From positions 1 through 45,274 of the forward strand of contig NZ_JAJFZK010000021.1 of NCBI RefSeq assembly GCF_020731355.1: a stretch of 45,274 nucleotides of DNA, given 5' to 3'. Position 1 is the first letter of the stretch. Every line of letters begins with the position of its first letter. The position numbers and the translations under genes were made by a program. The notes below the pieces were generated by a model, which was not told the origin of the DNA, searched no databases, and saw only the letters and a list, made by a program, of their open reading frames with translations. This document shows positions 1 to 45,274 of the stretch, piece by piece. The DNA comes from Bacillus sp. REN16. Lineage in GTDB: Bacteria > Bacillota > Bacilli > Bacillales > Bacillaceae_L.

Positions 1-57
1 ATACTTATCTCAAGTATTGCCATTTTGGAGGTGTTTTATATTGTCTCACTATTTTAG
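1..57 (+). CDS. 3' end of a possible hydrophobic-protein gene (partial)
   Basis: Frame 1 is open from the first base to a TAG at 55-57 and encodes a short hydrophobic tail (ILISSIAILEVFYIVSLF). A plus-strand intrinsic terminator begins 10 bases after the stop, which supports a gene entering from outside the window. Only 18 codons are visible, so the product cannot be named. Frame 2 is also open here, so the reading frame is an inference from the terminator position and the membrane-like composition. Confidence 0.35.
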   Translation: MLISSIAILEVFYIVSLF

Positions 58-66
58 GTTAGTCCA

Positions 67-98
67 ACCTTACCAATTATGGTAAAGGTCTTTTTTTT
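67..98 (+). terminator. Intrinsic terminator of the gene entering from the left
   Basis: An imperfect stem (ACCTTACC / GGTAAAGGT, 6-base loop) is followed by C and eight T on the plus strand. It faces the 3' end of trmL, so the two transcripts converge here. Confidence 0.6.
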
Positions 99-570
99 AC
101 GCAAGCCTAGGGTAATTTTGTTGTCTTAACGCCTCATAGACGAGAATCGCTGCGGTATTTGCTAAGTTTAGGGAGCGAACCTTTTCTGTCATTGGAAGAC
201 GTACAGCCCGGTCTTTGTTGCTGTCAACCAGGTCCTTCGGCAGACCCGTTGTTTCTCTTCCAAATACAAAGAAATAGTCTTTTTGTGCATCGCTATAATC
301 AAAGGAAGAATGCGTTTTTTCACCAAATTTTGTGATGAAATAAAACTCTCCATCCTTATATGTTGAATAAAGTGCCTCTAATGAATCATAATAATGAATC
401 TTTACAAACTCCCAGTAGTCTAATCCCGCACGCTTCAGCATTTTGTCTTCAGTTGAAAAGCCAAGTGGTCGAATTAAATGTAAGGTTGTATTTGTTCCTG
501 CACATGTCCGTGCGATATTCCCAGTATTTGCAGGGAGTTCGGGTTGGTATAATACGACGTGTAGTCCCAC
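97..570 (-). CDS. trmL: tRNA (cytidine/uridine-34-2'-O)-methyltransferase TrmL
   Basis: SPOUT-class methyltransferase, 157 residues, the usual size for TrmL/CspR/YibK. It is expected to 2'-O-methylate the wobble base of tRNA-Leu isoacceptors using S-adenosylmethionine. Visible family motifs are the N-terminal LYQPELPANTGNIARTC, the central FVFGRETTGLP, and the C-terminal LPM....RSLNLANTAAI that forms the knotted cofactor site. Translation starts at GTG (570) behind GAGGTGAAAGAAA. It is the last of three minus-strand genes (queG, amidase, trmL), an arrangement that resembles the yhbA-yhbB-cspR order of Bacillus subtilis. The family assignment is firm; the exact tRNA substrate is inferred from the family. 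Confidence 0.93.
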   Translation of the reverse strand: MGLHVVLYQPELPANTGNIARTCAGTNTTLHLIRPLGFSTEDKMLKRAGLDYWEFVKIHYYDSLEALYSTYKDGEFYFITKFGEKTHSSFDYSDAQKDYFFVFGRETTGLPKDLVDSNKDRAVRLPMTEKVRSLNLANTAAILVYEALRQQNYPRLA

Positions 571-606
571 TTTCTTTCACCTCAAACGTTATTATATCAG
601 AATCAG

Positions 607-1491
607 TCAGTTATTTGTGATATGAAAAAACTTGTACTTGATATTTGGTGTATACGCCGTTGAATCATAGTAAGACCAATACCTCATCCGACTGTTCTGT
701 GTCTGGGCATTGACGAGCGGATAGCCTTCAAAGTCCTTTGCCACGACGATCGTGTTGTGATTAAAGCGACCGTCTCCCTCAAAGTCATAGCAAATGATAT
801 CTCCTAATAGCAGTTCCTTAGGAGAGGACATCTCTTTTGCTTGAAGACCTCTTTTGGATCCGGCTAAATACCACCTTAATGAATTAGCAACAGACCAGCT
901 ATAACTCCAATTGTTATTTTGCATCCACCAGCCTTTACTGCGATTCGGGTATCCATACATCGGTGCACCACCTGCGTGGAGGCATTGCGAAATAAAGTTC
1001 GTACAGTTGTCTGTGAACTTTTTATATTTTGGATTGTAGTCATTCCACCAACGTTCTGCATATTGGACCGCATCAAGTCGGTTATATTTAAATTCTCGTG
1101 TATCTTCTTCTGGGGTGTCCCGCTCCATGGTTTCATATTGGGTATCCGTTTCCTTTGGAACCTCTTCATCACTTATTAATTTATTTAATGTAAATACAGC
1201 TTTTCTTTCCTCACAATGCTCCTCAATGTACAGATTTTTATTTTGACGAATTAAATATTGATAATGAACCAGGTAGTTAAGATGCATTTTACCATCCACT
1301 TCATTTTTTCCAATGATTTGGCCCTTTGTATTGCATTTGACGATCTCAGCAAATCGTTTATCCATAAGCTCTTTTTTTCGTTGAATGAACTTAAGGTCTT
1401 GCTCTGGCAATTTTATAGAAGGAGCACTTCGTATGTTTCCAACTAATAATTGAGCTTTTGCCTCCATTACCTTCGCTAAAGTCGACTTCAT
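607..1491 (-). CDS. Amidase-domain protein (YhbB-like)
   Basis: A 294-residue protein whose C-terminal half carries the putative amidase domain (Amidase_6 type). The signature runs from about residue 140: YAERWWNDYNPKYKKF, then DNCTNFISQCLHAGG with the presumed catalytic Cys, and GDIICYDFEGDGRFNHNTIVV supplying the presumed catalytic His. The N-terminal third is charged, without a clear signal peptide, and may be a linker. The frame extends to a TTG at 1509, but the ATG at 1491 sits 8 bases after AAGGTGG and is the better start. It lies 36 bases upstream of trmL and downstream of queG. A role in cell-wall peptide or amide hydrolysis is inferred from the family; the substrate is unknown. Confidence 0.82.
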   Translation of the reverse strand: MKSTLAKVMEAKAQLLVGNIRSAPSIKLPEQDLKFIQRKKELMDKRFAEIVKCNTKGQIIGKNEVDGKMHLNYLVHYQYLIRQNKNLYIEEHCEERKAVFTLNKLISDEEVPKETDTQYETMERDTPEEDTREFKYNRLDAVQYAERWWNDYNPKYKKFTDNCTNFISQCLHAGGAPMYGYPNRSKGWWMQNNNWSYSWSVANSLRWYLAGSKRGLQAKEMSSPKELLLGDIICYDFEGDGRFNHNTIVVAKDFEGYPLVNAQTQNSRMRYWSYYDSTAYTPNIKYKFFHITNN

Positions 1492-1621
1492 CAACAACAC
1501 CACCTTCAAGCTGTGATATTACACAATATGAAAGGAAATGGATTTTAAGTAGGAAAATATTTAAGATGTAGGATTGCGTCATCTTTTCTGGACAGGGTTT
1601 GTTTCTTAAAGAAGAGGAATT

Positions 1622-1651
1622 AAAAAAGGATGCATCGTCGCATCCTTTTTT
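1622..1651 (-). terminator. Terminator after queG
   Basis: Stem AAAAAAGGATGC / GCATCCTTTTTT with a 6-base loop. On the minus strand it directly follows the queG stop codon and ends in a T run, so queG is likely its own transcription unit or is attenuated before the amidase gene. Confidence 0.85.
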
Positions 1652-2783
1652 AGCTATTTAACATATTTAATCCTTTTTCGATCTCGTCTAGCACTTGATC
1701 GTCTTTTTCCTTCAAGCTCGCTTCTTTTAGTATTTCAACCGCGCTCTCGTCGCCGATTTTTCCAAGGGCCCACGCTGCTGTTCCACGTAGGACCGGTCTT
1801 GGGTCGTCCTTTAACACCTGTGTTAATTCAGGAATCGCACCAACATCTTTAAAGTGGCCTAATGCAATAATCGCGTTTCGCTGGATGGGCTTCTTTCCCC
1901 TCCATGAGCCAGATAACGGACCAAAGGTTTCCTTAAATTCACGATTGCTAATTGATAAAATCGGTTTTAACAGTGGTTTCACAACCTCTGGATTAGGTTC
2001 CATTTCTTCATGAAAATGGAAATCGATTCCTTTGTTTTTCGGACAAGCTGTCTGACAGGAGTCACAGCCATATAGCCGATTACCAATTTTGGTTCGAAAC
2101 TCATCGGGTAAAAAGTCCTTTGTTTGCGTTAAAAAGCTGACACATCGCTGTGCATTAATTTGTCCGCCCTGCACCAATGCTCCCGTTGGACATGCATCCA
2201 GACATGCACGGCATGAACCACATTGATCTTCAATCGGTGTATCAGGAGCAAATGGTATATTCGTAACCATTTCCCCTAAATACACATATGAACCGAACTC
2301 TGGAGTAATGATTGCACAGTTCTTTCCGCTCCAGCCAATTCCAGCTCTTTCAGCCACAGCACGGTCAGATAATTCACCTGTATCTACCATAGATTGAAGC
2401 TTTGCATCGGGCAGTTTTTCTAAAATATACGACTCGAGCTTTTGTAGCCGATCACGCAAAATATGATGATAATCCTCTCCCCAAGAAGCACGAGCAAACA
2501 TACCGCGACGCTCATTTCGTGTGCTTCTTGGTGCATCCTTGAGCTTTGCCGGATACGCCAAAGCAATCGCAATAATTGATTTTGCTCCAGGTAAAAGCAG
2601 CTCCGGATTTGTTCTTTTTTCAATATCCTTTGGTTCAAATCCTGACTGATAGCCTAGTTTCTGTTGTCGTAAAAGTCTTGATTTTAATTCCTCAAACGGG
2701 GATGCACTTGCAAAACCAATTTTATCGATTCCAATCGTTTTACTGTATTCAATTAACTCTTGTTGAAACTTTAATATATCCAA
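1650..2783 (-). CDS. queG: Epoxyqueuosine reductase QueG
   Basis: A 377-residue cobalamin- and iron-sulfur-dependent enzyme for the last step of queuosine synthesis in tRNA. The N-terminal cobalamin-binding part contains VDTGELSDRAVAERAGIGWSGKN (split here as VDTGELSDR and AGIGWSGKN), with Asp134 as the expected catalytic acid. Two [4Fe-4S] sites follow: CGSCRACLDACP at 188-199, and C214 together with CDSCQTACPK at 240-249. The C-terminal 90 residues form HEAT-like repeats (RNAIIALGHFKD, RGTAAWALGKIGD) as in the longer Bacillus forms. The start is TTG at 2783 behind a strong AAAGGAGG. It is divergent from the B3/4-domain gene and is followed by its own terminator. Confidence 0.95.
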   Translation of the reverse strand: MDILKFQQELIEYSKTIGIDKIGFASASPFEELKSRLLRQQKLGYQSGFEPKDIEKRTNPELLLPGAKSIIAIALAYPAKLKDAPRSTRNERRGMFARASWGEDYHHILRDRLQKLESYILEKLPDAKLQSMVDTGELSDRAVAERAGIGWSGKNCAIITPEFGSYVYLGEMVTNIPFAPDTPIEDQCGSCRACLDACPTGALVQGGQINAQRCVSFLTQTKDFLPDEFRTKIGNRLYGCDSCQTACPKNKGIDFHFHEEMEPNPEVVKPLLKPILSISNREFKETFGPLSGSWRGKKPIQRNAIIALGHFKDVGAIPELTQVLKDDPRPVLRGTAAWALGKIGDESAVEILKEASLKEKDDQVLDEIEKGLNMLNS

Positions 2784-2882
2784 TTTTGGAACCTCCTTTC
2801 TCTCATATAATAAGCCGTTCCATTTATCGAATCACTAGGATTTATGGTACACTATTTACAATAATTTTTGGAGGGATAATTG

Positions 2883-3548
2883 ATGGAAATTCGAATTTCG
2901 CCACAATTAAAGGAACTTGTCCCCAATATCAAGGTGGGGATTATTCAATACGATCATATCGAAGTTGGCGATTCTCCACAAATGATTCGTGGTAGATTAC
3001 AAACGTTTCAAGAGTCGCTCTTTTTCGATTTAGAGGACAAGCCTGTGACAAATATTGAAGGGATAGCCGAATGGAGAGATGTTTTTAAACAGGTTGGGAC
3101 TGACCCTAATCGCTATCGTCCATCTGTGGAAGCCATGTACCGTCGGGTTCAAAAGCAAAACTTTTTGAATTCAATTCATTCCGCTGCTGACCTTAATAAT
3201 TTCTTCTCGATTCAATACGAAATTCCAGTGGGGATATATGACACTGATAAAATCAACGGTGATATTGAAATTCGAGTTGGTCAACCTGAAGATGAGTACA
3301 TGGGGATCAACGGCAGAGTCCTTTCGATGAAGGATAAAATTTTATCTGGTGATGACATTGGCGCGTTCGGAAGCCCATACGTCGATTCCCAGAGAACGGC
3401 CGTAACCGTTGAAACAAAAAATGCAATTCAGATTGTGTATTTGAAGCCTTCTCTGCAATTTGAGAGTGGTGAGAAATTGATCACTTCACTAGGGGCAATG
3501 TTTACACAGGTGCATGGCGGAACAGTTCAGGCTTTTGTTATTGAATAA
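2883..3548 (+). CDS. B3/4-domain protein (phenylalanyl-tRNA synthetase beta-like)
   Basis: A 221-residue soluble protein similar to the B3/4 tRNA-binding domain of phenylalanyl-tRNA synthetase beta chains. Family-like stretches are WRDVFKQVGTDPNRYRPSVEAMYRRV around residues 60-85 (shown in part: WRDVFKQVGTDP, RPSVEAMYRRV), the AADLNNFFSIQYEIPVGIYD region, and the late GSPYVDSQRTAVT. Free-standing B3/4 proteins are widespread in Firmicutes and are presumed to edit or bind tRNA or small amino-acid adducts. The start is ATG 2883 behind GGAGGG; a TTG three bases earlier is less well placed. It is a single gene divergent from queG. The function is not established. Confidence 0.8.
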   Translation: MEIRISPQLKELVPNIKVGIIQYDHIEVGDSPQMIRGRLQTFQESLFFDLEDKPVTNIEGIAEWRDVFKQVGTDPNRYRPSVEAMYRRVQKQNFLNSIHSAADLNNFFSIQYEIPVGIYDTDKINGDIEIRVGQPEDEYMGINGRVLSMKDKILSGDDIGAFGSPYVDSQRTAVTVETKNAIQIVYLKPSLQFESGEKLITSLGAMFTQVHGGTVQAFVIE

Positions 3549-3564
3549 AAGCCTGGTAAAAATG

Positions 3565-3610
3565 AAAAAACGCAACACTTCGTTTATCTAAGAAACGAAA
3601 CACTGCGTTA
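3565..3610 (-). terminator. Terminator of tRNA-Gly
   Basis: A long hairpin pairs AACGCA with TGCGTT and, inside it, CTTCGTTT with AAACGAA. On the minus strand it lies just after the tRNA CCA end and is followed by TTTTTT. It could also protect the 3' end of the convergent B3/4 transcript. Confidence 0.7.
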
Positions 3611-3618
3611 TATATGTA

Positions 3619-3692
3619 TGGAGCGGGTGATGAGAATCGAACTCACGACATCAGCTTGGAAGGCTGAGGTTTTACCATTAAACTACACCCGC
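3619..3692 (-). tRNA. tRNA-Gly (anticodon UCC)
   Basis: Read on the minus strand, this 74-base sequence starts GCGGGTGTAGTTTAATGG and ends with GTTCGATTCTCATCACCCGC followed by TCCA (3' CCA encoded). The acceptor stem GCGGGTG/CACCCGC, the D arm, the anticodon loop CTTCCAA and the T-arm GTTCGATTC all fit glycine tRNA with a UCC anticodon. The expected promoter is not adjacent. It lies about 200 bases upstream, beyond a truncated second copy of the tRNA 5' half. Confidence 0.96.
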
Positions 3693-3696
3693 ATAT
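3662..3696 (-). repeat. 35-bp direct repeat, copy within the intact tRNA-Gly
   Basis: These 35 bases (the 5' half of the tRNA plus four bases of 5' flank) are repeated without mismatch at 3822-3856. Identity stops abruptly at both ends. This is the pattern expected of an attachment-site core or of unequal recombination between tRNA copies. Confidence 0.9.
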
Positions 3697-3821
3697 AGAT
3701 ATTAAGTTAATAAAAATTTCATTACGCTTATTGGCCTTACATGCCTCTTCCTCTACAAGCTTTTTCAAGAAGCGAATCCGTCGAGGCAACTCGAAGAAAA
3801 TTCATTGAAGCTTTTGCTCGT
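3697..3821. other. 125-bp segment between the two tRNA-Gly repeat copies
   Basis: I see no gene in this segment. It has a short imperfect inverted pair (GCCTCTTCCTC... and ...GAGGCAAC) and AAGCTTTTT/AAAGCTT-like motifs. Together with one repeat copy it forms a 160-bp insertion between the tRNA promoter and the intact tRNA. It may be the remnant of an excised element or of a decayed second tRNA. Confidence 0.6.
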
Positions 3822-3856
3822 GGCTGAGGTTTTACCATTAAACTACACCCGCATAT
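3822..3856 (-). pseudogene. Truncated tRNA-Gly (5' half only)
   Basis: A perfect copy of the first 31 bases of the tRNA-Gly with its four upstream bases. It ends within the anticodon stem, where the sequence changes to unrelated DNA (ACGAGC on the minus strand). It cannot fold as a tRNA. It lies directly downstream of a good promoter, so it should be transcribed as leader to the intact tRNA. Confidence 0.88.
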
Positions 3857-3891
3857 TAAAATTTATTAAGTTTTTAAAAGATTATGTTAAA

Positions 3892-3920
3892 ATTATAACA
3901 ACCGTGCAAATATATTGCAA
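3892..3920 (-). promoter_or_regulatory. Promoter for tRNA-Gly
   Basis: On the minus strand, TTGCAA (3920-3915), a 17-base spacer and TATAAT (3897-3892) form a near-consensus sigma-A promoter. Its start point would fall about 30 bases before the truncated tRNA copy and roughly 190 bases before the functional tRNA. Confidence 0.75.
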
Positions 3921-4092
3921 GATGTTTTTGTAACTTTTTGTCGAAGTATTTTTTTCGTTGACTACTTGAGTTATTATACACACTTGTAAATTTTATTGCA
4001 ATAGTAACTCCAAAAAAATTTTTTCACGTTGTTTATGTCATTAACGTAACAAACCCTACAATTAATGTTTATTAAAATAATAAATATTTCAA

Positions 4093-4127
4093 GGACTCCC
4101 CCATTTTCCAAGGGAGTCCGTTTTTAT
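4093..4127 (+). terminator. Orphan plus-strand terminator
   Basis: A perfect 8-bp stem GGACTCCC / GGGAGTCC is followed by GTTTTTATTTTT. No plus-strand gene precedes it: the region 3857-4092 is very A+T rich, has no plausible coding frame, and I found no convincing plus-strand promoter in it. It may end an unannotated small RNA or insulate the following transporter gene. Confidence 0.8.
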
Positions 4128-4143
4128 TTTTCATAAAAATTTT

Positions 4144-4172
4144 TTGACTTTATAGATTAATAGGAGTAGATT
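4144..4172 (+). promoter_or_regulatory. Candidate promoter of the SulP/ArsR operon
   Basis: TTGACT (4144-4149), a 17-base spacer and TAGATT (4167-4172) lie about 60 bases before the transporter start. The -10 element is weak, and the following A+T-rich stretch (TTTTATATATG) offers an alternative. Confidence 0.45.
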
Positions 4173-4228
4173 TTATATATGTATATTCAAATAATCAGAT
4201 ATTCTATTATTCAGAAGGAAGGATAAAA

Positions 4229-5986
4229 ATGCTACAAAAATGGGCTTTTTCAGGGAGATTTAAAGGGTATTCGATTCAATCATTTCAAAAGGATCTTATT
4301 TCTGGCGTCGTTGTTGGGATTATTGCGATTCCTCTGGGAATGGCATTCGCGATTGCTTCAGGCGTCAAACCTGAATATGGGATCTACACGACCATCATCG
4401 CGGGTATTCTTGTTTCACTCTTTGGAGGCTCTAAATACCAAATTGGGGGCCCAACAGGTGCTTTTATTCCGATTCTGTTCGGGGTGGTTGCAACCTATGG
4501 ATTTGAAAATCTATTAATTGCGGGGTTTATGGCGGGGATCATTCTGTTCTTGATGGGGATTTTCAAATTGGGCTCTCTCATCAAATTTATCCCACGTCCC
4601 GTTACGATTGGTTTTACATCCGGTATCGCGATTATCATTTTTGTCGGGCAAGTACCGAATTTTTTAGGGCTTGATAAGATTAAGAAACATGAATTATTTT
4701 TGGATAATATGAGGGAAATTGTCCTCCATATTTCTGAAATCAATCTTTATAGCATTTTAACTGCTTCTGTTTGTTTAGCGGTACTGCTCTTAACTCCAAA
4801 GTTCTTCCCAAAAGTACCAGGCTCATTAATCGCCTTACTTATTTCAACGGGTATTGCGGCACTTTTTTATCCTACCCAGGTGGCGACGATTGGCTCAACG
4901 TTTGGTGACATTCCTAGTAAACTACCAAGCTTTCAATTTCCTGATATAACGTTTGAGCGCATAAAGCAACTGATTCAACCAGCGTTTGTGATTGCGATGT
5001 TAGGAGCAATTGAGTCGCTTCTTTCAGCCGTTGTCGCTGATGGAATGACAAACAGCAAGCATAATAGCAACCGCGAATTAGTCGGTCAAGGTCTTGCCAA
5101 TATGGTTACTCCTTTGTTCGGTGGTATACCTGCAACAGGCGCAATTGCAAGAACCGCAACTAATATTAAAACAGGAGCCGTTTCCCCTTTTTCCGGTGTG
5201 ATACACGGTGTCGTGGTTCTGCTTGTCTTACTTTTATTTGCTCCATATGCTTCAAAAATTCCGTTAGCAAGTATGGCACCGATTATTATGCTTGTTGCAT
5301 GGAACATGAGTGAGCGTCGTGTTTTTTATCATGTATTACAAACAAAAACAGGAGACTCACTTGTGCTGGTTGTCACCTTTTTATTAACAGTCTTTATGAA
5401 TTTAACGGTTGCGGTTCAGGTTGGACTGATTTTGGCCGTTGTTCTTTTTACTAAGCGAATGAGTGATATAATAGTGACAGAAAAAGCGTTGCCGAACCCG
5501 GAAATAAAGCATGAAAAAATGGATACTCATATTGTGACAGATTCACATGATTGTCCGCAAATTAGTATTTATAATGTTGAGGGACCTTTATTTTTTGGAG
5601 CTGCACAGGCTTTTGAACAACAAATTATGAAATCAATCAATTACAAGCCTGGGGTCCTTTTGTTACGACTTGCTAGAGTTCCGTTTATGGATACAACAGG
5701 TGAAGCGCGACTTGAAAGTATTGTAAAGGATTTTTCAAAGCATGGGATTGTCTTAATTTCAGGAATAAAAGAACAGCCTAAAAGCGTTCTTCAAAAAACG
5801 GGATTATATGAGATTATTGGGGAAGAGAACTTTTTTGATCATACAGGTGATGCTATTAATTATGCACTTACTCAGATTAATCACAATAAATGTTTGGGCT
5901 GCAGACATTTTGCATTTAAAGAATGTCAGATCCTGTCAGGCGTTGAGGAAAATGTGGGGAAGAAGAGAAGTGTTTCCCTGGGTTAA
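4229..5986 (+). CDS. SulP-family anion transporter with STAS domain
   Basis: A 585-residue membrane protein of the SulP (SLC26) family. The N-terminal transport domain spans roughly residues 20-410 with many hydrophobic helices. It shows the family motifs GVVVGIIAIPLGMAFAIASG.KPEYGIYT (N-terminal region) and GGIPATGAIARTATNIKTGA. The cytosolic STAS domain follows at about 445-555 (VEGPLFFGAAQAFE, LLRLARVPFMDTTG). After the STAS domain is an unusual tail with three cysteines, CLGCRHFAFKEC. The family moves sulfate, bicarbonate or other anions; the substrate here is unknown. The start is ATG 4229 behind GAAGGAAGG. An ArsR-type regulator gene starts 21 bases downstream, suggesting control by metal, oxyanion or redox state. 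Confidence 0.9.
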   Translation: MLQKWAFSGRFKGYSIQSFQKDLISGVVVGIIAIPLGMAFAIASGVKPEYGIYTTIIAGILVSLFGGSKYQIGGPTGAFIPILFGVVATYGFENLLIAGFMAGIILFLMGIFKLGSLIKFIPRPVTIGFTSGIAIIIFVGQVPNFLGLDKIKKHELFLDNMREIVLHISEINLYSILTASVCLAVLLLTPKFFPKVPGSLIALLISTGIAALFYPTQVATIGSTFGDIPSKLPSFQFPDITFERIKQLIQPAFVIAMLGAIESLLSAVVADGMTNSKHNSNRELVGQGLANMVTPLFGGIPATGAIARTATNIKTGAVSPFSGVIHGVVVLLVLLLFAPYASKIPLASMAPIIMLVAWNMSERRVFYHVLQTKTGDSLVLVVTFLLTVFMNLTVAVQVGLILAVVLFTKRMSDIIVTEKALPNPEIKHEKMDTHIVTDSHDCPQISIYNVEGPLFFGAAQAFEQQIMKSINYKPGVLLLRLARVPFMDTTGEARLESIVKDFSKHGIVLISGIKEQPKSVLQKTGLYEIIGEENFFDHTGDAINYALTQINHNKCLGCRHFAFKECQILSGVEENVGKKRSVSLG

Positions 5987-6007
5987 TGCAGAAAGTGAGG
6001 TAAAACA

Positions 6008-6352
6008 GTGAATTTAGAAATGCAACAATTCAAGGCTGACTTTTTTAAAGCTCTTGCACATCCATTAAGAATACGAATCCTAGAGCTTCTTGCTGAGGGA
6101 GATAAAAATGTGAATGAAATTCAAACTCTAATCGGCAGTGAAGGGTCAGCTGTGTCCCAGCAACTAACTGTACTACGTGCTAAAAACATTGTGTATGGAA
6201 CAAAGGATGGCAATCGTGTCATCTACTCGCTTAGAGATCCAATGATTGTTGAGCTTCTTTCAGTAGCAAAACAGATTTTTAATAATCATCTTGTTAATAC
6301 AATTTCCCTCCTTGATAAAATCGGGGAAGATGTAAAGGATAGTTCGCAATGA
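6008..6352 (+). CDS. ArsR/SmtB-family transcriptional regulator
   Basis: A 114-residue winged-helix repressor. The family signature is clear: FFKALAHPLRIRILELLAEGDKNV near residues 12-35 (FKALAHPLRIRILELL), then the recognition helix SAVSQQLTVLRAKNIV and the wing GTKDGNRVIYSLRD. No CxC metal site of the ArsR/CadC type is visible; the protein has no cysteine, so sensing must use other residues or ligands. Translation starts at GTG 6008 behind GTGAGGTAAAACA, 21 bases after the transporter gene, so the two are one operon. It probably controls the SulP gene and itself. Confidence 0.88.
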   Translation: MNLEMQQFKADFFKALAHPLRIRILELLAEGDKNVNEIQTLIGSEGSAVSQQLTVLRAKNIVYGTKDGNRVIYSLRDPMIVELLSVAKQIFNNHLVNTISLLDKIGEDVKDSSQ

Positions 6353-6364
6353 ACTATCCTTTTA
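6335..6364. terminator. Bidirectional terminator between arsR-type gene and DUF6241 gene
   Basis: Stem AAAGGATAGTTC / GAACTATCCTTT with loop GCAAT, followed by T-rich sequence on the plus strand and overlapping the regulator stop codon. It serves two convergent genes. Confidence 0.82.
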
Positions 6365-6895
6365 TTCAGGCAAAAATTCCTCGCCAAAATTTTCTAAAAT
6401 AAATCTTCTTTCCTCTGCTTCGTTCATTAATCCATACGCTTTTCCGGTATTTCCATTTTGATAACCCCAAAAATAATTATGATCCACATCTGCTAAGCTG
6501 AAATCTCCATTTTTCCATCGTTCTAAAATGGCCAATAACTCTTCTTTTCTAGCAAAATCACTATTAGAGACGATATCAAAAATTTCATTGATGGTTTCGG
6601 GAATCATTGGTTTTGCGCCCCATTTTTTGTCGGCTTTAACCTTTTGATGGGTCATATGATGCATCGCTTCTATAACTTCTCGTTCTTCCGGTGATTCACT
6701 TAAATTCAGATCGTATGTAACTCCACCGATCTTCTTGGTCTGTTCCTTAAATTCATCCACTTTACTGGCCTGCTTTGATGAAGAAGCTGCCTTCTGAGTG
6801 TCATTGCCGTCGAACATTTTATATACACTATACGTTAGTCCAATCGTGGCACCTATTAAAATCACAAAAAAGATAATCCATATCCAAGTTTTCAT
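6362..6895 (-). CDS. DUF6241-like membrane-anchored protein
   Basis: A 177-residue protein with one N-terminal transmembrane helix (IWIIFFVILIGATIGLTYSV) and a hydrophilic outer or cytosolic part. The conserved-looking core is AMHHMTHQKVKADKKWGA, then a helical segment ending FLPE. This resembles the Bacillus DUF6241 family, whose function is unknown. The frame extends to a TTG at 6907, but ATG 6895 lies 5 bases after GGAGG and is preferred. It is a single gene convergent with the ArsR-type gene. Confidence 0.68.
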   Translation of the reverse strand: MKTWIWIIFFVILIGATIGLTYSVYKMFDGNDTQKAASSSKQASKVDEFKEQTKKIGGVTYDLNLSESPEEREVIEAMHHMTHQKVKADKKWGAKPMIPETINEIFDIVSNSDFARKEELLAILERWKNGDFSLADVDHNYFWGYQNGNTGKAYGLMNEAEERRFILENFGEEFLPE

Positions 6896-7058
6896 TATTT
6901 CCTCCAAAAAATTCCTATATTCTTACTTTTTAGTATGATGTATCCAATTTAAATTTTAGCATAAAATACATGGTTAGACGGTGTATTTAGTATTGTATAA
7001 GTATTGGAATAGCAAAAATAGGTAAAAATACCTATAAACAAATCGGAGGTATAGTTGA

Positions 7059-7889
7059 TTGAGTCTTGGTGAGTGGGCGTATCTCATTTTATTTCTTATA
7101 GGACTATTCATTTTAGGTATTGCATGTTGGAAATCTAAATCATTTGAGATAATCATTTTGTATTTTACCGTTGCAGGAGTTACACTTTTATTCGATTACT
7201 TCATCTATCTTTGGGGAAACGCTTATGTTTATCAGCTTAATGTGTTACATCATGAGGCAGACTCACATTTAGGTGCAATGGTTAATGGTCTTTTACTTCC
7301 AGCTTTTGCTGCTCTTTTTGTCGTTATGAGGCGAAAGTGGTACTGGAGCATCCCGTTGGCACTATTTTTCACACTTATTGAGCTCATTTTTTCGAAATGG
7401 GGGATTTTTAAAACCAATTGGTGGAGTCCTTGGTACACGGTTGCTGGTCTATTCATTTATTTTCCTGTTGCAAGATTATGGTGGAATCATCTAGAAAAGA
7501 AATCGATTCACTTTGGTACGTTACTTTTATCATTTTATGGAATATTTATTCCACTACATTTTCTTTTACACGCCGTTTTAAAAATGCGAACTTATCATGT
7601 TGAGTGGATCGAGCAACTACATCGTGGCAGTTCAGCAATAACAACATTTACTGGTCTTATTTTTGCGATTGTACTTGCCTATTTGAGTATTAGCAAGGCA
7701 AGGAATGGTTGGTTTCTTTTTATCGCAGTAAGCTATATTGCGTATGATATGGTATTGAAATATGTTGACGTTGTAAAAGCCGAGCATACTGTACTTGACT
7801 CAGTATTAAGCTTTCTTACCTTCTTCCTCGCCTATCTATTTGTACGATATGCAGATCGGAAAATCAAAGTCCTTGTAAATAAGTCATGA
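7059..7889 (+). CDS. Multi-pass membrane protein of unknown function
   Basis: A 276-residue protein with about eight hydrophobic helices spread over its whole length and short charged loops. Aromatic-rich patches (TNWWSPWY, RLWWNHLEKK) and a histidine-rich loop (LHHEADSH) are visible. It resembles the uncharacterised CBO0543-type membrane proteins that are common in Bacillus, but this assignment is from pattern only. The start is TTG 7059 behind GGAGG at good spacing. It is a single gene ending in a strong terminator shared with the VWA gene. Confidence 0.72.
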   Translation: MSLGEWAYLILFLIGLFILGIACWKSKSFEIIILYFTVAGVTLLFDYFIYLWGNAYVYQLNVLHHEADSHLGAMVNGLLLPAFAALFVVMRRKWYWSIPLALFFTLIELIFSKWGIFKTNWWSPWYTVAGLFIYFPVARLWWNHLEKKSIHFGTLLLSFYGIFIPLHFLLHAVLKMRTYHVEWIEQLHRGSSAITTFTGLIFAIVLAYLSISKARNGWFLFIAVSYIAYDMVLKYVDVVKAEHTVLDSVLSFLTFFLAYLFVRYADRKIKVLVNKS

Positions 7890-7897
7890 TAAATTTA

Positions 7898-7931
7898 AAG
7901 GCGCCTGTTCATTTTATGTTCAGGCGCCTTC
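7898..7931. terminator. Bidirectional terminator
   Basis: A perfect 10-bp stem AAGGCGCCTG / CAGGCGCCTT encloses a 12-base loop. T-rich sequence is limited on both sides, but the position between two convergent stop codons is typical. Confidence 0.8.
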
Positions 7932-7937
7932 CCTCTT

Positions 7938-8579
7938 TTAATGCTTAGTTCGCTGGTTAAAATCTCGCTCGATTTCTTCCTTCCAGCTTCGGTCAATTTT
8001 CTTTCCACTTCGAAGATTAGTAACAGCTTCACTTACCATTTGATAATTCAATTGTGTTCCTTGTTCATCAGCGTGGTAATCCACCGCAAAATCCTCATCA
8101 ATTCCAAATTCGGCAGCGGTTGAAACGGCATCTATATTCGCACCTAAAAACATAAATTCCCAGCCATATTTTTCTTTTTGATGCTGCACCATTTTTTTGA
8201 TTTTTTCTGCTGTAAATTCTCGGCTTGCATTTTCCATACCGTCTGTTGTAATCACAAAAAGAACTTTTTCAGCCTGTTCTTCTTTACTAGTATGTTTTTG
8301 AACATTGTTTATTTTTTGGATTGTAAACCCGATTGCGTCTAAGAATGCAGTTGTTCCATTAACCTCGTAGTCTTCAGCGGTAATTGGTGAAATCCCTTTT
8401 GCATTTATACGATCATGTAATAATTCATAATGATGATTGAATAAAACGGTGGTGACATAGGCATCGCCGTCTGCCATCTTTTGCTTTTTAAGCATTGCAT
8501 TATAACCGCCTATTGTATCAGCTTCAAGTCCAGCCATTGAGCCACTTTTATCTAAAATATACACTAATTCTGTTTTCAT
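7938..8579 (-). CDS. VWA-domain protein
   Basis: A 213-residue cytosolic von Willebrand factor A domain protein. The metal-dependent adhesion site is intact: DKSGSM near the N-terminus (residues 9-14), a threonine in the NGTTAFLDAIG segment and an aspartate in VITTDGMENAS. There is no signal peptide or membrane helix. The ATG at 8579 follows GGAGGATAACAAG and is preferred over an upstream start at 8609. The gene lies 83 bases downstream of the macro-domain gene on the same strand. VWA and macro-domain proteins side by side suggest a shared role in nucleotide or ADP-ribose signalling or stress response, which is an inference. Confidence 0.85.
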   Translation of the reverse strand: MKTELVYILDKSGSMAGLEADTIGGYNAMLKKQKMADGDAYVTTVLFNHHYELLHDRINAKGISPITAEDYEVNGTTAFLDAIGFTIQKINNVQKHTSKEEQAEKVLFVITTDGMENASREFTAEKIKKMVQHQKEKYGWEFMFLGANIDAVSTAAEFGIDEDFAVDYHADEQGTQLNYQMVSEAVTNLRSGKKIDRSWKEEIERDFNQRTKH

Positions 8580-8662
8580 CTTGTTATCCTCCGTTCTGTT
8601 TTTAATCACATGGTTAGGATAACAAGTTTTAAAAAGGAATGGGTCGCTTCAAAAGCGACATT

Positions 8663-9673
8663 TTATGCTCCAAGTAATGGTTGGTCAAACATGAATAAAG
8701 CTTCATTGATTTCGTGAATATTATAATTTGATTCATTTATGAAGTATTCGATGATGACATCAAATTTGCTGCTATGGGTTAATGTGTAGCCGGCAGCTGA
8801 AAGTAAATGAATGGTTTCATCAACATTTAATTGTAAGGCAATGGCAAAAGCAATTGCCGTTTTCTTTTTAGGTGTGTAGTCCACTTCATTGCGAATTTTA
8901 GAGAATAGTCGACGGTCAATATTCGCTCTTTTGTACGTCTCTACATCCGTCATACCTCTAGCATCAATTAAACGAAAAAGTCTATTAGAAAATGATTCAT
9001 CTAAATGGTTAACTAGATCCGCTAAATTGCTGTGAACATGACGGCTTTCTTCGATTTCGTACAGTTCTTCAGGCACGTCCTGTATAGGTTCAGCGCTATA
9101 CAATTCTATGTTTCTGGAACGGCTAAACGTTGTTTCCGTTTCATCTACATAATGTTCATCAATATATTGATGAATGGAGGTAAATAGCTTTTGGCTAACG
9201 CCAAAGGATGCTTTATCGAAAACGACAAGGTAAATAAGCATATCGTGTTCCATTAAAAATGAGCTAATCATAGAAACTGCGATTTGTAAGGCTTCCTCTT
9301 TCGGATAGCCATAAATTCCAGTGGATATAAGTGGAAACGCAATTGATTCGCATTTATGGTGCATCGCTAGTTCTAAAGAATGATAATAGGAGGATTGAAG
9401 AAGTTTAGCTTCATTCTTAGAACCCCCCTGCCACATTGGTCCTGGAGTATGAATGATGTATGTTGATGGCAGCTTAAAAGCTTTTGTAATCACCGCTTGT
9501 CCTACCTGGCAGCTGCCAATTTCATCACATGCCGCTTGAAGTTCTTCTGCTCCAGCTGCCCGAAAAATCGCTCCGCACACCCCACCACCCATCTTCAGCT
9601 GGATGTTTGCGGCATTCACAATCGCATCAACTTTCATTTGGGTAATATCATTTCGAACAATCTCTAATGGCAT
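8663..9673 (-). CDS. Macro-domain protein with C-terminal helical/HTH-like domain
   Basis: A 336-residue two-domain protein. Residues 1-170 form a macro domain that binds ADP-ribose or related nucleotides: VDAIVNAANIQLKMGGGVCGAIFRAAG (VDAIVNAAN, GGGVCGAIFRAAG), then IHTPGPMW and FPLISTGIYGYP. After a linker, residues 215-336 form a second, mostly helical domain with DLVNHLDESFSNRLFRLID, RANIDRRLFSKIRN and KKTAIAFAIALQL. This looks like a helix-turn-helix unit seen fused to several Firmicute signalling proteins. The start is ATG 9673 behind AAAGGAG. It is upstream of the VWA gene. Binding or hydrolysis of ADP-ribose is known for the family; the role of the second domain is unknown. Confidence 0.87.
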   Translation of the reverse strand: MPLEIVRNDITQMKVDAIVNAANIQLKMGGGVCGAIFRAAGAEELQAACDEIGSCQVGQAVITKAFKLPSTYIIHTPGPMWQGGSKNEAKLLQSSYYHSLELAMHHKCESIAFPLISTGIYGYPKEEALQIAVSMISSFLMEHDMLIYLVVFDKASFGVSQKLFTSIHQYIDEHYVDETETTFSRSRNIELYSAEPIQDVPEELYEIEESRHVHSNLADLVNHLDESFSNRLFRLIDARGMTDVETYKRANIDRRLFSKIRNEVDYTPKKKTAIAFAIALQLNVDETIHLLSAAGYTLTHSSKFDVIIEYFINESNYNIHEINEALFMFDQPLLGA

Positions 9674-9702
9674 ATTTGTTAACTCCTTTCACACGGGACA
9701 CA

Positions 9703-9756
9703 GGGACAAGTTTGCTGTCCCCATCAAATATGGTTTTGGGATGCGGGACTTGTCCC
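9703..9756. repeat. Dispersed GGGACA palindrome, double copy
   Basis: A 19-base palindrome GGGACAAGTTTGCTGTCCC (9703-9721) is followed at 9745-9756 by a compact version, GGGACTTGTCCC, and a further GTCCC. It lies between the LysR gene (the stop codon of which falls inside) and the macro-domain gene. This is the one full copy with AAGT instead of AGGT after the left arm. Confidence 0.85.
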
Positions 9757-10635
9757 ACCGTCCCTCTCTAGGATGGCTATGAATTCTTGAAGAGCTTTGG
9801 TTTGGAATGGGGAATTCGTGATGTACGAGAATTGTCTTATGTACGGTAATCCCGGAAATCCCACAATTTTAAGGGTGCCATGTTGCAGTTCTTTTCGAAC
9901 AGTTAGCTGTGATAATAAGCTAACTCCTAACCCTGATTCAACTGCTTCTTTTATTGCTTGTGTGCTTCCGAAGGTTATGATGTTTTTCGGAGAAATCTTC
10001 AGTAGTTTAAAAATATTTTCGCCTGCTTCCCTAGTACCGGAGCCCTCTTCGCGCAATACCCATGCAACATCTTCCAGCTCTGTTGTGGTTACTTCTTCAT
10101 TATTCCGAACCAACGGATGGTGGATTGATGCAATGATTATCATATGGTCTTCAGCAAAATCTTGATTTCCCATTTGTTTCTCCTTTTTTAATTGACCCTC
10201 TATAATCCCAATATCTATTTGATGAGTTCTCACTAGCTCTGCAACTATTTCGGTATTTCCAATTGTCACTGTGGGCTTGATGTCGGGGTATTGTGTTTTC
10301 ATTTCCGCAATTAAATGCGGCAGGACATATTCACCAAATGTATAGCTTGCCCCAATTGAGAGAGGACCCTTTACCTGATTTGTTAAGTCATCTAGCAAGC
10401 TTCCCATTTTCGTATACAAACCAACAATTTCCTTCGCATGATGGTAAACAATTTCACCTGCTTTTGTTACACGTACATATTTGTTGGTTCGGTCAAGAAG
10501 TCTGACTCCCAGGTTTTCTTCAATTGTGCGGATATACTGGCTGACTGCGGGCTGTGTCATATGTAAATCATCTGCTGCTCGTGAGAAATTCTTATTTTCT
10601 ACAACCGATATAAAAACCTGTAATTGTTGGTCCAA
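9724..10635 (-). CDS. LysR-family transcriptional regulator
   Basis: A 303-residue LysR regulator. The N-terminal winged helix (residues 1-60) has FSRAADDLHMTQPAVSQYIRTIEENLGVRLLDR (FSRAADDLHMTQPAVSQYI). The substrate-binding part from about residue 90 shows PLSIGASYTFGEYVLPHLI and GLGVSLLSQLTVRKEL. It resembles the CysL/YeiE-type regulators of sulfur metabolism. The start is TTG 10635 behind AAGGAGG. It is divergent from a YeiH-type exporter gene, the usual partner of such regulators. The C-terminus is encoded next to the dispersed GGGACA repeat, and the last residues (GGTSPASQNHI) may be an acquired tail. Confidence 0.9.
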   Translation of the reverse strand: MDQQLQVFISVVENKNFSRAADDLHMTQPAVSQYIRTIEENLGVRLLDRTNKYVRVTKAGEIVYHHAKEIVGLYTKMGSLLDDLTNQVKGPLSIGASYTFGEYVLPHLIAEMKTQYPDIKPTVTIGNTEIVAELVRTHQIDIGIIEGQLKKEKQMGNQDFAEDHMIIIASIHHPLVRNNEEVTTTELEDVAWVLREEGSGTREAGENIFKLLKISPKNIITFGSTQAIKEAVESGLGVSLLSQLTVRKELQHGTLKIVGFPGLPYIRQFSYITNSPFQTKALQEFIAILERDGGTSPASQNHI

Positions 10636-10657
10636 CTTTCTATCCCTCCTTCGCTCT

Positions 10658-10730
10658 ATTATAACATTTTACTTATTATAAGAATCACAGATACTTATTT
10701 TCCTTATATAAACATCACATATATAGTAAA
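10658..10730. promoter_or_regulatory. Divergent control region of the LysR and YeiH-type genes
   Basis: On the minus strand, TATAAT (10663-10658) is a good -10 element for the LysR gene. A perfect 11-base palindrome CTTATTATAAG (10672-10682) lies just upstream of it, with further ATACTTATTTTCCTTATAT towards the exporter gene. LysR regulators usually bind such A+T palindromes and repress their own gene. The operator assignment is inferred. Confidence 0.4.
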
Positions 10731-10747
10731 GATAGGGGGTGTTTGTA

Positions 10748-11779
10748 ATGGGATTACCCAAATTTAATACACAAGAAGAATTCCAAAAGACATTAGGTAC
10801 GAAGACGGCTTGGAGTGCTGGGGTTGCTTTTACATTTCTTATTTCATTTCTAGGATATTTGCTTGCGTTGATACCAGGATTTAATCACGTCGGACAATTA
10901 GCATGTGCGATTATCATCGCAGTTGCGTATCGGCAATTCTTTGGTTATCCCGAAGCTTTAAAACCTGGAATAATCTTCTCATCAAAGCATTTACTACGAA
11001 CTGCAATTATTTTATACGGATTAAAATTAAACATGGCGGTTGTCTTACAAGATGGGGTCTGGCTCTTACTTCGTGATGCTGGTGTGATTAGCTTTTCCAT
11101 TTTAACAACAATTGGGCTTGCGAAATTATTCAAAGCTGACAAAAAGATTTCTTTTTTATTGGGAGTTGGAACTGGAGTTTGCGGTGCAGCTGCCATAGCC
11201 GCGGTTGCGCCAATTGTAAAGTCAAAGGACGAGGATACAGCAATTAGTGTCGGTATCATTGCATTAATGGGAACTGTATTTTCAATTATTTATATCATTC
11301 TTCGCCCATTTTTACCATTAGATGCCCTTCAATATGGGTTATGGTCAGGAACAAGCCTGCACGAAGTTGCTCATGTGGCACTTGCAACAGCTCCAGCAGG
11401 TAACGATGCGATTGCAATTGGTATGCTTGCAAAATTAGGGCGCGTCTTTTTGCTTATCCCGCTTTGCTTTATTTTAATTGCGATTATGAAGTATAAAAAT
11501 AGAGAGTCAACAGGTTCAAAGATTGAATTTCCTTGGTTTTTAGTAGGATTTATCGTTTTTAGTGTTCTAGGAAGCTATGTATTTGGCCATTTCATTCCAG
11601 TATCAGATTATGTGATGGATGGACTCTTTACACTAACTACCTGGCTGTTGACCGCAGCAATGGTCGGCCTCGGGTTGAATGTTAGTTTAAAAGAATTGAG
11701 GACAAAAGCATTACCGCCACTTGTCGCAATGTCATTCACTTCGGTTGCACTTTCTGTTATTGTTTACTTTATTGTTTGA
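10748..11779 (+). CDS. YeiH-family (UPF0324) putative sulfate/sulfite exporter
   Basis: A 343-residue membrane protein with about ten helices. Family stretches include SSKHLLRTAIILYGLKLN, FLLGVGTGVCGAAAIAAVAPI, the conserved GTSLHEVAHVALA, and GLGLNVSLKEL near the end. YeiH proteins are described as putative sulfate exporters, and YeiE-type LysR regulators have been linked to sulfite stress. The start is ATG 10748, 8 bases after AGGGGG; an in-frame GTG at 10739 overlaps that site and is less likely. The divergent LysR gene probably activates it. Confidence 0.88.
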   Translation: MGLPKFNTQEEFQKTLGTKTAWSAGVAFTFLISFLGYLLALIPGFNHVGQLACAIIIAVAYRQFFGYPEALKPGIIFSSKHLLRTAIILYGLKLNMAVVLQDGVWLLLRDAGVISFSILTTIGLAKLFKADKKISFLLGVGTGVCGAAAIAAVAPIVKSKDEDTAISVGIIALMGTVFSIIYIILRPFLPLDALQYGLWSGTSLHEVAHVALATAPAGNDAIAIGMLAKLGRVFLLIPLCFILIAIMKYKNRESTGSKIEFPWFLVGFIVFSVLGSYVFGHFIPVSDYVMDGLFTLTTWLLTAAMVGLGLNVSLKELRTKALPPLVAMSFTSVALSVIVYFIV

Positions 11780-11789
11780 TAGGGTCAGA

Positions 11790-11806
11790 GGGACAGGTTC
11801 TGTCCC
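11790..11806. repeat. Dispersed GGGACA palindrome
   Basis: GGGACAGGTTCTGTCCC, flanked by an outer pair GGGTC (11782-11786) and GACCC (11809-11813), which lengthens the stem. It sits between two convergent genes directly after the YeiH-type stop codon, and may also act as a transcript end. Confidence 0.9.
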
Positions 11807-11820
11807 ACGACCCCTTTCCT

Positions 11821-12720
11821 TTATTGATATATTTCCTTTTCAAACGTTTCACCATTACTATATATGACCTTCATTACTAGTCTAATATCTTCATATTTAT
11901 CAACCTGATTAAGGTGGAAAAACCGTTCCATGTTTTCTGATCCGTTTTCCTCGATCCCTTGAAGCTCTTCTTCTCCGATTAGCGTATTTCCTTTATATTT
12001 TAGAAGAATGGCCTTTTCCACGTACATCGATTTATCATCAACTAAATAATTGATCAAGGTAATATCTAATTTTGAGTTAAAAAGATGAACATCTGTCTGG
12101 ATACTTCCATAAAAGCTTGATCTCAAATCTTCTAAAAATTCTTGTTGAATCTCACTGCTTTTTACAAGGTCATCATGGGAAATGGTCACATAAAAATTAA
12201 TCGTATTTTGGAGACCTTCAATTGCTTCTTTTTCTGAAACCTCTTCACTATAATAGGAATCCGAAGTGATCTGACCAATCCGCCATTGTGGTTCTTTTTC
12301 AAATTCAAATGGAAGCATTACCTGAAAAAGTCCGTTCTGTACTTCTTCTGCGGGGAGGGATGTATATACCTCACCATCACCACCGAAAGAATAATGAAAC
12401 TCTACCATTGAATTATTTTGAAGCTCTTTTACCTGCCAATTAAACGTGGCTATCGCTTCACCGTCTTTTATTTTTTTGTTATCAATCTGCATCGAGATCG
12501 TACTTATCCAGCTTTGTTCATTTTTAAATTCTTCAAGTGCATTGTAGACCACACTTGCTTGATTCTCAACTCGATAAGATATGTCTTGCTGAAGACCAGA
12601 AATATAACCTGCCTGCTCCTCAAGCTGATTTACTTTAAATAATAACGTAAAATTCAACACCAAACTCCCAGCCAACGCCAGAACTACAAAAATCCGAATA
12701 TACCTATCGATCCCCATCAT
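11821..12720 (-). CDS. Membrane-anchored protein of unknown function
   Basis: A 299-residue protein with one N-terminal transmembrane helix (IRIFVVLALAGSLVLNFTLLF) followed by a short coiled-coil-like segment (QLEEQAGYISGLQQDISYRVE, given in part: QLEEQAGYISGLQQD). The rest is an acidic, beta-rich extracellular domain without cysteines or a motif I can name. Two similar-looking halves may be immunoglobulin-like or NTF2-like, but this cannot be settled by eye. The frame continues upstream to 12792. The ATG pair at 12720/12717 with AGGGGAG immediately before it is the likely start. It is a single gene convergent with the YeiH-type gene. Confidence 0.68.
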   Translation of the reverse strand: MMGIDRYIRIFVVLALAGSLVLNFTLLFKVNQLEEQAGYISGLQQDISYRVENQASVVYNALEEFKNEQSWISTISMQIDNKKIKDGEAIATFNWQVKELQNNSMVEFHYSFGGDGEVYTSLPAEEVQNGLFQVMLPFEFEKEPQWRIGQITSDSYYSEEVSEKEAIEGLQNTINFYVTISHDDLVKSSEIQQEFLEDLRSSFYGSIQTDVHLFNSKLDITLINYLVDDKSMYVEKAILLKYKGNTLIGEEELQGIEENGSENMERFFHLNQVDKYEDIRLVMKVIYSNGETFEKEIYQ

Positions 12721-12793
12721 CTCCCCTATAAAAAAATCTGTATAATAACAGCTTATTCTCCCTACATTAAATATAACAAAACAATGGGTCAAA

Positions 12794-12812
12794 GGGACAG
12801 GTTCATTGTCCC
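12794..12812. repeat. Dispersed GGGACA palindrome
   Basis: GGGACAGGTTCATTGTCCC, preceded by GGGTC at 12786-12790. It lies in the leader of the first uvsE gene, 36 bases before its likely start codon. Confidence 0.9.
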
Positions 12813-12848
12813 GCTACAAATATAAAAATGAGACGGGGAACCCTCCAA

Positions 12849-13802
12849 ATGAAAATTCGTTTTGGTTATGTCGCTAATGCACTAGGCCTGTGGGATGCAA
12901 GTCCTTCTAAATCATTAACATTTACACGGTATGCAGCACTTCCGAAGGACGAACGAATGGATAAACTCAAATTCGTTACTGCGCAGAATCTACTTCATAC
13001 AAAAAGGATTTTACACTATAATATCGCACATGAAATTGAGCTCTACCGGCTTTCAAGCTCACTCGTTCCGTTAGCCACCCATCCTGAAGTGATGTGGGAC
13101 TACATCACCCCATTCAAGAGAGAATGGGACGAGCTTGCACAGCTCATCAATCAATATAAAATGAGGGTTAGCTTTCATCCCAATCAGTTCACCCTTTTCA
13201 CAAGTCCAAGGGATGAAGTCACGGAAAATGCGATTATCGACATGGAGTTTCACTATAAGATGCTTGAAGCATTGAAAGCTTTGGAAAAAGGAATCCTTAA
13301 TATACATATTGGCGGCGCCTATGGTGATAAAGAAAAATCATTAGTTCGATTCCAACAAAACCTCAAACAATTACCAGGTAACATCAAGTATCAAATGACA
13401 CTCGAAAATGATGATAAGACGTATAATGTCGAGGAAACACTGCTTGCTTGTGAAAAGGAAAACATCCCGATGATTCTGGATTATCACCACCACATGGCGA
13501 ACAACGATGGGATTGATCTCACACTCCATTTAGAGCGTATTTTTCAAACATGGAGCAACAGAAAAACAGTCCCAAAAGTACATATTTCATCACCCAAATC
13601 AGATAAAGCCTACCGTTCACATGCTGATTTTGTATCACTGGAGTTTATCATGCCCTTTTTAAAAATGGCTAAAGACCTTAATCATGACTTCGATATTATG
13701 ATTGAAGCGAAACAAAAGAACCTTGCCATGCACAAGCTCGTGGAAGACATCTCCTCAATAAGAGGGGTGAAACGAATCTCTGGATCAGCAGTGGAGTGGT
13801 AG
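12849..13802 (+). CDS. uvsE: UV DNA damage endonuclease UvsE (copy 1, B. subtilis type)
   Basis: A 317-residue TIM-barrel endonuclease that cuts DNA 5' of UV photoproducts, giving repair independent of UvrABC. Motifs are RFGYVANALGLWDASPSKSLTF at the N-terminus (RFGYVANALGLWDASPSK), SFHPNQFTLFTSP, NIHIGGAYGDKE, MTLENDDKTY and the metal-binding DYHHH. These match the YwjD-type enzyme of Bacillus. ATG 12849 is chosen because homologues begin at this point; an in-frame ATG at 12828 is possible. It is followed 50 bases later by a second, more distant UvsE gene, so the two are probably co-transcribed. Confidence 0.9.
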   Translation: MKIRFGYVANALGLWDASPSKSLTFTRYAALPKDERMDKLKFVTAQNLLHTKRILHYNIAHEIELYRLSSSLVPLATHPEVMWDYITPFKREWDELAQLINQYKMRVSFHPNQFTLFTSPRDEVTENAIIDMEFHYKMLEALKALEKGILNIHIGGAYGDKEKSLVRFQQNLKQLPGNIKYQMTLENDDKTYNVEETLLACEKENIPMILDYHHHMANNDGIDLTLHLERIFQTWSNRKTVPKVHISSPKSDKAYRSHADFVSLEFIMPFLKMAKDLNHDFDIMIEAKQKNLAMHKLVEDISSIRGVKRISGSAVEW

Positions 13803-13852
13803 GGTCTTCATGTCGCTGTTCTATAAGTACATAAAAATGGAGGTGAACTGCG

Positions 13853-14818
13853 GTGACAATGGTGCTTCTTGGATATGTGGCAATGAGTACAGAACTGAAA
13901 AATGCGTCTCCCTCAAAAACGATGACATTCGCTCAATTTCAAAAAATAGACGACCGTGAAGCAGCGATTCGGAAATTGGAGCGTATCGCATTAACAAATC
14001 TTCAAAATACCCTAAGGCTGTTAAAGCATAATGCAGCATCTGACATTCATTTCTACCGACTCACTTCTCGCCTCATTCCATTAGCTAATCATGAAGAGCT
14101 TCTCGATTGGAATTATATGAAACCATTAAAATCGAGTCTTCGGGAAATTGGGGATTTTGCAAAGGAACATGGTATTCGTATTGATTTTCATCCGGATCAC
14201 TTTGTACTGATTAATTCTCCTCAAACAGACATTTTAAAAAACTCAATACGTACGTTGAAGCTTCACTATCTCTTATTAAAGGCAATGGGAATTGAGCCAA
14301 TTCATCGCTGTGTTATGCATGTCGGTGGAAACTATAAAGAAACAGATGTATCACTTGAACGTTTCGTTACCAATTGGATGGAAGTTCCTGCGAAAATTCA
14401 AAAATTGATGATGCTGGAAAATGATGATACATCTTTTACCCTGGAAGATACCCTTTATCTATGCGAAAAATTAAATATTCCACTTGTATTTGATTATCAC
14501 CACCACTTAGCTCACCATCAAAATCCCAATTGGGAAAATCATTGGGCTCGTGTGGTACAGACATGGCAGCATTCACCACTTCCGATCAAAATGCATATTT
14601 CAAGTCCAAAGGGTCCGGAAACCTTTCGTCATCATGCTGACTATGTCGATATCGATATGTTTTTTACATTTTTAAAAGAAATAAAAGGAAGTGTGCCACA
14701 AATCGACTGTATGATTGAAGCCAAGCAAAAAGACGCAGCCCTCTTTAAACTAATTGCGGAAATCAAAACGAGGGATGACGTAGAAATGATTGATGGCTCT
14801 TCCTTTTATTTGAAATAA
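13853..14818 (+). CDS. uvsE: UV DNA damage endonuclease UvsE (copy 2, divergent type)
   Basis: A 321-residue second UvsE. It keeps the barrel and the metal site (LLGYVAMSTELKNASPSKTM, DFHPDHFVLINSP, MHVGGNYKETD, MLENDDTSF, DYHHHLAHH, MHISSPKG), but by eye it shares well under half of its residues with copy 1 and has VAMS instead of VANA near the start. It is therefore an old paralogue or a separately acquired subfamily, not a recent duplication. The start is GTG 13853 behind GGAGGTG. Both genes probably form an operon ended by the hairpins at 14835-14893. Damage preferences may differ between the copies. Confidence 0.9.
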   Translation: MTMVLLGYVAMSTELKNASPSKTMTFAQFQKIDDREAAIRKLERIALTNLQNTLRLLKHNAASDIHFYRLTSRLIPLANHEELLDWNYMKPLKSSLREIGDFAKEHGIRIDFHPDHFVLINSPQTDILKNSIRTLKLHYLLLKAMGIEPIHRCVMHVGGNYKETDVSLERFVTNWMEVPAKIQKLMMLENDDTSFTLEDTLYLCEKLNIPLVFDYHHHLAHHQNPNWENHWARVVQTWQHSPLPIKMHISSPKGPETFRHHADYVDIDMFFTFLKEIKGSVPQIDCMIEAKQKDAALFKLIAEIKTRDDVEMIDGSSFYLK

Positions 14819-14834
14819 CTACTCACCATTTCTT

Positions 14835-14858
14835 AAAGGAGATTTGGAATACTCCTTT
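14835..14858. other. Hairpin upstream of the uvsE terminator
   Basis: A 7-bp stem AAAGGAG / CTCCTTT with a 10-base loop lies between the second uvsE stop codon and the terminator. It lacks a T run, so it is more likely a transcript-stabilising hairpin than a terminator. Confidence 0.5.
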
Positions 14859-14868
14859 GAAAAACAAA

Positions 14869-14903
14869 AAAGCTACCGTACTTTGGTAGCTTTATTTTTT
14901 TTT
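14869..14903. terminator. Bidirectional terminator between uvsE and DUF3231 genes
   Basis: A 9-bp stem AAAGCTACC / GGTAGCTTT with loop GTACTTT is followed by a long T run on the plus strand and, on the minus strand, by TTTGTTTTT. Confidence 0.88.
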
Positions 14904-15910
14904 TAGTCTTGAGCAAGCTTATCTCTATTTAGTGCAACAGGAGGTTTCTCCATCCACTCATTTTTTATCAAAAAGTTTTTTATATTTTCTTCATATTGAT
15001 ACACATCTGCAATTATCTTTGCATATGTAGTTTTTAAATCTTTTCGGATACTTACTGCTGCACTATATCCATAACTGGCGATACCATCACGATTAAGTTG
15101 GTCTAATTGATAAGATATTAATTTATCTGAAAAAGGAGATGTTTTACCATCCAAAACATTCGTATCCCAAGTCATTGAAATAGGCAAATCATTTTGAACT
15201 AAAATATCACCTAATTTGTCTATAATATTTAAAGATAATTCTTTTCCATGTTGCAATAAACTCATTAATTGCTGATTAGATGTAGATTGTATAAATCCAA
15301 TTAATAAGTTTTTACCAATATAATTCATAAAAACATTTTTGTGTAGCTCATTTGCTTCTCTTGCCGTTAATTCTCGATTATCATTAAAGAAGTTACCCAA
15401 AAATCCTTTATCTGCAATTGGGTTTGTTTCATGAGTGGAGGTAATTGAAGGAGGTCTTACAAATACTCCCTTTTCTAATAGAATAGTTGTTGTACGTTCA
15501 AATAAATTTGAAACGTTTTTTAATCGTTCATGGAAAAAATTGCGGATATCCTCCCTTACTGAATCGGATAGTGCCATACTTGTTAAGGACATTCCAATTT
15601 TAGACATATTATTTAAATAAAATAGTATAAAAACATCCGTATACATCTTAGGGGCATTTGGGTTTAAATCATCTTTAATGTTAAAGCCTTTAGGGATTGG
15701 ATAGTTTTCACTTCGTAGAACAGATTCAAAAAATTGTACAGCAGATTTAGAAATAGAAACCGCCTCACTACAAAGAGATTTAACTTCTTCTAGTTCTGAT
15801 GTTAGGGTAAGATACTCCAAAACAACATTTGACATACTATTATTCATGAACTGTTCCCAACAGTGTGCTAACTCACCCGCAGTTAACTTTGCAGCCTTTT
15901 TATTATCCAT
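14903..15910 (-). CDS. DUF3231-family protein
   Basis: A 335-residue, mostly helical protein made of two similar halves of about 160 residues. Each begins with an LTAxEL(A/H) segment (LTAGELAHCW near residue 9, LTAREANELHKN near 185), followed by NxxxxxYL or NYIGKNLLIGF-type helices. This is the DUF3231 architecture common in sporulating Bacillaceae, which resembles ferritin-like or CotF-like spore proteins. No catalytic motif is visible. The start is ATG 15910 behind AAAGGAATTG. It is a single gene within the UV/spore block. A spore-coat association is a guess from family distribution and context. Confidence 0.8.
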   Translation of the reverse strand: MDNKKAAKLTAGELAHCWEQFMNNSMSNVVLEYLTLTSELEEVKSLCSEAVSISKSAVQFFESVLRSENYPIPKGFNIKDDLNPNAPKMYTDVFILFYLNNMSKIGMSLTSMALSDSVREDIRNFFHERLKNVSNLFERTTTILLEKGVFVRPPSITSTHETNPIADKGFLGNFFNDNRELTAREANELHKNVFMNYIGKNLLIGFIQSTSNQQLMSLLQHGKELSLNIIDKLGDILVQNDLPISMTWDTNVLDGKTSPFSDKLISYQLDQLNRDGIASYGYSAAVSIRKDLKTTYAKIIADVYQYEENIKNFLIKNEWMEKPPVALNRDKLAQD

Positions 15911-16154
15911 ATAATCAATTCCTTTTTAAGATTAATTTTATATTCTATAACAAGTATCTGGTATTTTTTTATCAATTATGTATTATTGCATGGAAAAGAA
16001 AATTAATAATTTTTTGGTTTGTCAAGGGAAATATCAAAACTAAGAGGGCTTTTCAAATATTCAGCAATGGGGGACTTTAAAAAAGTTTGTGAAATATTGT
16101 ATTTAAACTATCGGGTAGCTTTAGTTCAGTAAGTAATTAAAAATAAGCACAAGG

Positions 16155-16184
16155 AAATAGCTAGGTAATTACTGAGCTATTTTT
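16155..16184 (+). terminator. Orphan plus-strand terminator-like hairpin
   Basis: Stem AAATAGCT / AGCTATTT with a 12-base loop, followed by TTG after the T run. No plus-strand gene precedes it, since the upstream gene is on the other strand. It could end a small RNA from 15.95-16.15 kb, or a long antisense transcript. Confidence 0.5.
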
Positions 16185-16189
16185 GTATG

Positions 16190-16215
16190 TAAAAAGCACC
16201 GCATAATGCGGTGCA
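16190..16215 (-). terminator. Terminator of the YugN-like gene
   Basis: A perfect 9-bp palindromic stem GCACCGCAT / ATGCGGTGC with a single-base loop is followed on the minus strand by TTTTTACAT. Confidence 0.75.
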
Positions 16216-16291
16216 ATAAGAGATACATTTTCTTGTGCAATTTCAGTTTTGCGATAGGTAACGGAACCCGTTAGAAAAAGCTTCGTCCCTT

Positions 16292-16717
16292 TTACGATAC
16301 TAAGTCCCTCATGGAGTTGTAAATACGATCCACTACTTCAACTCCCGCTTGTTCCCATCTGCTTTTATCAGAAATTTGTCCGTCCTTGTCGAGTGGCTCT
16401 TGGAACTGATCAAGTCCAGTCGTTGCAGTCAAAAATGAGTTTTGATCATAATCTAGACCAAAATTGACAATATGCTTAATGACATAGGGTGTTCCGAATT
16501 GAATGAGAGCACTTGAATGGTCAAGCATCCCCTCCACAACAAAAAAAGGAACGCGCAAATAGATGGTTTCACCATTTTCACGATTCAATACCGCATCGAA
16601 TTTTCCTTGATCATATTCAAAATTACTGCAAAAACTACATCCGTGAGCATCAAATACATCCCGAACAGCACCAAAATTAGCCTTTTTTCCATCAATAACA
16701 GAATTCAATGTAATCAT
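16292..16717 (-). CDS. YugN-like protein
   Basis: A 141-residue protein of the YugN family, whose function is unknown. Typical stretches are an N-terminal MITLNSVIDGKKA, the middle FCSNFEYDQGKFDAVL, LRVPFFVVEGMLD and the end WEQAGVEVVDRIYNSM. In the wider frame the reading continues to 16780. ATG 16717 follows GAGGTGGATAAGT and matches the family N-terminus. It is a single minus-strand gene next to splA. Confidence 0.82.
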   Translation of the reverse strand: MITLNSVIDGKKANFGAVRDVFDAHGCSFCSNFEYDQGKFDAVLNRENGETIYLRVPFFVVEGMLDHSSALIQFGTPYVIKHIVNFGLDYDQNSFLTATTGLDQFQEPLDKDGQISDKSRWEQAGVEVVDRIYNSMRDLVS

Positions 16718-16890
16718 ACTTATCCACCTCAAATGATCATAGTTACTATTGGTATTATTTTCAAAATAACGCTTTACCATACATTAAACCCAATTTTCCA
16801 TAAACAAGTAGACATAACTTAATAATCGAAAAGAAAAAATGAGTAAGAAGGATTTACACGTTTTTTTATCAAATTGGAAGGTGATGTCAA

Positions 16891-17130
16891 ATGTATCAAG
16901 CTGGAGATGTGGTTTATGTATTTTATCGAAATCCTCATACACAGGATGTAGCCAATATACAGGCCGCTGCTGTTGTAAATAACCCTGAGAAACCGAATGA
17001 ATTGGCCCTGTTTTTGTATGAAACGTATTACCCATTATCAGACGAGGTTGCTGTTTATTCCTCTGAGTCGGAAGCAAACCAAGCCTATGACTATTATTAC
17101 GGGAATTACACAGAAGGGACATTGGATTAA
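16891..17130 (+). CDS. splA: SplA, regulator of the spore photoproduct lyase operon
   Basis: A 79-residue acidic, tyrosine-rich protein beginning MYQAGDVVYVFYRNPHTQDV, the hallmark of SplA. In Bacillus subtilis SplA is a negative regulator of the splAB operon, which is expressed in the forespore under sigma-G. The ATG at 16891 follows GGAAGGTGATG. The TAA stop overlaps the splB start by one base (TAATG), so translation is coupled. I could not identify a convincing sigma-G promoter upstream. Confidence 0.93.
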   Translation: MYQAGDVVYVFYRNPHTQDVANIQAAAVVNNPEKPNELALFLYETYYPLSDEVAVYSSESEANQAYDYYYGNYTEGTLD

Positions 17131-18161
17131 TGGACAGACCACCATTCTTACCAAAGCTTGTTTATTTTGAACCAAACGCATTAGAATACCCATTAGGAAA
17201 AGAACTTCTCAAGAAATTTGAAAACATGGACGTTGAAATTCGGTATACCACTTCACACAATCAAATCAGAAACCTGCCTGGTGACAATGATTTTCAAAAG
17301 TATCGTGTTGCCAAATCAACCCTTGTAGTCGGGATTCGGAAAACCCTTAAATTTGATACCTCGAAGCCATCAGCAGAATATGCGATTCCTTTTGCGACTG
17401 GCTGTATGGGGCATTGCCATTATTGCTACTTACAAACAACGATGGGATCTAAGCCATATATTCGTACATATGTAAATGTAGAGGAAATCTTAGAGGCCGC
17501 TGATAAATACATGGAGGAACGCGCCCCTGAAATCACAAGGTTTGAAGCATCGTGTACATCCGATATCGTTGGAATTGATCACATTACCCATACTCTTAAA
17601 AGAGCTATAGAACACTTCGGAAACTCGGAACTAGGGAAACTAAGATTTGTAACGAAATTTCATCACGTTGATCACTTACTAGATGCCAAACATAATGGAA
17701 AAACAAGGTTTCGCTTTAGCGTGAATGCTGATTTTATTATAAAAAATTTTGAACCAGGAACTTCCCCATTAGAGAAAAGAATTGAAGCGGCAGGTAAAGT
17801 AGCGAGAGCCGGGTATCCACTTGGATTTATCGTAGCCCCCATATACCTTCATGAAGGATGGGAAGATGGATATTATAAGATGTTCGAACGTCTAGCAGCC
17901 GAGCTGCCATCGGAAGCAAAAAAGGACTTAACCTTTGAATTCATTCAACATCGGTTTACAAAACCGGCAAAAAGAGTCATCGAGAAAAACTACCCGATGA
18001 CCAAACTAGAATTAGACGAAGAAAAAAGAAGATATAAATGGGGCAAATATGGAATCGGAAAATATATCTATCAAAAGGATGAAGAAGAAGATATCAAGAA
18101 ACACCTGTACTCCTACATGGAAAAATTCTTTCCAGAAGCAAAGCTAGAATACTTCACATAA
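17130..18161 (+). CDS. splB: Spore photoproduct lyase
   Basis: A 343-residue radical-SAM enzyme that directly reverses the thymine dimer (spore photoproduct) formed in UV-irradiated spores, acting at germination. The [4Fe-4S] motif CMGHCHYC is at residues 92-99. The catalytic hydrogen-donor cysteine is C142 in EASCTSDIVG, each one residue later than in the B. subtilis enzyme. YKWGKYGIGKYIY near the C-terminus is also typical. It is translationally coupled to splA. Its presence shows that the organism forms endospores. Confidence 0.97.
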   Translation: MDRPPFLPKLVYFEPNALEYPLGKELLKKFENMDVEIRYTTSHNQIRNLPGDNDFQKYRVAKSTLVVGIRKTLKFDTSKPSAEYAIPFATGCMGHCHYCYLQTTMGSKPYIRTYVNVEEILEAADKYMEERAPEITRFEASCTSDIVGIDHITHTLKRAIEHFGNSELGKLRFVTKFHHVDHLLDAKHNGKTRFRFSVNADFIIKNFEPGTSPLEKRIEAAGKVARAGYPLGFIVAPIYLHEGWEDGYYKMFERLAAELPSEAKKDLTFEFIQHRFTKPAKRVIEKNYPMTKLELDEEKRRYKWGKYGIGKYIYQKDEEEDIKKHLYSYMEKFFPEAKLEYFT

Positions 18162-18204
18162 ACCAAGGTAACAATACTGGGGACACGAGTTCCTATGGGA
18201 CGCG

Positions 18205-18223
18205 GGGACAGGTCCATTGTCCC
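18205..18223. repeat. Dispersed GGGACA palindrome
   Basis: GGGACAGGTCCATTGTCCC lies between splB and the small gene that follows, 25 bases before the latter's start codon. A degenerate GGGGACACGAG segment lies about 25 bases upstream of it. Confidence 0.9.
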
Positions 18224-18248
18224 AAACAAATTTCAAGAGGTGAAAAAA

Positions 18249-18386
18249 ATGGCAAAGCAAAAAAAGAACAACCAACGCAACAGTGATGTTGGCTCTGGTT
18301 CACAGTACCATAAAGAACACGCAAGCCATGTTCCAGATTACGGAGGAAATAGCGTTGATCCTAACGCGAAAAGAGCGAACAAATAA
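18249..18386 (+). CDS. Small basic hydrophilic protein, possibly a minor spore protein
   Basis: A 45-residue product rich in Lys, Asn, Ser and His, starting MAKQKKNNQRNSD and ending DPNAKRANK. The ATG at 18249 follows AAGAGGTG at good spacing; the longer frame from 18195 would read through the GGGACA repeat and is unlikely. Length and composition resemble the minor small acid-soluble spore proteins of Bacillus, but I do not recognise a specific family. Its position directly after splB and before a terminator supports co-expression in the forespore. The function is unproven. Confidence 0.6.
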   Translation: MAKQKKNNQRNSDVGSGSQYHKEHASHVPDYGGNSVDPNAKRANK

Positions 18387-18396
18387 GTGAAATGTT

Positions 18397-18433
18397 AAAA
18401 CACACCTACACAAAAATGGTAGGTGTGTTATTT
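18397..18433 (+). terminator. Terminator after the splAB/small-gene unit
   Basis: A 10-bp stem ACACACCTAC / GTAGGTGTGT with a 9-base loop, followed by TATTTAG. Confidence 0.8.
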
Positions 18434-18436
18434 AGT

Positions 18437-18607
18437 TCAATCAATTTGTAATAATTTTTTTATTTGTTCCGCATGTCTTCGGCTTGAATCGATCACTTCT
18501 TCCGCTTGCATAGGAGATGTGCTTATTATTCTGAAAAGAGACAGACTTTGTGTACTAGGAAAAGTAAATTCTGTACACTGACTCCCCTGTAATCGCGGTA
18601 CATGCAC
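18437..18607 (-). CDS. Possible small hypothetical protein
   Basis: A 56-residue reading frame from a GTG at 18607. The end looks protein-like (MQAEEVIDSSRRHAEQIKKLLQID, given in part: SSRRHAEQIKKLL), with an amphipathic helix. The ribosome binding site is weak (AGAGAAAAGAG). It fills an otherwise empty gap between the spl terminator and the next operon. It could equally be chance, and I recognise no family. Confidence 0.35.
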   Translation of the reverse strand: MHVPRLQGSQCTEFTFPSTQSLSLFRIISTSPMQAEEVIDSSRRHAEQIKKLLQID

Positions 18608-18664
18608 TTCTCTTTTCTCTAGGCATAAGCTGATTATGATAAATATATGTTTGGAGGTTATCTT

Positions 18665-19759
18665 ATGGAGGGGGAAAATAAAACTCCACAAATGCCAAAA
18701 GAATCTAGGTCTAAATGGCAGATGTGGGAAATTGTTGGCGTTATTTTAGTTTTCGGATTATTGGTTCTTCTTTTACTTGCTCCAAATTCAATGTCGCAGC
18801 TATTCGACACCATCATTAAAGAAGTCAAACCTGTGGTTGTAGATGTTTTTCTGACTAGTGAAATAGGGATTGCGATTATTGTCAGTGTAATCGTTGGACG
18901 CATTCTAGAACGACTGGGATTTACGGATGGGCTAATTCGACTTTTTGTTCCAATTATGAAGTGGTTCAAAATCAATCCTTCGGTTATCATTCCAAGTGTA
19001 TATAATATCCTTGGTGATATTAATGCTGCTGGAAAAATTTCTGGACCTATTTTAGTAAAAGCAAAAGCAACAAAGGCTGAACAAAAAATAGCCGTAGCAA
19101 CCATGATTCAGTCACCACAATCCTTCGCAACCTTTGTACTTGGCCTTATCGCCCTTTCCGTTTTTGGAATTAATGCTTTTCCGTTGGTGATTTTAGCAAT
19201 CTTTGTGCCAATTATTGTTATTCCTTTCCTGCTTTCTAGAACGCTATACCGTGATACCAAAAAAGTTGAACTCACAGAATTACCTCGTTTTACACCAAAT
19301 ACAAGGTTCTTACACACCATTTTTGCATCGGCTAGAGAAGGAGCAGAGCTTCTTTTCCTCATCATCATTCCTGCGGTAGCGGCAGTATTCTTCTTCATTG
19401 GTGCTTTAAAATTTGCAGGCGTCTGGAGTTTTATCGAAGCTGGCCTTTCATCAAGCCTTACCTTCCTAAGTATCGAGCCCTCTACCGGAATCGTCTCCGT
19501 TCTAGCCGCACCAACATTAGCAGTCGCACAACTTGCGGATGTAGCCGCAACTATTGATCCAAGATTAATCGTTGGTTCTTTTGTTCTTGCCAATTCGGGG
19601 TTACCTCTATCGGTCATCTTTGGTCAGGTGCCAGTAACATGGGCCGAATCTTCAGACCTTACGGAAAAAGAAACACTTGGCGCGGCTGTTATCGGACTCA
19701 TCATCCGTATTGCCACAGCATGTGCACTTGGCTACTGGCTTACTCCATTTTTGGTGTGA
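18665..19759 (+). CDS. Nucleoside-recognition (Gate) domain membrane protein
   Basis: A 364-residue protein with about eight to nine hydrophobic helices and two nucleoside-recognition-like halves. Recognisable stretches are YNILGDINAAGKISGPILVKAKAT, IQSPQSFATFVLGLIALSVFG (in part) and VSVLAAPTLAVAQLADVAATID. Proteins with this Gate domain are related to nucleoside transporters and to the spore proteins SpmA/SpmB, but the substrate is not known. The ATG at 18665 follows GGAGG. It ends 5 bases before an amidohydrolase gene, so the pair is an operon. That hints at uptake of a compound that the hydrolase then opens. Confidence 0.8.
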   Translation: MEGENKTPQMPKESRSKWQMWEIVGVILVFGLLVLLLLAPNSMSQLFDTIIKEVKPVVVDVFLTSEIGIAIIVSVIVGRILERLGFTDGLIRLFVPIMKWFKINPSVIIPSVYNILGDINAAGKISGPILVKAKATKAEQKIAVATMIQSPQSFATFVLGLIALSVFGINAFPLVILAIFVPIIVIPFLLSRTLYRDTKKVELTELPRFTPNTRFLHTIFASAREGAELLFLIIIPAVAAVFFFIGALKFAGVWSFIEAGLSSSLTFLSIEPSTGIVSVLAAPTLAVAQLADVAATIDPRLIVGSFVLANSGLPLSVIFGQVPVTWAESSDLTEKETLGAAVIGLIIRIATACALGYWLTPFLV

Positions 19760-19764
19760 TGTAG

Positions 19765-20976
19765 ATGAAGTATATAATTCGTGGTAAAAAGCTTGTTACA
19801 GTTTCAAATGCCGGAACGATTGAAAACGGGGCATTGCTGATACAGGATGGGATTATAAAAGAAGTCGGCCCATGGGAGAATTTAATAAAACAATTCCCTG
19901 AAATTGAAGTAATTGATTGCTCAAACCAAGTTATTACACCATCACTTGTCGATTGCCATACACATTTACTTGAATTTGCTCCTACTTCCCTATATCCAGT
20001 AACCCCTGAGACACATTTTTTAGCTGGAAAAGCAATTCTTTTTACGGCTTTGTCCTCAGGAATCACAGCTTTAGGAGAGCAAATCTGCGGTCATCCATTA
20101 TGTAATTTTTCAATAAAAGATTATCGGGATTCAGTTGCCGATTTTCCAATGGATATTTCGTTTGCGACGACGAGCATCTCGATTGGCTTTGAAGAACTTG
20201 CACATTTTACATCAATTACCGGATCAACTCCAGTTTCCCAACGTGATTTATCTTCTCCTAGTCTTATAAAAAAAATGGCTGAAAACAGTGATTATCCTGG
20301 CGAAAATCTTTTTATCAATGCCACCCCGGCCAATTTTACAGAAGACGTAGTACCAAGGGCCGGAGAAATTATTTATAGACCCCAGGAACTAAAGGAAATT
20401 GTTTCGATTTATCACAGTGCAGGTAAAAAAATTGGGTGCCATGTTGCGGGGAAAGAGGGAATCGAAATGGCGATTGAAGCAGGTTTCGATGTCTTACACC
20501 ACGCCCATGGGATTACAGATAAGCAGATTGATAAAGTTGCAGAAAAAGGAATCCAAATCGTGGCCACCCCAATGGGGGGAACACATCTATCACCTAACTC
20601 TCCGGAAGAAATTGTGAGGTTAGTTGAAAAGAACATTCCCGTTTCGATATCAACAGATGCCTATCTTCCACCTTATCCTGGGGTTGCGTGGCTGGCTTTT
20701 CAGGACCGTTCGTTAAAGGGACCTGATTCACTAATATTGATTGCCAGCCCTTCTATGAAGCTTTTGAAAAACAGTTACAACGAAAATGAGGTACTTGCAT
20801 TATTAACCTCTAACCCAGCAAGGATTCTAGGAAAAGAAAAACAATTTGGCAGGCTGGAACCGGGTCTTGAGGCAAATTTATTGGTCGCTGAGGGGATACC
20901 GGGAATTGAAATAACCGATGTAGAGCAAATAAAAAAGGTGTTTTATAAAGGCTTGAAAGTCATCGATCGCGGATAA
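19765..20976 (+). CDS. Amidohydrolase (imidazolonepropionase-like)
   Basis: A 403-residue metal-dependent hydrolase of the amidohydrolase superfamily. The metal ligands are visible in order: DCHTHL near residue 64, GCHVAGKEG (His), DVLHHAHG (His) and STDAYLPP (Asp). The last 50 residues return to the small beta-sandwich (LGRLEPGLEANLLVAEG-type segment). The subfamily includes imidazolonepropionase and dipeptidase-like enzymes; the substrate cannot be given. It starts 5 bases after the Gate-domain gene and ends at a strong terminator. The N-terminal part carries unusual cysteines and histidines (EQICGHPLCN). Confidence 0.82.
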   Translation: MKYIIRGKKLVTVSNAGTIENGALLIQDGIIKEVGPWENLIKQFPEIEVIDCSNQVITPSLVDCHTHLLEFAPTSLYPVTPETHFLAGKAILFTALSSGITALGEQICGHPLCNFSIKDYRDSVADFPMDISFATTSISIGFEELAHFTSITGSTPVSQRDLSSPSLIKKMAENSDYPGENLFINATPANFTEDVVPRAGEIIYRPQELKEIVSIYHSAGKKIGCHVAGKEGIEMAIEAGFDVLHHAHGITDKQIDKVAEKGIQIVATPMGGTHLSPNSPEEIVRLVEKNIPVSISTDAYLPPYPGVAWLAFQDRSLKGPDSLILIASPSMKLLKNSYNENEVLALLTSNPARILGKEKQFGRLEPGLEANLLVAEGIPGIEITDVEQIKKVFYKGLKVIDRG

Positions 20977-20981
20977 AAAAT

Positions 20982-21022
20982 AACGTCTGCGCACTTATTA
21001 TTATCAGTGGGCAGACGTTTTT
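20982..21022. terminator. Bidirectional terminator
   Basis: Stem AACGTCTGCGCAC / GTGGGCAGACGTT with a 12-base loop and TTTTT on the plus strand. It separates the amidohydrolase gene from the convergent FMN reductase gene. Confidence 0.88.
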
Positions 21023-21025
21023 CCT

Positions 21026-21574
21026 TTATACTTGTTTCACAAAATCAACAAATGCATCAACCTTACTGTCTAAGAAGCCAAGTGTTGTTTCATCGACCAA
21101 TTGCCCTGTTTCTCCATCTATTTTTTGACTTGCAAAATTTATCAAGATTTCATTTGCGCCTGGGGGCAGTATATTTGCCTGAATACCAGGCGCTACTAAA
21201 ATATCTCTTAAATGCAATTGAGCGCGGATTGTTCCCATCATCCCAGGTGTCGCACCAAGTGTCATTACCGGCTTGCCAACGAATACTTGCTCCACACGTG
21301 ATGTCCAATCCAAAGCATTTTTTAACACGCCAGGAACGGACCAGTTGTATTCCGGTGTAATAATGATGACACCATCTGCATTTGCAATCGATGCCTTAAA
21401 GTCTTTGACGACCTGTGGCGGATTTAATTCGTCATCTTGATTAAAATGAGGTAAAGCACCGATATCGGCGATTTGTATGTTTAATTTTTCTTTGTATCGT
21501 TCTTGCATGGTCTTTGCAATCTGCATATTGAACGAACTTTTTCTTAAGCTTCCTACGAGTGTTACGATGTTCAT
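21026..21574 (-). CDS. NADPH-dependent FMN reductase
   Basis: A 182-residue flavodoxin-like reductase. The FMN phosphate loop is GSLRKSSFNMQIA (residues 8-20), and the second flavin contact is TPEYNWSVPGVLKNALDW near residue 78. It matches the family of small azoreductase/quinone reductase-like proteins (YhdA/YieF type). ATG 21574 follows AGGGAGGTAAAAGGG and is preferred over a start at 21643. It is a single minus-strand gene. The natural electron acceptor is unknown. Confidence 0.88.
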   Translation of the reverse strand: MNIVTLVGSLRKSSFNMQIAKTMQERYKEKLNIQIADIGALPHFNQDDELNPPQVVKDFKASIANADGVIIITPEYNWSVPGVLKNALDWTSRVEQVFVGKPVMTLGATPGMMGTIRAQLHLRDILVAPGIQANILPPGANEILINFASQKIDGETGQLVDETTLGFLDSKVDAFVDFVKQV

Positions 21575-21676
21575 CCCTTTTACCTCCCTAGTTGAAAAAA
21601 TCATTAATATCTCCACATTATAGCAATATGTTCCATTTTTCAAACACAGTGCTCAAGTACCAACACGTATTTCCAG

Positions 21677-21719
21677 ATAAAAAAACATCGACAAGCTTCT
21701 ACTCCTTTTCGATGTTTTT
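21677..21719 (-). terminator. Terminator of guaD
   Basis: Stem AAAAACATCGA / TCGATGTTTTT encloses a 17-base loop and overlaps the last codons of guaD. On the minus strand it is followed by more T. Confidence 0.75.
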
Positions 21720-23105
21720 CTTGTGAGACGATGAACCTGTCCCTCTATCCAAAACCCTTTCTCCTTGAACCCAGACCTCGCGAATGTTTTCTGGTCTGGC
21801 CAAGTAGACAATTTTTTGGAAGATGTCATGTAATTTTTCTTCTGGATCGTAAAGTGGAAGCTTGGAAGTTTCCACGGTGGTATCAATCATTTGTGCATCC
21901 CACACATAGTTTTCGGCAAGGCGGCCAATCGGGAGGCTTAAGCTTTCACCACCACCAGCGGTTGCAAAATAAAAGGCTTCATCCACGGTTATACGTGATT
22001 CAGGTACACCGCGCTCAATTGCTGGTAGTTTCGAATCTACTCCATCCTCTAGCATTCTGGAAGAAACGACGGCCTGCTTTACATTATCAAATAAGCTTGG
22101 AGAAAATCCACCTGAAATATCTGAACCCAAGCCAATTTCTACTCCTCTTGATTGAAGACGTGCAATCGGAATTACGCTATTGGCAAAATAGGCATTGGAG
22201 ATCGGACAATGACAAACCGCAGTACCTTTTTCGGCAAATAAATCTGCATCTTCGTCAGATAAAAAATTGCAATGTGCCATTACTGACTTTTCACTCAATA
22301 ACCCGAAATCACTTAGTGCAAAAGCATCGTGTTTACCAAAGCGCTCCTTGACATACCCATGCTCCCAATCACTTTCACTGCAATGCGACTGGATATGCGT
22401 ATCATATTTCGCTGCTAGTTCCCCTAAGCCTTGTAGCGCTTCATTCGTACAGCTCGGGATAAATCGTGGAGTAACCACTGGATAGACACCCTGCTTTGTT
22501 GTTTTCGCTAATTCTCTAACAGCTAAAATAAACTCTTCCGTTTCAGCTAAGGCTGTTTTTGTATCATGATCCCGATAAAACGCCTCGGTTTGATCTGGGT
22601 TATCCATCACCACTTTACCAACTAGGCCACGCTGACCTTTTTCAGCACAAAGTTTTGCCAACTGAAGGCTTGCTTCTTTATGAACCGTTGCAAAATATAG
22701 TGCCGTTGTCGTGCCATTTGCAAGGAGTGTTTCAACCACATCGTTGTACACTTTTTTTGCAAATCCAATATCTTCAAATTTTGCCTCAATGGGAAAGGTA
22801 TATGTATTCAGCCAATCATAGAGCGGAATATCCAATGCCGTACCAGCTTGCGCCCATTGTGGGGCATGAACATGCAGATCAATAAAACCCGGTAAAAAAT
22901 ACTGACCGTCTGCTAACTTTTGGTAGCTACTTGTATGTTGATAGGTATCTAACAGTTCTTGATACTCTCTATGCTCAGGCCCAATCACCTTTTCAATCAT
23001 CCCATCTTCATTCACACAAAATAGATGGTCTTTCAGAACCTCTACTTCCTTTGGGGAACGGCTTGTGAAAGCTGTTCCGTGAAACACATGTGCAAATTCT
23101 GTCAT
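21699..23105 (-). CDS. guaD: Guanine deaminase, amidohydrolase type
   Basis: A 468-residue zinc hydrolase expected to convert guanine to xanthine and ammonia. Motifs are PGFIDLHVHAPQWAQAG (His pair and substrate contacts), QSHCSESDWEHGY, VMAHCNFLSDED and GLGSDISGGFSPS (Asp). This is the ATZ/TRZ-type guanine deaminase found in animals and many bacteria, not the small cytidine-deaminase-like enzyme of B. subtilis. ATG 23105 follows AGGTGACTTCG; an in-frame GTG lies nine bases earlier. The last 15 residues (RGTGSSSHKKNIEKE) look appended: their codons include a half copy of the dispersed GGGACA repeat and the terminator stem. Confidence 0.9.
   Translation of the reverse strand: MTEFAHVFHGTAFTSRSPKEVEVLKDHLFCVNEDGMIEKVIGPEHREYQELLDTYQHTSSYQKLADGQYFLPGFIDLHVHAPQWAQAGTALDIPLYDWLNTYTFPIEAKFEDIGFAKKVYNDVVETLLANGTTTALYFATVHKEASLQLAKLCAEKGQRGLVGKVVMDNPDQTEAFYRDHDTKTALAETEEFILAVRELAKTTKQGVYPVVTPRFIPSCTNEALQGLGELAAKYDTHIQSHCSESDWEHGYVKERFGKHDAFALSDFGLLSEKSVMAHCNFLSDEDADLFAEKGTAVCHCPISNAYFANSVIPIARLQSRGVEIGLGSDISGGFSPSLFDNVKQAVVSSRMLEDGVDSKLPAIERGVPESRITVDEAFYFATAGGGESLSLPIGRLAENYVWDAQMIDTTVETSKLPLYDPEEKLHDIFQKIVYLARPENIREVWVQGERVLDRGTGSSSHKKNIEKE
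21733..21743. repeat. Half copy of the dispersed GGGACA repeat inside guaD
   Basis: GAACCTGTCCC is the inverse of the left arm GGGACAGGTTC. It is the only copy in the opposite orientation, lacks the second arm, and is translated as part of the C-terminal tail of guanine deaminase. Confidence 0.6.
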
Positions 23106-23192
23106 CGAAGTCACCTACACCCATTTTTTCGTCATTATACCATATATAGCCCAAAATGAATGTCTGGAAATTGGGCTTTCCAAAATGAAAAA

Positions 23193-23216
23193 AGGACAGA
23201 ATAATAAACCTGTCCT
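23193..23216 (-). terminator. Terminator of the C45 hydrolase gene
   Basis: Stem AGGACAG / CTGTCCT with a 10-base A+T loop, followed on the minus strand by TTTTTTC. The arms resemble the dispersed GGGACA repeat, with AGGACAG in place of GGGACAG. Confidence 0.78.
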
Positions 23217-23223
23217 AAAAATT

Positions 23224-24279
23224 TTATTTATACCAATCTGCCTTTTCCATATTCACAAAAGGTATTTCTGTATCAACTGCCCCTTCGATTTTTGTAATCG
23301 GAAAATCTGTTCCCTTTAGCCAATCGGCAAAATCAAATCTAGTAGGTTCCTGATCCCCACCGAGAGCGCACCATGCTTCTAGTTTTTCTGGAAAATAGGC
23401 AGACGTATGAATCGTTCCCGCCCAGCTCCCATAGAGCTTCGAGAAAACCCCTTTATCTGAATCATTTAAAAGTCGAAACGCCTCATGCCCATTTAAATGT
23501 TCTTTTTCTTCAATTGCTTGCATCCTTTTGTTCGAATCATCAAGGACACGGCGATTTTCTACGGTTAAGATTTTAAAATGATTGGTGCAAGTAGTTCCTT
23601 GCCTTACCTCAACTCTTCTTGGGGACGTTTCTACAATTGAAGGCATCTCACAAGAAGAATCAAATAAAACATAGCTAAAAGAACCTCGATGCGGAATTTC
23701 CTTTACCAGCTTGACTGCTTCCTCTACATTTGCACATAGCTCAAGAATAAGTCGTCCAATCATATGACAAACGAATCCGTCTCCTGGTCTTCTCCGGTTC
23801 ATAAAGGTATATCCCATCGCTAACCCTTTTTCGTTCATCCCATCAGATCTTCCAGTAATTTTTTGTGTTAAGCCAAGGGTTGAATGCCCACCATCTGTCG
23901 GTTGAAAAACAACGAAACGGCCATCATAGGTCTTTGGATGATAATCGTAATTCCGGATCATATAGTTTTCTCCTACCAAAATCGAACACCCGGAGGGCCT
24001 GATATTCACCCGATATCCTCCAAATTCCATCAAGACCTTCTCCATCGACCATTCCAATGCATCTTGGAGCCCCAAAAACTCGTTCCACATAAACGGGGCC
24101 AATCGTTCAAATACTTGTTTCGTCTCTTCTACATCGATTCGAAATAACGGTTTTCTTACCTTCCACTGTTGCTCGCGATTTCTCACTAGAAATGAATCCT
24201 TAAGCAGTTTCCCCTGCATATAGCCGAAATCATAATACGTTCCCCGAAACTGAATCACGTCAGCAAAAATCCTTTTCAT
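23224..24279 (-). CDS. C45-family autoproteolytic hydrolase/acyltransferase
   Basis: A 351-residue member of the N-terminal-nucleophile hydrolases related to isopenicillin N acyltransferase. The predicted cleavage and nucleophile cysteine is in RPSGCSILVGENYMIRNYDYHP near residue 98 (PSGCSILVGENYMIRNYDYH), followed by RSDGMNEKGLAMGYTF and the TCTNHF segment. Such proteins cut themselves before Cys and then hydrolyse amides such as acyl-amino acids or beta-lactam-like compounds. The start is ATG 24279 with GGGAGGATTCGTAG upstream. It is a single gene. The substrate is unknown. Confidence 0.82.
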   Translation of the reverse strand: MKRIFADVIQFRGTYYDFGYMQGKLLKDSFLVRNREQQWKVRKPLFRIDVEETKQVFERLAPFMWNEFLGLQDALEWSMEKVLMEFGGYRVNIRPSGCSILVGENYMIRNYDYHPKTYDGRFVVFQPTDGGHSTLGLTQKITGRSDGMNEKGLAMGYTFMNRRRPGDGFVCHMIGRLILELCANVEEAVKLVKEIPHRGSFSYVLFDSSCEMPSIVETSPRRVEVRQGTTCTNHFKILTVENRRVLDDSNKRMQAIEEKEHLNGHEAFRLLNDSDKGVFSKLYGSWAGTIHTSAYFPEKLEAWCALGGDQEPTRFDFADWLKGTDFPITKIEGAVDTEIPFVNMEKADWYK

Positions 24280-24301
24280 CTACGAATCCTCCCAGGGATA
24301 C

Positions 24302-24319
24302 GGGACAGGTCAATGTCCC
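24302..24319. repeat. Dispersed GGGACA palindrome
   Basis: GGGACAGGTCAATGTCCC (18 bases, one shorter in the loop) lies 22 bases upstream of the C45 hydrolase start codon. Confidence 0.88.
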
Positions 24320-24390
24320 TTCAATAATGGCATACTTTATTCTTTCCTATTATACCATCATGAATATTTTCTTATTTTTCCCCTAAATGT

Positions 24391-24425
24391 AAAATAGATC
24401 AAACCATGTGGCTTGATCTATTTTA
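24391..24425 (-). terminator. Terminator of the DUF378 gene
   Basis: A 12-bp stem AAAATAGATCAA / TTGATCTATTTT with a 10-base loop, ending in T-rich sequence on both strands. Confidence 0.85.
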
Positions 24426-24446
24426 GGTCTCTTTTATTCATTTCAA

Positions 24447-24671
24447 TTAAGTTCTGCTAGTACTTGGTTCAACTTCTCGGTCAGGTTTGAAAAGAAGCAT
24501 AAGAGTGTATAAACCACTTAACCCCACCAAAGCGTACACAATTCGAGACATTAACGAATCCTGTCCACCAAAAATGGCTGCTACCAAATCGAATTGAAAG
24601 AAACCAATGAGTCCCCAATTAATTGCCCCAATAATTACTAAAGCAAGCGCAAAACGTTGTAATCCACTCAT
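24447..24671 (-). CDS. DUF378 (YuzA-like) small membrane protein
   Basis: A 74-residue protein with two transmembrane helices: FALALVIIGAINWGLIGFF and VYALVGLSGLYTLMLLF. The GAINWGLIGFFQFDLVA motif defines DUF378, which includes Bacillus YuzA. ATG 24671 follows AAGGAGCGATTTAACT; the upstream part of the frame (from 24713) has no such site. It is a single gene with its own terminator. The function is unknown. Confidence 0.86.
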   Translation of the reverse strand: MSGLQRFALALVIIGAINWGLIGFFQFDLVAAIFGGQDSLMSRIVYALVGLSGLYTLMLLFKPDREVEPSTSRT

Positions 24672-24802
24672 AGTTAAATCGCTCCTTATATGTAGTAATT
24701 TTAGGTTTTGCAATTAAAAAACAAAATATACATTTAATGACAAAAAATTCTATCAAGATTTCTGCCCTAAATGTAATCCATAATGGATAAATGGAAAAAC
24801 TG

Positions 24803-26125
24803 TTATGCTATTTCTTTTTTTATTTTTTCAGCTTTGTTTTGTTCAAATCTCGGAAAACCAATTAGAATGGCAATAATACCACATATCAATAGAGCAATTG
24901 GATAATAGGAATATGGCAGAATGCTAATTGGCGAAATTGCTGCTAACCCTGATGCTACTAGCATTTGTCCGCCATATGGAACAAGGCCTTGCCAGCTGCT
25001 AGAAAATATATCAAGGATACTTGCAGATTTTCTTGGATCAATTTGATATTCATCAGCAATGTTTTTAGCTAACGGACCTGTGATGATAATTGAGATGGTG
25101 TTGTTTGCAGTCGCTAAATCAGTTGCACTGACCAATCCAGCAATTCCAAACTCAGCACCTTTTTTCGTTTTAATTTTACTAGTAACAAAATTTAATAGCC
25201 ATTGTATACCACCATTATGCTGGATGATCCCAATCATACCACCGATTAAGATCGCAACAATCGCCAAATCCTCCATATTAATGACGCCTTGGGAAGCAGC
25301 TTTTATAAATCCAGATAGTGTGTAAGAACCATCCAATAAACCAATAATCCCTGCAAAAATGGTCCCACCGAGCAGAACAATTAGTACATTCACCCCTAAT
25401 AATGCTGCAAGAAGTACGGCAAGATATGGAACTACTTTGATTAATTCATATGAGTAACTCCCCAAGGCTTCGGCATTGTTCCCAGATGTAGCTAACCAAA
25501 GAATAATAGCAGTAACAATAACACCAGGTAAAACAATTAGAAAGTTCGTTTTAAATTTATCACTCATTTTCGTTTGCTGTGTTCGAACCGCTGCAATTGT
25601 AGTATCAGAAATCATTGATAAGTTATCTCCAAACATCGCCCCACCAATGACTGTGCCCATTGCTAAAGCCAACGGTATTCCAGTTTGTTCTGCAATGCCA
25701 ATGCCAATTGGCGCAAGTGCAGCAACCGTTCCCATCGATGTCCCCATTGATATCGAAATGAAACAACCCACAATAAATAACCCTACCATTAACAGATTAC
25801 TAGGAATGAAGGTTAACCCCAAATTTACGGTAGACTCCACAGCCCCCATGCCTTTTGCCGTTTCAGCAAATGCACCCGCCAAAATAAAGATAACTGCCAA
25901 TAGCATAATATTGGGGTGTCCAGCACCTTTTGTAAATATATCAATTTTCGTTGATAATTTTTCCTTCCGATTCATCACCAATGCAATTGCAGAAGCAATA
26001 ATAATCGCTATATTTAAAGGCATATTTGAAAAATCACCGGAAATTGCCCCTGTGCCAACAAATAATAAAACAAAAATAAGTAATGGAAGCAGCGCAGATA
26101 GGCTACCTTTTTTTTCATCAGTCAT
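24803..26125 (-). CDS. NhaC-type Na+/H+ antiporter family protein
   Basis: A 440-residue membrane protein with about twelve helices of the NhaC/IT superfamily. Recognisable parts are GCFISISMGTSMGTVAALAPIG, GTVIGGAMFGDNLSMISDTTIAA and the late LVPYGGQMLVASG. Members exchange protons or sodium for cations or small organic ions. ATG 26125 follows AAGGAG; a start nine bases earlier is possible. It lies 29 bases downstream of a dehydrogenase gene on the same strand, so the two are likely co-transcribed and the transported compound may be the dehydrogenase substrate or product. Confidence 0.85.
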   Translation of the reverse strand: MTDEKKGSLSALLPLLIFVLLFVGTGAISGDFSNMPLNIAIIIASAIALVMNRKEKLSTKIDIFTKGAGHPNIMLLAVIFILAGAFAETAKGMGAVESTVNLGLTFIPSNLLMVGLFIVGCFISISMGTSMGTVAALAPIGIGIAEQTGIPLALAMGTVIGGAMFGDNLSMISDTTIAAVRTQQTKMSDKFKTNFLIVLPGVIVTAIILWLATSGNNAEALGSYSYELIKVVPYLAVLLAALLGVNVLIVLLGGTIFAGIIGLLDGSYTLSGFIKAASQGVINMEDLAIVAILIGGMIGIIQHNGGIQWLLNFVTSKIKTKKGAEFGIAGLVSATDLATANNTISIIITGPLAKNIADEYQIDPRKSASILDIFSSSWQGLVPYGGQMLVASGLAAISPISILPYSYYPIALLICGIIAILIGFPRFEQNKAEKIKKEIA

Positions 26126-26154
26126 TTCTAACAACTCCTTTTTATGTATCCAGA

Positions 26155-26919
26155 TTAGTGCATCGTCATTCCACCTGTAACATTAATCCCTTGACCTGTC
26201 ATATAGTCCGAGAATTTTGAGGCTAAAAATACTACAACATTCGCAATATCTTGGGGTTCAGCCGTTCTTCCCAATGGAACCTGGGAAAAATCTTCTTGTC
26301 TAATTAGCTCGGCATCTAGGTCTCTTAGCTTTCCGCCAATCACTCTTTCATTTCGTTTCATATCTGTTTCAACGATACCAGGACAAACCGCATTTACATT
26401 AATGCCATCCTGAGCCAATTCTATTGCCATCGTTTTCGTCAAACCAAGGACCGCATGTTTAGAAGCAACATAACTCCCCATTAATCGGTACCCATTTTTC
26501 CCTGCCTGAGAGGATAAATTGATAATTTTTCCTCCTTGTCCTTGTTCTTTTAGGATTCGTCCAACTGCTTGGCTAAACAGGTATGCACCCTTAGCATTCA
26601 CATCCATGACCTGGTCCCAATCCGCTTCTTTTATATCAATGGCATAATCCATTTTAGAAATTCCTGCGTTATTTACCAAAATATCTAAACGCCCAAAATG
26701 CCCCGCTACTTGTTGAACCGTTTTTTCAACCTGATCGCTTTTTGTTACGTCTGTTTGGAAGTAAACTAGCTGTTCATTGGTATTTTCCGTATTTATTTTG
26801 CTATCTGCAACAGCTACTTTCGCTCCACACTCCAAGAAAGCATCCACAATCGCTTTCCCGATTCCTTGTGCACCACCCGTTACAATGGCTACTTTTCCTG
26901 TTAGATCCATACAATACAT
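26155..26919 (-). CDS. Short-chain dehydrogenase/reductase
   Basis: A 254-residue classical SDR with NAD(P) site TGGAQGIG near residue 15, NNAG motif (LVNNAGISKMD), catalytic Ser in INLSSQAGKNG, and YVASK. The C-terminal NVTGGMTMH is also typical. An acidic residue after the second strand (VADSK) suggests NAD rather than NADP. ATG 26919 follows GGAGGAATTTAGGT; the frame extends to 26943. It resembles sugar-alcohol, 2,3-butanediol or hydroxybutyrate dehydrogenases, and the substrate cannot be chosen by eye. It is upstream of the NhaC-type gene. Confidence 0.88.
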   Translation of the reverse strand: MYCMDLTGKVAIVTGGAQGIGKAIVDAFLECGAKVAVADSKINTENTNEQLVYFQTDVTKSDQVEKTVQQVAGHFGRLDILVNNAGISKMDYAIDIKEADWDQVMDVNAKGAYLFSQAVGRILKEQGQGGKIINLSSQAGKNGYRLMGSYVASKHAVLGLTKTMAIELAQDGINVNAVCPGIVETDMKRNERVIGGKLRDLDAELIRQEDFSQVPLGRTAEPQDIANVVVFLASKFSDYMTGQGINVTGGMTMH

Positions 26920-27005
26920 ACCTAAATTCCTCCATACCATCATGATATATATAACGGTATTCCTGTGCGACTACTCGGTTTAATTCTCAAAAAAATTGGG
27001 TCGAA

Positions 27006-27024
27006 GGGACAGGTACACTGTCCC
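27006..27024. repeat. Dispersed GGGACA palindrome
   Basis: GGGACAGGTACACTGTCCC, with the GGGTC extension just before it, lies 10 bases after the stop codon of the MetE-like gene and before the dehydrogenase gene. Confidence 0.9.
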
Positions 27025-27034
27025 TCCTTCCCTT

Positions 27035-28138
27035 TTATCCCCAAATCTCTTTTGAAATATCAACAATATATTTCAATTTCGCCCATTGCTCTTCTTCCGT
27101 TAAAATATTGCCGTGGTGGGTTGAAGCAAAACCACATTGCGGGCTGATGCATAGGTTATCAAGTGGTACATATTGTGATGCTTCTTTTACGCGTGCGATG
27201 ATGTTTTCTTTCGGTTCTAATTCTCCACGTTTTGATGTAAATACACCAAGTACAACACGTGGACCGTTATTTGGGATATACTCTAGTGGAGTAAAGTCCC
27301 CTGAACGATCATCATCATATTCCAGGAAAAAGCCACTCACTTTTTCTTTTGCAAATAAAGTTGGCGCGATTTTAGCATAGCTGCCTTCAAATGCCCAATT
27401 TGAACGGTAATTTCCGCGACAGAGATGAGTCGTAATTGTTAAATCTTCTGGCTTTCCCTCAAGTACTCCATTTGCCACTTTTAATGCCAATTCGATTAAT
27501 TCCTCGCGAGTCGCACCACTATCATTAAATGGAATTTCCGGTGCGTTCAAACCTGCTATGTACACATCGTCTAATTGCAGGTAACGGCAGCCTGCCTCGT
27601 AAAATGCTTTTATTGCATTACGATATGTTCGAATAATATCATTAGCATATTCATCAAGGTTCGGGTAAATTTCTTTGTCACGGATTCCAGCGTTAAAAAG
27701 TTGATTTGGACTTGGAATCGTTTGTTTCGCTATCGCACGGTCACCCACAATTTCCTTAAACTCTTTGAAATCTTTAATATGGGGATGATCCTGATTAAAT
27801 GAAACTTTTCCAATAACACGCACATCGTAGCGTTCCGTCTCCTCACCCTTAAATTTAAACCCAGTGTCCGGAACATAGCCCTCAACGCCATTTAAATGCT
27901 CTAAAAAATCTGTGTGCCAAAATCGGCGGCGGAACTCACCATCTGTGACAGCTTGTAAGCCAATTTCGATTTGTTTATCAACTACGTTTTTAATTTCTTC
28001 AGTTTCAATGGCATGAAGTTCTGTTGCAGTGATTGCCCCTGCTTGAAAATCCTTTCTTGCCTGATGAATTCTTTCTGGACGCAGTAAACTTCCTACATGA
28101 TCTGCACGAAATGGTGCTTTTACTAATGTTTTTGTCAT
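27035..28138 (-). CDS. MetE-like methyltransferase domain protein (YxjG/YxjH family)
   Basis: A 367-residue protein equal to the C-terminal catalytic barrel of cobalamin-independent methionine synthase. Landmarks are FRADHVGSLLRPERIHQARK (start), VTDGEFRRRFWHTDF, YLQLDDVYIAGL, THLCRGNYRSNW (His and Cys zinc ligands) and LCISPQCGFAS (Cys). Such short proteins (YxjG, YxjH) are thought to move methyl groups to homocysteine, possibly from S-methyl compounds. The start is ATG 28138 with AAGGAG upstream. It is the second gene of a unit headed by a SAM riboswitch, after a cyclase-family gene. Confidence 0.9.
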   Translation of the reverse strand: MTKTLVKAPFRADHVGSLLRPERIHQARKDFQAGAITATELHAIETEEIKNVVDKQIEIGLQAVTDGEFRRRFWHTDFLEHLNGVEGYVPDTGFKFKGEETERYDVRVIGKVSFNQDHPHIKDFKEFKEIVGDRAIAKQTIPSPNQLFNAGIRDKEIYPNLDEYANDIIRTYRNAIKAFYEAGCRYLQLDDVYIAGLNAPEIPFNDSGATREELIELALKVANGVLEGKPEDLTITTHLCRGNYRSNWAFEGSYAKIAPTLFAKEKVSGFFLEYDDDRSGDFTPLEYIPNNGPRVVLGVFTSKRGELEPKENIIARVKEASQYVPLDNLCISPQCGFASTHHGNILTEEEQWAKLKYIVDISKEIWG

Positions 28139-28193
28139 TTTATTTTATTCTCCTTTTAGTCCATTATTTTATTAGTTTTGAATTCAAAAGCTT

Positions 28194-28946
28194 TTATGGC
28201 AAAATAGCGAATGAGCGTACTGGGAATCCAGTTCCTTTTTCGGGCTTTGGACAAATATTGAAAATCACTGCTCCTTTTGCCGGTACTTTATCAAGATTAC
28301 TCAATAATTCCACTTGAAATGTATCCTGCTCAAGCACGTAGTATTCACCAATTAATGAGCCATTTTTTCGATAATCAATTGCTGCATCTGTATCAAATGT
28401 TTCGTGGCCAACAGCTTTAATCTGTCTTTCCTCAAATAAAAACTTTAAGGCCTCAATTCCCCAACCAGGTGCGTGACTATTACCCTCAGAATCTTTATTT
28501 TCAAATGCCTCTTTGTTTGGCCAACGCTTGCTCCAGTCTGTCCGCAATGCCACAAATGTACCTGCTTCAATTTCTCCATGTTCTTCTTCAAATTTTAGAA
28601 TGTCATCAACGCTTAAAGAAAAATCATGGTTCTCCTCTGCTTCCTTTGACTTATCAATCACCACAAGGGGTAGCACAAGTTCCTTTAATTCCAGTTCCTC
28701 TAAATAACGCTGGTTCGGAACAAAATGGATTGGCGCATCAATATGGGTTCCGTACTGTCCCGGGAAAGTGAAGCTTTGTGCAAAAAATCCATCTTCATGT
28801 GTGAAAAGTGTTTTAAATTCCGCATCTTGAAAAGCTGAAAAATGGGGAGAATTTGGACCAAACGTATGTGTAAGATCAACCCATTCCTTACTTTTCAGAA
28901 TGTCAAAAGCTTTTAATAATTCATTTTCTGTTCTTACCGTTGACAT
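28194..28946 (-). CDS. Cyclase-family (KynB-like) metal hydrolase
   Basis: A 250-residue protein of the cyclase family (PF04199). The metal-binding signature is GQYGTHIDAPIHF near residues 65-77, with a second set at AVGHETFDTDA. Family members include kynurenine formamidase and other amide or ring hydrolases. Its start (ATG 28946) follows GATGAGGTG, and it is the first gene behind the SAM riboswitch. Placement in a methionine-controlled operon with a MetE-like protein suggests a role in recycling or salvage of a sulfur compound; this is inference. No tryptophan-catabolism gene is nearby. Confidence 0.85.
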   Translation of the reverse strand: MSTVRTENELLKAFDILKSKEWVDLTHTFGPNSPHFSAFQDAEFKTLFTHEDGFFAQSFTFPGQYGTHIDAPIHFVPNQRYLEELELKELVLPLVVIDKSKEAEENHDFSLSVDDILKFEEEHGEIEAGTFVALRTDWSKRWPNKEAFENKDSEGNSHAPGWGIEALKFLFEERQIKAVGHETFDTDAAIDYRKNGSLIGEYYVLEQDTFQVELLSNLDKVPAKGAVIFNICPKPEKGTGFPVRSFAILP

Positions 28947-28975
28947 ACAATCACCTCATCAATAATTTTAAATGC

Positions 28976-29008
28976 AAAAAAACCTCTTCTTGAATATAAG
29001 AAGAGGGT
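28976..29008 (-). terminator. Regulated terminator of the SAM riboswitch
   Basis: On the minus strand, CCTCTTCTT / AAGAAGAGG with a 6-base loop is followed by TTTTTTT. The 5' arm can pair with the 3' side of the aptamer, as is usual for S-box leaders. With SAM bound, the transcript should stop here before the cyclase gene. Confidence 0.9.
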
Positions 29009-29036
29009 TTAATAGACAAATAGAAACGACCTGCTC

Positions 29037-29136
29037 TTCTTATCTTCTAGCATTTTGCTACTGGAATTGGCACAGTACTTAATCGTCTGTTGCCGAGGTA
29101 TCGCAGGGCCAGTCCCTCCACCTCTCTGGATAAGAA
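29037..29136 (-). ncRNA. SAM-I (S-box) riboswitch aptamer
   Basis: On the minus strand, the 100-base element begins TTCTTATCCAGAGAGG and has the conserved GTGGAGGGACTGGCCC, GATACCTCGGCAAC and closing ATGCTAGAAGATAAGAA. P1 pairs TTCTTATC with GATAAGAA perfectly. These are the defining S-box features. It should shut off the cyclase/MetE-like operon when SAM is plentiful. Confidence 0.97.
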
Positions 29137-29163
29137 AATTTCGAAATATTAAATTATGAATTA

Positions 29164-29192
29164 ACTTTAAGCCTACAATTGGAAATTGTCAA
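29164..29192 (-). promoter_or_regulatory. Promoter of the SAM-riboswitch operon
   Basis: A consensus -35 TTGACA (29192-29187), a 17-base spacer and TAAAGT (29169-29164) lie about 28 bases before the aptamer on the minus strand. Confidence 0.82.
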
Positions 29193-29223
29193 CATCAATT
29201 TTAAATAATTTTGAAAAATAGCT

Positions 29224-30102
29224 CTATGCTTTTCTGCTTAGCTTCCAATTCATCTCACTGATAAAAGTGGACCCCAAAATTAATACTCCACCTACAATCT
29301 GTACAAATCCCATACTTTCATTCAAGATGATAGCCGCCATGATCACCGCAGAAATGGGGTCAATATAGCTTAATACCGCGATTGTTTGACCCTTTAATTT
29401 TTTCAATACTGAAAAGTACAACAGATACGCGACACCGGTATGTATAATTCCTACTACGAGCAGCAGGCTCAATGATTTTATACCTAAGCCAGCATAGTTT
29501 AGGTTTTGCGTTGATAGGACATACGGAAACAAAACAATCGAAGCAGTCAAAAGCTGCATAATTGTAGTTTCAAAATCTGATAGGTTTTGAATAAATTTAT
29601 TCATGAGAATGACACTTGTGTACAGAGCCGCAGCCAGTAAACCATACATAATCCCAACAGGATGGTTATAAGTACCAATCGCCATTTCACCTCCGGGATT
29701 CACAACCAGGAGTAACCCTAAAAATGCAATTGGAATACTGAGCCCCTTCATCCATGTCCATTTTTCCTTTAATAAAAAAGGTGCCAAAATCATCACAAAG
29801 ATTGGAGCAAAATAATAGCTTAAAGTCGCATTAGCAATCGTTGTATAGCGGTATGACTCAAATAAAAAAATCCAGTTAAAGCCTAATGCTGCCCCCGATA
29901 AAAGAAGCAAGACAAGATTCTTTTTAGTGGTTTTAAGAGAAAACCTCTGCTTCACGAGAAAACTTGCACCAATTAAAAATAAACTGCCAACTGCTCCCCG
30001 GAACAAAGCAATTTCACTCGAGGACAGATTAATATTCTTCACAAACAAACCAATGCTGCCAAAAATCAGCATCACCACTATAAAACTTAACTTCGCTTTC
30101 AT
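29224..30102 (-). CDS. EamA-family (DMT) transporter
   Basis: A 292-residue inner-membrane protein with ten predicted helices in two EamA repeats (about residues 5-135 and 150-285). Typical stretches are LFRGAVGSLFLIGASFL, ALGFNWIFLFESYRYT and the second-half LSYIDPISAVIMAAIILNE. Members export or import amino acids, nucleosides or other metabolites, but the substrate cannot be predicted. The start is ATG 30102 behind AGGAGAAGG. The gene lies upstream of the SAM-riboswitch promoter and seems to be its own unit or the end of the MscS unit. Confidence 0.88.
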   Translation of the reverse strand: MKAKLSFIVVMLIFGSIGLFVKNINLSSSEIALFRGAVGSLFLIGASFLVKQRFSLKTTKKNLVLLLLSGAALGFNWIFLFESYRYTTIANATLSYYFAPIFVMILAPFLLKEKWTWMKGLSIPIAFLGLLLVVNPGGEMAIGTYNHPVGIMYGLLAAALYTSVILMNKFIQNLSDFETTIMQLLTASIVLFPYVLSTQNLNYAGLGIKSLSLLLVVGIIHTGVAYLLYFSVLKKLKGQTIAVLSYIDPISAVIMAAIILNESMGFVQIVGGVLILGSTFISEMNWKLSRKA

Positions 30103-30129
30103 TTTTCCTTCTCCTAGTAGGGTCTTGGG

Positions 30130-30148
30130 GGGACAGATCCACTGTCCC
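30130..30148. repeat. Dispersed GGGACA palindrome
   Basis: GGGACAGATCCACTGTCCC, preceded by GGGTC at 30120-30124. It lies between the mechanosensitive channel gene and the EamA gene. One base of the GGT core is changed (GAT). Confidence 0.88.
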
Positions 30149-30172
30149 GATAAGAATTTGAGTGTTTCACTT

Positions 30173-31453
30173 TCATTGATTTTCTAATCCTCGGACCTTT
30201 CCGTCCTGATTTTCTTCTCTTTCTTCTAAAATCATCGTTTTCAAATCATGTCCAGATGGATTTTGGAATAAGCGAAGCCCAAACTCCTGTGCAACCGCAA
30301 AGAGATGGTCAAAAATATCAGCCTGTGTCGTTTCATATACAGCCCATCTTACATCATTCGAAAATGCATATATTTCAAGCGGCAAACCGTGCTCAGTTGG
30401 TGCTAGTTGCCGAACCATCAGTGTCATTTCCTGATTGATGCCAGAATGTTGTTGTAGGTAATTACTAACATACGCTCTGAATACACCGATATTCGTAAGA
30501 GCTCTTCCATTCACCGGATTGTTAAGGTTAATCTCATGCTGAATATTGTATTCTGCAATTTCATGTTCTCTATTTGTTATATAATCGGAAATAAGTTGGA
30601 TTTGTTTAAATTTCTCTATCATTTCTTCCGTACAAAATGAAATACTATTTTTATCGATAAATAAAGAACGTTTAATTCTTCGACCACCAGATGTTTGCAT
30701 CCCTCTCCAGTTTATAAAAGAATCGGAAATAAGGGCATAACTTGGAATTGACGTGATCGTTTTATCCCAATTTTGCACTTTCACTGTAACTAAAGAGATA
30801 TCAATTACATCTCCATCTGCCCCATATTTGGGCATTTCAATCCAGTCCCCTACCCGAACCATATCATTGGTTGTCAGCTGTACACCTGCCACAAGGCCCA
30901 ATAAGGAATCTTTAAAAATCAACATAAGTACCGCGGATAACGCACCGACACCACTTAATAGAATAAGGGGACTTTTCCCCATTAAGTTCGCAAACACTAA
31001 AATAACCCCAAATATGATAACAACAATCTTCACAACCTGAATATACCCTTTGATTGGACGGGTCTTAGACACCTCATAGGTTTGATAAATATCATTAATC
31101 GCATTTAATATGCTGCTAATAACCATTAATCCCACGATGATGATATACGTATTCGCGCCCATTTGAATCAGGTGTTCAAAGTTTGGAAAGCTTGTGGAAA
31201 AGCGATGAATGATGATCGCCGGTACAATATGAGATAACCTTCTAAATACCTTTCTTTCTAAAAGCATATTATCCCATTGATATTTGGTTTTTGTCACAAT
31301 ACGTGTGATGATTTTAATAATCACTTTTTTAGTGATAAAATTGGCCACGATACAAATTAGCGCGATAAAAAGGATCATTAAAACAATCGAAAGATAATGC
31401 GCCCACGTTGGGTCCATACCATATTCTAGTAGTTGCTTCCTTATAAACTTCAT
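30173..31453 (-). CDS. MscS-family mechanosensitive ion channel (YbdG-like)
   Basis: A 426-residue membrane protein. Several N-terminal helices are followed by the pore helix region SPLILLSGVGALSAVLMLIFKD (residues ~165-186, in part), then the beta domain with GVQLTTNDMVRVGDWIEMP and the NWDKTITSIPSYALISDSFINWRG segment. The large C-terminal cytosolic part fits the YbdG-type subfamily. It should open on hypo-osmotic stress to release solutes. The start is ATG 31453 behind GGAGGGGAAAG. It is a single gene with a terminator upstream of it belonging to the ABC operon. Confidence 0.9.
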   Translation of the reverse strand: MKFIRKQLLEYGMDPTWAHYLSIVLMILFIALICIVANFITKKVIIKIITRIVTKTKYQWDNMLLERKVFRRLSHIVPAIIIHRFSTSFPNFEHLIQMGANTYIIIVGLMVISSILNAINDIYQTYEVSKTRPIKGYIQVVKIVVIIFGVILVFANLMGKSPLILLSGVGALSAVLMLIFKDSLLGLVAGVQLTTNDMVRVGDWIEMPKYGADGDVIDISLVTVKVQNWDKTITSIPSYALISDSFINWRGMQTSGGRRIKRSLFIDKNSISFCTEEMIEKFKQIQLISDYITNREHEIAEYNIQHEINLNNPVNGRALTNIGVFRAYVSNYLQQHSGINQEMTLMVRQLAPTEHGLPLEIYAFSNDVRWAVYETTQADIFDHLFAVAQEFGLRLFQNPSGHDLKTMILEEREENQDGKVRGLENQ

Positions 31454-31555
31454 ACTTTCCCCTCCATGGTATGTATTATTGAATATGTGTCATTCGTTAT
31501 TTTCCATTATAACAGAACAATTTAGGTCACCCCATGGATTTGTTTCTTCATCGTT

Positions 31556-31594
31556 AAAAATGGCCTAACCACAGTAGTGGTCAGGCCTATTTTT
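31556..31594 (-). terminator. Terminator of the ABC transporter operon
   Basis: A long stem AAAAATGGCCTAACCAC / GTGGTCAGGCCTATTTTT with loop AGTA, one internal mismatch and a T run on the minus strand. Confidence 0.9.
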
Positions 31595-31607
31595 GAAGAG
31601 ATACCCT

Positions 31608-34199
31608 TTAAATACTCTCCTGCTTCAAACTATCTATGATATTTTCTTTTTTAATTTTTTGTATCGAATACAGCATGGCCGCTCCCACGATGACAAAGAT
31701 AGTGATGGCAACAAATAGGATGCTCATCCATGGGAGATTAAATCCATATTCAAACGTATTTCCAAGTGACCGATAAATCAAATACATAATCAGCAGGCTA
31801 ATCGGAAGACCATACAGCAATGCATTTATCCCGTAAAATATACTCTCATAATTGATCATTTTGTTGAAGCCTTTTGGTGTCATCCCCACTGATCGCAGCA
31901 TTGCGAATTCACGTTTTCGAAGCGAAATGCTTGTTGAGATCGTATTAAAGATATTCGCAACCGAAATTAATGAAATCAAGGCGATAAACCCATACGTAAA
32001 GACGGACATGAGTAAGACTAGCTGCTCTTGTTCTTGTCGTCTCTGTTGGACATTGTACACATGCGTACCAGAATCTGTCACCTTATCTAACTCTTCCTGT
32101 GTCGCCATTGGATCTGAGCTGTTCATGAATAATTCGGCTTGGACTTCATTTTTTACCTTCTCATTATTTGACACAATTTCCATTAAAACTTCCTCTGAAA
32201 CAATAATATCTAATCCGCCTGGTCCACCCGTATTAACCCCCATAGGAAGCTGATCGGTTAAGGCTGCGATTTCTATTGTATGGATGAATTGTGGTTCTTC
32301 ATCTTCTTCATAGCTCATCGTATATAAATCAATCGCATTTCCTACTTTTGTCTGGATCGATTTAGTCTCAACAAATTTTCCAGTCTCTCCATCCTCGTAG
32401 TTAATGTTCTCAATAATGATGGCAGACGGTGTATTTGTATTTTCTAATTGCGTCACATTCGTGCCCACTTTTGCAGCGTAATTCTTGAAACTTTCTTTAT
32501 CTAAACCATATAACCTTACGTAATAATTGTATTTACCATCTTTAAGCAAGGTCGGGTCTGTTTCGACGTGTTTTTTCAGTTCATTTGGAAGTTGAGCCTT
32601 CTCGATCGGAGCACTTACATACGCTGTTTGAACGATCGTCGATTCTGTTACATGATCAAGATTCGTAAACTGCATTAAATCCTCTTTGCCCATTTGATCA
32701 CTTATCACTTGAATATCAAAATTAATGTCGTCTTGAGATAGCTCCAAGGACTTTTTAAGATTTTCTGTAAAAAATGAGACTGTTAAAAAGAGAACAATAC
32801 TGATTATTAGTGAGAAAACAGTGGCTTGATATCTCTTTTTATTTCGCTTCAGGTTCTTTAAGCCGATTTCAGCTTCGATTCCAAAAATTTTACGAACCAG
32901 TTTTGATGTTTTTACTGCTTTTCTCGATAATTTGATATCCTGTGTTTGGCGAATCGCATCAATTGCTGACACCTTGGATGCTTTTTTCGCTGGGATATAT
33001 GTTGATATAAAAATTGTAATAATTGAGATCGCACACGCCACTAATAATGAGGCTGGTGTAACGATGACCTTTAATTTTGCAGCGACATTAAGTGCAGCAC
33101 TGAGAAAGGAATTAATAAATGAGAAGGTTATCCCAATTCCCGCCAGACCCGCTAGAATGCCGATAGGAATACTAATGGCACCAATCACAGCCCCTTCAAA
33201 AAAGACTGAGTTGCGCTTTTGCTTTTTGGTCGCTCCTACGCTCGAAAGCATTCCTAAGTGTCTAGACCGCTCAGATACACTGATTGCAAATGCATTGTAA
33301 ATTAATGCAATCGAACCAATAATAATTACGCCCATGATAATCCCTGCTAAAGAAAACAAGGTCATTCGCAAACTATCATTATCTGTGACTCCATAATAGC
33401 GTAATAAATCATCATTATAGGAAACGGACTGGATTCCATTTTGTTCGGCCAGCGTTTCTGCATGTTTATATAATGAGCCCTTTACTTTCTCTAATACGAC
33501 AACTGCATCTACTGTATGGGTTGTGCCCAATGCGGTTTCGTCTACGTATTTAATGACTGTATAGCCTGGTGACCATGATGGTTCCCAAGTTGGGCGTTTG
33601 ATGGTTCCGACAATGGTATAGGTTTCTGTGGATTCCGTCTTCAGTTCTTCCGTAATCCCATTTTCGTCTGATTGCAAGGAGTAATTCTGACCAAGCGGAT
33701 TCTCTTCTCCAGTCATCCGCCTTTGACCGATGTCAACCGTTAGCTTATCGCCAATTTCATATTCAACCTTTGCTTTGTTCGCAATTTCTTCGGATATCAC
33801 TATTTCATTTTTTGCCAGAGGAAGCCTTCCCTCAGCTATCTCAATCGGGAATTGTTGAAACCCAAGCGTGTTGTATTCTTTAAAAAACAAATAGGGTTTG
33901 CTCTTATTTTCTGAACCTTCCAGGCTTGCATAACCAAGATCATTTGAAAGAATCAATTTTTTTGTTTGACTATCTTTATTAATCTTTTTGATTTGTTCCG
34001 CATTGACATCATTATATTTAACGTGCCACTCTCCATTTGTGGCAATATGATCTCGAATCATCAGATTTAAAAACGAAACACCAAGAGTGGCAACAGCTGT
34101 GATCATGGCCACTGAGATGATTACACCAATAATCGTTACTAGCGTTCTTCGTTTATTTTCCTTCAAATGACGAATCGTCAGTTTGTTGATGATGTTCAT
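31608..34199 (-). CDS. FtsX-type ABC transporter permease
   Basis: An 863-residue permease with two FtsX domains. An N-terminal helix (VTIIGVIISVAMITAVATLG) precedes a large extracytoplasmic part. A four-helix block lies at about 280-420, with ending SAIDAIRQT. A second helix starts at about 450 (ATVFSLIISIVLFLTVSFF), leading to another extracytoplasmic domain, and the last three helices are at about 740-850. Homologous permeases work with an MJ0796/LolD-type ATPase in peptide-resistance, lipoprotein or envelope-stress functions. It overlaps the ATPase gene by four bases. It is longer than BceB, so a bacitracin-type role should not be assumed. Confidence 0.9.
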   Translation of the reverse strand: MNIINKLTIRHLKENKRRTLVTIIGVIISVAMITAVATLGVSFLNLMIRDHIATNGEWHVKYNDVNAEQIKKINKDSQTKKLILSNDLGYASLEGSENKSKPYLFFKEYNTLGFQQFPIEIAEGRLPLAKNEIVISEEIANKAKVEYEIGDKLTVDIGQRRMTGEENPLGQNYSLQSDENGITEELKTESTETYTIVGTIKRPTWEPSWSPGYTVIKYVDETALGTTHTVDAVVVLEKVKGSLYKHAETLAEQNGIQSVSYNDDLLRYYGVTDNDSLRMTLFSLAGIIMGVIIIGSIALIYNAFAISVSERSRHLGMLSSVGATKKQKRNSVFFEGAVIGAISIPIGILAGLAGIGITFSFINSFLSAALNVAAKLKVIVTPASLLVACAISIITIFISTYIPAKKASKVSAIDAIRQTQDIKLSRKAVKTSKLVRKIFGIEAEIGLKNLKRNKKRYQATVFSLIISIVLFLTVSFFTENLKKSLELSQDDINFDIQVISDQMGKEDLMQFTNLDHVTESTIVQTAYVSAPIEKAQLPNELKKHVETDPTLLKDGKYNYYVRLYGLDKESFKNYAAKVGTNVTQLENTNTPSAIIIENINYEDGETGKFVETKSIQTKVGNAIDLYTMSYEEDEEPQFIHTIEIAALTDQLPMGVNTGGPGGLDIIVSEEVLMEIVSNNEKVKNEVQAELFMNSSDPMATQEELDKVTDSGTHVYNVQQRRQEQEQLVLLMSVFTYGFIALISLISVANIFNTISTSISLRKREFAMLRSVGMTPKGFNKMINYESIFYGINALLYGLPISLLIMYLIYRSLGNTFEYGFNLPWMSILFVAITIFVIVGAAMLYSIQKIKKENIIDSLKQESI

Positions 34200-34879
34200 G
34201 GACGAATCACCTCATCGTTCGCAATCCTTCCATCCTCTATTGAGATAACGCGATCGGCTTGCAGGGCAATTCGCTCATCATGAGTAATCACGAGTAATGT
34301 TTGATTATAGGTTTTATTGAACATTTTTAATAGTTCAATGATTTCTCCGCTGTTCTTACTGTCTAAGTTTCCAGTCGGTTCATCAGCAAGCATAATGGCG
34401 GGATTGCTAATCAGGGCACGACCAATCGAAACCCGCTGCTGTTGACCGCCAGAGAGCTGGTTTGGCAGATGGTTCAAGCGTTTTTCCAGACCGAGTATTT
34501 TTACGACATCCGCTAATTGCTTCGGGTCAACCTTATGCTCATCCAGCAGCATTGGTAACGTAATATTTTCCTCTACAGTTAAAATGGGAATCAAATTATA
34601 AAACTGATAGATTAATCCGATTTGCCTTCTTCTAAAAATCGCTAATTGAGTTTCATTTAAGTCATAAATGTCCGTATTATCAATAAGAACCTTGCCGCTA
34701 GTTGGGCGATCAACGCCACCGAGCAAATGTAAAAGCGTTGATTTTCCTGAACCAGATGGCCCAATGATTGCTACAAACTCTCCCTTTTTCACTGAAAACG
34801 ACACATTATCAAGAGCCTTAACAGCTGTTTCACCTTTTCCGTACACCTTAGACAGATTTTCAATTTGTAAAATATTCAT
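34196..34879 (-). CDS. ABC transporter ATP-binding protein (LolD/MacB type)
   Basis: A 227-residue ATPase with Walker A GPSGSGKST, Q-loop region IYQFYNLIPILTVEEN, signature LSGGQQQRVSIGRAL, Walker B IMLADEPTGNLD and the H-loop VITHDERIA. It matches ATPases that pair with FtsX-domain permeases. ATG 34879 follows GGAGGTTTACG; the frame reaches 34900. Its stop overlaps the permease start (ATGA). It lies downstream of a two-component system with about 105 bases between, where a repeat-containing promoter is found. Confidence 0.95.
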   Translation of the reverse strand: MNILQIENLSKVYGKGETAVKALDNVSFSVKKGEFVAIIGPSGSGKSTLLHLLGGVDRPTSGKVLIDNTDIYDLNETQLAIFRRRQIGLIYQFYNLIPILTVEENITLPMLLDEHKVDPKQLADVVKILGLEKRLNHLPNQLSGGQQQRVSIGRALISNPAIMLADEPTGNLDSKNSGEIIELLKMFNKTYNQTLLVITHDERIALQADRVISIEDGRIANDEVIRP

Positions 34880-34910
34880 CGTAAACCTCCATATTTTCAA
34901 TGTTGAGTTC

Positions 34911-34954
34911 AGTATATCTGTCTAAAATGACTTTAAAGTGACTCCTAAAGTGAC
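34911..34954 (-). promoter_or_regulatory. Promoter of the ABC operon with three response-regulator-type repeats
   Basis: The minus strand carries three direct repeats of GTCA(C/T)TTTA, starting at 34954, 34942 and 34931 (12 and 11 bases apart). They end seven bases before a -10 element TATACT (34916-34911), and no normal -35 element is present. This layout is typical of promoters activated by OmpR-family regulators. The likely activator is the response regulator encoded just upstream. Confidence 0.72.
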
Positions 34955-34984
34955 AATTTATTCACTTTCGAACCAGAGGTCCAG

Positions 34985-35989
34985 CTAGATAACCTGTTTA
35001 TAAAATTTAATCATGAAAGTGGTCCCTTTTCCTTGAGCACTTTTTACCTCAATGTCACCTTGCTGACTTTTAATAATGCTATGTGCCATTGCAAGGCCAA
35101 TTCCTACACTATCCTCTCCTGCATTCTTCCCCTTGTAAAAACGTTTAAATATATAGGGAAGATCCTCTTTGGCGATCCCTTTTCCGTTATCCGCAATGAT
35201 TATCTCGGTATACAGAGCATTTTCAGAGAAAGAAATCGAGATTTCTCCTGCCTCTTGTGTGTGTTCAACACAATTTTTTAAAATATTAATCAGGGCTTCT
35301 GCAGTCCAATTAAAATCACCCATAAAGGAAACCTCTTTTTCCCCGTACACTTTAAGATCTTGTTGTTTAATATCCATCGGTACAAGAACCGGATGAATCA
35401 CCCGCTCAATCAATTCAGAAACATACACAATTTCTTTTTTAAAATGAACAGTTCCGGCATCAATTTTCGATAACTTTAATAAAGAGGATACGAGCCACTC
35501 AATTCTTTCCAATTGAACCCGAATATTATTTGTAAATTCGGCGCGCTTTTCATCGTCTAATTTTGCATCCCCTAATAAATCAGCCATGACCATCATGGAG
35601 GTAAGCGGTGTTTTTAATTGATGAGAGATATCTGATATCGCATTCGTTAATTTCAGTTTATCCTGTTGTAAAAGGGAACTATGCTCAGATAACTTTAAAG
35701 TGACTTTATAAATATCACTTTTCAAAATACTGAGTTCACCCTCATGATTGTCCCTTACGTCCAAACTGTAATCTCCACTTGTGATTTTACGCAAATAGCT
35801 AGAAAGCTTTTCAATTTCTCTATATCTCCATTTTGTAAAAAATAAACTGCCTCCTATTAGCAGGATCGATAAGACAAATATGTAAAGTGCAACTTCCCAA
35901 GAAAACAGAAAATACGCTGCCACAACGGCAAGAAGCGATAGGAGAGATATGAAAAATAAAAAGAACTGGATTTCACGGTTACGCAGCAT
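34985..35989 (-). CDS. Sensor histidine kinase
   Basis: A 334-residue membrane kinase. Two close transmembrane helices near the N-terminus (IQFFLFFISLLSLLAVVAAYF and VALYIFVLSILLIGGSLFF) have almost no loop between them, which fits an intramembrane-sensing kinase. A HAMP-like segment follows, then HisKA with the phospho-acceptor in SDISHQLKTPLTSM and the ATPase boxes NILKNCVEHT, DNGKGIAKEDLPYIF and SVGIGLAMAHSII. ATG 35989 follows GGTGGGTGACTGAC. It begins just after the regulator stop codon, so the two are co-transcribed. It probably senses an envelope-active compound together with the ABC permease. Confidence 0.92.
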   Translation of the reverse strand: MLRNREIQFFLFFISLLSLLAVVAAYFLFSWEVALYIFVLSILLIGGSLFFTKWRYREIEKLSSYLRKITSGDYSLDVRDNHEGELSILKSDIYKVTLKLSEHSSLLQQDKLKLTNAISDISHQLKTPLTSMMVMADLLGDAKLDDEKRAEFTNNIRVQLERIEWLVSSLLKLSKIDAGTVHFKKEIVYVSELIERVIHPVLVPMDIKQQDLKVYGEKEVSFMGDFNWTAEALINILKNCVEHTQEAGEISISFSENALYTEIIIADNGKGIAKEDLPYIFKRFYKGKNAGEDSVGIGLAMAHSIIKSQQGDIEVKSAQGKGTTFMIKFYKQVI

Positions 35990-35990
35990 G

Positions 35991-36680
35991 TCAGTCACCC
36001 ACCTTATAGCCCATTCCGCGAATCGTTTTAATAATTTTAGGGCTCTGTGGTTCGTCCTCAAGCTTCTCTCTCAATCTCTTGATGTAGACGGTCAATGTAT
36101 TATCATTTACAAAATCACCAGCAACATCCCAGATTCGATCGAGAAGCTGTGTTCTCGTAAGGACTTGACCAATATGATTTGCAAAAATTAAGAACAGACG
36201 GTACTCAAGAGCTGTCAAAAGGACCTCTTCCCCGTCCTTATAAACCTTACCTTCTAACGTATTAATTCGGATATTTTCAATCTCAATGATGTTCTTCGGT
36301 TGTACAGCCGAATTCATATTATAGCGGCGAAACACTGATTTAATCCGTGACAGCAGCTCGCGAATTCGAAATGGCTTCGTAATATAGTCATCGGCTCCCA
36401 TATCAAGTCCCATGACAACATTTACTTCATCGTCTAAGGCCGTTAAAAAGATAACAGGCTTATCCCCTTGTTTCTTTACCAACTCACATAATTCATAGCC
36501 ACTCCCATCTGGTAAAGATAAATCAAATAAAAATAAATCAATTCCATTCCAATTCTCAGAGATAGCCTTCTTGGCATCCTTCACATTATGACAAACAATC
36601 GTCTCATACTCATCCTGCTTTAACGAATAATCCAAACCAGAAGCAATCGTTTTGTCATCTTCAACTAGTAAAATTTTCAC
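35991..36680 (-). CDS. OmpR/PhoB-family response regulator
   Basis: A 229-residue regulator. The receiver domain has the acidic pair EDD (residues 7-9), phospho-acceptor Asp in FLFDLSLPDGSGYE, and the conserved LTA and KPF motifs. The C-terminal winged helix has LTALEYRLFLIFANH and IKRLREKLED...IKTIRGMGYKV. The start is GTG 36680 behind AAGGTG. It is the first gene of a unit followed by the kinase. The three repeats before the ABC genes are its probable targets. Confidence 0.93.
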   Translation of the reverse strand: MKILLVEDDKTIASGLDYSLKQDEYETIVCHNVKDAKKAISENWNGIDLFLFDLSLPDGSGYELCELVKKQGDKPVIFLTALDDEVNVVMGLDMGADDYITKPFRIRELLSRIKSVFRRYNMNSAVQPKNIIEIENIRINTLEGKVYKDGEEVLLTALEYRLFLIFANHIGQVLTRTQLLDRIWDVAGDFVNDNTLTVYIKRLREKLEDEPQSPKIIKTIRGMGYKVGD

Positions 36681-36780
36681 GGAAACACCTTATTTCATTT
36701 ATTTACATTCCATTTCCCGATTATTTTATCAAACATCCACGGTCAATCAAATAAAAATCCAATTGTTCATCTAAACACAG

Positions 36781-36809
36781 AAAAGCCAGGGAGAGCACCC
36801 CTGGCTTTT
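36781..36809 (-). terminator. Terminator of pbuG
   Basis: Stem AAAAGCCAGGG / CCCTGGCTTTT with a short loop, T run on the minus strand (TTTTCTG) and likewise T-rich on the plus strand. It is directly next to the pbuG stop codon. Confidence 0.88.
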
Positions 36810-38100
36810 AGAGATATATAAAATAAGCAATGAACGTTACAAAGAGAACATACATAATCGGATGTACTTCACGATGTCTTCCTAATGCAAGCATAGTAAC
36901 AGGGTACATGATGAACCCTAAGGCTATCCCTGTTGCGACACTGAATGTTAGTGGCATCATAATAATCGTCGTAAATGCCGGAATCGCGATATCGAGCTTT
37001 GTCCAGTCGATATGCCGCACCTCTGCAACCATCATCGCACCCACAATAATTAGGGCTGGAGCCGTAATTTCAGATGTTACAACCGCTAATAATGGCGAGA
37101 AAAAAAGAGCCAAAAAGAAAAATCCTGAAATGACAAGCGATGAAAATCCAGTTCTTGCGCCTGCTGCAATACCTGCTGTTGATTCGATAAGGGAAGCTGT
37201 CGGAGAAGTCCCCAAAACAGAACCGATAACAGTTGCGGAAGCGTCTGATAACAATGCTGGCCCTGCATTTGGAATTTTATTATCCTTTAAGATTCCTGCC
37301 TGACTCGCCACAGCAATCAATGTTCCTGCTGTATCGAAGAATCCAACAAATAAAAATGTAAAAATAACAATAATTAAATCTGGTGTAAATACATTAGGCA
37401 ACTCTGAAAAAACAACTCCAAATGTAGGTTCAAGACTTGGAATACCTCCGATAATGCCAGTCGGCTTTTCAATGATCCCAAAGACCATCCCTACAATGGA
37501 GGAAATGATCATTCCATAGAAAATTCCGCCTCGAATCCCTCGAACAAGCATGATAGAGGTGATAATAAAGCCAAATAACGCAAGAACGGTCGGCCCTGAC
37601 GTAAAATCACCTAATGAAACAAAAGTCGCTTCATTCCCCTGGATAATTTTCGCATTTTTCAATCCAATAAAAGCAACGAAGAAACCAATTCCACCCGCAA
37701 TTGCATACTTCAAATCCTGTGGTATGACATTAATGATTTTTTCGCGGATTTTTAACACACTTAATAAAACAAATAAAATACCTGCAACAAAAACACCCGT
37801 TAATGCTGTCTGCCAAGGAATTCCCATTCCGATAACAACCGAATAGGTAAAAAATGAATTAAGACCCATACTAGGGGCAATCCCAATAGGATAATTGGAA
37901 AGAATCCCGATAAGCAATGATCCAATAATAACGGTGATCGCAGTGGCGGTAAACACAGCCCCTTTGTCCATTCCAGATTCACTTAATACTAGCGGATTAA
38001 CGACAAGGATGTATGCCATGGATAAAAAGGTGGTTAATCCACCAATAAATTCTTGCTTATATGATGTTTGTCGTATAGTGAAATCAAAATAATTTTTCAT
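36808..38100 (-). CDS. pbuG: Hypoxanthine/guanine permease PbuG (AzgA family)
   Basis: A 430-residue membrane permease of the AzgA-like NCS2 group. It starts with the typical TSYKQEFIGGLTTFLSMAYI, followed by NPLVLSESGMDKGAVFTATA, then GIAPSMGLNSFFTY; later TSPTASLIESTAGIAAGARTG is highly conserved. It imports guanine and hypoxanthine with protons. The leader contains a guanine riboswitch with its own terminator and a sigma-A promoter, so it is switched off when guanine is plentiful. This matches its role in purine salvage, alongside the guanine deaminase at 21.7-23.1 kb. Confidence 0.95.
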   Translation of the reverse strand: MKNYFDFTIRQTSYKQEFIGGLTTFLSMAYILVVNPLVLSESGMDKGAVFTATAITVIIGSLLIGILSNYPIGIAPSMGLNSFFTYSVVIGMGIPWQTALTGVFVAGILFVLLSVLKIREKIINVIPQDLKYAIAGGIGFFVAFIGLKNAKIIQGNEATFVSLGDFTSGPTVLALFGFIITSIMLVRGIRGGIFYGMIISSIVGMVFGIIEKPTGIIGGIPSLEPTFGVVFSELPNVFTPDLIIVIFTFLFVGFFDTAGTLIAVASQAGILKDNKIPNAGPALLSDASATVIGSVLGTSPTASLIESTAGIAAGARTGFSSLVISGFFFLALFFSPLLAVVTSEITAPALIIVGAMMVAEVRHIDWTKLDIAIPAFTTIIMMPLTFSVATGIALGFIMYPVTMLALGRHREVHPIMYVLFVTFIAYFIYL

Positions 38101-38141
38101 ATGTCTATATTCCCCATTTTGATATGAATTATTTTACAAAA

Positions 38142-38174
38142 CAAAAAAAGCCTTGGCAGTAGATCTACCAAAGC
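38142..38174 (-). terminator. Regulated terminator of the guanine riboswitch
   Basis: On the minus strand, GCTTTGGTAG / CTGCCAAGGC form a stem (with a G-U pair), followed by TTTTTTT. It lies between the aptamer and pbuG. Guanine binding should favour this stem. Confidence 0.88.
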
Positions 38175-38213
38175 ATGAACAAATGCATATAAGGATACTT
38201 CATATCCTTACAA

Positions 38214-38288
38214 ACCATTTGTAGTCAAGCTTTTTACGGCAGCTTGGTAGAAACGATCGGGCCATATCCCCGAACATATACAAAATTA
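38214..38288 (-). ncRNA. Guanine riboswitch aptamer
   Basis: On the minus strand, the purine aptamer core is clear: GATATGGCCCGATCG, GTTTCTACCAAGCTGCCGT (P3 with the kissing loop) and GCTTGACTACAAAT, closed by P1 TTTGTA/TACAAA. The ligand-specifying base is C (GACTAC, not GATTAT), which indicates guanine or hypoxanthine rather than adenine. It sits upstream of pbuG. Confidence 0.95.
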
Positions 38289-38290
38289 GT

Positions 38291-38319
38291 ATATTAATAT
38301 AATGGAAAAAGTCTAACAA
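38291..38319 (-). promoter_or_regulatory. Promoter of pbuG
   Basis: TTGTTA (38319-38314), a 17-base spacer and TAATAT (38296-38291) on the minus strand lie immediately before the riboswitch. Confidence 0.75.
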
Positions 38320-38373
38320 TGATTTTCCATCTCGTCAAGAAGTTTTTTTGTTATAGATAATATAGAACAAATG

Positions 38374-38394
38374 TGTTATAATAGATGTATAACA
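38374..38394 (+). promoter_or_regulatory. Promoter and probable operator of the GntR/DUF1648 operon
   Basis: An extended -10 element (TGTTATAAT, 38374-38382) overlaps a perfect 7-bp inverted repeat TGTTATA-N7-TATAACA (38374-38394). The arms are the size used by YtrA-type GntR repressors, so the encoded GntR protein probably represses its own operon here. Confidence 0.6.
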
Positions 38395-38405
38395 GAAGAC
38401 ACATA

Positions 38406-38424
38406 GGGACAGGTGCCTTGTCCC
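38406..38424. repeat. Dispersed GGGACA palindrome
   Basis: GGGACAGGTGCCTTGTCCC lies in the leader of the GntR gene, about 9 bases before its ribosome binding site, where its hairpin could affect translation. Confidence 0.9.
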
Positions 38425-38445
38425 ACAGAATTGGAGGGATCGAAA

Positions 38446-38841
38446 ATGATTATTCGAATTGAGCATGAATCCGACGTTCCGATTTACCAGCAAATAACCA
38501 ATCAAATAATAGAAGGAATTGCCAGAGGATCCATTCAGCCAGGTGAATCCCTGCCCTCCGTGAGGACTTTTGCCGCGGATCTTGGGATCAACATGCACAC
38601 AGTCAACAAAAGCTATCACCAGTTAGAGAAAAAGAGAATGATCCGAATCGTACCAAAGTCTGGAGCGGTGATCTCTTCCCCACAAGATTTTACCGAATCC
38701 TCCTTTGATCATTTAAAGGAAGATTATCAATTACTCATTGCAGAGTCCCTTGTTGTTGGTATGTCTACTGAACAAATTCAAGATTTAGTTGCTTCTACTA
38801 TTAAACATTTTAAAGACTCACCAAATAAGGAGGTATTATGA
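38446..38841 (+). CDS. GntR-family regulator, YtrA type
   Basis: A 131-residue small GntR regulator. The N-terminal winged helix has DVPIYQQITNQIIEGIARG, GESLPSVRTFAADLGINMHTV and the wing IVPKSGAVI. The short helical C-terminus (about 60 residues) marks the YtrA subfamily, which controls membrane transporters or efflux operons. ATG 38446 follows TTGGAGGGATCGAAA; the frame further upstream runs through the repeat. It overlaps the following membrane-protein gene by four bases (ATGA), so the two are translationally coupled. Confidence 0.9.
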   Translation: MIIRIEHESDVPIYQQITNQIIEGIARGSIQPGESLPSVRTFAADLGINMHTVNKSYHQLEKKRMIRIVPKSGAVISSPQDFTESSFDHLKEDYQLLIAESLVVGMSTEQIQDLVASTIKHFKDSPNKEVL

Positions 38842-39932
38842 TGACTTTAGCTATTTTTCTTATTATCGCAGTCATTTTAGCTGGCATTCAAACTGCTGTT
38901 CCTTTTCTTGTGAAGCGCACGGTTATCTTTGGGATTACGGTTCCTGAAAAAAATATCAAGGATGAAAAACTTTCTTCTTATAAAAAGAAATACGCCCTGC
39001 TCGTATCTCTTTTATCAATTGTGGCTTTGGCCGGCTACGCTGTATGGGTACTAACAGGCAGCCCTTCTGAGGAACAAACGGTTCTGATTGGAACCATAAT
39101 TCAATTTGCGATTATTCTTTTCAGTTTCACCCTCTATTTTTATTTTCATGGAAAAACACTTCAGTTAAAAAAGAAAATGAAATGGGGCAAAAATGCGAAG
39201 CAGGTGCAAATCGCGGATTTGTCTGCTCGCGCGAAGGATGAAATGCTACCATGGTACGTGTTTTTAGTACCGATGGTTATTACGGTTGGTATGATTGGAT
39301 ATTCAATTGCCCAATACGATCTTCTTCCAGGACTTATTCCAACACACTGGGGCCCTAACGGGGAAGCCGATGCCTTTACTGAAAAAACACCAATTTCGGC
39401 TATTTCATCGCTGCTTATGCTTTTAGTGATGCAGGTTATGTTTTTAGGGATTCAAATTGGTACGAAAAAGTCTGGAATTAAATTAAGTGCAACGGCATCA
39501 AATGCTTCACGAGCAAGACAACTTACTTTACGAAAATATACAAGCTGGATCATGTTTTTAACGACCATTTTATTAACAGGGATGTTTAGTTTCTTTCAAT
39601 TAAGAACGATTCACCCTGACATCGTGGATGGAACAATTGTCATGTTAGTTCCAATCATTTTCCTTGTTGTAACTTTGGTTTCTACGGTTATTTTTGCCAT
39701 AAAAGTTGGTCGTTCCGATAAAATTAATATTGATGAATCCAATGCAGGAATCAGGGATTATGATGATGATGCAAATTGGGTCGGCGGACTCTTTTATGTT
39801 AATCGAAATGATCCATCCATCTTTGTTGAAAAACGCTTTGGGGTTGGAATGACGATCAACTTTGGAAACCCAATCGGCTATTTAATTATTCTAGTCCCGC
39901 TAGCGATCATCATTCTGTTTAGTTTTCTATAA
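38838..39932 (+). CDS. DUF1648-domain membrane protein
   Basis: A 364-residue membrane protein with about eight to nine helices. The hallmark PGLIPTHWGPNGEADAFTEK at about residues 168-187 identifies the DUF1648 domain, shared with SdpI-like immunity and signal proteins. A long hydrophilic stretch near residue 300 (DESNAGIRDYDDDANWVGGL) precedes the C-terminal domain (FVEKRFGVGMTINFGNP). The start is ATG 38838 behind GGAGG. Association with a YtrA-type regulator is common and suggests a role in cell-envelope stress or antimicrobial-peptide tolerance; this is inference. Confidence 0.85.
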   Translation: MMTLAIFLIIAVILAGIQTAVPFLVKRTVIFGITVPEKNIKDEKLSSYKKKYALLVSLLSIVALAGYAVWVLTGSPSEEQTVLIGTIIQFAIILFSFTLYFYFHGKTLQLKKKMKWGKNAKQVQIADLSARAKDEMLPWYVFLVPMVITVGMIGYSIAQYDLLPGLIPTHWGPNGEADAFTEKTPISAISSLLMLLVMQVMFLGIQIGTKKSGIKLSATASNASRARQLTLRKYTSWIMFLTTILLTGMFSFFQLRTIHPDIVDGTIVMLVPIIFLVVTLVSTVIFAIKVGRSDKINIDESNAGIRDYDDDANWVGGLFYVNRNDPSIFVEKRFGVGMTINFGNPIGYLIILVPLAIIILFSFL

Positions 39933-39938
39933 GAGAAG

Positions 39939-39973
39939 AACGACAAGTACTCATCGGTACTTGTCGTTTTTTC
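39939..39973. terminator. Bidirectional terminator
   Basis: A perfect 12-bp stem AACGACAAGTAC / GTACTTGTCGTT with a 6-base loop and T runs on both sides, between the DUF1648 gene and the convergent MFS gene. Confidence 0.92.
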
Positions 39974-41234
39974 ATCCTGAAGAAGGATTAAGCTTCATTT
40001 TTGCTTCATAGGCGCTGAAGATCCTGCCGTAAAAATAAGCGAAGCTTCCTTGAAGGCCAGCTGCAATATAAAAAGGAACGGCCAAGGCACCTAATCCAAA
40101 AAGGTAGCCCGCTATATATGGGCCGATCGACATGGGCAGCCTCATTGAAAGAAGATTAATGCTCGATGCAAAGCCACTGCGGTGACCTCGGGTAAGGCTC
40201 ACACTTAATGCTTGTTGTGCTCCTTGTGAACCTCGATTTAAGGCAGTTCGTAGAATATAAATAATCGAAACGAGCGCATATGAAGAAAACAGCGGCATTA
40301 ATACTAAAAGAAGGCACGCCATGAAACGGACCATTACGATTGAATGAACTGTGCCATGCTTGTGCGAAATCCTTGCCTGAAAAATTGAAGTCATCCCGGT
40401 TGCGAAAAATGTTAAGGCTAATGTGCTGCCAATTTGAACGCTGCTCACCCCAAATTTTACAGAAAACCAATAAGCCATCATCGGTCCTGTCAATCCAATT
40501 GCAATTCCATTCAAAACATTGATCCCTGCTAGTTTTAAAATGGCTGTATTTTCTTCCTTGGTAATTTTTTGGTCTTTGATTCTGTGTTGCTTGTCCAACG
40601 GCTGCTTCTGTATGACTCGCGTTTCGGTTTCACTCGAAATCGTTAAAATAATTGAGGTCGTCACAAGCGACAAGGCAAAAGTAACATAAAAGGCAAGCTG
40701 GTAGGTAGAAGCTTGGGGAGCAAATTCCCCAATGCTCATCGTTCCGACAAGCACCGCACCTGTCGCCATCCCGAAAAAACTAAGTGCATTATTCAGGCTA
40801 TAAATTTTTCCGCGTTCAGACGGTTTGATAAAGGCCGCAAGCCAAGCTTGTTCTGCTGGGGCAAATGGACTTGCCGAACCGGCATCTGCTTTTCCAAAAC
40901 CAGAAAATGTGATGGCGATGAACAAAAGAATCGGATTGGTTGTCATGATTCCAATCAAAGCACATCCCGCGGTTAACAGCTCGGAAATAAGGATAAAGGG
41001 TTTCCTGCCTTTTCGGTCGCTGATTACACCAATCAACGGCGCAAGGAAGACCCCAAGCAACCCGCCAGCTGCAAGCACCGCACCGATTGTCACAGCGCTC
41101 CACCCTAAAGCGTCAAGGTACAGAGCTAGCACAACCACCATCATGCCTTGTCCAATGCTGCGTATCGTGTTGACCAGCATCAGCTTTTTGACCACTGGAT
41201 GTATTTTATTGGGATTGTCTTCTCTAATTAGCAT
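39972..41234 (-). CDS. MFS transporter
   Basis: A 420-residue major facilitator with twelve helices. The inter-helix 2-3 motif A is GVISDRKGRKPF, and the N-terminal part has NTIRSIGQGMMVVVLALYLD. A charged central loop (residues ~195-230) separates the halves. The N-terminal half has a conserved GFGKADAGSASPFAPAEQAW. Such proteins are often drug or metabolite exporters, and the substrate is unknown. The start is ATG 41234 behind AAGTGGTG. It lies beyond the 52-bp hairpin array from the pqq operon on the same strand, but a pqq terminator makes joint transcription unlikely. Confidence 0.87.
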   Translation of the reverse strand: MLIREDNPNKIHPVVKKLMLVNTIRSIGQGMMVVVLALYLDALGWSAVTIGAVLAAGGLLGVFLAPLIGVISDRKGRKPFILISELLTAGCALIGIMTTNPILLFIAITFSGFGKADAGSASPFAPAEQAWLAAFIKPSERGKIYSLNNALSFFGMATGAVLVGTMSIGEFAPQASTYQLAFYVTFALSLVTTSIILTISSETETRVIQKQPLDKQHRIKDQKITKEENTAILKLAGINVLNGIAIGLTGPMMAYWFSVKFGVSSVQIGSTLALTFFATGMTSIFQARISHKHGTVHSIVMVRFMACLLLVLMPLFSSYALVSIIYILRTALNRGSQGAQQALSVSLTRGHRSGFASSINLLSMRLPMSIGPYIAGYLFGLGALAVPFYIAAGLQGSFAYFYGRIFSAYEAKMKLNPSSG

Positions 41235-41377
41235 TTTTTCACCACTTTAGTATGCAGAATTTGTTTAGGATTTGGACAAAATAGGAAATTGAAGTGTCTA
41301 TTTAAAAGCCTTCCAAAGTGGAGTGGTAATTATTCACAGGATGGTGTGTGTGTAAGGAATTTGGTTTTTAATTTTGC
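41235..41377. other. Upstream region of the MFS gene
   Basis: This stretch between the MFS start and the first repeat unit holds the presumed MFS promoter. I could not identify a consensus promoter with confidence and see no gene. Confidence 0.4.
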
Positions 41378-41905
41378 ATGAAGGACTTTTAGGTGTGGGG
41401 GTTGCGGTGTTTGGGCTTTCATAGCACCGTTGAAGGACCTTCCGGGGGCAGGATGGCGGTGTTCGGGACTTCATAACGGCTATGAAGGACTTTCCGATGG
41501 CGGGCTCGCGGCGTTCGGGCTTTCATTACGCGATGAAGGACTTTCCGGGGGAGGACCAGCGATGTTCGAGCTTTCATTTCCGGGATGAAGAGGATTTTGC
41601 AGTGATACCTAGCTCGTTTTCCCCTTCATAACTCCGATGAAATGGATTTCCACGAAATTCTCAACTCGTATTCCTCTTCATATCTCCGATGAAAAGGATT
41701 TGACCAAGATCCCCACCTCGTTTTCCTCTTCATATCTCCGATGAAGAGGGTTTGCCCTAGATTCCCACCTCGTTTTCCCCTTCATAACTTCGATGAAACG
41801 GATTTGGACGAGATCCCCACCTCGTTTTCCCCTTCATAACCCCGATGAAGAGGATTCAGACGCGATCCCCACCCCGTTTTCCCCTTCACAAACCCCAATA
41901 AAAAA
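41378..41905. repeat. Array of about ten 51-52-bp units, most with a hairpin
   Basis: The triplet ATG of a recurring ATGAA (TTGAA in the second unit) starts at 41378, 41430, 41482, 41533, 41585, 41637, 41689, 41741, 41793 and 41845, a spacing of 52 with one 51. A decayed unit follows near 41898. From the second unit on, each ATGAA is preceded by TTCAT, giving a hairpin; the best is CCTCTTCAT-N7-ATGAAGAGG at 41725-41749. Units 1-4 have G+C-rich linkers (CGGTGTTCGGGCTTTCAT type). Units 5-10 have linkers like GATCCCCACCTCGTTTTCC. The linkers are themselves repeated, so this is not a CRISPR array. The period does not keep a reading frame. Confidence 0.9.
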
Positions 41906-41920
41906 TTCCACACTTTCATT

Positions 41921-41968
41921 AAAAAAAGATACCAAAGGCATTTTATAAAAATGGCCATTAGTATCTGG
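41921..41968 (-). terminator. Terminator of the pqq operon
   Basis: On the minus strand, an imperfect stem pairs AGATACTAATGGCC...TTTT with AAAATGCCTTTGGTATCT and is followed by TTTTTTT. It lies five bases after the pqqE stop codon, between pqqE and the hairpin array. Confidence 0.72.
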
Positions 41969-41972
41969 TTTT

Positions 41973-43079
41973 TTACTTTATTTTTCGATAAATCAGCGGT
42001 TCGCGTTCCTCAACCAACTTATTATTTGCCTCCTGAACTGCTTTTTCAACAATATGATGATCTGGCGCCAAGTGACAGACGGGATCGGTTGCTCCCGCAT
42101 CTCCAGTCAGGGCAAACGCCTGACATCGGCACCCGCCGCCGTCTTGATGCAGCATGTCACACGACCGGCACGTTTCCGGCAGCCATTCATCCCCTCGAAA
42201 TCGATTAAACGAATTCGATTCATACCAAATATCATTTAATGCTCGCTGACGCACATTTTCAAAAGAGATTCCTTCAATCATCCCGGCCGTAGGGCATGGA
42301 AGGACATCTCCATTTGGTGCTACCGTTAGTGCAATCGCTCCCCATCCACCCATACAAGGCTTTGGTGTTGATTCATAATAATCAGGAATAACCCATATGA
42401 TTTCCATTTCTTTTCCGAACCGCGCTCTTGCTGACTCGTAAATCTCACTTGCCCGCTCGATCTTCTCTTTACTCGGCATGAGCCGTTCCCTGTTGAGCAA
42501 GGCCCAATTATAAAACTGTGTATTTGCTAACTCTAACCGCTCTGCTCCCATTTCATGGGCAAACGTAATGATCTCATCCAACGTATCAATATTTAACCGG
42601 TGTAAGACGACATTTAACGATAAGTGCATTCCCGTACGTTTAACCGCTTCGACGGCCTTCCGCTTCTTTTCAAATGCTTTAAATCCACCGATTCTATCCG
42701 AAAGCTCTGCTTCTCCTGCTTGAAAGCTGATCTGAACATTGGCTAACCCAGCTTCCTTTAATCGCAAAGCCTTTTCCTCTGTTAATCCAATCCCGCTCGT
42801 AATCAGATTTGTGTACATTTCTAGTGAACTCGCATGTTCGATGAGCTCATCTAGGTCCGGCCATAATAGTGGCTCACCGCCAGAAAAATGAACCTCAACC
42901 ACCCCAAGGTCTGCCGCCTCCGATAAGACCCTGAGCCAATCCCCTGTTGACAGCTCCATTTCCTTTAATGTCATTTCAATCGGATTTGAGCAATACGGAC
43001 AATGCAGCGGGCAACGATGCGTTAGCTCAGCAAGTAACGAAAACGGCGGTTGCACCCTAAGTTTCTTTGACTCTAGCAT
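41973..43079 (-). CDS. pqqE: PqqE, radical-SAM PqqA cross-linking enzyme
   Basis: A 368-residue radical-SAM/SPASM enzyme that forms the carbon-carbon bond between the Glu and Tyr side chains of PqqA. The SAM-cluster motif CPLHCPYC is at residues 23-30, followed by HFSGGEPLLWPDL. The SPASM-type cysteines are in KPCMGGWGA, LPCPTAG and the C-terminal CRSCDMLHQDGGGCRCQAFA, then TGDAGATDPVCHLAP, which is nearly diagnostic for PqqE. The start is ATG 43079 behind GGTGGTGGTG. It overlaps pqqD by 23 bases and is the last gene of pqqABCDE. Confidence 0.97.
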   Translation of the reverse strand: MLESKKLRVQPPFSLLAELTHRCPLHCPYCSNPIEMTLKEMELSTGDWLRVLSEAADLGVVEVHFSGGEPLLWPDLDELIEHASSLEMYTNLITSGIGLTEEKALRLKEAGLANVQISFQAGEAELSDRIGGFKAFEKKRKAVEAVKRTGMHLSLNVVLHRLNIDTLDEIITFAHEMGAERLELANTQFYNWALLNRERLMPSKEKIERASEIYESARARFGKEMEIIWVIPDYYESTPKPCMGGWGAIALTVAPNGDVLPCPTAGMIEGISFENVRQRALNDIWYESNSFNRFRGDEWLPETCRSCDMLHQDGGGCRCQAFALTGDAGATDPVCHLAPDHHIVEKAVQEANNKLVEEREPLIYRKIK

Positions 43080-43359
43080 CCTGCACCACCACCCATCCTT
43101 CGTCCACCATTTTCAAAATAAAATTCGTGATATCCGCCATCATCGTTTCAAATTCCGGTCTGTTCTCTGACTCTAGCGAATTTCTCATTTTTTCGGTGAT
43201 GGTGTGAATGGATTCATTTCCGTCACAAAGCGCAAGAATCGATGCGGCAGTTTCGTTCAAAACCACCACCTTTTCTGGCAACAAAAGGAGATGCTTTTCT
43301 CTTACCTTATCGAATTTCAGTCGCCCCTTTTGTGCAAGTTTTGGAAAACTGCTAGTCAA
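43057..43359 (-). CDS. pqqD: PqqD, PqqA-binding chaperone
   Basis: A roughly 100-residue RRE-fold protein that binds the PqqA peptide and presents it to PqqE. Typical stretches are FPKLAQKGRLKFDKVREKHLLLLPEKVVVLNETA (in part KLAQKGRLKFDKV and LLPEKVVVLNETA), and the C-terminal FILKMVDEGWV. The open frame goes back to 43431 inside pqqC. Homologues begin close to FPKLA, so TTG 43359, behind AAAGGATGGTGGTGGGG, is the likely start. It leaves a 19-base gap after pqqC and overlaps pqqE. Confidence 0.92.
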   Translation of the reverse strand: MTSSFPKLAQKGRLKFDKVREKHLLLLPEKVVVLNETAASILALCDGNESIHTITEKMRNSLESENRPEFETMMADITNFILKMVDEGWVVVQDARVKET

Positions 43360-43378
43360 AATACCCCACCACCATCCT

Positions 43379-44113
43379 TTATTGGTTAGGAAAAGCTTTT
43401 TCGATTGCATCCAGCTGTGCCCAAAGGACATCGCACTTAAATTGTAAAGCCGAAACCGCCAGCTGTTGCTCCTTTAACGTCTTACAGGAATCCAGTACTA
43501 CGTTAAGTGCAAATTCTGTGTCTCTTGGGGCCTGCGTTAATCGATTTCTGAAATACCCGAGTCCGGAACGGTCAATCCACGGATACAACCGCTCAAGTAT
43601 TTTTATCCGCTCTGAAATCAAAATGGGAGAAAACAGTTCAGTCAATGAAGAAGCAACAGCCTCAAGCCACGGTTTTTCCTTTGCAAAATTCACATAAGCA
43701 TCGACGGAAAATCGGACGGCTGGTACCACATGTTCCTCACTTAACACCTCTTCACGGGATAGCCCCACCACTTCTCCAAGTCGTAACCATGCCTCGATTC
43801 CTCCCTCTTGCTCATGGTTACCATCATGATCAATAATGCGCTGAATCCATTCACACCGATATTCCCTTGTCGGAAGCTTCGATAAAATAACCGCATCCTT
43901 AATCGGGACAGACTTTTGGTAATAATATCGGTTCGCTACCCAGCCGCGGATTTGCTCGCGACTTAATGTTCCTTCGTGCATCGCCACGTGAAAGGGGTGT
44001 TTGTCATGATAGGAAGACCGCCCGACAGCGATTAATCTTTCTTTAAAATCCTCTCGAGACCATGGCTTTCCCGTATCATGAGACACCCCTGCTAACCCTC
44101 CTTGTTGTGGCAT
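43379..44113 (-). CDS. pqqC: PqqC, pyrroloquinoline-quinone synthase
   Basis: A 244-residue cofactorless oxidase that catalyses the last ring closure and oxidation to PQQ. Conserved segments are YHDKHPFHVAMHEGTLSREQ, GWVANRYYYQKSVPIKDA and RIIDHDGNHEQEGGIEAWL, as in the Klebsiella enzyme. ATG 44113 follows GGAGG with 7 bases between; an in-frame TTG at 44119 overlaps the pqqB stop. It follows pqqB directly and precedes pqqD by 19 bases. Confidence 0.97.
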   Translation of the reverse strand: MPQQGGLAGVSHDTGKPWSREDFKERLIAVGRSSYHDKHPFHVAMHEGTLSREQIRGWVANRYYYQKSVPIKDAVILSKLPTREYRCEWIQRIIDHDGNHEQEGGIEAWLRLGEVVGLSREEVLSEEHVVPAVRFSVDAYVNFAKEKPWLEAVASSLTELFSPILISERIKILERLYPWIDRSGLGYFRNRLTQAPRDTEFALNVVLDSCKTLKEQQLAVSALQFKCDVLWAQLDAIEKAFPNQ

Positions 44114-44115
44114 AA

Positions 44116-45021
44116 TCAAACCTCCACTTCCATACCTTCATAGGCAATCTCAATTCCGTGATGTTTCAATAGTTCTGATTCCTTTGACCCTTTTTTCAAG
44201 ATAGGATTGCTATTGTTAATGTGGATCAATATTTTTCGTTCAGCGGAAAAAGAAGCTAATTTCTCTATAATGCCTGACGGGCCACTAATTGGCAGGTGTC
44301 CCATATCTCTTGCGTTTCGCTTTGTTGCTCCCAATGAAACCAATTCATCCTCAGACCAAAACGTTCCATCCACCAACAAAATATCTGCCTTATGTAAAGC
44401 AGACTCAATTTCTGATGTCACCGTATCTAATGTCGGAAAATACGCCACACATTTGCCGGACCTTTCATTTTGGAAAAGTAAGCCCACCTCCCAGACTCCT
44501 TCAGATTCTTCATTATCTGACTTGGCATAAAGCGGTGGCTTTCTTGAAACAGGTACAGTCTCAATGAGGATTGAATCCCCGATTCGTTCTTTCACATCTG
44601 GAGCAAGTGTCTGCCATTCCCATGAGCAATAATTTTTCAGCATCGGAATGACCGGAAACGAGGTGTCTAAACATTTCCGCACCGTTTCCGTCCCATATAT
44701 CGTTAAATGGGATCCTTCCCTTAACGACAATAAACCGATTGAGTGGTCAAGCTCTGCATCGGTTAAAATCACACCAGCAAGCGGTGTTTCCCTAATTCCA
44801 GGGCCCGCATGCAGTGCAGAAAAGGTTTCAATCTGTCTGCTTACATCCGGACCCGCATTGACGAGATACCAATCCTTTTCATTCGGACTAATGGCAAGGG
44901 AGGATTGTAACATCGGTTTCAGTGCAGTGTCCCCACCCCGTACATCGCGGCAATTGGGACATGCACAATTCCATTGCGGAAAACCTCCTCCCGCAGCTAC
45001 GCCTAAAACCCTGATTCGAAT
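44116..45021 (-). CDS. pqqB: PqqB, metallo-beta-lactamase-fold hydroxylase, ATT start
   Basis: A 301-residue protein of the PqqB family, thought to hydroxylate the cross-linked Glu-Tyr intermediate. The N-terminal RIRVLGVAAGGGFPQWNCACPN and NCRDVRGGDTALKP match the family, as do VNAGPDVSRQIE, LTDAELDHSIGLLSLREG and HINNSNPIL. The first in-frame ATG (44913) would delete the 36 N-terminal residues, including AAGGGFPQWNC. Upstream of RIRVLG the frame has no ATG, GTG or TTG before a stop (TGA near 45036). ATT at 45021, after GAAGGGATGGAAG, is therefore the probable start. It lies 46 bases after pqqA. Confidence 0.9.
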   Translation of the reverse strand: MRIRVLGVAAGGGFPQWNCACPNCRDVRGGDTALKPMLQSSLAISPNEKDWYLVNAGPDVSRQIETFSALHAGPGIRETPLAGVILTDAELDHSIGLLSLREGSHLTIYGTETVRKCLDTSFPVIPMLKNYCSWEWQTLAPDVKERIGDSILIETVPVSRKPPLYAKSDNEESEGVWEVGLLFQNERSGKCVAYFPTLDTVTSEIESALHKADILLVDGTFWSEDELVSLGATKRNARDMGHLPISGPSGIIEKLASFSAERKILIHINNSNPILKKGSKESELLKHHGIEIAYEGMEVEV

Positions 45022-45067
45022 TTTGCTTCCATCCCTTCAATTTGACTTAAATGTACTTCCACTTTTC

Positions 45068-45142
45068 CTACTCGCGGATGTAGGAATACATAGTCACCTC
45101 AGCAGCCGTATTAATCACTTCATACTCAGGAATGATCCACAT
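45068..45142 (-). CDS. pqqA: PqqA, precursor peptide of PQQ
   Basis: A 24-residue peptide, MWIIPEYEVINTAAEVTMYSYIRE in two parts: MWIIPEYEVINTAA and EVTMYSYIRE. The core E-V-T-M-Y puts Glu15 and Tyr19 at the spacing and positions known for the Klebsiella peptide; these two side chains become PQQ. The ATG at 45142 follows a very strong AAAGGGGGTG. High expression is expected of a stoichiometrically consumed precursor. It is the first gene of the operon. Confidence 0.95.
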   Translation of the reverse strand: MWIIPEYEVINTAAEVTMYSYIRE

Positions 45143-45195
45143 GCTATTCACCCCCTTTAATCTTTGAACGTCTATTATGAACAAAACGGAATAAT

Positions 45196-45217
45196 CAAAT
45201 GCGCCTTGGCGTATTTG
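45196..45217. promoter_or_regulatory. Palindrome upstream of pqqA, candidate operator
   Basis: A 22-base inverted repeat CAAATGCGCC-TT-GGCGTATTTG with one mismatch lies 54-75 bases before the pqqA start codon. It is directly upstream of an A+T-rich segment (GATTATTCCGTTTTGTTCATAATAG on the minus strand, here in part: GTTCATAATAG) that may hold the -10 element. Confidence 0.5.
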
Positions 45218-45232
45218 CGCCCGATTTTTAGG

Positions 45233-45274
45233 CCCACACGATGTGGGTCATGAAGACGTTGCCACAGGATGTGG
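45233..45274. promoter_or_regulatory. Two copies of a CCACA-N3-TGTGG palindrome upstream of pqqA
   Basis: CCCACACGATGTGGG (45233-45247) and CCACAGGATGTGG (45262-45274) are two almost identical 13-base palindromes with centres 28 bases apart. They could be binding sites for a regulator of the pqq operon. The second copy touches the window end, so more may follow. Confidence 0.5.

Follow-up and report, generated by a model that had tools for sequence, protein, structure and literature searches.

Palindrome arrays phased at 52 bp in Bacillus relatives and their association with a NERD protein

The array described here lies in a window of 45,274 nucleotides (the whole of contig NZ_JAJFZK010000021.1 of Bacillus sp. 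REN16, assembly GCF_020731355.1), and belongs to a dispersed family of repeats at the DNA level that occurs in many Bacillus relatives. We describe the anatomy and near-constant period of these arrays, the states of one orthologous site, and two new links, one between the strand polarity of the arrays and replication, observed along the replichores of two chromosomes, and the other between the arrays and a NERD protein, whose gene co-occurs with them and often adjoins them. The best reading, by analogy, is that array and NERD protein may form a partnership like that of REP sequences and RAYT, with a nuclease instead of the HUH transposase, and we give it a probability of roughly 0.55.

Anatomy of the arrays and spread of the family

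The window array (41378..41889, no strand assigned) consists of ten units, each an imperfect palindrome of about 45 bp of the type ATGAAG...CTTCAT, separated by 7-bp spacers, once by a 6-bp one. Units of two types, A and B, make up two successive sub-arrays, and the change from one to the other falls on a unit boundary near 41584. The A type comprises unit 1, the first complete one (41378..41422), unit 2, with a TTGAA arm (41430..41474), unit 3, followed by the 6-bp spacer (41482..41526), and unit 4 (41533..41577). The B type starts with unit 5 (41585..41629) and continues with units 6 (41637..41681), 7 (41689..41733), 8 (41741..41785), 9 (41793..41837) and 10 (41845..41889), the last with a TTCAC end. 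Tandem Repeats Finder (TRF) reports period 52 twice, at 41404-41577 (3.4 copies) and 41584-41888 (5.9 copies). The sequence-only reading of this DNA had counted ten ATGAA/TTGAA arms and a decayed eleventh. The ten arms are found at 41378, 41430, 41482, 41533, 41585, 41637, 41689, 41741, 41793 and 41845, with spacings of 52, 52, 51, 52, 52, 52, 52, 52 and 52 exactly as claimed, and the eleventh (AATAA) is at 41897 or 41898. On the other side, unit 1 is preceded only by a weak outside arm, which matches in 4 of 5 letters and is not at the standard spacing. With as many as 3 mismatches allowed, the window contains 24 occurrences of the motif TTCATAACNNNGATGAA where 9.8 are expected, and none of 100 shuffles reached 24.

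The array is non-coding and occupies the gap between two genes on the minus strand, named by sequence reading rather than by a family search. A gene for a PqqE-like radical-SAM protein (41973..43079) has its 3' end toward the array, 83 bp away, and an MFS transporter gene (39972..41234) has its 5' end toward it. Between the stop of the former and the array lies its intrinsic terminator (approximately 41918..41972, minus strand; hairpin of -14.3 kcal/mol and a T-run), so that the flanks are the terminator and the MFS gene, as described before. A coding repeat was ruled out, as 52 is not divisible by three and the open reading frames listed over the array, four in all, have only 51-58 amino acids. 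No Rfam family reaches the gathering score over the window array, and no description of these arrays was found in the literature, as far as titles and the beginnings of abstracts of the papers listed show, which agrees with the earlier suggestion of a possibly undescribed element.

Judged by most array edges, the unit would be an imperfect palindrome of 45 bp (ATGAAG-N33-CTTCAT), followed by a 7-bp spacer. Its ends are inverted repeats of about 10 bp, of the ATGAAGGACA...TGTCCTTCAT type. The hairpin first described, TTCAT-7-ATGAA, is present, but it is probably set in the wrong frame and corresponds to the junction between units, because most array edges fall inside its 'loop'. When written in a 52-column register, most arrays finish with a whole ATGAA...TTCAT unit. 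Over 99 arrays, an outside arm, counted when at least 4 of its 5 letters match at a spacing of 5-8, is lacking at 64 of the 90 left edges and 60 of the 96 right ones; it is present at the other 26 and 36, respectively, compared with 11% by chance. In the genome of the window (G000) such arms are found at 2 of 17 left and 5 of 17 right edges. Since outside arms exceed chance, the unit boundary is not universal, and the whole-unit rule is valid at roughly two thirds of the edges, the others bearing at least one extra arm.

The lengths of the parts are nearly fixed. Left free between 3 and 14, the loop is 7 in 385 of 394 cases, and the linker, free between 15 and 60, is 35 in 357 of 394; most of these loci were picked by their 7-bp loop, and the arrays of G000, which were not so picked, give 7 in 103 of 108 and 35 in 92 of 108. 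Chains of units, restricted to spacers of 6-8 and units of 44-46 and including some chance chains (the edge recount keeps 99), have a 7-bp spacer in 546 of 576 gaps, and 594 of their 687 units measure 45 bp. Across 90 arrays, covariation with the mirror position is seen at positions 7-10 of the unit, and the opposite at positions 12-13. The changes between neighbouring units show no clear preference for pairing within the unit or across the junction (373 vs 393; by loci, 29 vs 40).

Some variants of this architecture were also observed. The arrays of G095 (L184-L186) have a unit of 42 bp and a spacer of 9 bp, with a total period of 51, and some of their arm changes look, by eye, compensated across the junction. 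In Alkalihalobacillus bogoriensis (L090, L106, L117) some array ends carry TTCTATTGGACA / TGTCCAATAGAA in place of the usual arm, and look like distinct terminal units of the array. Two arrays of Heyndrickxia coagulans (L100, L124) have in common a right-hand boundary motif like TGGACACC...AGTGAAAT.

In G000 there are 65 BLAST matches to the window array, and in the 17 regions fetched from it period-52 arrays of 2.1 to 31.9 TRF copies are found at many unrelated loci. A scan of genome_contigs with two CTTCAT-N7-ATGAAG junctions at free distance (periods of 37-67 allowed) returned at least 113 stretches, and nearly all of the 80 loci listed have period 52. These loci belong mostly to genera that we place in Bacillaceae, together with a few, among them Ureibacillus, Lysinibacillus and Ammoniphilus, which we take to be members of other Bacillales families. 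In the own and the listed scan loci the start-to-start distance is 52 in 348 cases; a distance of 51 is seen 33 times and one of 53 eight times, and other values are few. Junction pairs are present in 16 of 60 genomes (own included), and the reversed control pattern in none. With a looser pattern, 132 of 299 genomes of the order have some match and 33 have at least 5 forward matches, the maximum for the control being 2 on either strand. A constant period with changing sequence, the sign for which the sequence-only reading had proposed to look, is thus what related genomes display, with a period near 52 and varying sequence.

Other repeats were noticed alongside these arrays. G000:C3 carries another tandem family, with 20/40-bp units of the TGCATATTTCTACGCGTAGA type (L035, 1-208 and 398-614). 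In G146 (L178-L183) one short array recurs in six similar repeat flanks, possibly, as a guess, near rRNA operons. Bacillus sp. MRMR6 has an array-bearing segment of about 600 bp twice, with 87% identity (L061, 2972-3571; L119, 2798-3342).

Co-occurrence and adjacency with a NERD protein

When 217 flanking proteins were clustered, a single neighbour stood out by its recurrence, at 7 loci in 7 genomes, the next cluster (3) coming from the same loci. This neighbour is a NERD protein (PF08378 by Pfam, in 4 of 4 tested). A profile (A1) was built from six array-adjacent NERDs and searched over 299 genomes. Arrays (at least 5 matches) are present in 20 of the 28 genomes with a NERD at E<=1e-130 and in 13 of the 271 others (p=1.8e-16); with a looser NERD cut the values are 27/45 and 6/254 (p=6.7e-21), and by genus 12/17 and 7/99 (p=3.3e-8), all in statistics that treat genomes as independent though they are related, and with 64 genomes outside the NERD list, without a match. 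Contrasts are also seen within genera: G008, which has no array pair and whose best NERD is a distant paralogue, stands against G000, G001 and G003, and likewise G170, G195 and G284 against G145 and G220. In the genus g31, NERD and arrays are both found in G194 only.

The two are often physically close as well. An array lies within 210 bp 3' of the NERD gene in 24 of 33 loci, compared with 3 of 416 background genes, taken from G131 and G184 only (p about 3e-29), and with two knowingly chosen loci removed (G156 C22, G131) the adjacency is 22/31 (p about 4e-27). Units flank the NERD gene on both sides in 6 of the 33 loci. Grouped by synteny within 2.5 kb, the 39 NERD loci give 20 groups, and 18 of these have units beside NERD, two of the 18 resting on loci that were found through their arrays. 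The distribution of adjacency over a tree of 43 NERD proteins can be explained by 8 changes, whereas shuffles require 14.6, and none of 500 shuffles is as low. The NERD gene of G000 is outside the window (G000:C3:99344-100252), where it adjoins another array.

The association has exceptions on both sides. Nine of the 33 NERD loci are without an array within 210 bp, and 20 further loci (second copies, or best hits elsewhere) have one within 210 bp on either side in 6 cases and none in 14. Seven distant NERDs (47-54% identity) have no array, and are no real control because their host genomes have few or no arrays. G009 (95 array matches) and G063 (27) contain only weak NERD matches (5e-22 and 2.7e-12, respectively), G010 has a close NERD and no arrays, and in G158, G178 and G079 no array adjoins the best NERDs, one of the G079 copies being cut by the contig end. 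At the loci of G060, G131 and G156 (C22) NERD is not one open reading frame of at least 200 amino acids, yet the arrays persist; it is one intact frame in G145, G117, G062, G024, G225 and G288.

The proposed NERD partner is predicted to be a nuclease of the PD-(D/E)XK class and to carry, in addition, a zinc ribbon and a helical tail. Its assignment to the domain family comes from the Pfam match and from the conserved D...E-x-K core: the residues D74...E87-V-K89 and five cysteines (zinc ribbon) are invariant in 6 of 6 proteins. The AlphaFold model is modest (pLDDT 65), and with Foldseek it gives only one match with E below 0.001, and low TM-scores; several of the top matches are, we presume, PD-(D/E)XK nucleases. 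The best sequence match to a solved structure (E=0.037) is to what we take to be a zinc ribbon. In the literature searched, no link was found between NERD proteins and repeats. The domain is widespread and, to the knowledge of the authors of the SmdA paper, its function had not been studied in any bacterial protein before SmdA of S. aureus (PMC9040797, accessible part). SmdA has the domain family PF08378 in common with the array-linked NERD and, in contrast to it, is a membrane protein of cell division.

Replication polarity and change of unit number

In two chromosomes, G184 and G131, the array strand that is rich in purines coincides with the leading strand. The G131 contig starts at dnaA; its 68 forward half-junctions are found at 0.206-2.175 Mb, while 31 of the 32 reverse ones are at 3.2-4.33 Mb and one at 0.943 Mb, and the sampled GC skew flips between 2.50 and 2.74 Mb. 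Of the 20 arrays fetched from this chromosome 19 follow the replichore: on the right arm 15 of 16 have more than half purines on the plus strand (14 at 0.81 or more, one at 0.69, and one at 0.49), and on the left arm all four have 0.13 or less. As a control, 155 intergenic segments of G131 and G184 have a mean leading-strand purine content of 0.533 (sd 0.050, maximum 0.67), and 14 of the 16 right-arm arrays of G131, with 0.81-0.97, lie above all of them. In G184, among the matches listed, 19 of 19 arrays follow the replichore, 11/11 below 2.19 Mb being purine-rich on the plus strand and 8/8 above it purine-poor; the sampled skew flip is at 1.99-2.10 Mb, and three arrays at 2.03-2.19 Mb are near or slightly past it. 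The effect is weaker in mixed genomes, where array polarity agrees with the local GC skew in 54 of 68 cases and is clearly opposite in 10, and in G000, where 13 of 17 arrays exceed 0.5, mostly weakly. Of the 31 rows for NERD loci that have a downstream value, 28 show a polarity in line with the local skew (27/30 without a single-unit row).

One convergent gene pair was followed through related genomes: between its genes there are 7 units in G000, a single or decayed unit in G001 and G003, and none in G002 and G004-G007. These different states at an orthologous site indicate that unit number changes in place. The comparison is neutral as to direction, meaning gain or loss, with the single units being seeds or relics. 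For the 'expanding mobile hairpin' proposed earlier this is a partial match: unit number does differ at one orthologous site and the units are tied to a gene for a predicted nuclease that occurs in many different places. A target-site duplication, as a MITE or a derivative of an insertion sequence would leave, was not recognised; by eye, the 7-bp flanks of the arrays do not match the spacers, and the one site compared with empty sites shows no clear duplication. In G015, a genome without arrays, the orthologous gap (L342, upstream of the lipA end) is filled by a quite different family of C-rich degenerate repeats.

Known systems, proposed working and alternative explanations

By analogy, the nearest relatives of the array/NERD system in working would be the REPtrons. 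As described in the parts of the REP/REPIN and RAYT papers available (PMC3116915, PMC3733652), these also consist of short extragenic palindromes, clustered or in tandem, beside a gene for an enzyme that processes DNA, which they sometimes flank on either side, an arrangement which the NERD loci share. In P. fluorescens SBW25, tandem arrays of REP at about 2 Mbp are reported to be forward and those at about 4 Mbp reverse, on opposite sides (PMC3116915). The arrays are not REPtrons by membership, because the enzyme class differs: that of REPtrons is an HUH/Y1 transposase, and the partner of the arrays a NERD (predicted PD-(D/E)XK). In addition, the arrays have a near-strict 45+7-bp phasing, unlike REPtrons, and the gene neighbours of NERD differ between genera. 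REP palindromes bear a GTAG or CGTC tag at one end (PMC3733652, as far as that source was accessible); the conserved ends of the arrays are ATGAAG/CTTCAT, by eye in printed arrays rather than by a dedicated search for the tags. An RAYT/HUH partner was considered and rejected, as Y1_Tnp (PF01797) is found in 11/12 array-bearing and 8/12 array-poor genomes, and in none of the proteins of G003, which has 91 array matches.

Minisatellites or VNTRs resemble the arrays in their head-to-tail repeats, higher-order repeats and copy-number change between relatives, as seen at the orthologous site, and differ in that the unit architecture and period of the arrays recur at unrelated sites and across genera, with a linked gene family. 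CRISPR arrays have regular spacing and partly palindromic repeats as well. Here, in contrast, the inner segments repeat one another and are not unique spacers (the TRF units of G000 are 72-96% alike across the whole period-52 unit), no Cas names are among the matches listed for the 20 flanking proteins searched, and the array pattern has no match in viral_contigs, the result by which a phage origin was rejected. KOPS, SRS and Chi are short dispersed motifs oriented by replication direction. The arrays share this orientation, in G131 and G184 and more weakly across mixed genomes, and differ in being sparse palindrome arrays.

With NERD inferred as the partner of the palindrome arrays, the partnership may work as follows. 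The NERD protein would recognise the inverted ends of the unit and nick or cut there, perhaps on the single-stranded lagging-strand template at the fork. Repair after cutting would change the unit number in place, so that NERD would act as driver of unit gain, and spread to new gene-free spots beyond terminators would be rare. Somewhat more tentatively, and with odds that we judge a little short of even, NERD nucleases and phased palindrome arrays may constitute a separate class of genetic element, in which a PD-(D/E)XK gene, embedded in the palindromes that are its own targets, would seed arrays with 52-bp phasing and replication polarity and amplify them across Bacillaceae chromosomes. If the partnership is real, it would provide the first proposed biological role for this NERD subfamily, as far as searched, and the link to a defined DNA palindrome offers a concrete candidate substrate. 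It would also mean that HUH transposases are not the only enzymes able to run a repeat family in bacteria, a different class of nuclease being able to do so too, and arrays locked in period and polarised by replication would be a natural record of repeat change at forks. The presence, absence, copy-number and broken-gene states in close relatives make the idea directly testable.

A rather unlikely explanation is that the arrays are passive minisatellites, with a palindromic unit in gene-free spacers whose copies are gained and lost when replication slips or recombination is unequal; the NERD link would then reflect old arrays near some NERD genes and hot spots, and the polarity strand-biased mutation or slippage. 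The higher-order repeats within the arrays (104, 154, 156, 208 and 359 bp) speak for this explanation, as does their position just beyond gene 3' ends (median of 83 bp to a facing stop codon, n=91; 159 bp to a facing start, n=63). So do the flanking genes, which apart from NERD have no common theme among the 20 flanking proteins searched, many being unrelated housekeeping genes, and the persistence of arrays without an intact or close NERD. Passive change accounts less well for the units beside NERD in 18 of 20 synteny groups (two via array-found loci), for array presence and absence tracking NERD within several genera, and for the right-arm arrays of G131 that exceed every intergenic control; moreover, the inner sequence diverges, yet unit and spacer lengths are nearly fixed. 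More doubtful still is a polar element of chromosome maintenance, in which the arrays bind a protein that reads replication direction, as a KOPS/SRS-like guide for a translocase of the FtsK/SpoIIIE type or a site of fork passage, with a five-turn phasing that would place all sites on one face. The replichore polarity of G184 (among the matches listed) and of the arrays fetched from G131, the period near 52 bp and the location outside genes are all in its favour, but G131 has only about 25 array loci, and among the matches listed none at 2.18-3.2 Mb, around the skew flip. Many relatives have no arrays, unlike what an essential guide would require, and polarity is only moderate in mixed genomes and weak in G000.

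The remaining alternative, a structured RNA in which transcribed hairpin arrays have a regulatory role, was also part of the sequence-only reading. The covariation of the inverted arms would suit it. Codirectional genes flank 44 of the 80 chains that were classified (three of which are single units), convergent genes 26 and divergent genes 10, with 20 further chains at locus edges or within open reading frames, so that convergent sites are common. An intrinsic terminator stands between gene stop and array at 42 of the 91 facing gene ends, no Rfam family covers the window array at gathering score, and on the sense strand of 40 codirectional arrays G-U mismatches (96) are not in excess over A-C (92). 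The absent G-U bias and the terminators ahead of the arrays led us to reject RNA as the main reading, and we regard it as very improbable; placement and the absent G-U excess together favour a DNA-level element. Elsewhere in the window, Rfam identifies a SAM riboswitch (29037-29136), a purine riboswitch (38202-38303) and a partial Bacillaceae-1 RNA (45233-45274).
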